Notes under the pieces: model-generated
What the model was told of the DNA's origin: nothing
The model's input: only the letters and a program-made list of their open reading frames with translations
Databases searched by the model: none
In this document: piece after piece, positions 1 through 27,726 of the stretch
Numbering within the stretch: the stretch's first letter is position 1
How the letters are laid out: each line of letters begins with the position of its first letter
Source: a virus
Virus record (IMG/VR): IMGVR_UViG_3300021956_000065
Span: 1-27,726 of that record
DNA: 27,726 nucleotides
Direction: 5' to 3' (one strand)
Made by a program: the position numbers and the translations under genes

Positions 1-1047
1 TTCCGGTTGATTTTGTATGTCCTCTTGTACAGGAATCATGTAGAATTCAATCTCGGCACTTTCCAAAAAGTCATCACCTGCACTTATGGCTACACTAATG
101 ATGGTTTCTTGCGCGTAGTCAATCGCGGTTAATGGATTACCTAAAGCATCCTCAATTGTAACAAAATCGATTGTAAAATCATTCGTTCCTTGATTGTAGC
201 TTTCATCTAGCCATCCAACGTTTCCAAGATAACCGCCATAAGTTACTTGCAACTTGGCATTTGGATTGTTTTGTTGTGGATATGCGTTGATTTCCACGTA
301 TGGCTTCAATGATTGCGACGCTTCAAAGAATGAAGGTTCATTGAAATCCGAATCTTCGAATTTGTATGGGAAATTGTAAACGAGCGTAATTAAATACGAT
401 TTATTTCCGCTTACATCTGACAACCGTGTAATTTTTGCACTTGTATAAGTTCCACCCGATTTATTTCCAAGTTGTAAAAAACCGAATGAATCACCAACAT
501 TTAACGTATCAATATCAATCGCCTCAAATCTATTGACTTGATTATCAATCAATGAATTTACCGAGCCACTTGAAGCGTTTGGAACAATGTTATGAAATAC
601 TTCGATAACTTGCGGTGTTGACGTTGTCGCATTGACAATTTGAAGCGATGTAATACCTTGCGGAGTTGACGGCATTATTGTACCAACTATTGCGCCGGTG
701 TTTAATGGATCTAATGAATTTCCAACGGTGATTGTATCGCCATTGATCGATGTGATTGTATAGGGTGAAGATGAATAAGAGAAAACGCCTCCAGACCATG
801 GAATTGACCCAGTTAATTCAATTATATCACCAATGGCAAAACCTTTAGTTTGCCAATCCCCACCAAGCAATTGAATTTCGTAAATACTTGGGAAAGTTAC
901 CGGCAAGTTTGATGTGCTAGTAAAATCAAATTCACAAACTACGGTGATTTTTTCCTCAATGAATTGACCGCTATTTGCGAGCAAAAAGGCATTACCCGAA
1001 GGATGATTTCGAGTGGAATAATTTCTATCAATAATTGTTAATGCCAT
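1..1047 (-). CDS. Tail-associated structural protein, partial (C-terminus outside window)
   Basis: An uninterrupted minus-strand frame of 349 codons opens with ATG at 1047 (MALTIIDRNYSTRNHPSGN) and runs off the left edge without a stop. The protein is rich in Ser, Thr, Asn, Gly and beta-branched residues and has no membrane segment, which suggests an all-beta virion protein. It is the third gene after the tape measure in transcription order, the usual place for distal tail, baseplate or receptor-binding components. Its start overlaps the end of the preceding 70-aa gene by 20 bp. I do not recognise a specific family. A tail-tip or adsorption role is inferred from position only. Confidence 0.75.
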   Translation of the reverse strand, partial: MALTIIDRNYSTRNHPSGNAFLLANSGQFIEEKITVVCEFDFTSTSNLPVTFPSIYEIQLLGGDWQTKGFAIGDIIELTGSIPWSGGVFSYSSSPYTITSINGDTITVGNSLDPLNTGAIVGTIMPSTPQGITSLQIVNATTSTPQVIEVFHNIVPNASSGSVNSLIDNQVNRFEAIDIDTLNVGDSFGFLQLGNKSGGTYTSAKITRLSDVSGNKSYLITLVYNFPYKFEDSDFNEPSFFEASQSLKPYVEINAYPQQNNPNAKLQVTYGGYLGNVGWLDESYNQGTNDFTIDFVTIEDALGNPLTAIDYAQETIISVAISAGDDFLESAEIEFYMIPVQEDIQNQPE

Positions 1048-1240
1048 GTTGCTTTAATTTTTCCTTTGCCTCTTTAATGTCATTCATTGCCGAATCAAAT
1101 TTAACTAATAAATCCGACGGAATTTCATCACGATGTTGATTAATCTTGTGAAGCTCTGGCGTTATCTTTTTCTCTAAGTCCTGAAATGCTTTCAAAACGT
1201 TAGGAATGTCCTTGCCTAAAATGTCTTTTAAATTATCCAT
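1028..1240 (-). CDS. Small coiled-coil protein in tail module
   Basis: A 70-aa product (MDNLKDILGKDIPNVLKAFQ...), highly charged and predicted helical by eye, with heptad-like Leu/Ile spacing. It sits between the 566-aa tail protein and the partial tail-tip gene and overlaps both slightly (8 bp at its start, 20 bp at its end), so it belongs to the tail operon. No catalytic motif is present. It may be a small structural linker or assembly factor, but no family is recognised and the function is unknown. Confidence 0.7.
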   Translation of the reverse strand: MDNLKDILGKDIPNVLKAFQDLEKKITPELHKINQHRDEIPSDLLVKFDSAMNDIKEAKEKLKQHGINNY

Positions 1241-2933
1241 TGATTTGTACGCTTTTTTCGTTTATTCTTGGTCTAAGTATGTTGTAGTTAACCATTGCTT
1301 TGGCTTGTAGCTCACTCCATTGCACGCTTGTTATTTCTGCAATTTTACCATTATCAAGTACAATAAAGTTATTTTGAAGCAATGAAAAAAGTTCACTTTC
1401 TGTCATTGCAACCGGCATTGAATCGTAAATGTTCTTTTGATTATTCTCAATAAAACGTGAATACCAATAATTTAACGCGATTGCTTGCGCTCCAATGAAG
1501 TTTGTTTGCTCTTGATGAAGTCTTGTACCATTCATCCAAAGAAGTTTTGTGACGCTAAAATATTGTGAAGATATTTGCATCACGTTTTTACGTGAATTTA
1601 CTTTTGATTGTAAATTCGAACCGCAAAATAAATCAACGGCTTGCGCCAAAACTTTAGCGGATTTCTCCAAGAAATTTAATGATCCTTTGTTCGTGCCTCG
1701 TGCAAATGGTATGTTGATTAAATCGTAACCTTTGATTAATTCATACGCACGTCCTGGTGAATTTTCCACTTCACTAGAAATCTCGAACAAACTTTGAAAA
1801 GTATCATCAAACGTATTGAAATCAGTTGGGTCAGTTTGAAATTGCACTACCATGCGCTTTGAAATTTCACTACTATTTTGAGAGAATTCGCTTTGTAGTT
1901 CGCTTTGAAGATTGAACGCGGAAAGTAGTCCGGTATTTGGTGTTTGTTTGAAAAACCATTCTTGTTCAAACGTCACAAGTCCATTTGACACTTTAATCTT
2001 CGCGTTGAATATGTCCTCAAGTGCCGTTATCAATTGACCAAGCGTCTTAACCGAATCGCGTGAACTTGGATAGCCATTTGTATAAGCGAGCGTATTAGGT
2101 GCGATTAATTCAAGATACCACGAGTTTTGTTTTGACTTCAAAGGCACTGGTAAAATCGTCAATGGTGCAAGCGAATTCAAAAGTGTTGAACTCACTGAAT
2201 AACCAAGAAACGCACATGATTTCTCAAATAGCGTTTTGACTTTGATTGCTTTGAATTGGCGTATCGTTGGAAATATGATATTGATTATTTCGGTCAATAG
2301 TTTAATCAATGCAATAACGATGAAAATGGCATAAGCTACGCGCGCAGCTAATTTAATTCCAGCTACGATGATAGCACCGAAATCAGGCGCAGGAACAGGC
2401 AATCCAACCGGAATGCTTGCCTTTACAATATCGGCAATACTTTGTTGAATCTCATCAATTGCTTTTCCAAGCTCTTGACTAAGTGCAAATGTCGCAAGCA
2501 TCAATGAAATGTAGTAAGTTGGTTGCTCCTCCGGAATTATAACGTAATCAACTGCGGTGAAATCACTTGGTGACCAATTTACCAATCCAAACGACATCCC
2601 GTCGGCATTATCAAAGAAATTGTCAATGCCTTTGTATTTCTTTAGTTTGACTTTGTACGATCGTTCTTTTTCTCGAAATGCTGGGTCTTGAAAATCAAGA
2701 ATATATTTAACTATCAATCCATTTGAATACTTAATGTCTAATGGCATTCCAACAAAGTAGCCATATGTCTCAAGCCAAGTTTTAATAGCTTGCCTATCTT
2801 CATTGACGAATTCAAGAGTATCAACCGAAAGTTCAAGTTGGCTAATTTTTCTATCTTCAAAATTAAAGACGTAATTAACCGAATCCTTGTTTAAAGGATT
2901 GCATTCCGTGCCATTTAAGTAGTATCTAATCAT
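1233..2933 (-). CDS. Tail/baseplate protein with hydrophobic core segment
   Basis: This 566-aa protein is encoded 2 bp after the tape-measure stop. That position is typical of the distal tail, baseplate hub or tail-tip protein in siphophages. Residues 1-130 look beta-rich (MIRYYLNGTECNPLNKDSVN at the N-terminus). Residues about 186-221 are strikingly hydrophobic (VAYAIFIVIALIKLL is part of this), followed by a mixed alpha/beta C-terminal half. I recognise the arrangement from Bacteroidota phages, where a protein of this size follows the tape measure, but cannot assign a named family. The hydrophobic stretch could be buried in an oligomer or could insert into the host envelope. The tail assignment rests on context. 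Confidence 0.7.
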   Translation of the reverse strand: MIRYYLNGTECNPLNKDSVNYVFNFEDRKISQLELSVDTLEFVNEDRQAIKTWLETYGYFVGMPLDIKYSNGLIVKYILDFQDPAFREKERSYKVKLKKYKGIDNFFDNADGMSFGLVNWSPSDFTAVDYVIIPEEQPTYYISLMLATFALSQELGKAIDEIQQSIADIVKASIPVGLPVPAPDFGAIIVAGIKLAARVAYAIFIVIALIKLLTEIINIIFPTIRQFKAIKVKTLFEKSCAFLGYSVSSTLLNSLAPLTILPVPLKSKQNSWYLELIAPNTLAYTNGYPSSRDSVKTLGQLITALEDIFNAKIKVSNGLVTFEQEWFFKQTPNTGLLSAFNLQSELQSEFSQNSSEISKRMVVQFQTDPTDFNTFDDTFQSLFEISSEVENSPGRAYELIKGYDLINIPFARGTNKGSLNFLEKSAKVLAQAVDLFCGSNLQSKVNSRKNVMQISSQYFSVTKLLWMNGTRLHQEQTNFIGAQAIALNYWYSRFIENNQKNIYDSMPVAMTESELFSLLQNNFIVLDNGKIAEITSVQWSELQAKAMVNYNILRPRINEKSVQING

Positions 2934-2935
2934 GA

Positions 2936-5788
2936 TTAATTGATTCTAAATCGGTTTCGACTAATGACACCATTTGCGCGCTTTGTTTGCACAATTTCGT
3001 TAATACCAGAAGCAAATGATTGCCAAGCGATATTTGTCTCCGATTTGTTCGCTACGATGTCCTGCAATACTTTGATTTCTTTAGTCATATTCATCAAATC
3101 AAATGAAGTACCGGCTTTATCAACTTTGCTAATTTTTGAAGCATTCCCATAATTATCGAACGCGCTAAGCATTGACGCGGTTTGTGAAGCGGTGTAAACT
3201 TTATCACCTCGGTTTAGCATAGTGAATCGTGGACCTTTGCCCGCTCCAATTTCTTTGATATTTCCAAGTCTATCAGTAATCATCTCCGAACCTTTCTCAT
3301 CGACTATGGACAATCCACCTGGTGCATTCATTGTTCCTTTTTCGTAAAATTGTAGGTTCTTCAAGAATGAAGTAAGTACCGTTGTGTTTACGATTGTTGA
3401 CGCAAGTGCTTCACCTGGAGTTTTTCCATCATTCAACGCGCTTTCAAATGTCTTCAATCCCGTTGAAATAAGTTCAATGGATTGCTTTTGTTTTTCAAGT
3501 TTCATTTGTTCGGCTTGCGCTTCGCGTTGGATTTTTATTTGCTCGGTGATTGATTGTTGAGCATAAATATTTCCATTTGCTGCCAAGTTTTGCAAATAAT
3601 CTTGTTGGCTTTTTGCTGCTTCTTCCTCACGCTTTAAAATAGCGATACGACGATCAATTTGTTCTTTGAGCATGTCGGTAATTGCTTGTTGAATTGATAG
3701 CATGAATTCGTATGCTTCTTGCGCATTTTTCTTTTCGGTTTCTTTTACCTTGTCGCTATTTTCAATTGCTTTGCCCGCTAAATTATCGCTAATCTCTTGC
3801 TTTTTATCGGCAACTTCAATATCAATTGCAACACTTTCGTCTCCGTTTTTTCTTTGCATTAATTGAACTTGTAAATCATAATCAGCAATGCGTTTTTTAT
3901 CATTTTCATCAATACGTTTTTTATCATCTTGATATTGATTCTCGATGCTTAATTTTTGTTCAACGGTTAAGCCTTCTTGATCTAAAAGTTTCTTTTTTCT
4001 TTCTTCAAGTGCTTTATATTCTGCCCTTGTTTCTTCTTGATATTTATTGGCTAATTGAGTAAGCTCATAATTTTGTTGCTCTTGCAATGCTTCTTTTTGA
4101 ATCTTTGCTTTTTCATCAAGTAAATTGTAAAGTGCATCAAGTGAAAATTGACCTGTTTTAGTAGCTAGCTCCTCTTGTGCTTTAAGTTCTGTTTTGAATT
4201 GTCTGTCAATAGCCGTTATTTGCTCTGTATAACGTAATTGAGCAAGTTCGTGAAGTAATTGCGCCTGAATACGTAAATATTCATTTGTCGTATCTAATTC
4301 GGTGTTTAATTCTTTTTGCGTATCAACTAGCCCGCCTAATTCATCTTTTGTATCCTTAACTTCTACATTGTAAATTTTTAGACGTTTTTCGGTATCGCCT
4401 AATTCTCCTTTAAGTTTAGACGTATTCGCTTTTGCTTCTGCTAATTTTTCACTTAAAAAAGAAATACTTTGCGATGTGTCGCTTGTAAATGATTTTGCGC
4501 CTCCAATTAAATTTCCATTTTTTGCTTTATTTAATTCAAATTGCAATCTAATTTCTTCTTTCGTCGATTTCGCTATGTCATTACGTAATTTATCTTGTTT
4601 ACGTAAATTCATATTAATCAAATCCTCATTTTTCTTTGATTTGTATTCTGCTATTTTTAGCTCTAAAAATGATGTAACTTGATCGTTTAATTGCTTTTGA
4701 AATAAAGCCTCATCTTGTAAGTTTTTGATTGTAGTTCCGTGTGTTGAATTAATCAATTTAATCATTCTTGCGCGCTCTGCACTTCCTGCGTTTGTTTTTC
4801 TTAGCACGTTAATATTTCCAATTAACTCACTGCTTTCATCTGCCACATATTTAGATGATTCTTTGCGGTATTTATTAAGAATCTTTTGTTGATTGATTTG
4901 TACGTCTTGTTCTTTCGTTAAATTGAACATTTTACCAAGAAAATCAGTTATTTGCGCGCCATATACTGTCAACAAAGTAACGCCAACGGAAAGCAATGTT
5001 TGAAGTGAAAAAATAGAACTTGCTACTTGTCCAAGAACGTTTTTTGTCGGTTGTCCCGAAGCTGCCAAATCAATATTCGCCTTTTTCAACTTTCCAATCT
5101 CATCAAAGAACATCGGTAAGTTGTTCGAAATAGCCATGAATCCCGTTTGAACTGAATTCGCGAATGCTGGCATTTCTCGCGCTAACTGCGTGACTGAGAA
5201 GTTAAGTTGACTATTTGCCATTGCATAGTTTCCGACATTGCGCTGGTGACGCCCCATTGTCGCGTCAACTGTCTTTAATGCTGCATCGTACTTTTGGATT
5301 TTAGCTTGTAAGTAATCGTAATTCTTTTGCTCGTTATCGGTTAACTTAGCTCCAAGCTCTTTGCGAATCGCTAAATCTCGATAGGTTTTAACCATTGCCG
5401 ACAACTTTTGATCGACACGCGAATAAACCGAGTTTAATTTTTCTTGATTACGTATTTGCGTTGCGGTTATGCGCGCGTCTTTTTCGGCTTGCGCTTGCGC
5501 TTGTTTGGCAATACGGTCTTGTTTTTGTTGTAAATCTAATTGTAGTTTTTGAGTGCGTAACTTTTGTTGTACAAGTTTTTCGCTTTCAATTTCCGCTTGA
5601 TTAATTGCATTTATGTCTTGAACGGTTTTCTTTTGAGCCGTTGCCAACTCTCCGTTCATAGTCTTAGCAATGCTCTTGAGCTCGCTATCAAATTTTTCTA
5701 AAATGCCGAGTGTTGAGGCAATTTCCTTTCCAATTTCTTCGAATGGTGAGCCTGATATTAAATCACTCTTTTTTACTGCTTCTTGCAT
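2936..5788 (-). CDS. Tail tape measure protein
   Basis: At 950 aa this is the longest product in the window. Tape measure proteins run through the tail lumen and set tail length. Residues 1-185 are Gln/Lys/Glu-rich coiled coil. Residues about 185-290 hold the segment QLAREMPAFANSVQTGF followed by SNNLP and a hydrophobic stretch (FSLQTLLSVGVTLLTVYGAQ), a pattern I associate with Bacteroidota phage tape measures. Long coiled coils rich in Lys/Glu/Gln fill 290-800. The C-terminus has a Gly-rich patch (GSEMITDRLGNIKEIGAGKG, then LNRGDKVYTA), also typical of these proteins. By the usual scaling of about 0.15 nm per residue it would specify a tail near 140 nm (inference). It overlaps the preceding gene by 26 bp. 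Confidence 0.88.
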   Translation of the reverse strand: MQEAVKKSDLISGSPFEEIGKEIASTLGILEKFDSELKSIAKTMNGELATAQKKTVQDINAINQAEIESEKLVQQKLRTQKLQLDLQQKQDRIAKQAQAQAEKDARITATQIRNQEKLNSVYSRVDQKLSAMVKTYRDLAIRKELGAKLTDNEQKNYDYLQAKIQKYDAALKTVDATMGRHQRNVGNYAMANSQLNFSVTQLAREMPAFANSVQTGFMAISNNLPMFFDEIGKLKKANIDLAASGQPTKNVLGQVASSIFSLQTLLSVGVTLLTVYGAQITDFLGKMFNLTKEQDVQINQQKILNKYRKESSKYVADESSELIGNINVLRKTNAGSAERARMIKLINSTHGTTIKNLQDEALFQKQLNDQVTSFLELKIAEYKSKKNEDLINMNLRKQDKLRNDIAKSTKEEIRLQFELNKAKNGNLIGGAKSFTSDTSQSISFLSEKLAEAKANTSKLKGELGDTEKRLKIYNVEVKDTKDELGGLVDTQKELNTELDTTNEYLRIQAQLLHELAQLRYTEQITAIDRQFKTELKAQEELATKTGQFSLDALYNLLDEKAKIQKEALQEQQNYELTQLANKYQEETRAEYKALEERKKKLLDQEGLTVEQKLSIENQYQDDKKRIDENDKKRIADYDLQVQLMQRKNGDESVAIDIEVADKKQEISDNLAGKAIENSDKVKETEKKNAQEAYEFMLSIQQAITDMLKEQIDRRIAILKREEEAAKSQQDYLQNLAANGNIYAQQSITEQIKIQREAQAEQMKLEKQKQSIELISTGLKTFESALNDGKTPGEALASTIVNTTVLTSFLKNLQFYEKGTMNAPGGLSIVDEKGSEMITDRLGNIKEIGAGKGPRFTMLNRGDKVYTASQTASMLSAFDNYGNASKISKVDKAGTSFDLMNMTKEIKVLQDIVANKSETNIAWQSFASGINEIVQTKRANGVISRNRFRIN

Positions 5789-6257
5789 ATTCCTCGAACA
5801 TTTCTTTAAATTCTACAATCGTTATCTCTTTCGCTTTTACAATTGCGCCCATCCATTTTGATAAATGAACGAGACATTGTTGAGTAGTCATTCCTTGCAA
5901 TTTGCTAGGGTCTGCGCTAATCATTTGAGCTTCCGCAACCTTGATTTGATTTAACAAAAATAAATCATTTGTTTGGATAAATTGAAGACGTAATTTAACC
6001 AAGTGAATTTTGAGCTTTAAAAAGTATTCAAGTCCTTCGCCAATACCGAACCTTTCAAGGTATTCGTTGTATAATTTTAGCCAAATTATTTGATCGTATT
6101 GTGTTGACTTTGCGTCTCGATTCACATAGCGCATTTCACCGCTTTGGCACTTTTCCCAATTATACAACGGGAAATCGTCAATAGTTGAATAGGATTGATT
6201 TGATTTCTTTGATGTACGAATCGCGAACAATGACGCGAAGTTTTGCAATATTTTCAT
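5763..6257 (-). CDS. Tail assembly protein upstream of tape measure
   Basis: A 164-aa mostly helical, charged protein encoded directly before the tape measure and overlapping it by 26 bp. In siphophages this slot holds tail assembly chaperones that coat the tape measure. The segment TIDDFPLYNWEKCQSGEMRY resembles the start of a protein family I have seen in Bacteroidota phages next to the tape measure. The only ATG is at 6257, giving about 25 extra residues before that segment and an 80-bp overlap with the preceding gene. A start nearer to 6180 on a non-ATG codon is possible. No clear programmed frameshift site was found. The chaperone role is inferred from position. Confidence 0.72.
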   Translation of the reverse strand: MKILQNFASLFAIRTSKKSNQSYSTIDDFPLYNWEKCQSGEMRYVNRDAKSTQYDQIIWLKLYNEYLERFGIGEGLEYFLKLKIHLVKLRLQFIQTNDLFLLNQIKVAEAQMISADPSKLQGMTTQQCLVHLSKWMGAIVKAKEITIVEFKEMFEEYARSSKKE

Positions 6258-6621
6258 CTGTTAGGCTTAAAATTGAATCGTGCCACCATTTTTTGTCCTC
6301 CATTTTGCGCGTGTCACCTTCAATGGTAATTGCATCAAGTAGAACGCGCACGTACATCGAGCGATAAAATTCACCTGTATCGTATAGCGTGAATGGTGTA
6401 TTAAATTTCTTTTTTGGATTGATTAATGAAGTCAAATACGAGTAATATCCAATGACTTTGTTATCGCCATCGATTCCTTTACTCATCAACTGGTCTTGTT
6501 GTACGAAATCGAGTATTTCACGCCTTGTCGTTGGCGAAAAAGCATTGAACCAAGCAACGGACTCCGATAGCATGCGCCCCTTCATTAAAATCGCGTGTAA
6601 TTTACTTTGTCCTATTGCCAT
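6178..6621 (-). CDS. Tail module protein of unknown function
   Basis: A 147-aa protein from ATG at 6621 (MAIGQSKLHAILMKGRMLSE). A longer frame opens at 6684, but its extra 21 residues are translated from the terminator hairpin at 6643-6666, so I reject it. The motif FTLYDTGEFYRSMYVRV recalls Bacteroidota phage tail-region proteins whose function I do not know. It is the first gene of the distal tail unit, right after the terminator that ends the head/tail-tube unit. It should therefore have its own promoter; TTACTTTG, at 6632-6639 on the minus strand, is a poor match to TAnnTTTG. Confidence 0.75.
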   Translation of the reverse strand: MAIGQSKLHAILMKGRMLSESVAWFNAFSPTTRREILDFVQQDQLMSKGIDGDNKVIGYYSYLTSLINPKKKFNTPFTLYDTGEFYRSMYVRVLLDAITIEGDTRKMEDKKWWHDSILSLTDENIAKLRVIVRDSYIKEIKSILFNY

Positions 6622-6642
6622 AACAAATACAAAGTAACAAAA

Positions 6643-6666
6643 AAAGGGCGTTGAACAACGCCCTTT
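6643..6666 (-). terminator. Rho-independent terminator
   Basis: Read on the minus strand, AAAGGGCGTT-GTTC-AACGCCCTTT is a perfect 10-bp stem with a 4-nt loop, and a run of seven T (counting stem-end bases) continues past it. It lies about 20 bp after the 52-aa gene and ends the transcript carrying capsid and tail-tube genes. The plus-strand side lacks a T-run, so it acts in one direction. Confidence 0.9.
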
Positions 6667-6685
6667 CAAATTTATAATGAACAAG

Positions 6686-6844
6686 TTATTTTTTTCTCAC
6701 CTTTTTCTTTGGTGTTGGGTTCGCTATTTCAAACGCTTCACGTACAATGTTTTCAGGAACTGACTTCATTGTACTTAAAACAACTTCCAAGCTATTACAA
6801 GCAAGAAAATCGCGATTGAATTGAACTCCGTTTATAACTATCAT
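6686..6844 (-). CDS. Small basic-tailed protein (52 aa)
   Basis: A 52-aa frame starts at ATG 6844 (MIVINGVQFNRDFLACNSLE) and ends in a Lys/Arg-rich tail (PKKKVRKK). It begins 7 bp after the tail-tube gene stop and is followed at once by a strong terminator, so it is the last gene of that transcript. The tight placement supports a real gene. No family is recognised. It could be a small tail-assembly factor or part of a split assembly-chaperone pair, but nothing in the sequence proves this. Confidence 0.65.
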   Translation of the reverse strand: MIVINGVQFNRDFLACNSLEVVLSTMKSVPENIVREAFEIANPTPKKKVRKK

Positions 6845-6851
6845 TGTTCTA

Positions 6852-7787
6852 TTATTGTGCAATGAATGCCGTTACAGTTGACTCATACCCAAACAACATG
6901 TTTCCGGTTGCAGCATGGAACGCTTTCAATGTACATGCGTCACCATTTGCTTGTGCGGGAATAGTGATTGTGTAAAATCCTGGCTCTGTTGCTGACTCGG
7001 AAACCGAAGCAATTGTAATGTTTGAAGAAGTCGATACATTTTTTGCCGTAAAGTCAGCCAATACCGCACCCGTCCAAGGCATTTGATTAACCGCGTTTCC
7101 GTAGTTAAATTTAGCTCTTACGAACAATGTCGTAACATCTTCAACCGTGATGTCTAAATTAACATCAATCATTCCGTTTAATTCTAAAGCGGAATAAGGC
7201 GCGAACATATCGCTTGGAATCATCCACTGGTCTCCATCGCTAGTCACTAAAGAATAGTCCATTTGGATCATTACTTTCGTTCCTGCGTCTGCCGTTGCGT
7301 CAATGAATTTCGCATCGTATGAATATTTGTTCACCGGACGTGGGTACAAATGCGTATCTTCTTTTTGCCCTTTCAAGTTTCCGCAAACGTCAACTAAGAA
7401 AACACCGAATTGAACACAATTGTCGGAAACCTTAGCGTAGAATTGCTCGGTTACTCCCCAACATTCGAATGTTACGGTTTTGATTCCGTCACGTGTTTTG
7501 AAACGCTCGCCGTTGTCGGCAGTTTCATAATTTGGATCCGCTTCATTATGCGTTACGTTACGCAAGTTGTTGAACGGATAAAGACGTTTTGACGGATCAG
7601 GGTTATTGATTGCAGCCAACAAGTCCGCCGGTAAGGTAGCACTTGTCAAATCGAATCCGTTGCGAGTTCCATCGCTTGCCAAAATTGGCATTAAAAATAC
7701 TCCAGAAGTTAATCCGAAGGGTTTGACATTCGGAAAGCCTGTGTTTCCAATTTGTCCGTTGCAGTTACATCCAGCAATTCCAGCCAT
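6852..7787 (-). CDS. Major tail (tube) protein
   Basis: A 311-aa protein lying between the head-tail connector genes and the tape measure, the normal location of the tail tube subunit. It begins MAGIAGCNCNGQIGNTGFPN and is acidic, beta-rich and free of membrane segments. The C-terminal part (about residues 220-311) looks like a separate Ig-like or beta-sandwich domain with alternating Thr/Ser/Val (SSNITIASVSESA). A separate intergenic region with a TAnnTTTG-like element at 7821-7828 fits strong independent expression. The assignment is from position, size and composition. Another abundant virion protein cannot be excluded. Confidence 0.72.
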   Translation of the reverse strand: MAGIAGCNCNGQIGNTGFPNVKPFGLTSGVFLMPILASDGTRNGFDLTSATLPADLLAAINNPDPSKRLYPFNNLRNVTHNEADPNYETADNGERFKTRDGIKTVTFECWGVTEQFYAKVSDNCVQFGVFLVDVCGNLKGQKEDTHLYPRPVNKYSYDAKFIDATADAGTKVMIQMDYSLVTSDGDQWMIPSDMFAPYSALELNGMIDVNLDITVEDVTTLFVRAKFNYGNAVNQMPWTGAVLADFTAKNVSTSSNITIASVSESATEPGFYTITIPAQANGDACTLKAFHAATGNMLFGYESTVTAFIAQ

Positions 7788-7820
7788 TTTAAAATAATTT
7801 AAAGATTAATAATCGTATCA

Positions 7821-7828
7821 CAAAATTA
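7821..7828 (-). promoter_or_regulatory. Candidate -7 element for the tail-tube gene
   Basis: TAATTTTG on the minus strand matches the Bacteroidota -7 consensus TAnnTTTG. It lies 33 bp before the tail-tube ATG at 7787 and overlaps the stop of the preceding gene. I see no good TTTG at the expected -33 spacing, so this is only a candidate. Confidence 0.35.
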
Positions 7829-8533
7829 GCAATTTTCACAATAACGTGCGAATATTTCTAAATTCACATCAAATTCAACCGCACTTAATGTTGAATCAAA
7901 TATCTGTTTTTCAATACCATTTTGACTTTCCGTTCCAAATTTCGGGAAGTCCCTAGTGGTAAATGAATTAAATCCTTTGAAGAATGAAGCGTTGCGAAGT
8001 ATCGTTCTTTGGAACTCATCCATCAAAGCGTATAATGGTTTCACCGCTTCATCTTGACGATCAATGTTAAGCAAGTTCCAATCCGACCAATGAATAAACC
8101 ATAGTTTACATTGTGAAGTTCTGGTACTTCCTTGCTCAAATCCGTTTGTGATTTCATCCGTTGGCGATACCAACCAAATAAATGGGAGTTTTGAACGCTC
8201 GCTATTTATTCCGTCATCATTCAAATACTTTGACCATTCGTATTTTGTATTGGAAAGCGTGCCATTGAAAAACAACGGTTTCTTGATCGTGACTAATGTT
8301 TGATAGTTGATTGATTGACTTGTAATTGTAAATGTAACTTCGTTTCCATCGATTGACTTTACCTGAAGCTCTACACCATTAACATAAGCAAACTCGTAAA
8401 GTTTAATCCATTTCACATTGCAAAATGTTACCACTTGCTCGCTATTTGCTACTTGCGAAAATGATTCAACGCGCAAAGTATTATCAAGTTTATTGATAAT
8501 CTCTTGCTCGATTATTTCAGATATTAATCTCAT
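7826..8533 (-). CDS. Head-tail joining / tail terminator-like protein
   Basis: A 235-aa product from ATG 8533, which overlaps the previous stop as ATGA; a longer TTG start at 8542 is less likely. It begins MRLISEIIEQEIINKLDNTL and contains the run SKLPFIWLVSPTDEI and a Trp-rich segment KLWFIHWSDWNLL. It lies between the connector-like 170-aa gene and the tail tube gene, where tail terminator or completion proteins are normally encoded. I recognise similar proteins in Bacteroidota phages by these motifs but know no named function. The role is inferred from gene order. Confidence 0.7.
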   Translation of the reverse strand: MRLISEIIEQEIINKLDNTLRVESFSQVANSEQVVTFCNVKWIKLYEFAYVNGVELQVKSIDGNEVTFTITSQSINYQTLVTIKKPLFFNGTLSNTKYEWSKYLNDDGINSERSKLPFIWLVSPTDEITNGFEQGSTRTSQCKLWFIHWSDWNLLNIDRQDEAVKPLYALMDEFQRTILRNASFFKGFNSFTTRDFPKFGTESQNGIEKQIFDSTLSAVEFDVNLEIFARYCENC

Positions 8534-9042
8534 GCGTACCAAATAGAATCTAATTCCACTCCTCGATATTCGGGATATATGTCTTTGTTCGCTTCAAGGA
8601 ATCGTTGCAAAATTACGGAGCTTTTTACCGCTTGATTGAATAACACGATTGTATTCGTGTAGTTATCGTTGGCAATGCTTCCGGCTTCAACATTTGGTTT
8701 AATTTGCCCAATGCTTGTCGAAATTTGTAATTGTTCTCGTGAATAATGAACGTACACAAGTGCGCTCAAAATGTCTTTTAATCCAGTACAAAAATAAGAG
8801 TGAGCGCATCCGTTTATTTCAACTTCAAATGCAAACTCACTCTTAATATCCTCGAATCTAGCAACTGAATCGTCATTGTAGAATAAATCGGCTAATTCCT
8901 TGCCGAATAGCTTGTACAAATACTTTTTTTCGTACAGGTGAATGTATTGCTCAATTAAGGCAGTTCCGTTCTTAAACGCCACCGAAAGTTGGTAACGATT
9001 AACAAATGATTCAACTGATAAGAAATAAGTAGGTACAGGCAT
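8530..9042 (-). CDS. Head-tail connector / head completion protein
   Basis: A 170-aa, mostly helical product (MPVPTYFLSVESFVNRYQLS...). Its place after the major capsid and small acidic genes and before the tail terminator-like gene is where gp6/gp15-like head-tail adaptors are encoded. The central segment YLYKLFGKELADLFYNDD resembles a motif seen in DUF6712-like Bacteroidota phage connector proteins (family name from memory, not searched). It ends in an ATGA overlap with the next gene. No catalytic residues are evident. Confidence 0.68.
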   Translation of the reverse strand: MPVPTYFLSVESFVNRYQLSVAFKNGTALIEQYIHLYEKKYLYKLFGKELADLFYNDDSVARFEDIKSEFAFEVEINGCAHSYFCTGLKDILSALVYVHYSREQLQISTSIGQIKPNVEAGSIANDNYTNTIVLFNQAVKSSVILQRFLEANKDIYPEYRGVELDSIWYA

Positions 9043-9044
9043 AT

Positions 9045-9272
9045 TTATTCAATTACGATTTCTTCCTTTGATTCTGTTTCAGGTGCTTCCGGTGCTTGCG
9101 CTTCTTCCGTAGTCATTTCAACAACTTTTGCGTCTTTCTTAGATGCTTTTGCTTTTGAACCGCCTTCGATTGCTTTACCTTCTTTGATTAAGTCTTGAGC
9201 TGTTTGCTCTGATACCTCAATCGATTTTCCTGCTTTCTCTTTAGAGAACTTTTCTGTAAGTGTAATTTTCAT
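9045..9272 (-). CDS. Small capsid-adjacent protein with acidic tail
   Basis: A 75-aa protein in two parts. Residues 1-36 (KITLTEKFSKEKAGKSIEVS...) look like the short SH3-like domain often encoded next to major capsid proteins. They are followed by a low-complexity Lys/Ala linker and a strongly acidic end (EEAQAPEAPETESKEEIVIE). It lies 78 bp after the capsid gene, beyond a GC-rich hairpin, and 2 bp before the connector gene. It may decorate or stabilise the head or act during assembly. The function is not established. Confidence 0.7.
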   Translation of the reverse strand: MKITLTEKFSKEKAGKSIEVSEQTAQDLIKEGKAIEGGSKAKASKKDAKVVEMTTEEAQAPEAPETESKEEIVIE

Positions 9273-9296
9273 AACGTAGCTTTTTTACGCCACAAA

Positions 9297-9327
9297 CCCC
9301 GACAAACCGCGTAGGTTAATGTCGGGG
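9297..9327 (-). promoter_or_regulatory. GC-rich hairpin between capsid and downstream genes
   Basis: The palindrome CCCCGACA...TGTCGGGG gives a perfect 8-bp stem, with a nested AACC/GGTT helix, a 5-nt loop and a 2-nt bulge. On the minus strand it is followed only by TTTGTGG, so it is at best a weak terminator. Placed just after the capsid stop, it could lower readthrough into the following genes or protect the 3' end of capsid mRNA. Confidence 0.6.
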
Positions 9328-9350
9328 CAAATGTGACTAATTACTAACTA

Positions 9351-10553
9351 CTAGTCAGTAATCAACGCGATTGCATCAGCCATAACACCTTTCACTAACA
9401 CTTGCGTATCGTTTGCAGATACGAATTGTACTAATGCTTGCTCGGCAAGAATTGTGCGTAAGTTTTTAGAGAAATCGTCCATTTCTTGACCGATATTCAA
9501 TGAAAGACCTTCGCGGAAACGAACGTTAATCACTGATAAATCACCACCTACGAAATCGTAGTCCGTACCAACTAAAGCGATTTCAGGGATCAATTGCATT
9601 CCTGCAACCATTGTACCGTCTGCGCTTCTAAATGGTGGGATTTGGTAAATACCATCAGTTGATTTTTGCATGTCCATTGTAGCTAAGATGTCTGGATTAA
9701 CAAACACTGCCGTAGCCGTTCCGTATGCTTTTTGCACTTGTAAAGCCAAAGCACGGAAAACGTCTGCGTAAGTCGGTTGTGCGGTTGTGATACCACCACC
9801 TGTAAACGCTGAAGCATATCCAAACAAACCATTCAATAAAGATCCGTTACCAGCGAATAACTCGTCAACCGTTGCAACTTCAATGCGACGAATCAAGTTA
9901 GCTTGCAAGTAGGAAACCAATTGAGGCAAGTCACGCAACATTTCTGTCGTTACTTTGCAGGTAACCGCGATTTTGTTCACTTTAGCTTCTTGCTCTTTGT
10001 ATTGAACTGACAAAGGTGTTTTTGACGTTCCTTCACCAATAAAAATTGGCAAACCTTGCTCGTTGTATTCTTCAACCCACATCGCAACGCGATTGTTGAT
10101 TGTTCCAACTGAAACAAGACCTAAGTAACGAGAAACACGAGAACGAATTGGTGAAATGATACCTGTGAAGGCAGTCAATAACCAATGAGATGAACTATCT
10201 TCACCCAAGATTGTGTTTGCTTCGCTTACCGTAACAACGTCTTTTACAACGATATTTACATTTGCTCCTTTAGTCGTTAAAGATGCCTCTAACTCCTCTT
10301 TGCTCACTTCAAATGCTCCCATTAGGGCATCTTTGAATGATTTGAAAGATTTTTCATTTCCTTTCGGAGTTTCTTTCAAAGACTCGATTTGAGCCTCGAT
10401 TGCCGTGATAGCAGTTTTAACCGCCTCAAGGTTAGTTTCGTTTTTCAACGCTTCGATGGAAGCATTAATTGCCTCAACATCACTTTTACTTGCAAAGCCT
10501 TTTTCATCCAATTTTGTCTCTAAGGCTTTGATTACTTCTTCTGTTGTTATCAT
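9351..10553 (-). CDS. Major capsid protein (HK97 fold)
   Basis: A 400-aa product from ATG 10553 (MITTEEVIKALETKLDEKGF). A TTG at 10577 would add 8 residues and overlap the protease gene. Residues 1-65 are coiled-coil and likely form the delta/scaffold domain removed by the upstream protease. From about residue 95 the sequence fits HK97-type capsids: a long helix-strand region, SPIRSRVSRYLGLVSVGTIN, then QLVSYLQANLIRRIEVATVD, a Gly-rich loop (FAGNGSLLNGLFGY), and the DFVGGDLSVINVRFREGLSL end. The order protease, capsid, connectors is the classical head module. Confidence is high for the fold and moderate for the exact start. Confidence 0.9.
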   Translation of the reverse strand: MITTEEVIKALETKLDEKGFASKSDVEAINASIEALKNETNLEAVKTAITAIEAQIESLKETPKGNEKSFKSFKDALMGAFEVSKEELEASLTTKGANVNIVVKDVVTVSEANTILGEDSSSHWLLTAFTGIISPIRSRVSRYLGLVSVGTINNRVAMWVEEYNEQGLPIFIGEGTSKTPLSVQYKEQEAKVNKIAVTCKVTTEMLRDLPQLVSYLQANLIRRIEVATVDELFAGNGSLLNGLFGYASAFTGGGITTAQPTYADVFRALALQVQKAYGTATAVFVNPDILATMDMQKSTDGIYQIPPFRSADGTMVAGMQLIPEIALVGTDYDFVGGDLSVINVRFREGLSLNIGQEMDDFSKNLRTILAEQALVQFVSANDTQVLVKGVMADAIALITD

Positions 10554-10563
10554 TTTTTTTGAT

Positions 10564-11481
10564 TTAGAAGTTTTCAATTATTTTGTTCCAATCCAAGGCA
10601 GGAACATCGACCTTTTGAGTGTCGTTAGACGGCTCGTGTGTTTTAGAAGTGTTATTGTTAACGGCTTCTTTGCGACTTCCGCATGTCTTACAAAGCATAT
10701 CGCCACAATCCGCGGATAGACTTGGCGTATCTTGTTGACACGTATCGCAATAACTTTTATTTGTTAACTCGGTGATTGACATCACTGGAGTGATTGAATT
10801 TGAACCTTTTACTACGGCACTACCTTCGATTACTTTCGCTTCGGTAACCGCCCAGAAATAACCACAAGTATCGGCAACTTCTTTGTTTACTACTTGAGGG
10901 TAGTATTTATCCCAATTCGCTTTTTCACTTGAGTAACTTGGCTCATTGGTATCTACACACAAGAAGATTTTAACGTAACGCATCCCAACGGAGTGATTTA
11001 ACACGTACCCGTTTTTGTATTGCTCAAACATAAAAGGATTGCGCTTTGAATCTATTGTAACGTCAAAAATCAACGCTTGTGTACTTCCTTCATATGGCAC
11101 GCCAAACTTAGACCATGCGATTTGTTTTGTACTTGCAACGAATTCGTTATTGATTGAATCCGCGATCACGTACTCAAATTCCATTTCATGCTCTTGTAAC
11201 AAGTGAAGCATTTTTGTTTCGGAAAGTGATTTTTTCCAAAGTCCTGGAATATGGCAATCCATGTGTGAATCAATTACATTTGAAGTATTGATACATAATG
11301 AAAGTTTTAATTGCCCAACTTGAAATGAATCCGCGCCGTCTTGCTTTTGGATTTCTAATTTATTATTGACATCCCCATAAGAAGCAAAAATAACATCTCC
11401 ATGCTTAATCGCGCTCGTTTTTTTAGCCAATAAAAGCTCCTTGTTTGCTAGTATTTGCTTGATATTTTCCTCTCTTGTCAT
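10564..11481 (-). CDS. Prohead maturation protease with C-terminal zinc-ribbon-like motif
   Basis: A 305-aa product encoded directly before the major capsid gene. The segment DSHMDCHIPGLWKKSL (from about residue 71) supplies the candidate catalytic His, and NHSVGMRY (about 162-169) resembles the (L/H)S(I/V)G(F/M) nucleophile motif of HK97-type U35 prohead proteases, making Ser164 the likely nucleophile. After residue 240 there is CDTC...CKTC with an additional Cys, a zinc-ribbon-like pair, then a low-complexity Thr/Ser/Asn tail that could act as a scaffold or self-cleaved end. The start ATG overlaps the stop of a 28-codon ORF. The family call rests on these motifs and on gene order. Confidence 0.75.
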   Translation of the reverse strand: MTREENIKQILANKELLLAKKTSAIKHGDVIFASYGDVNNKLEIQKQDGADSFQVGQLKLSLCINTSNVIDSHMDCHIPGLWKKSLSETKMLHLLQEHEMEFEYVIADSINNEFVASTKQIAWSKFGVPYEGSTQALIFDVTIDSKRNPFMFEQYKNGYVLNHSVGMRYVKIFLCVDTNEPSYSSEKANWDKYYPQVVNKEVADTCGYFWAVTEAKVIEGSAVVKGSNSITPVMSITELTNKSYCDTCQQDTPSLSADCGDMLCKTCGSRKEAVNNNTSKTHEPSNDTQKVDVPALDWNKIIENF

Positions 11482-11564
11482 TTCTTTACAATTTCGTTAG
11501 ATGACTTAACAATCGTTTTAATTTGCTTAATCGCTTCTATTTCTTTGGGTGTTAAATTACTCAT
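11478..11564 (-). CDS. Small leader ORF (28 aa) coupled to the protease gene
   Basis: The frame MSNLTPKEIEAIKQIKTIVK... (28 codons) ends in an ATGA overlap with the protease start at 11481. It is the first ORF of the head operon, directly downstream of the divergent promoter region. It may be a genuine small helical protein, or a leader peptide whose translation opens the protease start. Overlap geometry is the main evidence; no family is recognised. Confidence 0.5.
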   Translation of the reverse strand: MSNLTPKEIEAIKQIKTIVKSSNEIVKK

Positions 11565-11624
11565 CTTAAAAGTATTTGAATCAAAATTAATCTAAATTTG
11601 TGAATATTATAAAAAAATTGTGAA
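11565..11624. promoter_or_regulatory. Divergent promoter region, portal (+) / head operon (-)
   Basis: These 60 bp separate the plus-strand portal start from the minus-strand head operon. The plus strand carries TAAATTTG at 11593-11600, with a TATTTG at 11573-11578 that is closer than the usual -33 spacing. The minus strand carries TAATTTTG at 11589-11582. Both match TAnnTTTG and they nearly abut, so the two promoters would share a narrow AT-rich region. The -33 elements are weak. Confidence 0.5.
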
Positions 11625-12809
11625 ATGGATATTCTTAACAAATTTTTCTCCATGCTTGGATGGGGTAACACCAATTACTACACCACACAACAAATCGGAA
11701 CGGTAACGCCTCAATGGGTAAACACATCCGATAAATGGAAATTATACAATACCATTCCCGAACTAAATGCCGTAATTAATCGATATGCCGACATGGTTGC
11801 AAGTGCAAACCCAATCATTGTCGATTCAAAAGGAAAAGTGATTGAAAACAAATCACAGCCAATTTTCAAGTTAATTGATAGACCAAACGCAATGCAATCA
11901 TGGGGCAAAATGATGAAAATGATTGCAATCAATCAATGTGTAACAAACAACGTATTAGTGTATGCGCCAAATGGATCGTTTGGTAAATTACAACTTTTGC
12001 CTTTGGCATTCAACAACGTGAAAATCGTACCTACCGGAAAGAATTTGATTTCGGTTGACTTAGGTAGTTTTATCGAGAAATTCCAAATACCAACATCTCG
12101 AATCGATAACTTTCAAGACTTCATGCCCGATGAGGTGATTTACATTTCGGAAATTGACGGTATCAATCTATTTGACTCCAAGTCAAAGATTGATGCTTTG
12201 AAAATGCCGTTGTCAAACTTAGAAAAGCAATATGTAAAGAGAAACGTTTTGCTTGTGAATATGTTTTCACTTGGTATTTTATCTGGCAACAACTCGGACG
12301 GTATTTCCGCTATGCCAATTGAAGATGAGGACATCAAAAAGATTCGCAAGGATATGAAAAAGCGAAATGAAGGTGAAGTCATTATAACGGATAAAAATTT
12401 GAAGTTTGACCCAATGACATTCCCAGTAAAGGATTTGATGTTGTTTGAAGAAATGAACGCAGACAAATTAGCAATTATTGACGCGTTTGGATTAAATCAA
12501 CACATGTTCGGACAAGGTGAAGGCGGCAAAGGGTCTACATTCTCCAACGTTGAAATGGGTGAACGTCAAGCGTACAACTCAACAATCATTCCAGCAACTG
12601 AAATCATTTATGATGAAATCACAAAGCAAATTGGACTTGATAAGCAAGGAATGTATTTAGTTCCTGATTTCAAACATATTTCGGTTCTTAAATCTGACGA
12701 AACAAAATCGGCTGAATCATTCTTGAAACGCGCGACGGCGGTTGAGAAAATAACTACAATTTTACCTTCATTATCCGAGGATGAGAAACGTAAGTTATTA
12801 GGAATCTAA
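11625..12809 (+). CDS. Portal protein
   Basis: A 394-aa product, the only plus-strand gene in the window. It has the hallmarks of HK97-type portals. The N-terminal half holds YNTIPELNAVINRYADMVAS and IFKLIDRPNAMQSWGKM, followed by a beta-rich region. The end holds the crown-stem part QHMFGQGEGGKGSTFSNVEM followed by ERQAYNSTIIPATEI, the usual portal pattern of a thumb/stem helix leading into a ti-P motif. The portal forms the dodecameric DNA channel at the capsid vertex and docks the terminase. Its 3' end overlaps the converging terminase gene by 12 bp. Its orientation against all other morphogenesis genes is unusual. Confidence 0.88.
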   Translation: MDILNKFFSMLGWGNTNYYTTQQIGTVTPQWVNTSDKWKLYNTIPELNAVINRYADMVASANPIIVDSKGKVIENKSQPIFKLIDRPNAMQSWGKMMKMIAINQCVTNNVLVYAPNGSFGKLQLLPLAFNNVKIVPTGKNLISVDLGSFIEKFQIPTSRIDNFQDFMPDEVIYISEIDGINLFDSKSKIDALKMPLSNLEKQYVKRNVLLVNMFSLGILSGNNSDGISAMPIEDEDIKKIRKDMKKRNEGEVIITDKNLKFDPMTFPVKDLMLFEEMNADKLAIIDAFGLNQHMFGQGEGGKGSTFSNVEMGERQAYNSTIIPATEIIYDEITKQIGLDKQGMYLVPDFKHISVLKSDETKSAESFLKRATAVEKITTILPSLSEDEKRKLLGI

Positions 12810-14153
12810 TTTCGGTAGCATCGATTGAACAAATAGCGCGAATCCGGTAACGGCATCCGGCGCATCATCATTCTTGTTTTTACCTTCTTTTTGATAGTTC
12901 TTCAAGTTGTGAATGAATTGACCGTATTCACCAATTTGCCCTTCTAGGAATCTAAAACGTCTTAGTGCATAACTTGAATTCATTATAATTCTTGTCTCTT
13001 TATTTTGGTTATTGGTGACCGGAAGCAATTTCGTCTTTGTTTGTGATCGAAGCATCTTAATGAATATTGCGCCCATTCCATTGGTTTCAACGCGTGAATA
13101 GCTTACATTGTTGTCATTCAGCACCATCGCACAACGCGGGATTGTTACGTCAACATTTGCTTTTGTGAACACTACATCGGTTATGAACACGTCTTTATTA
13201 ACAACATGACCGACTACCATACACAAGAAATCCCCTCCCTCGTCAGCAACGTCAATATAAGCGAATGCGCCTTCGCTATGTTTTTTAACCGCGTCAATGT
13301 CTTTAAAGTAGCGTAAATCTTCAAACAAACGACCTTTAATATCAACGGGTGTTTGCATGTATTCGGCTTGCCAAATTTCTTCACGCGTCTTTTCCTTTTT
13401 CAACAAATACTCCTTTGTTGTCATTACGCTTTCACAAAATGAGCGCAATTCTCCATCAATTTCGATAAGTGCCGGAACAATGATTTGTTTGTCGTAATAT
13501 CCATTTTCGGCATTCTTTCCAATAATATCGTCGCGCGTCCAACGTGTACCAATATCAATCTCGGCACATCCACTTTCTTTACGTGAATCATGCGTTGCCT
13601 CTTTCCATGAATGCGTTTTCTCGCGTATAGTTTCCGACATCGCATCCTCCATTGAACGAAAAAGGTCATCGGTTATCGCGAGCTTTGACGCACCGAACCC
13701 TATAATCGTACCGCCAACCCCTTGACCGAAATAACCTACTTGTTTGGATTGATTTGTGTTCCATCCGCTTACACTGGCTTTATCTTTTGACAATGTAACG
13801 TGTGGAAATACCTTTGCAAACTTTTCGCTCTTTACAACGTCACGTGCATCGTATGAAAGTTTTTCGGCTAATCGAGCCGAACAAGTATTTCGCATTACGC
13901 TTTCCTCGGGGTATTTACCAAGAATCCAAGCGCAAAAAAGCGTTGTTATGTACGATTTTCCTGCGCGTGGTGGTAATGATACCGAAAGCGTTTTGATGTC
14001 ACCATCGGCAACTTCTTGGAACGCTTGCGCTATTTCCTTCAAGAATGGGCGCGCCTTGAAAAAGTCGTAATTGTAGTAATAGCAAAAAAGTACGAAATTG
14101 TCCTTTGCTCCAAGCCTTAATATTTCCTCGATTTCATTATAACTTGTCTGCAA
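12798..14153 (-). CDS. terL: Terminase large subunit
   Basis: A 451-aa DNA-packaging motor and headful/cos nuclease. The ATPase domain shows Walker A PPRAGKS (61-67), Walker B LAITDD (158-163) and the coupling segment IGTRWTRDD (201-209). The RNase-H-like nuclease domain shows AYIDVADEGGDF with Asp301, a second acid near Glu356 (VETNG), and the C-terminal DDAPDAV (429-435) supplying further metal ligands. Length and motif order are typical. The start overlaps the small subunit gene by 17 bp. The 3' end meets the plus-strand portal gene tail to tail with a 12-bp overlap and no terminator between, so each transcript probably runs antisense into the other. Confidence 0.95.
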   Translation of the reverse strand: MQTSYNEIEEILRLGAKDNFVLFCYYYNYDFFKARPFLKEIAQAFQEVADGDIKTLSVSLPPRAGKSYITTLFCAWILGKYPEESVMRNTCSARLAEKLSYDARDVVKSEKFAKVFPHVTLSKDKASVSGWNTNQSKQVGYFGQGVGGTIIGFGASKLAITDDLFRSMEDAMSETIREKTHSWKEATHDSRKESGCAEIDIGTRWTRDDIIGKNAENGYYDKQIIVPALIEIDGELRSFCESVMTTKEYLLKKEKTREEIWQAEYMQTPVDIKGRLFEDLRYFKDIDAVKKHSEGAFAYIDVADEGGDFLCMVVGHVVNKDVFITDVVFTKANVDVTIPRCAMVLNDNNVSYSRVETNGMGAIFIKMLRSQTKTKLLPVTNNQNKETRIIMNSSYALRRFRFLEGQIGEYGQFIHNLKNYQKEGKNKNDDAPDAVTGFALFVQSMLPKLDS

Positions 14154-14643
14154 TTTGCTTGATTATTTCGGTAGGTATGTGTTGAGCAACCGGGTTTAAT
14201 TTTTCGTGATCGCTAGTGATGTCAATTTTATCACCGTACTTTTTCGGTTGCATTTTAGAAAGCATCCATTTGCGTGTATCGATTTGCAATTTATTACGGT
14301 GAATTACGTTATGGTCAACGCGTTTGTTTCCGTCAGCATCAATGTAAACGTCTTCGCCTTGTTTGTCGGCAAGTTCCTTTATTTCATCAAAAATCAGGTC
14401 TGCACGTTTAGAACATGCACGCGCGTATTGTTTCGCATTTAATTCGTCAGAATCCAACCATTTTTCAAACAAATCGGGGTGTACTCCTAGCCTTTCTCTC
14501 GCCTTTCTTTCGCTAAGTCCTTCATACTCAATCAATTGCAATACTTTGAAAAAGTTTTCGGGTGTGTTCTTAACGGCTTTCGGACCTCGTTTTTTCGGAG
14601 GTGTTTTCGTGGGTGTTTTTGATGTCGTTTTCTTCCTTTCCAT
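14137..14643 (-). CDS. terS: Terminase small subunit
   Basis: A 168-aa product encoded directly upstream of terL and overlapping it. The N-terminus is a basic Lys/Pro/Thr tail (about 1-25). It is followed by a helix-turn-helix-like region (about 30-75: EYEGLSERKARERLGVHPDL, then FEKWL), the fold with which small terminases recognise packaging sites. The second half is helical and would oligomerise, with KMQPKKYGDKIDITSD, a phrase common in small terminases. The gene follows an intergenic region with a terminator and a TAAATTTG promoter element, so terS-terL form their own unit. Confidence 0.88.
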   Translation of the reverse strand: MERKKTTSKTPTKTPPKKRGPKAVKNTPENFFKVLQLIEYEGLSERKARERLGVHPDLFEKWLDSDELNAKQYARACSKRADLIFDEIKELADKQGEDVYIDADGNKRVDHNVIHRNKLQIDTRKWMLSKMQPKKYGDKIDITSDHEKLNPVAQHIPTEIIKQIADKL

Positions 14644-14659
14644 GTCTTGAATGTTTAGT

Positions 14660-14667
14660 CAAATTTA
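14660..14667 (-). promoter_or_regulatory. Candidate -7 element for terS-terL
   Basis: TAAATTTG on the minus strand fits TAnnTTTG, 16 bp before the terS ATG and just after the terminator of the preceding unit. That is a logical place for a promoter, although no clear TTTG is found at -33. Confidence 0.5.
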
Positions 14668-14686
14668 CAAAATATTCGTGCATAAA

Positions 14687-14716
14687 AAAGGAGTTGCCAT
14701 GTCAAACAACTCCTTT
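14687..14716 (-). terminator. Rho-independent terminator after metallophosphoesterase
   Basis: On the minus strand AAAGGAGTTG and CAACTCCTTT form a perfect 10-bp stem around a 10-nt loop, followed by T-rich DNA (CTCCTTTTTTATG). It separates the metallophosphoesterase gene from terS. Confidence 0.88.
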
Positions 14717-14752
14717 CCTAACCAATCAAACAAAAAACGAATCGATGTAAAT

Positions 14753-15661
14753 CTACAAATTAAATTTATGTGAATCGATATATTTATAATAACGTGATAC
14801 TTTATCTTTTTGCTCACGAACAATTTTGAATGTTAAAATACGACCCCCAAGTGGCTTTGGTGGCGCTCCACGTTCAACGTGCCAACCTCCTGCGCCAACT
14901 CCGTATTCTTCTTTGTATGTTCCGGTAATCATTAAGTGTAATTGCTTTTGTTGAACTCTATACCCGATTAATGGGTGAAAATCTAAACTTTCCCTAACGT
15001 CGTTTCTTGACGAATTTTCATGAATGTGTCCCATTGTGAATACGTCGAAATCTTCTGCTATTTCCAAGGCGCGTGTTAAATTGATTGCTCCTTTTGTTAC
15101 GACTCCTCCACCGCCTGAACCATGAAAGTATTTTATTTTGCAAGTTGCTCCGCCACCGCTTCCGCCTTTAGTATTTTTGTCATCTAGTGAAATAACGAAC
15201 CAACCGCCGTAGCCACCAACTTGAACGTTTGTGTTGTTCGTATAATTTAGCAAGTCAATGAAGCGCCTTAAAATGTCGGTTTCTTGCCATTTGATGATTG
15301 CCGTTTCATGATTCCCATACCCAATTACGGTGATTAAATGTGCGTAAGGTGAAAACCATTCAACGGCTGTTTCAACAATTGAATCCAAGTATCTAGCGTT
15401 ATTATGTTCTGGACGAATGTCATCTTTTGACGATCTACGATCACCGCGACCTTGCATCAAACAAAACGTATCGCCATTTAACATAATTGGTATTGAATTT
15501 TTCAAACAATAATCCATGTGTCTTTTGAGTAAATCCCAATCGCATTTTGGATTGTCCCAATGTAAATCAGACAAAATTGCTAATTTGAAATCTCTACCTT
15601 TTGCCTTTAGTTGGTGAACGTTTTTGCCGTGTTTGATTAATTCCATGCGTAAATTTTTCAT
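14753..15661 (-). CDS. Calcineurin-like metallophosphoesterase
   Basis: A 302-aa protein with the full metal-binding motif set of the superfamily: SDLHW (Asp32, His34), LNGDTF (Asp64), GYGNHET (Asn117, His118), YFHGSGGGG (His180) and FTMGHIHE (His212, His214). Such enzymes hydrolyse phosphomonoesters or phosphodiesters with two metal ions. Phage members of this type, with the HGSGGGG loop, are frequent in Bacteroidota phages. I know no proven substrate; nucleic acid processing or nucleotide-signal degradation is possible. A Gly-rich insert (GGSGGGATC) precedes His180. The gene lies alone between two terminators, so it is likely a separate transcript, next to packaging genes. Confidence 0.88.
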   Translation of the reverse strand: MKNLRMELIKHGKNVHQLKAKGRDFKLAILSDLHWDNPKCDWDLLKRHMDYCLKNSIPIMLNGDTFCLMQGRGDRRSSKDDIRPEHNNARYLDSIVETAVEWFSPYAHLITVIGYGNHETAIIKWQETDILRRFIDLLNYTNNTNVQVGGYGGWFVISLDDKNTKGGSGGGATCKIKYFHGSGGGGVVTKGAINLTRALEIAEDFDVFTMGHIHENSSRNDVRESLDFHPLIGYRVQQKQLHLMITGTYKEEYGVGAGGWHVERGAPPKPLGGRILTFKIVREQKDKVSRYYKYIDSHKFNL

Positions 15662-15673
15662 AAATGTAAAGAA

Positions 15674-15698
15674 AAAGCCAACCTAAGTGGTTGGCTTT
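15674..15698 (-). terminator. Rho-independent terminator at end of recombination/membrane gene unit
   Basis: On the minus strand AAAGCCAACC-ACTTA-GGTTGGCTTT is a perfect 10-bp stem followed by TTCTTT, with five consecutive T counting the stem end. It lies 3 bp after the stop of the 80-aa gene and would end the long transcript starting at or before recT. Confidence 0.9.
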
Positions 15699-15701
15699 GC
15701 G

Positions 15702-15944
15702 TTATTTCTTTTTGAATAATCTAAACGTTCTTACGATAAATCTCGCTTTTCTTTGTTCGGGATGCGCTCCAATTATTTCAAGAAGTTTCGTGTACATAGG
15801 TAAGCGTGAAAGTGCGCGATTGAACGCTCTATCTCTTAAAGCTCCATCAACAATAATACGCCCGATTTGTTCGTATTGCTTGTTTGTTAATGAATTTTGG
15901 ATTGTCTTTTTGCGTGTAAAAAACGCTTTGATTCTAGAAAACAT
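15702..15944 (-). CDS. Small basic protein of unknown function (80 aa)
   Basis: Strongly basic and helical (MFSRIKAFFTRKKTIQNSLT ... RFIVRTFRLFKKK), with an amphipathic N-terminal helix and no membrane-spanning segment long enough to call. It overlaps the preceding membrane protein gene by 11 bp and is the last gene before a terminator. It could be a peripheral membrane or nucleic-acid-binding protein. No family is recognised. Confidence 0.7.
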   Translation of the reverse strand: MFSRIKAFFTRKKTIQNSLTNKQYEQIGRIIVDGALRDRAFNRALSRLPMYTKLLEIIGAHPEQRKARFIVRTFRLFKKK

Positions 15945-16164
15945 AAGTCAAAAATTTATAAATAATAATGAATATCAATAGCATCAAAACGCGGTAAAGC
16001 CCGAGTAATGCTATCCAATGCTTATCGTGATTCTTTGCTAAGTCCTGGTGCCATTCGTTTTTGATGAACGGAAATATGTACATCCAAATTCTATCGGCAA
16101 AAAACAAATATGCCCATGCAGGAAACAAGATAATGAATGCGGTTATTTTAGCTGCTGTTTTCAT
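15934..16164 (-). CDS. Small membrane protein with two transmembrane segments (holin candidate)
   Basis: A 76-aa protein with one hydrophobic segment at about 5-35 (ITAFIILFPAWAYLFFADRI) and a second at about 50-75 (LYRVLMLLIFIIIYKFL), joined by a charged loop. It is coupled by an ATGA overlap to the next membrane protein gene upstream. A cluster of tiny membrane proteins in a phage suggests holin, antiholin or superinfection-exclusion roles, but no lysin gene lies beside it. The function is inferred only. Confidence 0.7.
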   Translation of the reverse strand: MKTAAKITAFIILFPAWAYLFFADRIWMYIFPFIKNEWHQDLAKNHDKHWIALLGLYRVLMLLIFIIIYKFLTYVF

Positions 16165-16352
16165 CTCTTACGGTTATATTCGTTCACAATTAAAGCACAC
16201 CAAAACGTTACGAAAATACCAAGCAATCCAACAATTGGAAGTCTAAATACTTGCGATGTTCTCCATGATCGTGTTGCAACTTTGTTGATTAGATTTTGAC
16301 CGATGGCATAGGAATACATCCCTATGAGCCACCAAAAAAATAGTATTGTCAT
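16161..16352 (-). CDS. Small membrane protein (63 aa, two transmembrane segments)
   Basis: Hydrophobic segments lie at about 2-18 (TILFFWWLIGMYSYAIG) and 38-56 (LPIVGLLGIFVTFWCALIV), with a basic loop containing RSWRTSQVFR between them and a basic C-terminus. Both ends show ATGA overlaps with neighbouring genes, so it is translated as part of a coupled series of four. It could be a holin or membrane-anchored factor. No family is recognised. Confidence 0.68.
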   Translation of the reverse strand: MTILFFWWLIGMYSYAIGQNLINKVATRSWRTSQVFRLPIVGLLGIFVTFWCALIVNEYNRKR

Positions 16353-16462
16353 ATCAAAAATTTATCAATTAATACTCCTAGCGCAATTACAATAACTAGC
16401 GCTCCAGAAACTCCAATACCTAGCATTGACGCTTCGTAATTTTCTTTTCGTTTGTAGCTCAT
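16349..16462 (-). CDS. Single-pass mini membrane protein (37 aa)
   Basis: A frame of 37 codons, MSYKRKENYEASMLGIGVSG followed by a hydrophobic run ALVIVIALGVLI and a short polar end. Its start overlaps the stop of the 75-aa gene as ATGA, and its stop overlaps the start of the 63-aa gene the same way. The exact double coupling argues for a real gene despite its size. It would sit in the inner membrane with a positively charged N-terminus. Confidence 0.62.
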   Translation of the reverse strand: MSYKRKENYEASMLGIGVSGALVIVIALGVLIDKFLI

Positions 16463-16686
16463 TTCCTTTTTCGTTTATTTCGATTAAACTTCTCCATGAA
16501 CTCAATCATGTTGCCCATTGTTCGGCTCGATATGCTCCCATTTCCATTGATGAAGTCATTTATTTTCACACTGTTATTGTAGCCGAATGAATGACAAATC
16601 ATGTGCGGAGTCATGCCTGGATTCGCTAAGCAAAAAGCAATGACTTTGTTCACGAATTTAGTTTCGAATTTAGTTTGTAGGCTCAT
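16459..16686 (-). CDS. Small basic protein, possible helix-turn-helix
   Basis: A 75-aa helical protein. Residues about 23-62 (GMTPHMICHSFGYNNSVKIN ... SSRTMGNMIEFM) resemble the layout of a small helix-turn-helix regulator, and the tail is very basic (NRNKRKRK). A DNA-binding or transcriptional role is plausible but unproven. It overlaps the DUF4494 gene by 17 bp and leads by ATGA overlap into the membrane protein genes. Confidence 0.6.
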   Translation of the reverse strand: MSLQTKFETKFVNKVIAFCLANPGMTPHMICHSFGYNNSVKINDFINGNGSISSRTMGNMIEFMEKFNRNKRKRK

Positions 16687-17098
16687 CTTGTACAGTTTGA
16701 AAATAGTCCAAAATTTTGGTTTCTACGATTGATTTTACTTCTGGCAATGTCGTGTAGTTAATTTCATCGTTGAACAATGCGACACGAGTTTTTGCGCCTT
16801 CAATTATATTATCAGCCACAAGTAACTTCATTTTGATTTCTCGGTCATCTACATCGGTGTAGGTTTGTTTCACAATAAAGAACTTTTCGCCTGCACCTAT
16901 GAACTCATCACAATCGAAACGATCCATTTTCATGATGATAAATTCACCTCGAATTACGCTAGCCAAATGCTCGTAAACTTGTGCTTCGCAATCGGTGTAG
17001 CTTTCAGCATCGAACAAATACAATTCGCTTACTCGTTTGAATGTTCCGTTGTCAAGTTGTTTTGTGTACTTTACTTTTACTAAAAATCGTTGTTTCAT
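16670..17098 (-). CDS. DUF4494-like protein
   Basis: The 142-aa sequence fits DUF4494, a family of Bacteroidota genomes and their phages. The N-terminus has a KVKYTKQLDNGTFKRVSELY strand pair followed by LFDAESYTDCEAQV, the characteristic stretch in which a beta-hairpin leads to a (D)A.S(F/Y)T(E/D)AEA helix. It then continues RGEFIIMKMDRFDCDEFIGA. The molecular function of the family is not known to me. Here it lies just downstream of RecT and the MBL-fold hydrolase (1-bp gap) in the same unit, so a link to DNA recombination or replication is possible. Confidence 0.75.
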   Translation of the reverse strand: MKQRFLVKVKYTKQLDNGTFKRVSELYLFDAESYTDCEAQVYEHLASVIRGEFIIMKMDRFDCDEFIGAGEKFFIVKQTYTDVDDREIKMKLLVADNIIEGAKTRVALFNDEINYTTLPEVKSIVETKILDYFQTVQDEPTN

Positions 17099-17099
17099 T

Positions 17100-17819
17100 C
17101 TAAAAATTATTAAGGTTTAATACTTGGTTTTTTGTGGCAATTGTTACCGGTATGCCGAACCGCTCTTGTGTTATTCTTTTGAACTCTCGTTCATTTGATA
17201 CGCCATCACTAAGGTGAAGTAAAACAATGTTTTTGCACTCGCTTAAATCCATTTTTTCAAGCGTTAAAATAGCCGTTTGAATGCTCATGTGCGACTTTAA
17301 ACGGCGTTTATTGATGAAGCTATCCGACTTGCTTTTGACGATGTCCTCACAATAATTGGCTTCGATCATTACACACGTGAATTTCCATGAACTTAGATTC
17401 CAAATCAACTTGTAACTATCAGTCAAGAAAAAAACTTTTTCGGCTCCTGCTTCAATGATAAATCCAAGCGTGTCGATGTCATGCGAAGCATCAAACGAAC
17501 TTACTTTGAATTCATTGATTTGCTTTTGTTGACCGTTCTTTAATGTTCCGTATCTCAATTCGCTTGGCGTTTTCATTTTGTCAAACGTTGCACTGGAAGC
17601 GAATAATGGAATACCTAATTGTGAAACTTGGTGCATTGACTTTGAATGATCCAAATGGGCGTGCGACACAATTGCGCCTTTAATCTTGAACACATCAAAA
17701 TCAATCGCCTGTTTTACTTCGTCTACCTTGACCCCGCACTCGATTAAGAGCGCGGAGTTTTCGGTTTCTAGAATGTAGGAATTTCCGACACTACCGGATG
17801 AAATGATTTTCAACTTCAT
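17100..17819 (-). CDS. MBL-fold metallo-hydrolase
   Basis: A 239-aa protein from ATG 17819, two bases after the recT stop; a TTG start at 17825 is less likely. The metallo-beta-lactamase metal site is intact: SHAHLDHS (His53, His55, Asp57, His58), SHDIDTLGF with a later His, FLTDS with the bridging Asp, and HLSDG near the end. The pattern resembles YycJ/WalJ-like and phage MBL proteins. These are often encoded next to RecT, where a nuclease role in recombination has been suggested but to my knowledge not settled. Direct coupling to recT and co-transcription with DUF4494 support a DNA-related task. Confidence 0.87.
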   Translation of the reverse strand: MKLKIISSGSVGNSYILETENSALLIECGVKVDEVKQAIDFDVFKIKGAIVSHAHLDHSKSMHQVSQLGIPLFASSATFDKMKTPSELRYGTLKNGQQKQINEFKVSSFDASHDIDTLGFIIEAGAEKVFFLTDSYKLIWNLSSWKFTCVMIEANYCEDIVKSKSDSFINKRRLKSHMSIQTAILTLEKMDLSECKNIVLLHLSDGVSNEREFKRITQERFGIPVTIATKNQVLNLNNF

Positions 17820-17821
17820 TA

Positions 17822-18655
17822 TCAAAAGTCTGGCGAAGGTGTGATTGCTGGATTTTCTTGCGGTTGTTGCAATTCAAATGTAATGTCTTGACTTGCGGTG
17901 TCCTCAATAATTTCGTGCGCTACGTCTTCGATTTTTGTTTCCTTCGCTTCGTATTCGTCCTCCAAAAGAAACGCATCCGTTGAGCTATTAATCGGAGTTT
18001 TACAAGCGCGATTAATTACGGTCTTTTTCGCCATTTCATCCGTGAAATTTTGATGCGCTGGCGATGCGCCTTTAGTCGCGCCTTGATTCCAAGCCTTGCG
18101 AATCTGATCCATATTCATAACCGTAAGGTCTGAACGCCCATCGTTGTAGTTTACGATTGCATAAGCACCAATGATTTTTGTTGTGTCAATGTTTTTTAGG
18201 CTTTGTGTGTGCTTAATAACGTGCATGTAGCCAGTTGATGGATTGATTCCATACTCAAACTCATCACCTTCATAAATCACGTTTGCAGGAACGTCCTTAA
18301 CATTTGCAACGCGTTTCGCTAATGCAATCGAGCCCTGATAGCTTCTTGACCACTGCAATTCATCACCGTAAGGAATAAAGTACCCTTGTCTTTTCAATGG
18401 TGAAAGCCCTTCGACTACCATTTTCAACAATGCTTGCGCAATACTTGTTTTTGTGCAAACTTGCAACGCTGGTTGTTTGTTACGATCCTTTAACTCCTCC
18501 AGGATTAACATCGCGCCTTTCAATGCGTTTTCGGGTGAATAGTCCGCAGGAATGCGAAGCTCTCCCGTTGTTTCAAACGCTTTAATCTTTGCGAGAACTT
18601 GCGTTGTGATTTCTTTTTGCACCGCTGCCGGTTGCACGTTTTCTGTTTTTGACAT
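17822..18655 (-). CDS. recT: RecT-family single-strand annealing protein
   Basis: A 277-aa protein with the RecT pattern. An N-terminal helical part leads to the core: ALLKMVVEGLSPLKRQGYFI, then PYGDELQWSRSYQGSIALAK and RVANVKDVPANVIYEGDEFE, and further NYNDGRSDLTVMNMDQIRKA with KTVINRACK. RecT proteins bind single-stranded DNA and anneal complementary strands during phage recombination and replication. The acidic, Pro/Gln-rich C-terminal tail (about 240-277) is typical of a partner-binding end, perhaps for host SSB. A well-formed Bacteroidota promoter lies just upstream, so recT heads its own transcript followed by the MBL hydrolase and DUF4494. Confidence 0.92.
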   Translation of the reverse strand: MSKTENVQPAAVQKEITTQVLAKIKAFETTGELRIPADYSPENALKGAMLILEELKDRNKQPALQVCTKTSIAQALLKMVVEGLSPLKRQGYFIPYGDELQWSRSYQGSIALAKRVANVKDVPANVIYEGDEFEYGINPSTGYMHVIKHTQSLKNIDTTKIIGAYAIVNYNDGRSDLTVMNMDQIRKAWNQGATKGASPAHQNFTDEMAKKTVINRACKTPINSSTDAFLLEDEYEAKETKIEDVAHEIIEDTASQDITFELQQPQENPAITPSPDF

Positions 18656-18678
18656 AATTATGATTTTTAGAATTTTAA

Positions 18679-18710
18679 CAAATATAAAACTTTATAGTTT
18701 AAATTGCAAA
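18679..18710 (-). promoter_or_regulatory. Bacteroidota-type promoter for recT
   Basis: On the minus strand a TTTG (18710-18707) is followed after exactly 20 bases by TATATTTG (18686-18679). This agrees with the Bacteroides/Flavobacterium consensus TTTG-N19-21-TAnnTTTG. The start site would fall near 18672, leaving a leader of about 17 nt before the recT ATG. The -33 element lies inside the 23-codon ORF 18699-18770. Confidence 0.82.
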
Positions 18711-18770
18711 TAAAAGATAACCTATTGTGATTCCTGCCAGGATGTGAAGTATTCTTTCAATTGGCTTCAT
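18699..18770 (-). CDS. Putative mini membrane peptide (23 aa)
   Basis: The frame MKPIERILHILAGITIGYLL... has 23 codons, is almost entirely one hydrophobic helix with a basic N-terminus, and overlaps the stop of the preceding 88-aa gene by 14 bp. It could be a real micro-membrane protein or chance coding over the recT promoter. Only its position and hydrophobicity support it. Confidence 0.35.
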   Translation of the reverse strand: MKPIERILHILAGITIGYLLFAI

Positions 18771-19023
18771 TATTTCCGTTTTTTTTAAGTATTTCTAATT
18801 TGCATTCTTTATCAAAAATTGGATACCATCTTTTAGTTGCTTTTTTATCAGTTAATTCAACGCACTTACATCCATTAAATGTCCTATAACCTATAAATAT
18901 GCCAATTCTGTTTGGATTATTTTGTCCAGCCCAATGATTACAAACTAAATCGCCTACTTCAATTTTTGAGCGAAAATTTTTCATTCCTTTAACTCCTATT
19001 TTTTCAAATTCTACTGTTTTCAT
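18757..19023 (-). CDS. Small protein, SH3/KOW-like (88 aa), unknown function
   Basis: The core reads KIEVGDLVCNHWAGQNNPNR followed by IGIFIGYRTFNGCKCVEL and a Trp/Tyr turn (RWYPIF). The V-G-D-L-V...G-I-F-I-G pattern is typical of small SH3-like or KOW-like barrels. I know similar orphan proteins in Bacteroidota phages but no function. The start is coupled by ATGA overlap to the 78-aa gene through the repeated junction sequence. Base composition is AT-rich, as in the other small genes here. Confidence 0.65.
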   Translation of the reverse strand: MKTVEFEKIGVKGMKNFRSKIEVGDLVCNHWAGQNNPNRIGIFIGYRTFNGCKCVELTDKKATKRWYPIFDKECKLEILKKNGNNEAN

Positions 19024-19256
19024 TGTTCTTGTTGTTTAAGTTGCTGCAAATGTTCTTTAACTAAAAATTCATAATGAAAAGGCAAATCCATTTTAAAGTG
19101 TTCAAATACTTCTAAAACTTCTTCCTCACTATACATTTTTTTAGATTGCCATTCAGCACCTGCTATAAAATCTTGTTTATGTGCTTCTTGAAAAACAGGT
19201 GCAGTACTTCTTTTAGAATATTTCTCAGCAGCTTGTTCTAATGTTTCTTGTGTCAT
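19020..19256 (-). CDS. Small phage protein, FIAGAEWQ/YSEEEVL family
   Basis: A 78-aa product with the string QDFIAGAEWQSKKMYSEEEV, a pattern I recognise in many small Bacteroidota phage proteins whose function is unknown. The C-terminus ends LKQQEQ, the same as in the two genes before it, because the three genes share an identical junction. Its ATG overlaps the preceding stop. It is probably a helical accessory protein of the recombination/early unit. Confidence 0.68.
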   Translation of the reverse strand: MTQETLEQAAEKYSKRSTAPVFQEAHKQDFIAGAEWQSKKMYSEEEVLEVFEHFKMDLPFHYEFLVKEHLQQLKQQEQ

Positions 19257-19480
19257 TGTTCTTGTTGTTTAAAGATTTTGTCATAAAAAATATCTACAAA
19301 TTCACTTGCTTCTCTTTCGTCATTTCCTAAAATGCATTGTGATTCTTTGGTATAGTCTTTAAGTTCTTCAACAAGTAATATTTTCTGCTCCTTCTCCATT
19401 TCTTTGGCTTGTATTACTAATGGACTATCTTTTGGTAAATGATATTCATTAACCAACCATTCTACTGCTGTTTCTTTCAT
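19253..19480 (-). CDS. Small phage protein, AVEWLVNE family
   Basis: A 75-aa protein starting MKETAVEWLVNEYHLPKDSP and continuing VIQAKEMEKEQ. This matches a very common but uncharacterised small-protein family of Flavobacteriia and other Bacteroidota phages, usually encoded near replication or recombination genes. It ends FKQQEQ and is coupled on both sides by the repeated junction with ATGA overlap. It is likely helical; no catalytic residues are evident. Confidence 0.72.
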   Translation of the reverse strand: MKETAVEWLVNEYHLPKDSPLVIQAKEMEKEQKILLVEELKDYTKESQCILGNDEREASEFVDIFYDKIFKQQEQ

Positions 19481-19635
19481 TGTTCTTGTTGTTTAAGTTC
19501 TTCTAATTCTTGTTCTTTTTGCGCTTTTATTTCCTTAAGTCTTTCAATTCGCTTTATAATTCGTTCAATTTCAAATTGCTCAAATGATAAAATAGTATTT
19601 GAGCAATTCAATTGATTAACTTGTACATATTTCAT
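19477..19635 (-). CDS. Small coiled-coil protein (52 aa)
   Basis: From ATG 19635 the frame reads MKYVQVNQLNCSNTILSFEQ, then an amphipathic, charged helix (IIKRIERLKEIKAQKEQELE) and ends LKQQEQ. The start overlaps nothing, lying just after the ATPase stop at 19638; the stop overlaps the next ATG. The product would be a short coiled coil, perhaps a partner of the neighbouring SMC-like ATPase, though that is speculation. Confidence 0.6.
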   Translation of the reverse strand: MKYVQVNQLNCSNTILSFEQFEIERIIKRIERLKEIKAQKEQELEELKQQEQ

Positions 19636-19637
19636 TT

Positions 19638-21563
19638 CTAGTTTATTACGGTTAATACTTTTTTACTTTCATCAACTTTCAAGTTGATCACCTGACACTC
19701 GGTTTTGATTAATGACACAATACTTTCGCGTTGATCAATAAACACCGGTGCAAAGATTCCAAAATGATAGTTGAGCGCGTTGATTACGTCAAGTCCTGCG
19801 TTGTACTTCATTGCGGTATTCAAATCATTGAACGGTGTTCCGTTTACGATTGCTTCGCACGTGTCGGCAAGTCCTCCGTTGATTTGCTCGTCAAACATCT
19901 TCCATTTCACGATTGAAAACTTCGAGTTTACTCGTTGCTCGATTGTTTCGATTTGAATTTTGTTGTATTGATCAATCTGCATTTCAATTTTTTCGCAACT
20001 TGCTACCTCTTGCGCAAGTGTGCGTTGTTGGCTTTCTAGTTCTGCAATACGCTCGTTTGTCTTTGCGATTTGATTTGCAATGTTAAGCGTTTGTTTTTTA
20101 GCGTCAATCTCTTGTGAAATCGTTGCCTTAGCTTCTCTCAAATCGCTAATGTCTGGCAATTCAATTGAAGGAATTACTATTGATTCAATTTGAACTTTTA
20201 ACGCTTCGATTTCGGGTGTTGTCGTTGGTCGTTCACCAATGATTGACTTTTCCCATTCTTGCAAATACGTTTTCTTTTGCTCGATTTGCTTTTGAATTTC
20301 TTGATTTGCAATGTTTACGTTTTCAATCGATGATTTGTACCGCTCAATCCTTTCGTTATTTGCTTTGCCTTGTTCGCGGATTTTTTCAAGTCGTTGCAAT
20401 TTGTCCGTATTGAATGCACTACGAAGCTCCTCAACTTTGCTTTCATAGTCCGGAAGTGATTGTTTACACGTTGGACAATTTTTGTCTTGGCAATTTTCGT
20501 CAAACATCATGTTGCTGACCTTACCAAATTGATCACGTAAATCTTTGTTTTGTTTAGTTAAAACCTCGATTTCGTTCAAGTCAAATGAAGTGCTTGTATT
20601 TAAACTTTGAACAAGCGTCTTAATCTCGTTCTCCAGCTCCGCACGTTTCGATTGAATCGACCAAGCGTATTGTTTCTCGCTTTGGTTAAATTCATTTTGA
20701 AGCTCATTCAATTTAGTAAGAAGCTCATATTTTTGCTCCTGAACTTTCTTCGCTTGCTCTTGTGATTTCTCAACTGATTTCAATCGGTTTTGCATTTGCT
20801 CGTCAATTGAATTCAATTCACCATCCAATGAAATGATTTCGTTTTGTACTGCGCACGCGTCAACTGGTTCCGGCATGTTATAGCGTGCTTCGTCAATGCG
20901 CGGTTTGATTGTAGCTAGTTCTTCTTTAAGTTTCTTTTTCTTTGCTTGTACGACTTTCTTTTGCTCGTTTAGTTCATCACCTTTCGCAAGCATTTCGCGA
21001 AGCTCATCAATGTTACCATTCATTTGCGAAACAATTTCATCTTGTTTGATTTCGCCTGCCATTGATGAAAGGATTTTCCTGCGCTCGTCCCACTTCATTT
21101 TTTCATTGAAGTACAAAGGATTTGAAATGATTTTAGAAATGTTCTCATCAATCATTTCCGATACTGCGGTTTGATACTCGCCTTTCGACTTTGGTACGTC
21201 ATTGACAAAGAACGTTGTTTCGTGTCCTGTAAGCTCTTCTAAATCGTTTCCTCGTTTAGTTGTCCACTTTTCACGATAAACGCGCTTAAAAGTGATTATT
21301 TTGCTATCTACGTCGAATGTACCTACGACTTCGTGTTCAAGTTTTGGTATTGCGCGGTTATTATCGTCAAGTGTCTTAATTGCAAAGTCGTTTTGATCGT
21401 GCGAGTTTTTACCGTACAATAGCCACGTGTACGCGTCAAAGATTGTGGATTTACCAACTCCATTCGTGCCGATAATATCGGTTTCATGTGTGAAATCAAT
21501 CGAAAGGTTGGTGATTTTCTTGAAATTACGAAGTTCAAGTCTCGTTAAAGTTACTTTTTTCAT
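19638..21563 (-). CDS. SMC/Rad50-like AAA ATPase with zinc hook
   Basis: A 641-aa protein. The N-terminal lobe begins LTRLELRNFKKITNLSIDF and holds Walker A GTNGVGKST (32-40), a classic start for RecN/SbcC/Rad50-type ATPases. Long coiled coils run from about 200 to 560. Near the middle is a zinc hook, NCPTCKQSLPD (CxxC at 363-366), the dimerising tip of Rad50-like proteins. The C-terminal lobe contains NGGLADTCEAIVNG, possibly the degenerate signature region, and a Walker-B-like strand FAPVFIDQRES (Asp610). In phages such ATPases pair with nucleases or annealing proteins; recT and an MBL hydrolase follow downstream. An SbcD-type nuclease is not adjacent. A promoter element and inverted repeat precede the gene. 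Confidence 0.88.
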   Translation of the reverse strand: MKKVTLTRLELRNFKKITNLSIDFTHETDIIGTNGVGKSTIFDAYTWLLYGKNSHDQNDFAIKTLDDNNRAIPKLEHEVVGTFDVDSKIITFKRVYREKWTTKRGNDLEELTGHETTFFVNDVPKSKGEYQTAVSEMIDENISKIISNPLYFNEKMKWDERRKILSSMAGEIKQDEIVSQMNGNIDELREMLAKGDELNEQKKVVQAKKKKLKEELATIKPRIDEARYNMPEPVDACAVQNEIISLDGELNSIDEQMQNRLKSVEKSQEQAKKVQEQKYELLTKLNELQNEFNQSEKQYAWSIQSKRAELENEIKTLVQSLNTSTSFDLNEIEVLTKQNKDLRDQFGKVSNMMFDENCQDKNCPTCKQSLPDYESKVEELRSAFNTDKLQRLEKIREQGKANNERIERYKSSIENVNIANQEIQKQIEQKKTYLQEWEKSIIGERPTTTPEIEALKVQIESIVIPSIELPDISDLREAKATISQEIDAKKQTLNIANQIAKTNERIAELESQQRTLAQEVASCEKIEMQIDQYNKIQIETIEQRVNSKFSIVKWKMFDEQINGGLADTCEAIVNGTPFNDLNTAMKYNAGLDVINALNYHFGIFAPVFIDQRESIVSLIKTECQVINLKVDESKKVLTVIN

Positions 21564-21586
21564 AGCGTTGTATTAAAGAATTTAAG

Positions 21587-21611
21587 CAAATATAGTATAA
21601 TTATTTATACT
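21587..21611 (-). promoter_or_regulatory. Candidate promoter with overlapping inverted repeat (operator) for the ATPase gene
   Basis: TATATTTG on the minus strand (21594-21587) fits the -7 consensus, 24 bp before the ATPase ATG. Directly upstream lies the inverted repeat AGTATAA-TTAT-TTATACT (21594-21611), which would occupy the spacer between the -33 and -7 elements, a usual place for a repressor. The -33 element itself is weak (TTTT). Confidence 0.5.
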
Positions 21612-21620
21612 AAAAATATT

Positions 21621-22154
21621 TTAATGTGAATTATTTTCATTAAATCCATTACTAAATTCTGAATCTTTAAATAATGAAGCTAATCCGGTAATTTGTTTAA
21701 GTCTTAGTAATTCGTCTTTATCCATTCCGATATGTTTAATGATCCAAGCGTCACTCATTCCGCTTTTTACTAACTCATCTACAATATTGCTCATTAATTC
21801 AATTGAATGTGAACCACGCGCACGATTATGGCGAATAGTTGAAGCCATGCGATTTGAAATGTCTTTTTGAATAACTACAACTGGTAACATTCCTTGTTCG
21901 CGCTCAAATATTCGTTTTGAAGTCTTTAATGTTCTATATCTATGAAATCCATCTACAATTTCATAAATGTCCTCGTCTTCTAAATAATAGCAAACAACTG
22001 GCATTGTATAGCCATCTTCCCAAATTGAAGTTTCAAGAAGTGCCATTTCAGGACTTGCTACACTATTAGGATTGTAGCTATTCGCTCTAATTTTATCAAT
22101 ATGTATACTTAACACATTGTAAACGGGTGATTTTTTATTTTCCATTTGATACAT
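21621..22154 (-). CDS. ParB/Srx-fold protein, IbrB-like
   Basis: A 177-aa protein (start ATG 22154; ATG 22145 is also possible). Residues 14-100 show the ParB N-terminal fold: LSIHIDKIRANSYNPNSVAS, a helix, then YEIVDGFHRYRTLKTSKRIF, where DGFHRY corresponds to the ParB box II-like motif, and PVVVIQKDIS. Residues 103-118 (MASTIRHNRARGSHSI) and the following GMSDAWIIKHIGMDKDELLR helices are the signature I associate with IbrB-type partners of PAPS-reductase-family proteins. ParB-fold proteins can bind or cleave nucleic acids and hydrolyse nucleotides. It overlaps the IbrA-like gene, so the two are expected to work together. Confidence 0.82.
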   Translation of the reverse strand: MYQMENKKSPVYNVLSIHIDKIRANSYNPNSVASPEMALLETSIWEDGYTMPVVCYYLEDEDIYEIVDGFHRYRTLKTSKRIFEREQGMLPVVVIQKDISNRMASTIRHNRARGSHSIELMSNIVDELVKSGMSDAWIIKHIGMDKDELLRLKQITGLASLFKDSEFSNGFNENNSH

Positions 22155-23418
22155 TTTTAAATTTTGTTTCAGCTTGTTTTCTTATTTCGTTTTCTTTTTT
22201 TGTTAATGAAAAACCCATGAATTTACATAAATGATCATTTTTCATAATACATACACACATTCTTTTAAATGTAGGTATTTGATTAAACTCAGTGATATCA
22301 ATATCATCTAAATATTCCATTCTTACAGGTAATTTATTAGTGTTGTAATTAGATGATGTGGATACTTCAATTTTAACATTGTTATTTTTTAATTTTTCAA
22401 TTACTTCACCTGATAGGCAGCCGCCTTTTTCCCTCCAAAAACGTTGTGAAGTTTCTAATTTTGATTTATAGTTTTCAGAGGTTTGCTTTGGGAGTGTTGA
22501 CAATAAAAATTCCATGTAACTTTTCCAGGTATGTCCCTTTGGTAATTTAATTGAACGCCAACCCATTGCTGTTGTTCCGCCGTATAAACCCGTGAAATTA
22601 ACACCGTTTACACGACCTATTAATTTACCCCAAATATGCGGCTCAATTACTTTATAAAGTTTTAAACTATCTTGCGCTGTTGATATAAATGGTGATGCAA
22701 CACGCATTTGATCAATAGTTAATCCTGCTTGATAAAAAATATCATAAAGTTTATTGTAAGTCCATTCAAATTTAAAGTTTGCGGTCCAAATGTCGGTTGT
22801 TTTCCAATCGTAAATTGGATAAGCGTTATAAACATTTGAATACATTTCTTTAGTAAAGTTTTGATCTTTGTACTTTTTATAATTTCGATCTGAATGAATA
22901 GCTCGCCAGCGATTCAAACTTTCTTGCGTACGAATACCAACTAAACAAGCTGTTTTTTTTGCTCCCTTTAATTCATGATACCATTTACTAAATTTTTCTT
23001 GAAATTCATAATCCCACATATCAGTATTAAAGAATTTGAAATGTTTTGATTCGTAACAAGTTTTAGGTTTACCCGATACCCATAAGTCTTTTTTGTCTTG
23101 CTCCCATGGTCTCCAAAATGATTGATGCATCGACGTGCATGTAGTAACTTTAAATGGAACACAACAACGGTAAATTTCAATAATATCTAAATTTTCATTT
23201 AAGGTTTCATTTACGTAATTTGTAGTCATTTCGTATTGAGCCTCATAGTCCAAATGAAATACCCCAATTTTACGATTTAAATTATTATTTCGTATGTAGT
23301 CAATACAAAGATTTAAAAGAACTCCAGAATCTTTACCTCCAGAAAAAGAAACATAAATATTGTCAAATTCATCAAATAAAAATTTTAATCGCTCCTGTGT
23401 TTTTTGATATACATTCAT
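22135..23418 (-). CDS. PAPS-reductase-family protein, IbrA-like (DUF3440 type)
   Basis: A 427-aa protein whose N-terminus has the PP-loop of the adenine nucleotide alpha-hydrolase/PAPS reductase superfamily: IYVSFSGGKDSGVLLNLCID with SGGKDS at 26-31. Later come RCCVPFKVTTCTSMHQSFWR, GIRTQESLNRW and YPIYDWKTTDIW, a set typical of IbrA/DUF3440 proteins rather than of true sulfate-assimilation CysH. The C-terminal 50 residues (PTFKRMCVCIMKNDHLCKFM) form a small domain that is also encoded separately just upstream. Family members activate a substrate by adenylation, often for sulfur transfer; the substrate here is unknown. It is coupled by ATGA overlap to the free-standing domain gene and overlaps the ParB-like gene. 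Confidence 0.85.
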   Translation of the reverse strand: MNVYQKTQERLKFLFDEFDNIYVSFSGGKDSGVLLNLCIDYIRNNNLNRKIGVFHLDYEAQYEMTTNYVNETLNENLDIIEIYRCCVPFKVTTCTSMHQSFWRPWEQDKKDLWVSGKPKTCYESKHFKFFNTDMWDYEFQEKFSKWYHELKGAKKTACLVGIRTQESLNRWRAIHSDRNYKKYKDQNFTKEMYSNVYNAYPIYDWKTTDIWTANFKFEWTYNKLYDIFYQAGLTIDQMRVASPFISTAQDSLKLYKVIEPHIWGKLIGRVNGVNFTGLYGGTTAMGWRSIKLPKGHTWKSYMEFLLSTLPKQTSENYKSKLETSQRFWREKGGCLSGEVIEKLKNNNVKIEVSTSSNYNTNKLPVRMEYLDDIDITEFNQIPTFKRMCVCIMKNDHLCKFMGFSLTKKENEIRKQAETKFKNVSNGK

Positions 23419-23669
23419 AAGTCTAGTTTTAATTGTTTACTTTTTATACCTAATTCAATTCTTTTTAATTCATGATAGGAATTTGTTTTTTGTGGCGTAA
23501 ATCCCAAACGTTTTAATTGATGATCATTTTTTAAAATTGAAATACAAATAGCCTTGTATGACGGAGCTATATTTAGTTCTTCCATTCTAGGTTCAATTTC
23601 ATCTGGGATTCCATTGACATAACATCTTTGTTCCCAAGTTTTGATATACTGCTTAATTTTCCGTTCCAT
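23415..23669 (-). CDS. Free-standing homologue of the IbrA C-terminal domain
   Basis: An 84-aa protein. Its middle part, SYKAICISILKNDHQLKRLG, aligns without gaps to TFKRMCVCIMKNDHLCKFMG at the C-terminus of the neighbouring IbrA-like protein, sharing the pattern K..(I/C)..I(L/M)KNDH..K.(L/M)GF. The N-terminus (KIKQYIKTWEQRCYVNGIPD) is a motif I recall from small phage proteins that travel with PAPS reductases. The start lies 97 bp inside the preceding gene, but that motif begins right at the ATG, so the start is credible. It may help bind or position the substrate of the IbrA-like enzyme. Confidence 0.8.
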   Translation of the reverse strand: MERKIKQYIKTWEQRCYVNGIPDEIEPRMEELNIAPSYKAICISILKNDHQLKRLGFTPQKTNSYHELKRIELGIKSKQLKLDL

Positions 23670-24016
23670 ACTGCTTCAAATTGTTTTATTTTTAATTCAG
23701 CTATTTTATTAGCTATGTCTCTTTGTTCGTCACTTAATTGAAACCATGCTGTTTTAGTTTCCTTTTCATTTGATTTACACAGAAATAAACAACACGCTTG
23801 ACCAATCCACGCTTTTCTATTTATTGATTTATTTGATAAATTCACAGCTGTTGAAACTTTCCAATTTTTAAAAACTAAATCAATTGTATCATTAAATTTA
23901 TTTATGTTAGCTAGTAAATTTCTTGATTTTTCTATCTGCATCTTGTTAATTTTATTTGAATACATTCCATTTTCAACATCTTCCATTTCCCAAATAGTGG
24001 CATAAAATTGTTTCAT
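23573..24016 (-). CDS. AWIGQA-type phage protein linked to the IbrAB-like module
   Basis: A 147-aa helical protein beginning MKQFYATIWEMEDVENGMYS and containing INRKAWIGQACCLFLCKSNE followed by TAWFQLSDEQRDIANKIAE. The pattern AW(I/L)GQA-C...T..AW..L...Q...AN..A is one I recognise from many phage proteins of unknown function. The last 32 residues (from about NGKLSSISKLG on) are translated from DNA that also encodes the start of the next gene, so they may be a late extension after loss of a stop. Co-linear overlap places it in the same translational unit as the IbrA-like genes. Confidence 0.7.
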   Translation of the reverse strand: MKQFYATIWEMEDVENGMYSNKINKMQIEKSRNLLANINKFNDTIDLVFKNWKVSTAVNLSNKSINRKAWIGQACCLFLCKSNEKETKTAWFQLSDEQRDIANKIAELKIKQFEAVWNGKLSSISKLGNKDVMSMESQMKLNLEWKN

Positions 24017-24020
24017 TTAT

Positions 24021-24197
24021 TTACGAATTTGTTTTCCCAATTATTTTAAATTCAACCACCTCCACAATAACCGCGTCTTTAAACGGTGATTTGTAAGGTT
24101 TGTATATTTCACTTCCTTCAATCCAAACGGCATTTTTAACCGTGTGAATTTTGTTTGATGAGCGTACTTTTATTGTTCCGTAGAAAATGTTGCTCAT
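24021..24197 (-). CDS. Small beta-rich protein (58 aa)
   Basis: Taken from ATG 24197, which overlaps the previous stop as ATGA (a longer frame from 24230 would overlap the upstream gene by 37 bp). The product MSNIFYGTIKVRSSNKIHTV...KDAVIVEVVEFKIIG alternates polar and hydrophobic residues like a small beta-barrel. It sits at the border between replication and IbrAB-like modules, 4 bp before the AWIGQA gene. No family is recognised. Confidence 0.6.
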   Translation of the reverse strand: MSNIFYGTIKVRSSNKIHTVKNAVWIEGSEIYKPYKSPFKDAVIVEVVEFKIIGKTNS

Positions 24198-24727
24198 TCT
24201 TGTATAAAAGTTCGTCCAATTCGCACGCAATGACTAATCAACGCGTCGGCTAAATAAAAATTCTTGTCCGCAACGATCATAAATGGATTGTCAATCGATT
24301 CGTCTTTAGCGTTTTGCAAAGCCAAACTAGCAACAACTTGAATATCTTTTCTTTCTTCTATGCTCATCGCATCCCAAAACGGTCGTGCCAATACTTTTGC
24401 TTGAAACATATCACCAAGCCATTTACGTGCTTCTAAACTCTTTTTGTATAGCTCGCGAGCTTCGTTGTAAAAATCAATTTCTTTTTGTTTTTCGATTTGT
24501 TCTTTTTGCTCTTGTTGTTCGATTTCAATCAATATTTGACGCGCGACTTGCTTCACTTGTATGTACGCTTTAATCGGTTCTAAGAACTCATCTAGTGTAA
24601 TTTTTTGGTATTGTTTCTTTTCGATTTTAGCAAAGTTGAAGCAGTTTTTTAAATCCTCAACCGCCAACTTTTCGTGAAAGTTTATACATGATTCGTAAAT
24701 AGCTTCAAGCAAAGCACTTGAAACCAT
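24194..24727 (-). CDS. Replication-module protein of unknown function (177 aa)
   Basis: The frame is open from 24943, but the extra N-terminal 72 residues lie over the end of the initiator gene in another frame. ATG 24727, five bases after the initiator stop at 24732, is the natural start (MVSSALLEAIYESCINFHEK). The protein is helical, with a Glu/Gln/Lys-rich coiled coil in the middle (QQEQKEQIEKQKEIDFYNEA) and a helical C-terminal domain. Its place directly after the initiator suggests a helicase-loader or accessory replication function, as in lambda O-P type pairs. No Walker motif is present, so this remains inference. Confidence 0.68.
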   Translation of the reverse strand: MVSSALLEAIYESCINFHEKLAVEDLKNCFNFAKIEKKQYQKITLDEFLEPIKAYIQVKQVARQILIEIEQQEQKEQIEKQKEIDFYNEARELYKKSLEARKWLGDMFQAKVLARPFWDAMSIEERKDIQVVASLALQNAKDESIDNPFMIVADKNFYLADALISHCVRIGRTFIQE

Positions 24728-24731
24728 ATCG

Positions 24732-25634
24732 TTATTCAATCCGTAGCGAATCTCTAAAATTGACAATATCAAAATCATCACCGATTGCTTTGAGTCTTTC
24801 AATTCCGTTGATGAGTTGTTGAACATCGACTGGAGTTGGCGAGTTGGTGATTGCAATCCTCGCGATTTCAGCTTGCTTTGCAGTAATTCCTCCGTCTTTG
24901 TGGAGTCTATTAACAATTTTGAGTACATGGGCGTTTGGTTCATATTCTTTTGGGGTGTTAGTGTTTGTATTACTTTGTTTCAATTCAAATAATCCTTTAT
25001 ATAAATTAGAAATTGATTGATCAACTATCATTCTGGCTATTTCACTTTTACCTTTTGACAATTTACAAAGGCTATTTAGTGCTTTTTGGTTTGAATTTGG
25101 GTTTTTGTATTCTTGTGAGAATTGCTCTTTCTTAAAATTTAACCACTCTAACCAAACATTTGAAATTTCAGAATTATCAAATGATGAGAAATCAAGTTCT
25201 TCTAATTGTATATTTGTTAAGTTGTTAAGTTGTTTATTGTTAAGTTGTTTATTTATACTATCAATGCTTTGTCGTGTGCTTTTCACTTGCTTTGCATTGT
25301 GCTTTATCATCGCTTTATCAAGTGCTTTATCAAGTGCTTTGTTAAATTTTGATAGAGCAATTATGTTTGCAGAATACTGATTTTTGCTTTTTTCTACCAA
25401 AGTAATGAAGCCGAATTCAACTAAATCGTTAAACGCTTTTGAATAAGTATTGTAAGATTTAATACCGACTGCTTCCATAACCATTGTCGTAGGCAATCCA
25501 AAATTCTTTTTCCATCCCAAGCGATTACAATGTTCAATAGAAAAGCAATAAATTGCCACGTGTGAAGGGGTTACTTTTTGAGGATTCTCAAAACACCAAT
25601 CGAAAAACGATCTATAAAGTTCGTAGCTGTTCAT
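24732..25634 (-). CDS. Replication initiator / helix-turn-helix replisome organiser
   Basis: A 300-aa protein from ATG 25634, which overlaps the stop of the 59-aa gene (TGATG); a GTG at 25637 would add one residue. Residues 1-95 form a winged-helix domain (VTPSHVAIYCFSIEHCNRLG ... SYNTYSKAFNDLVEFGFITL) typical of Bacteroidota phage replication proteins. A low-complexity linker (about 98-145: KALDKALDKAM, NKQLNNKQLNN) follows, then a second helical domain with WLEWLNFKKEQFSQEYKNPN and IVDQSISNLYKGLFEL, and a C-terminal helical region. DnaD-like organisers and lambda O share this two-domain layout. The DNA for the linker carries repeat arrays that look like the origin. Confidence 0.8.
   Translation of the reverse strand: MNSYELYRSFFDWCFENPQKVTPSHVAIYCFSIEHCNRLGWKKNFGLPTTMVMEAVGIKSYNTYSKAFNDLVEFGFITLVEKSKNQYSANIIALSKFNKALDKALDKAMIKHNAKQVKSTRQSIDSINKQLNNKQLNNLTNIQLEELDFSSFDNSEISNVWLEWLNFKKEQFSQEYKNPNSNQKALNSLCKLSKGKSEIARMIVDQSISNLYKGLFELKQSNTNTNTPKEYEPNAHVLKIVNRLHKDGGITAKQAEIARIAITNSPTPVDVQQLINGIERLKAIGDDFDIVNFRDSLRIE
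25214..25345. repeat. Candidate replication origin: iteron-like array plus AT-rich direct repeats inside the initiator gene
   Basis: Seven GCTTT cores begin at 25266, 25278, 25289, 25301, 25312, 25324 and 25336, that is every 11 or 12 bp, close to one helical turn. They fall in all three reading frames, so the pattern is not explained by the KALD peptide repeat. Beside it, 25214-25251 holds TTGTTAAG three times and TTGTTTA twice in tandem (a 15-bp unit repeated perfectly at 25222 and 25237) in very AT-rich DNA, like a DNA-unwinding element. This mirrors lambda ori inside gene O. Confidence 0.65.
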
Positions 25635-25813
25635 CACTCGCCTTTCATAATGAACAACTTTAACTCATCTAATTGCTCGTTCGGAATAATAAAGTTTGTC
25701 GTTTGGCTACTGGATGCGCTTTGAATTTCAACATACAAACCATCTTGACAAAAATTCATTTGTAAAGTTTCTCTTGCAATTGGACACTCAGCAATCGATT
25801 TAAAAACTACCAT
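25634..25813 (-). CDS. Small protein upstream of the initiator (59 aa)
   Basis: A frame from ATG 25813 reads MVVFKSIAECPIARETLQMN ... FIIPNEQLDELKLFIMKGE. The alternation of strands and a final amphipathic helix suggests a small alpha/beta protein. Its stop overlaps the initiator ATG (TGATG), so the two are translationally coupled. It is the first gene after the terminator-bearing RNA element at 25841-25927. No family is recognised. A regulatory role for replication onset would fit the position but is unproven. Confidence 0.65.
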   Translation of the reverse strand: MVVFKSIAECPIARETLQMNFCQDGLYVEIQSASSSQTTNFIIPNEQLDELKLFIMKGE

Positions 25814-25840
25814 GATATAAAAAATTAAGTAAAATAAAAA

Positions 25841-25887
25841 ACCCCTTCAAATCCACTGGAGTCTCACGTCAGCTTCATTGAAAGGGT
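25841..25887 (-). terminator. Rho-independent terminator before the replication unit
   Basis: On the minus strand ACCCTTTCAA pairs with TTGAAGGGGT (10 bp, one G-U) across a 27-nt loop and is followed by TTTTT. It separates the early genes at the right end from the 59-aa/initiator unit, and it is part of the RNA element described above. Confidence 0.75.
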
Positions 25888-25927
25888 AAATAATTCCTTT
25901 AGGTTAACTATGTTTGAGACTCTAACC
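25841..25927 (-). ncRNA. Structured leader or small RNA with interleaved helices
   Basis: The non-coding stretch between a TATATTTG promoter element and a T-run contains two long pairings that interlock. GAGTCTCA/TGAGACTC (25859-25866 with 25915-25922, 8 bp) and ACCCCTTCAA/TTGAAAGGGT (25841-25850 with 25878-25887, 10 bp with one G-U) occur in the order A-B-A'-B'. The RNA could fold as a pseudoknot, or switch between the two helices as in attenuators. A further GGTTA/TAACC pairing is possible near the 5' end. I do not recognise a named riboswitch. The 5' end is predicted from the promoter element. Confidence 0.5.
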
Positions 25928-25932
25928 GTTTA

Positions 25933-25940
25933 CAAATATA
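25933..25940 (-). promoter_or_regulatory. Candidate -7 element in front of the structured RNA
   Basis: TATATTTG on the minus strand matches TAnnTTTG exactly and lies just downstream of the stop of the 50-aa gene (25947). There is no good TTTG at -33. Transcription from here would pass straight into the interleaved helices and the terminator about 90 nt later. Confidence 0.5.
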
Positions 25941-25946
25941 CAAAAA

Positions 25947-26099
25947 TTAATCAAATTCCTCATTAACTTTTTTAGGAATAAATACGAGATTTAAGTCGCG
26001 AACTATCTTTCGAATAACGTGTTTTTCCTTTGGTGTGTAAAAGTGAAAGAAGCCGTTTCCTTTGAGCAATGTGAATGAAAGTACATGCGGTTTTCTCAT
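25947..26099 (-). CDS. Small basic protein (50 aa)
   Basis: A frame of 50 codons from ATG 26099 (MRKPHVLSFTLLKGNGFFHF ... RKIVRDLNLVFIPKK) coupled by ATGA overlap to the 130-aa gene. It is basic and aromatic-rich, with no membrane segment. It is the last gene of the rightmost unit; a promoter-like element, structured RNA and terminator follow within 100 bp. No family is recognised. Confidence 0.62.
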   Translation of the reverse strand: MRKPHVLSFTLLKGNGFFHFYTPKEKHVIRKIVRDLNLVFIPKKVNEEFD

Positions 26100-26488
26100 G
26101 GCTTTAGTGTTAGTTCTTCTCCTGTAAGGGCAAAGTATAGGTTTTGAAGTTGGTGGACGTAGTCAATTTTTTTAGAATAAACATTGCCAACATATTTTTT
26201 ACAAATGCTAACTTTCATTTTATTTAAACTAACATACAATTTAAAATTGCAATCAATAATAATTTCAAAAAAATCTTGATCTTCTATTGTTTTATACTGA
26301 TGCTTAAACCCAAACTTCAATAACCATTCTTTGGTTAGCGGGATGGGTTCTAAACTAGCATACATTGAATGTTCATTTTGCTTTATGACATCTGCATTTA
26401 CTACCATGTAAGATGCCATTTGAGAATCTGTATTTTCAATAAAATTCCCAATTCTCAGTTCGCTTGATTTTAATTCATTTGATTTCAT
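26096..26488 (-). CDS. Bacteroidota phage protein, ELRIGN...LTGEEL family
   Basis: A 130-aa protein with SSELRIGNFIENTD near the N-terminus, PIPLTKEWLLKFGF in the middle and YVHQLQNLYFALTGEELTL at the end. This triple pattern belongs to a widespread Bacteroidota phage and prophage family that I recognise but for which I know no function. The first and last parts likely form a beta-barrel and a helix. Both ends overlap neighbouring genes by 4 bp. Its AT-rich codon use differs from the structural genes, as is common for early accessory genes. Confidence 0.78.
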   Translation of the reverse strand: MKSNELKSSELRIGNFIENTDSQMASYMVVNADVIKQNEHSMYASLEPIPLTKEWLLKFGFKHQYKTIEDQDFFEIIIDCNFKLYVSLNKMKVSICKKYVGNVYSKKIDYVHQLQNLYFALTGEELTLKP

Positions 26489-26724
26489 ATACTTGATTTT
26501 ACGGTTTGAATTGTTTTTCCTGGTCTTTGCACCTCATCGAATTTCCTTTTTTCGGTGAACTTTTGTTCTGCAATCAATACAAAACTTTGTGAGTCGGTTG
26601 AAAACGTATTATCTATGATTTCTTTTCCATTCAATAAATTGTATTTAAGAATGTTCAATTGACGTTCTAACGTCTTTTCGTCGGTGTATTCTAGTGTGAT
26701 TTGAACGCGTTTCATTTTTGCCAT
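26485..26724 (-). CDS. Small alpha/beta protein (79 aa)
   Basis: The sequence MAKMKRVQITLEYTDEKTLE, then ILKYNLLNGKEIIDN and SFVLIAEQKFTEKRKFDE suggests a beta-alpha-beta unit with a basic tail. It is coupled by ATGA overlap to the 130-aa gene and starts 3 bp after the stop of the preceding gene. ATG 26715 (fourth residue) is an alternative start. I do not recognise a family. Confidence 0.65.
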   Translation of the reverse strand: MAKMKRVQITLEYTDEKTLERQLNILKYNLLNGKEIIDNTFSTDSQSFVLIAEQKFTEKRKFDEVQRPGKTIQTVKSSI

Positions 26725-26727
26725 GGG

Positions 26728-27045
26728 TTAAATGTTTTTATAAATAAATTTAGTTGGGAAATCTTGGTATTCAATCTCTTTTTTGCGTAGAACAATTACG
26801 GTGTTCTTTTGTGTATCGGCACGAAATCCAATGACGTGATAAAATTCTTTATCGTTTTTGCTATTAAAGCTCTTGCCAATGTAGGTAATTTCGTCAAAGT
26901 GATCAAGCGTTAAATTTGAAATCATGTCGATTCGTTCGCCTTGTAAATACCCAGCAATCTCGAAGTTGTCTAACTTAAACCATTTCGGACCATGAATAAA
27001 TTGAGCGTCCACGATTCTAAATCGCTCCACTCGTGGTTGTGTCAT
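26728..27045 (-). CDS. Protein of unknown function (105 aa)
   Basis: Taken from ATG 27045 (MTQPRVERFRIVDAQFIHGP), which overlaps the previous stop as ATGA. A frame open from 27192 would cover half of the upstream membrane protein gene. The protein is beta-rich with aromatic residues (KWFKLDNFEIAGYLQGERID; EFYHVIGFRADTQKNTVIVL), suggesting a small barrel. It belongs to the early operon at the right end. No motif gives a function. Confidence 0.6.
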   Translation of the reverse strand: MTQPRVERFRIVDAQFIHGPKWFKLDNFEIAGYLQGERIDMISNLTLDHFDEITYIGKSFNSKNDKEFYHVIGFRADTQKNTVIVLRKKEIEYQDFPTKFIYKNI

Positions 27046-27251
27046 TTGTTGCATCGCTCGAAGTTTTTCAAAAACAATTCTCCATAAGCGTCCAAAACTT
27101 TGCTTTGAACGTGTTTCTTTTCGATTTGCGGAGCTTTCTCGCTTGTTATGTAGTTTGGTTGCGTTACGATAAAATAACTCATTACAAACCAAAAAATAGA
27201 AAGTAATGAAATGATTCCTAAAGTGTCGCGTTGTGATTCGTTTAGTTTCAT
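27042..27251 (-). CDS. Single-pass membrane protein (69 aa)
   Basis: The N-terminal part has one transmembrane helix at about residues 11-30 (LGIISLLSIFWFVMSYFIV), preceded by a short polar segment. A charged C-terminal region (APQIEKKHVQSKVLDAYGEL) should lie on one side of the inner membrane. It starts 2 bp after the stop of the pentapeptide-repeat gene and ends in an ATGA overlap. It may be a membrane-bound early protein such as an exclusion factor, but this is not shown. Confidence 0.65.
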   Translation of the reverse strand: MKLNESQRDTLGIISLLSIFWFVMSYFIVTQPNYITSEKAPQIEKKHVQSKVLDAYGELFLKNFERCNK

Positions 27252-27253
27252 GA

Positions 27254-27726
27254 TTATTTATTTAAAGTTTCTAAATATGCTTTGTAAGCGTTAAAAATTG
27301 CGTGAATTTGTTTAAATTCTTGCGTGTCGCGTTTTGTTGTAATTACTGCGTCACTTGCAAAGAACTTTTCCCATTCCTCAACACTTCGTTTTTCACAGCC
27401 AATGTGAATTAACCCATTAGTTATTCCGTGAGCCCACTTACAATACATAGGTACTTTGATTGCACGGCTTAGGTCTGCACCGATTAGGTATGCATCTCTT
27501 AGGTCTGCGCCGCTTAGGCATGCACAGCTTAGGTCTGCGCCGCTTAGGTATGCACAGCTTAGGTCTGCGCCGCTTAGGTCTGCATCTCTTAGGTCTGCGC
27601 CGCTTAGGTATGCACAGCTTAGGTCTGCGCCGCTTAGGTATGCATCTCTTAGGTATGCATCTCTTAGGTCTGCGCCGCTTAGGTCTGCGCCGCTTAGGTA
27701 TGCATCTCTTAGGTCTGCGCCGCTTA
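27254..27726 (-). CDS. Pentapeptide-repeat protein, partial (N-terminus outside window)
   Basis: The frame is open to the right edge, so ATG 27448 is an internal Met. From the edge it encodes at least 17 tandem pentapeptides of form A(D/Y/C)L(S/R)(G/D/C), such as [10 protein letters not shown] and AYLSC. These build a right-handed quadrilateral beta-helix. A conserved end follows: [20 protein letters not shown], then [18 protein letters not shown] and a helix [15 protein letters not shown] recognise this C-terminal domain from phage pentapeptide proteins. Some pentapeptide proteins mimic DNA and bind gyrase, but nothing here proves that role. Its 15-bp DNA units are nearly identical. Confidence 0.88.
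27461..27726 (-). repeat. Tandem 15-bp repeat array coding for pentapeptides
   Basis: Seventeen full units and one partial unit follow without gaps. Most are one of three types (plus strand TGCGCCGCTTAGGTN, TGCATCTCTTAGGTN, TGCACAGCTTAGGTN, where N is A or C). Synonymous differences are almost absent, which indicates recent expansion or gene conversion. The array continues beyond the window. Confidence 0.92.

Follow-up and report, generated by a model that had tools for sequence, protein, structure and literature searches.

The linker region of a phage initiator gene very probably carries the replication origin of the phage, bound and opened by the protein that the same gene encodes. The gene lies on the minus strand (24732-25634) of the window, a 27.7-kb fragment of a tailed-phage genome from a virus record. 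An embedded origin is the best reading of several computed results: an array of short direct words, the conservation of that array across reading frames, the bending of codon choice to the DNA word, adjoining repeats that resemble a DNA unwinding element (DUE), the linkage of the array to one protein domain and the swapping of modules between relatives. From these we infer binding, melting, helicase loading and initiation.

An array of direct repeats inside the initiator gene

The putative iteron array occupies positions 25266-25340 on the minus strand and comprises seven words of the YAAAGC type, which on the coding strand mostly read YAAAGCA(C/A); it was recognized by word count, reading frames, recoding and homologues. 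Its GCTTT cores (AAAGC on the coding strand) start at 25266, 25278, 25289, 25301, 25312, 25324 and 25336; in the direction of the gene the AAAGC steps are 12, 12, 11, 12, 11 and 12 bp. A recount thus matched exactly the seven cores at 12, 11, 12, 11, 12 and 12 bp of the original prediction, which had also placed them in all three frames of the gene; the frames computed within the minus-strand open reading frame are 0,0,0,2,2,1,1. Its description of the spacing as helical holds only approximately: the steps are indeed 11-12 bp, but their mean of 11.67 bp differs from the helical repeat of B-DNA.

The seven-word array is not due to chance. It is the only chain of at least three AAAGC words at 11/12-bp steps in the window, and the longest chain in 200 dinucleotide shuffles of the whole window had two. 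When the peptide was kept fixed and codons were redrawn from the window's own usage, seven AAAGC words turned up in 9 of 300,000 synonymous recodings, and in 0 of 5000 in a separate run.

Scans of viral contigs and bacterial genomes yielded homologues of which about 108 are distinct at the linker, and the array is kept in these Bacteroidota phages, prophages and the isolated Polaribacter phage Danklef. Their arrays comprise 3-9 sites, mostly 6 or 7. Neighbouring sites lie 11 or 12 bp apart in 512 of 557 gaps and 23 or 24 bp apart in a further 40, so that 99% of the gaps measure 11, 12, 23 or 24 bp; in 28 of the 40 long gaps a one-mismatch AAAGCA stands at the phased middle position. The Danklef_1 array has nine sites at 12,12,12,11,12,11,12,12 as well as a 7/8-bp block, and no second array of this kind was found in the complete Danklef genome or in the window. 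Four linkers (L117, L120, L134 and L135) are divided into two sub-arrays separated by 43-55 bp, a distance that misfits 11/12-bp steps.

A repeated AT-rich block beside the array

A second set of repeats, the proposed unwinding element, adjoins the array at 25206-25253 (minus strand). It is an AT-rich block of tandem 7/8-bp repeats with ACAA on the coding strand, and its assignment draws on the spacings in homologues. In the window, TTGT occurs at 25206, 25214, 25222, 25230, 25237 and 25245, with spacings of 8,8,8,7,8, and there are tandem-repeat matches besides. This is the TTGTTAAG/TTGTTTA stretch that the original prediction had set beside the cores: the block is real, but it begins at about 25206, slightly earlier than first described. 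In the homologues the unit is WACMANNN(N), mostly with 4-7 copies in tandem, and WACMA words are spaced by 7 or 8 bp in 274 of 320 cases, against about 58 expected from synonymous recoding. They are spread over the three frames, with lags of 7, 8, 15 and 16 exceeding both nulls by a wide margin. AT content drops to about 58% within the array and climbs to 77-79% over the next 40 bp.

Between the two arrays lies a TAGTATA box (25254-25260, minus strand; TATACTA on the opposite strand). In the direction of the gene, TAGTATA(R)ATAAAC directly follows the AAAGC array and is itself followed by the WACMA repeats. The Ser-Ile codons of the box are AGT-ATA in 99 of 101 homologues, whereas elsewhere in the genes these codons account for 27% of Ser and 45% of Ile codons. 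Judged by their sequence, the TAGTATA box and the WACMA repeats are two further DNA-level parts beside the array.

Conservation of the array as such would be the same if the protein bound it as an operator, or as an incompatibility or copy-control site acting through autoregulation or handcuffing, rather than as a start site; plasmid iteron arrays also set copy number (PMC5703833). We consider this improbable. The array is always paired with the conserved, one-sided, AT-rich repeated block, which an operator does not need; it lies about 300 bp inside the gene, away from the promoter; and promoter-like matches at the array stay at chance level.

Codon choice follows the DNA word

The one DNA word is read in three ways according to frame: as K-A (KALD repeats), as K-H or K-Q, and as Q/E-S (STVQ-like repeats). 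Blocks of the array lengthen by 12-bp units within a frame, and 11-bp steps switch the frame. It had been suggested as a check that the spacing be kept while the linker peptide varies, and this is what about 100 homologues show, with 11/12-bp steps kept and a peptide type that shifts with the frame. Codon usage agrees. A Lys that precedes Ala uses AAA in 324 of 327 cases in the linkers versus 42 of 60 outside them, and Ala is GCA at 289 of 297 positions within sites versus 435 of 1079 elsewhere. For Ser, AGC makes up 162 of 181 linker codons (90%) versus 205 of 1642 (12%) elsewhere, while frame-2 sites use AAG for Lys against a threefold preponderance of AAA elsewhere. In the N-terminal domain, by contrast, conserved residues are coded freely, the commonest codon having a mean share of 57%. 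The relatives L007-L009 and L018 have just four sites left, and for them the codon test by itself is without significance.

These figures bear on the alternative that the constraint is on a functional K/A/S/Q-rich linker peptide, whose codons would give rise to the DNA repeat incidentally. KALDKAL-KH--KQ is indeed conserved in nearly all homologues, and AlphaFold suggests a helix at residues 102-118, a K/A-rich stretch that is conserved as a peptide too and may have a role as such. Yet codons are fitted to the DNA word differently in each frame, as AAA, AAG or AGC, the word remains constant while the peptide type shifts with the frame, the second (7/8-bp) array cycles through all frames, and the synonymous nulls speak against it. 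A peptide repeat as the explanation is very unlikely and was rejected on the synonymous nulls and the frame analysis. The same nulls and the frame-dependent codon bending uphold the earlier view that a DNA-level constraint overrides the peptide repeat.

The predicted initiator protein and its neighbours

The predicted replication initiator has 300 aa counted from an ATG, with an alternative GTG start at 25637; the prediction draws on the open reading frame, the homologues and a weak match to PHROG 18020, 'replication initiation O-like' (E 1.6e-4). The window protein has no Pfam match at all, and neither an O-family nor a PF06970 (RepA_N) match was found for it or among 68 homologues. An AlphaFold2 model (68 homologues) has a winged helix at residues 1-94, mostly with pLDDT over 90 and in the order HH-E-H-H-EE, followed by a low-confidence, poorly ordered linker across the array and by two helical C-terminal regions. 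The N-terminal winged-helix domain (residues 1-96; 25347-25634, minus strand), assigned from this model and from VIA-align, is the putative DNA-binding part. VIA-align relates it to the initiator structures 4pql, 4pt7 and 5kbj with Z of 9.2, 9.0 and 8.7 over 106-108 residues and, with 4pta included, Z of 9.2-8.2 over 100-108 residues, while the winged helices of Fur and LexA tie over fewer residues. We take these four structures to be initiators of the RepA_N type. Foldseek against the PDB gave nothing significant (best E 0.014), and a PDB sequence search with the N-terminal profile returned antibody noise only.

The C-terminal helical domains (residues 150-300; 24735-25187, minus strand), delimited from homologue modules and the AlphaFold2 model, are proposed to recruit the helicase. 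C-terminal parts are extremely diverse and are swapped between relatives; in the 68 homologues these modules match O-like, primosomal, DnaD-like helicase-loader and replisome-organizer PHROGs. Downstream, the overlapping gene P0002 (24194-24943, minus strand; 249 aa, with an all-helical, low-confidence model) is by its position a candidate helicase loader or partner; it has no PHROG match at E<=0.01 and no Pfam match. In L050 and L036 the overlapping or abutting next gene is a DnaB helicase or primase-helicase, and no DnaB match was found in the window contig, a fragment. The anatomy first proposed, with iterons and an unwinding element inside the gene for the binding protein, between its winged helix and C-terminal domains, is thus supported by sequence and by the AlphaFold2 model, as a lambda-like design and not as a lambda O homologue.

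A close homologue in Danklef, gene 43 (Danklef1_43, MT732458.1), matches the window protein at 61.7% over 124 aa and has nine iterons and the 7/8-bp block, but a different C-terminal domain. It is annotated as a 'transcriptional regulator', without mention of an initiator or origin; from its sequence it is better described as a replication initiator with an embedded putative origin.

Elsewhere in the window, the block at 17100-23418 encodes RecT (17822-18655), a metallo-beta-lactamase-like protein, an SbcC-like protein (19638-21563), a ParB-like protein (21621-22154) and a PAPS-reductase-like protein (22135-23418). At 27461-27726 the contig ends within a 15/30-bp tandem array of one-frame DLSGA-type pentapeptide units on the reverse complement, likely a pentapeptide-repeat gene cut by an assembly break.

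Linkage of the array to the initiator domain

Viral contigs were also scanned for four AAAGCA words at 12, 11 and 12 bp, with protein information left unused. Of the 155 arrays found, 153 are immediately preceded, on their own strand, by the same winged-helix domain, a linkage that is not fully independent of the gene, since the pattern partly encodes the conserved peptide. The other two are both on one truncated contig with the same linker.

In a sister phage (L318), whose flanks are 83% identical to the window, an unrelated initiator stands where the window has the N-terminal domain, the putative origin and the middle domain; the last ~80 codons of the initiator gene and P0002 are retained. 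This substitute for the cassette (MAAGKKNVIVYTDW...), at L318:1782-2666, has a linker with 6-bp TGTAAG repeats in tandem (L318:2090-2134), which are, going by their sequence, perhaps another embedded origin. A distant homologue in Riemerella phage PT33 (L253:3299-3407) has other repeats at this point of the linker: a 12-bp unit, TGAYACRGTT, and an AT-rich one of 15 bp. The TGAYACRGTT unit stays in one frame there, so that DNA and peptide constraint are inseparable. The deposited PT33 gene, UVK80343.1, begins downstream of the homologous N-terminus.

Tandem direct repeats are typical of partition centromeres too, and the ParB-like gene lies about 3 kb from the array, which might then serve partition, packaging or recombination through another phage or host protein. 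There is very little to recommend such a site, however: the arrays go one-to-one with the initiator domain, the more distant Riemerella phage initiator carries another repeat in the corresponding position, no ParA-like gene was recognized among the scanned window proteins, and the ParB-like match is a short protein, with ParB domains linked to methyltransferases and nucleases among its best PHROG relatives. An mRNA-level structure or small-RNA site would suit a signal within a transcribed gene but can practically be dismissed, as the RNA of the region folds no better than shuffled sequence (z 0.44) and the repeats, being all direct, do not pair among themselves.

Candidate embedded signals in other phage initiators

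A blind scan compared frame-shifting sequence lags in each gene with synonymous recodings of that gene. It recovers the lambda iterons in gene O at lag 23 (1/200) and, at the same lag, the arrays of the window and of Danklef (0/200 each), and initiators found via Polaribacter phage P12002L have a 22-23-bp excess in the linker region. Among these relatives (L258-L317), L259, L281, L301 and L310 are examples of the many whose linkers have 22/23-bp repeats and, after them, stretches resembling AATAATACA; other phages, too, seem to use this embedded-origin design.

Comparison with known origins and a possible mechanism

Embedding an origin in the gene of its initiator is an established design, described for lambda (PMC7466680, PMC6022878), SPP1 oriL (PMC6316719) and pSK41 RepA (PMC5703833). 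In lambda, iterons and a one-sided AT-rich tract lie in the middle of the initiator gene O (PMC7466680, PMC6022878), and the family described here shares this anatomy, with iterons and AT-rich tract inside the initiator gene, between the DNA-binding and C-terminal parts. The details differ. Lambda has four 18-bp inverted repeats, whereas the window family has 3-9 direct words every 11/12 bp, and its AT tract, unlike that of lambda, is itself a 7/8-bp tandem array. In lambda, two O proteins occupy each iteron (PMC6022878), hence roughly one subunit per 11.5 bp, and the two designs may share this density, with inverted repeats in lambda and direct ones here.

In pSK41 the origin lies centrally in rep and is bound by the N-terminal winged helix of RepA, the middle part of which is an origin-encoded linker, deletable in trans, and chimeric swaps of N-terminus and origin are known (PMC5703833). 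The likeness is one of anatomy only, in that origin-like repeats lie centrally in the gene, in the linker-encoding part, alongside a match of the window model to 4pql, 4pt7, 4pta and 5kbj over about 100 residues that Fur and LexA equal in score; the window gene differs in lacking a PF06970 match, in belonging to a Bacteroidota phage, and in the sequence, number and spacing of its iterons. SPP1 oriL likewise combines direct repeats with an AT-rich DUE, the repeats being inside the gene for gp38, the origin-binding protein of the phage (PMC6316719), yet SPP1 has a second origin, oriR, elsewhere, whereas no second array was found in the Danklef genome or the window. The window system would work like lambda O, yet it is not filed under lambda O or RepA_N, as Pfam gave no sequence homology to either and, in the case of lambda, its AAAGCA words are non-palindromic and stand in a single orientation.

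If the array is an origin, the N-terminal winged helix would bind the direct AAAGCA(C) iterons head to tail, one subunit per 11-12 bp. The resulting nucleoprotein would strain the adjacent AT-rich block of TAGTATA and 7-8-bp repeats and so melt it, and the C-terminal domain, with the overlapping downstream gene, would bring a DnaB-type helicase. The linker peptide would be mostly a by-product of the DNA signal. An inflection of GC skew at the array had been proposed as a check and proved uninformative: skew is flat in the window, with no inflection, and the detrended minimum in Danklef (29,913) lies near the array (29,333) but with a block permutation P of 0.16-0.25, about 0.2, and an unremarkable local change, for which reasons skew is not used as evidence.

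A bolder and rather doubtful extension is that a single initiator filament spans both arrays in two registers, with one head-to-tail subunit per 11-12 bp on the duplex iterons and, further on, one per 7-8-nt repeat on one strand of the melted AT block. A non-AAA+ winged-helix initiator might then open DNA by sequence-specific capture of a single strand, as DnaA-trios serve DnaA, and the fixed periods of 11.5 and 7.5 could be a general rule for phage initiators of such build.

No described origin in Bacteroidota phages was found in the open-access literature, and the replication passages of the Danklef paper mention no origin site. The claim that no description exists for this Bacteroidota phage initiator family agrees with that literature, although absence is unprovable. 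What seems to be new, as far as the sequences go, is the Bacteroidota family itself, iterons that are direct, spaced by 11/12 bp and spread over three frames, and the repeated 7/8-bp unwinding block.

Since the blind scan picks out both the lambda ori and the 22/23-bp signals in other initiators, it could locate many phage origins from sequence alone. For a large family of Bacteroidota phages and prophages, a cultured phage included, the present work provides a predicted origin, and because its iteron and DUE signals are short, conserved and spread over all three frames, replication would be testable by purely synonymous mutations. The strict 11/12-bp and 7/8-bp geometry, kept over many lineages, constrains models of how a winged-helix initiator may open DNA.
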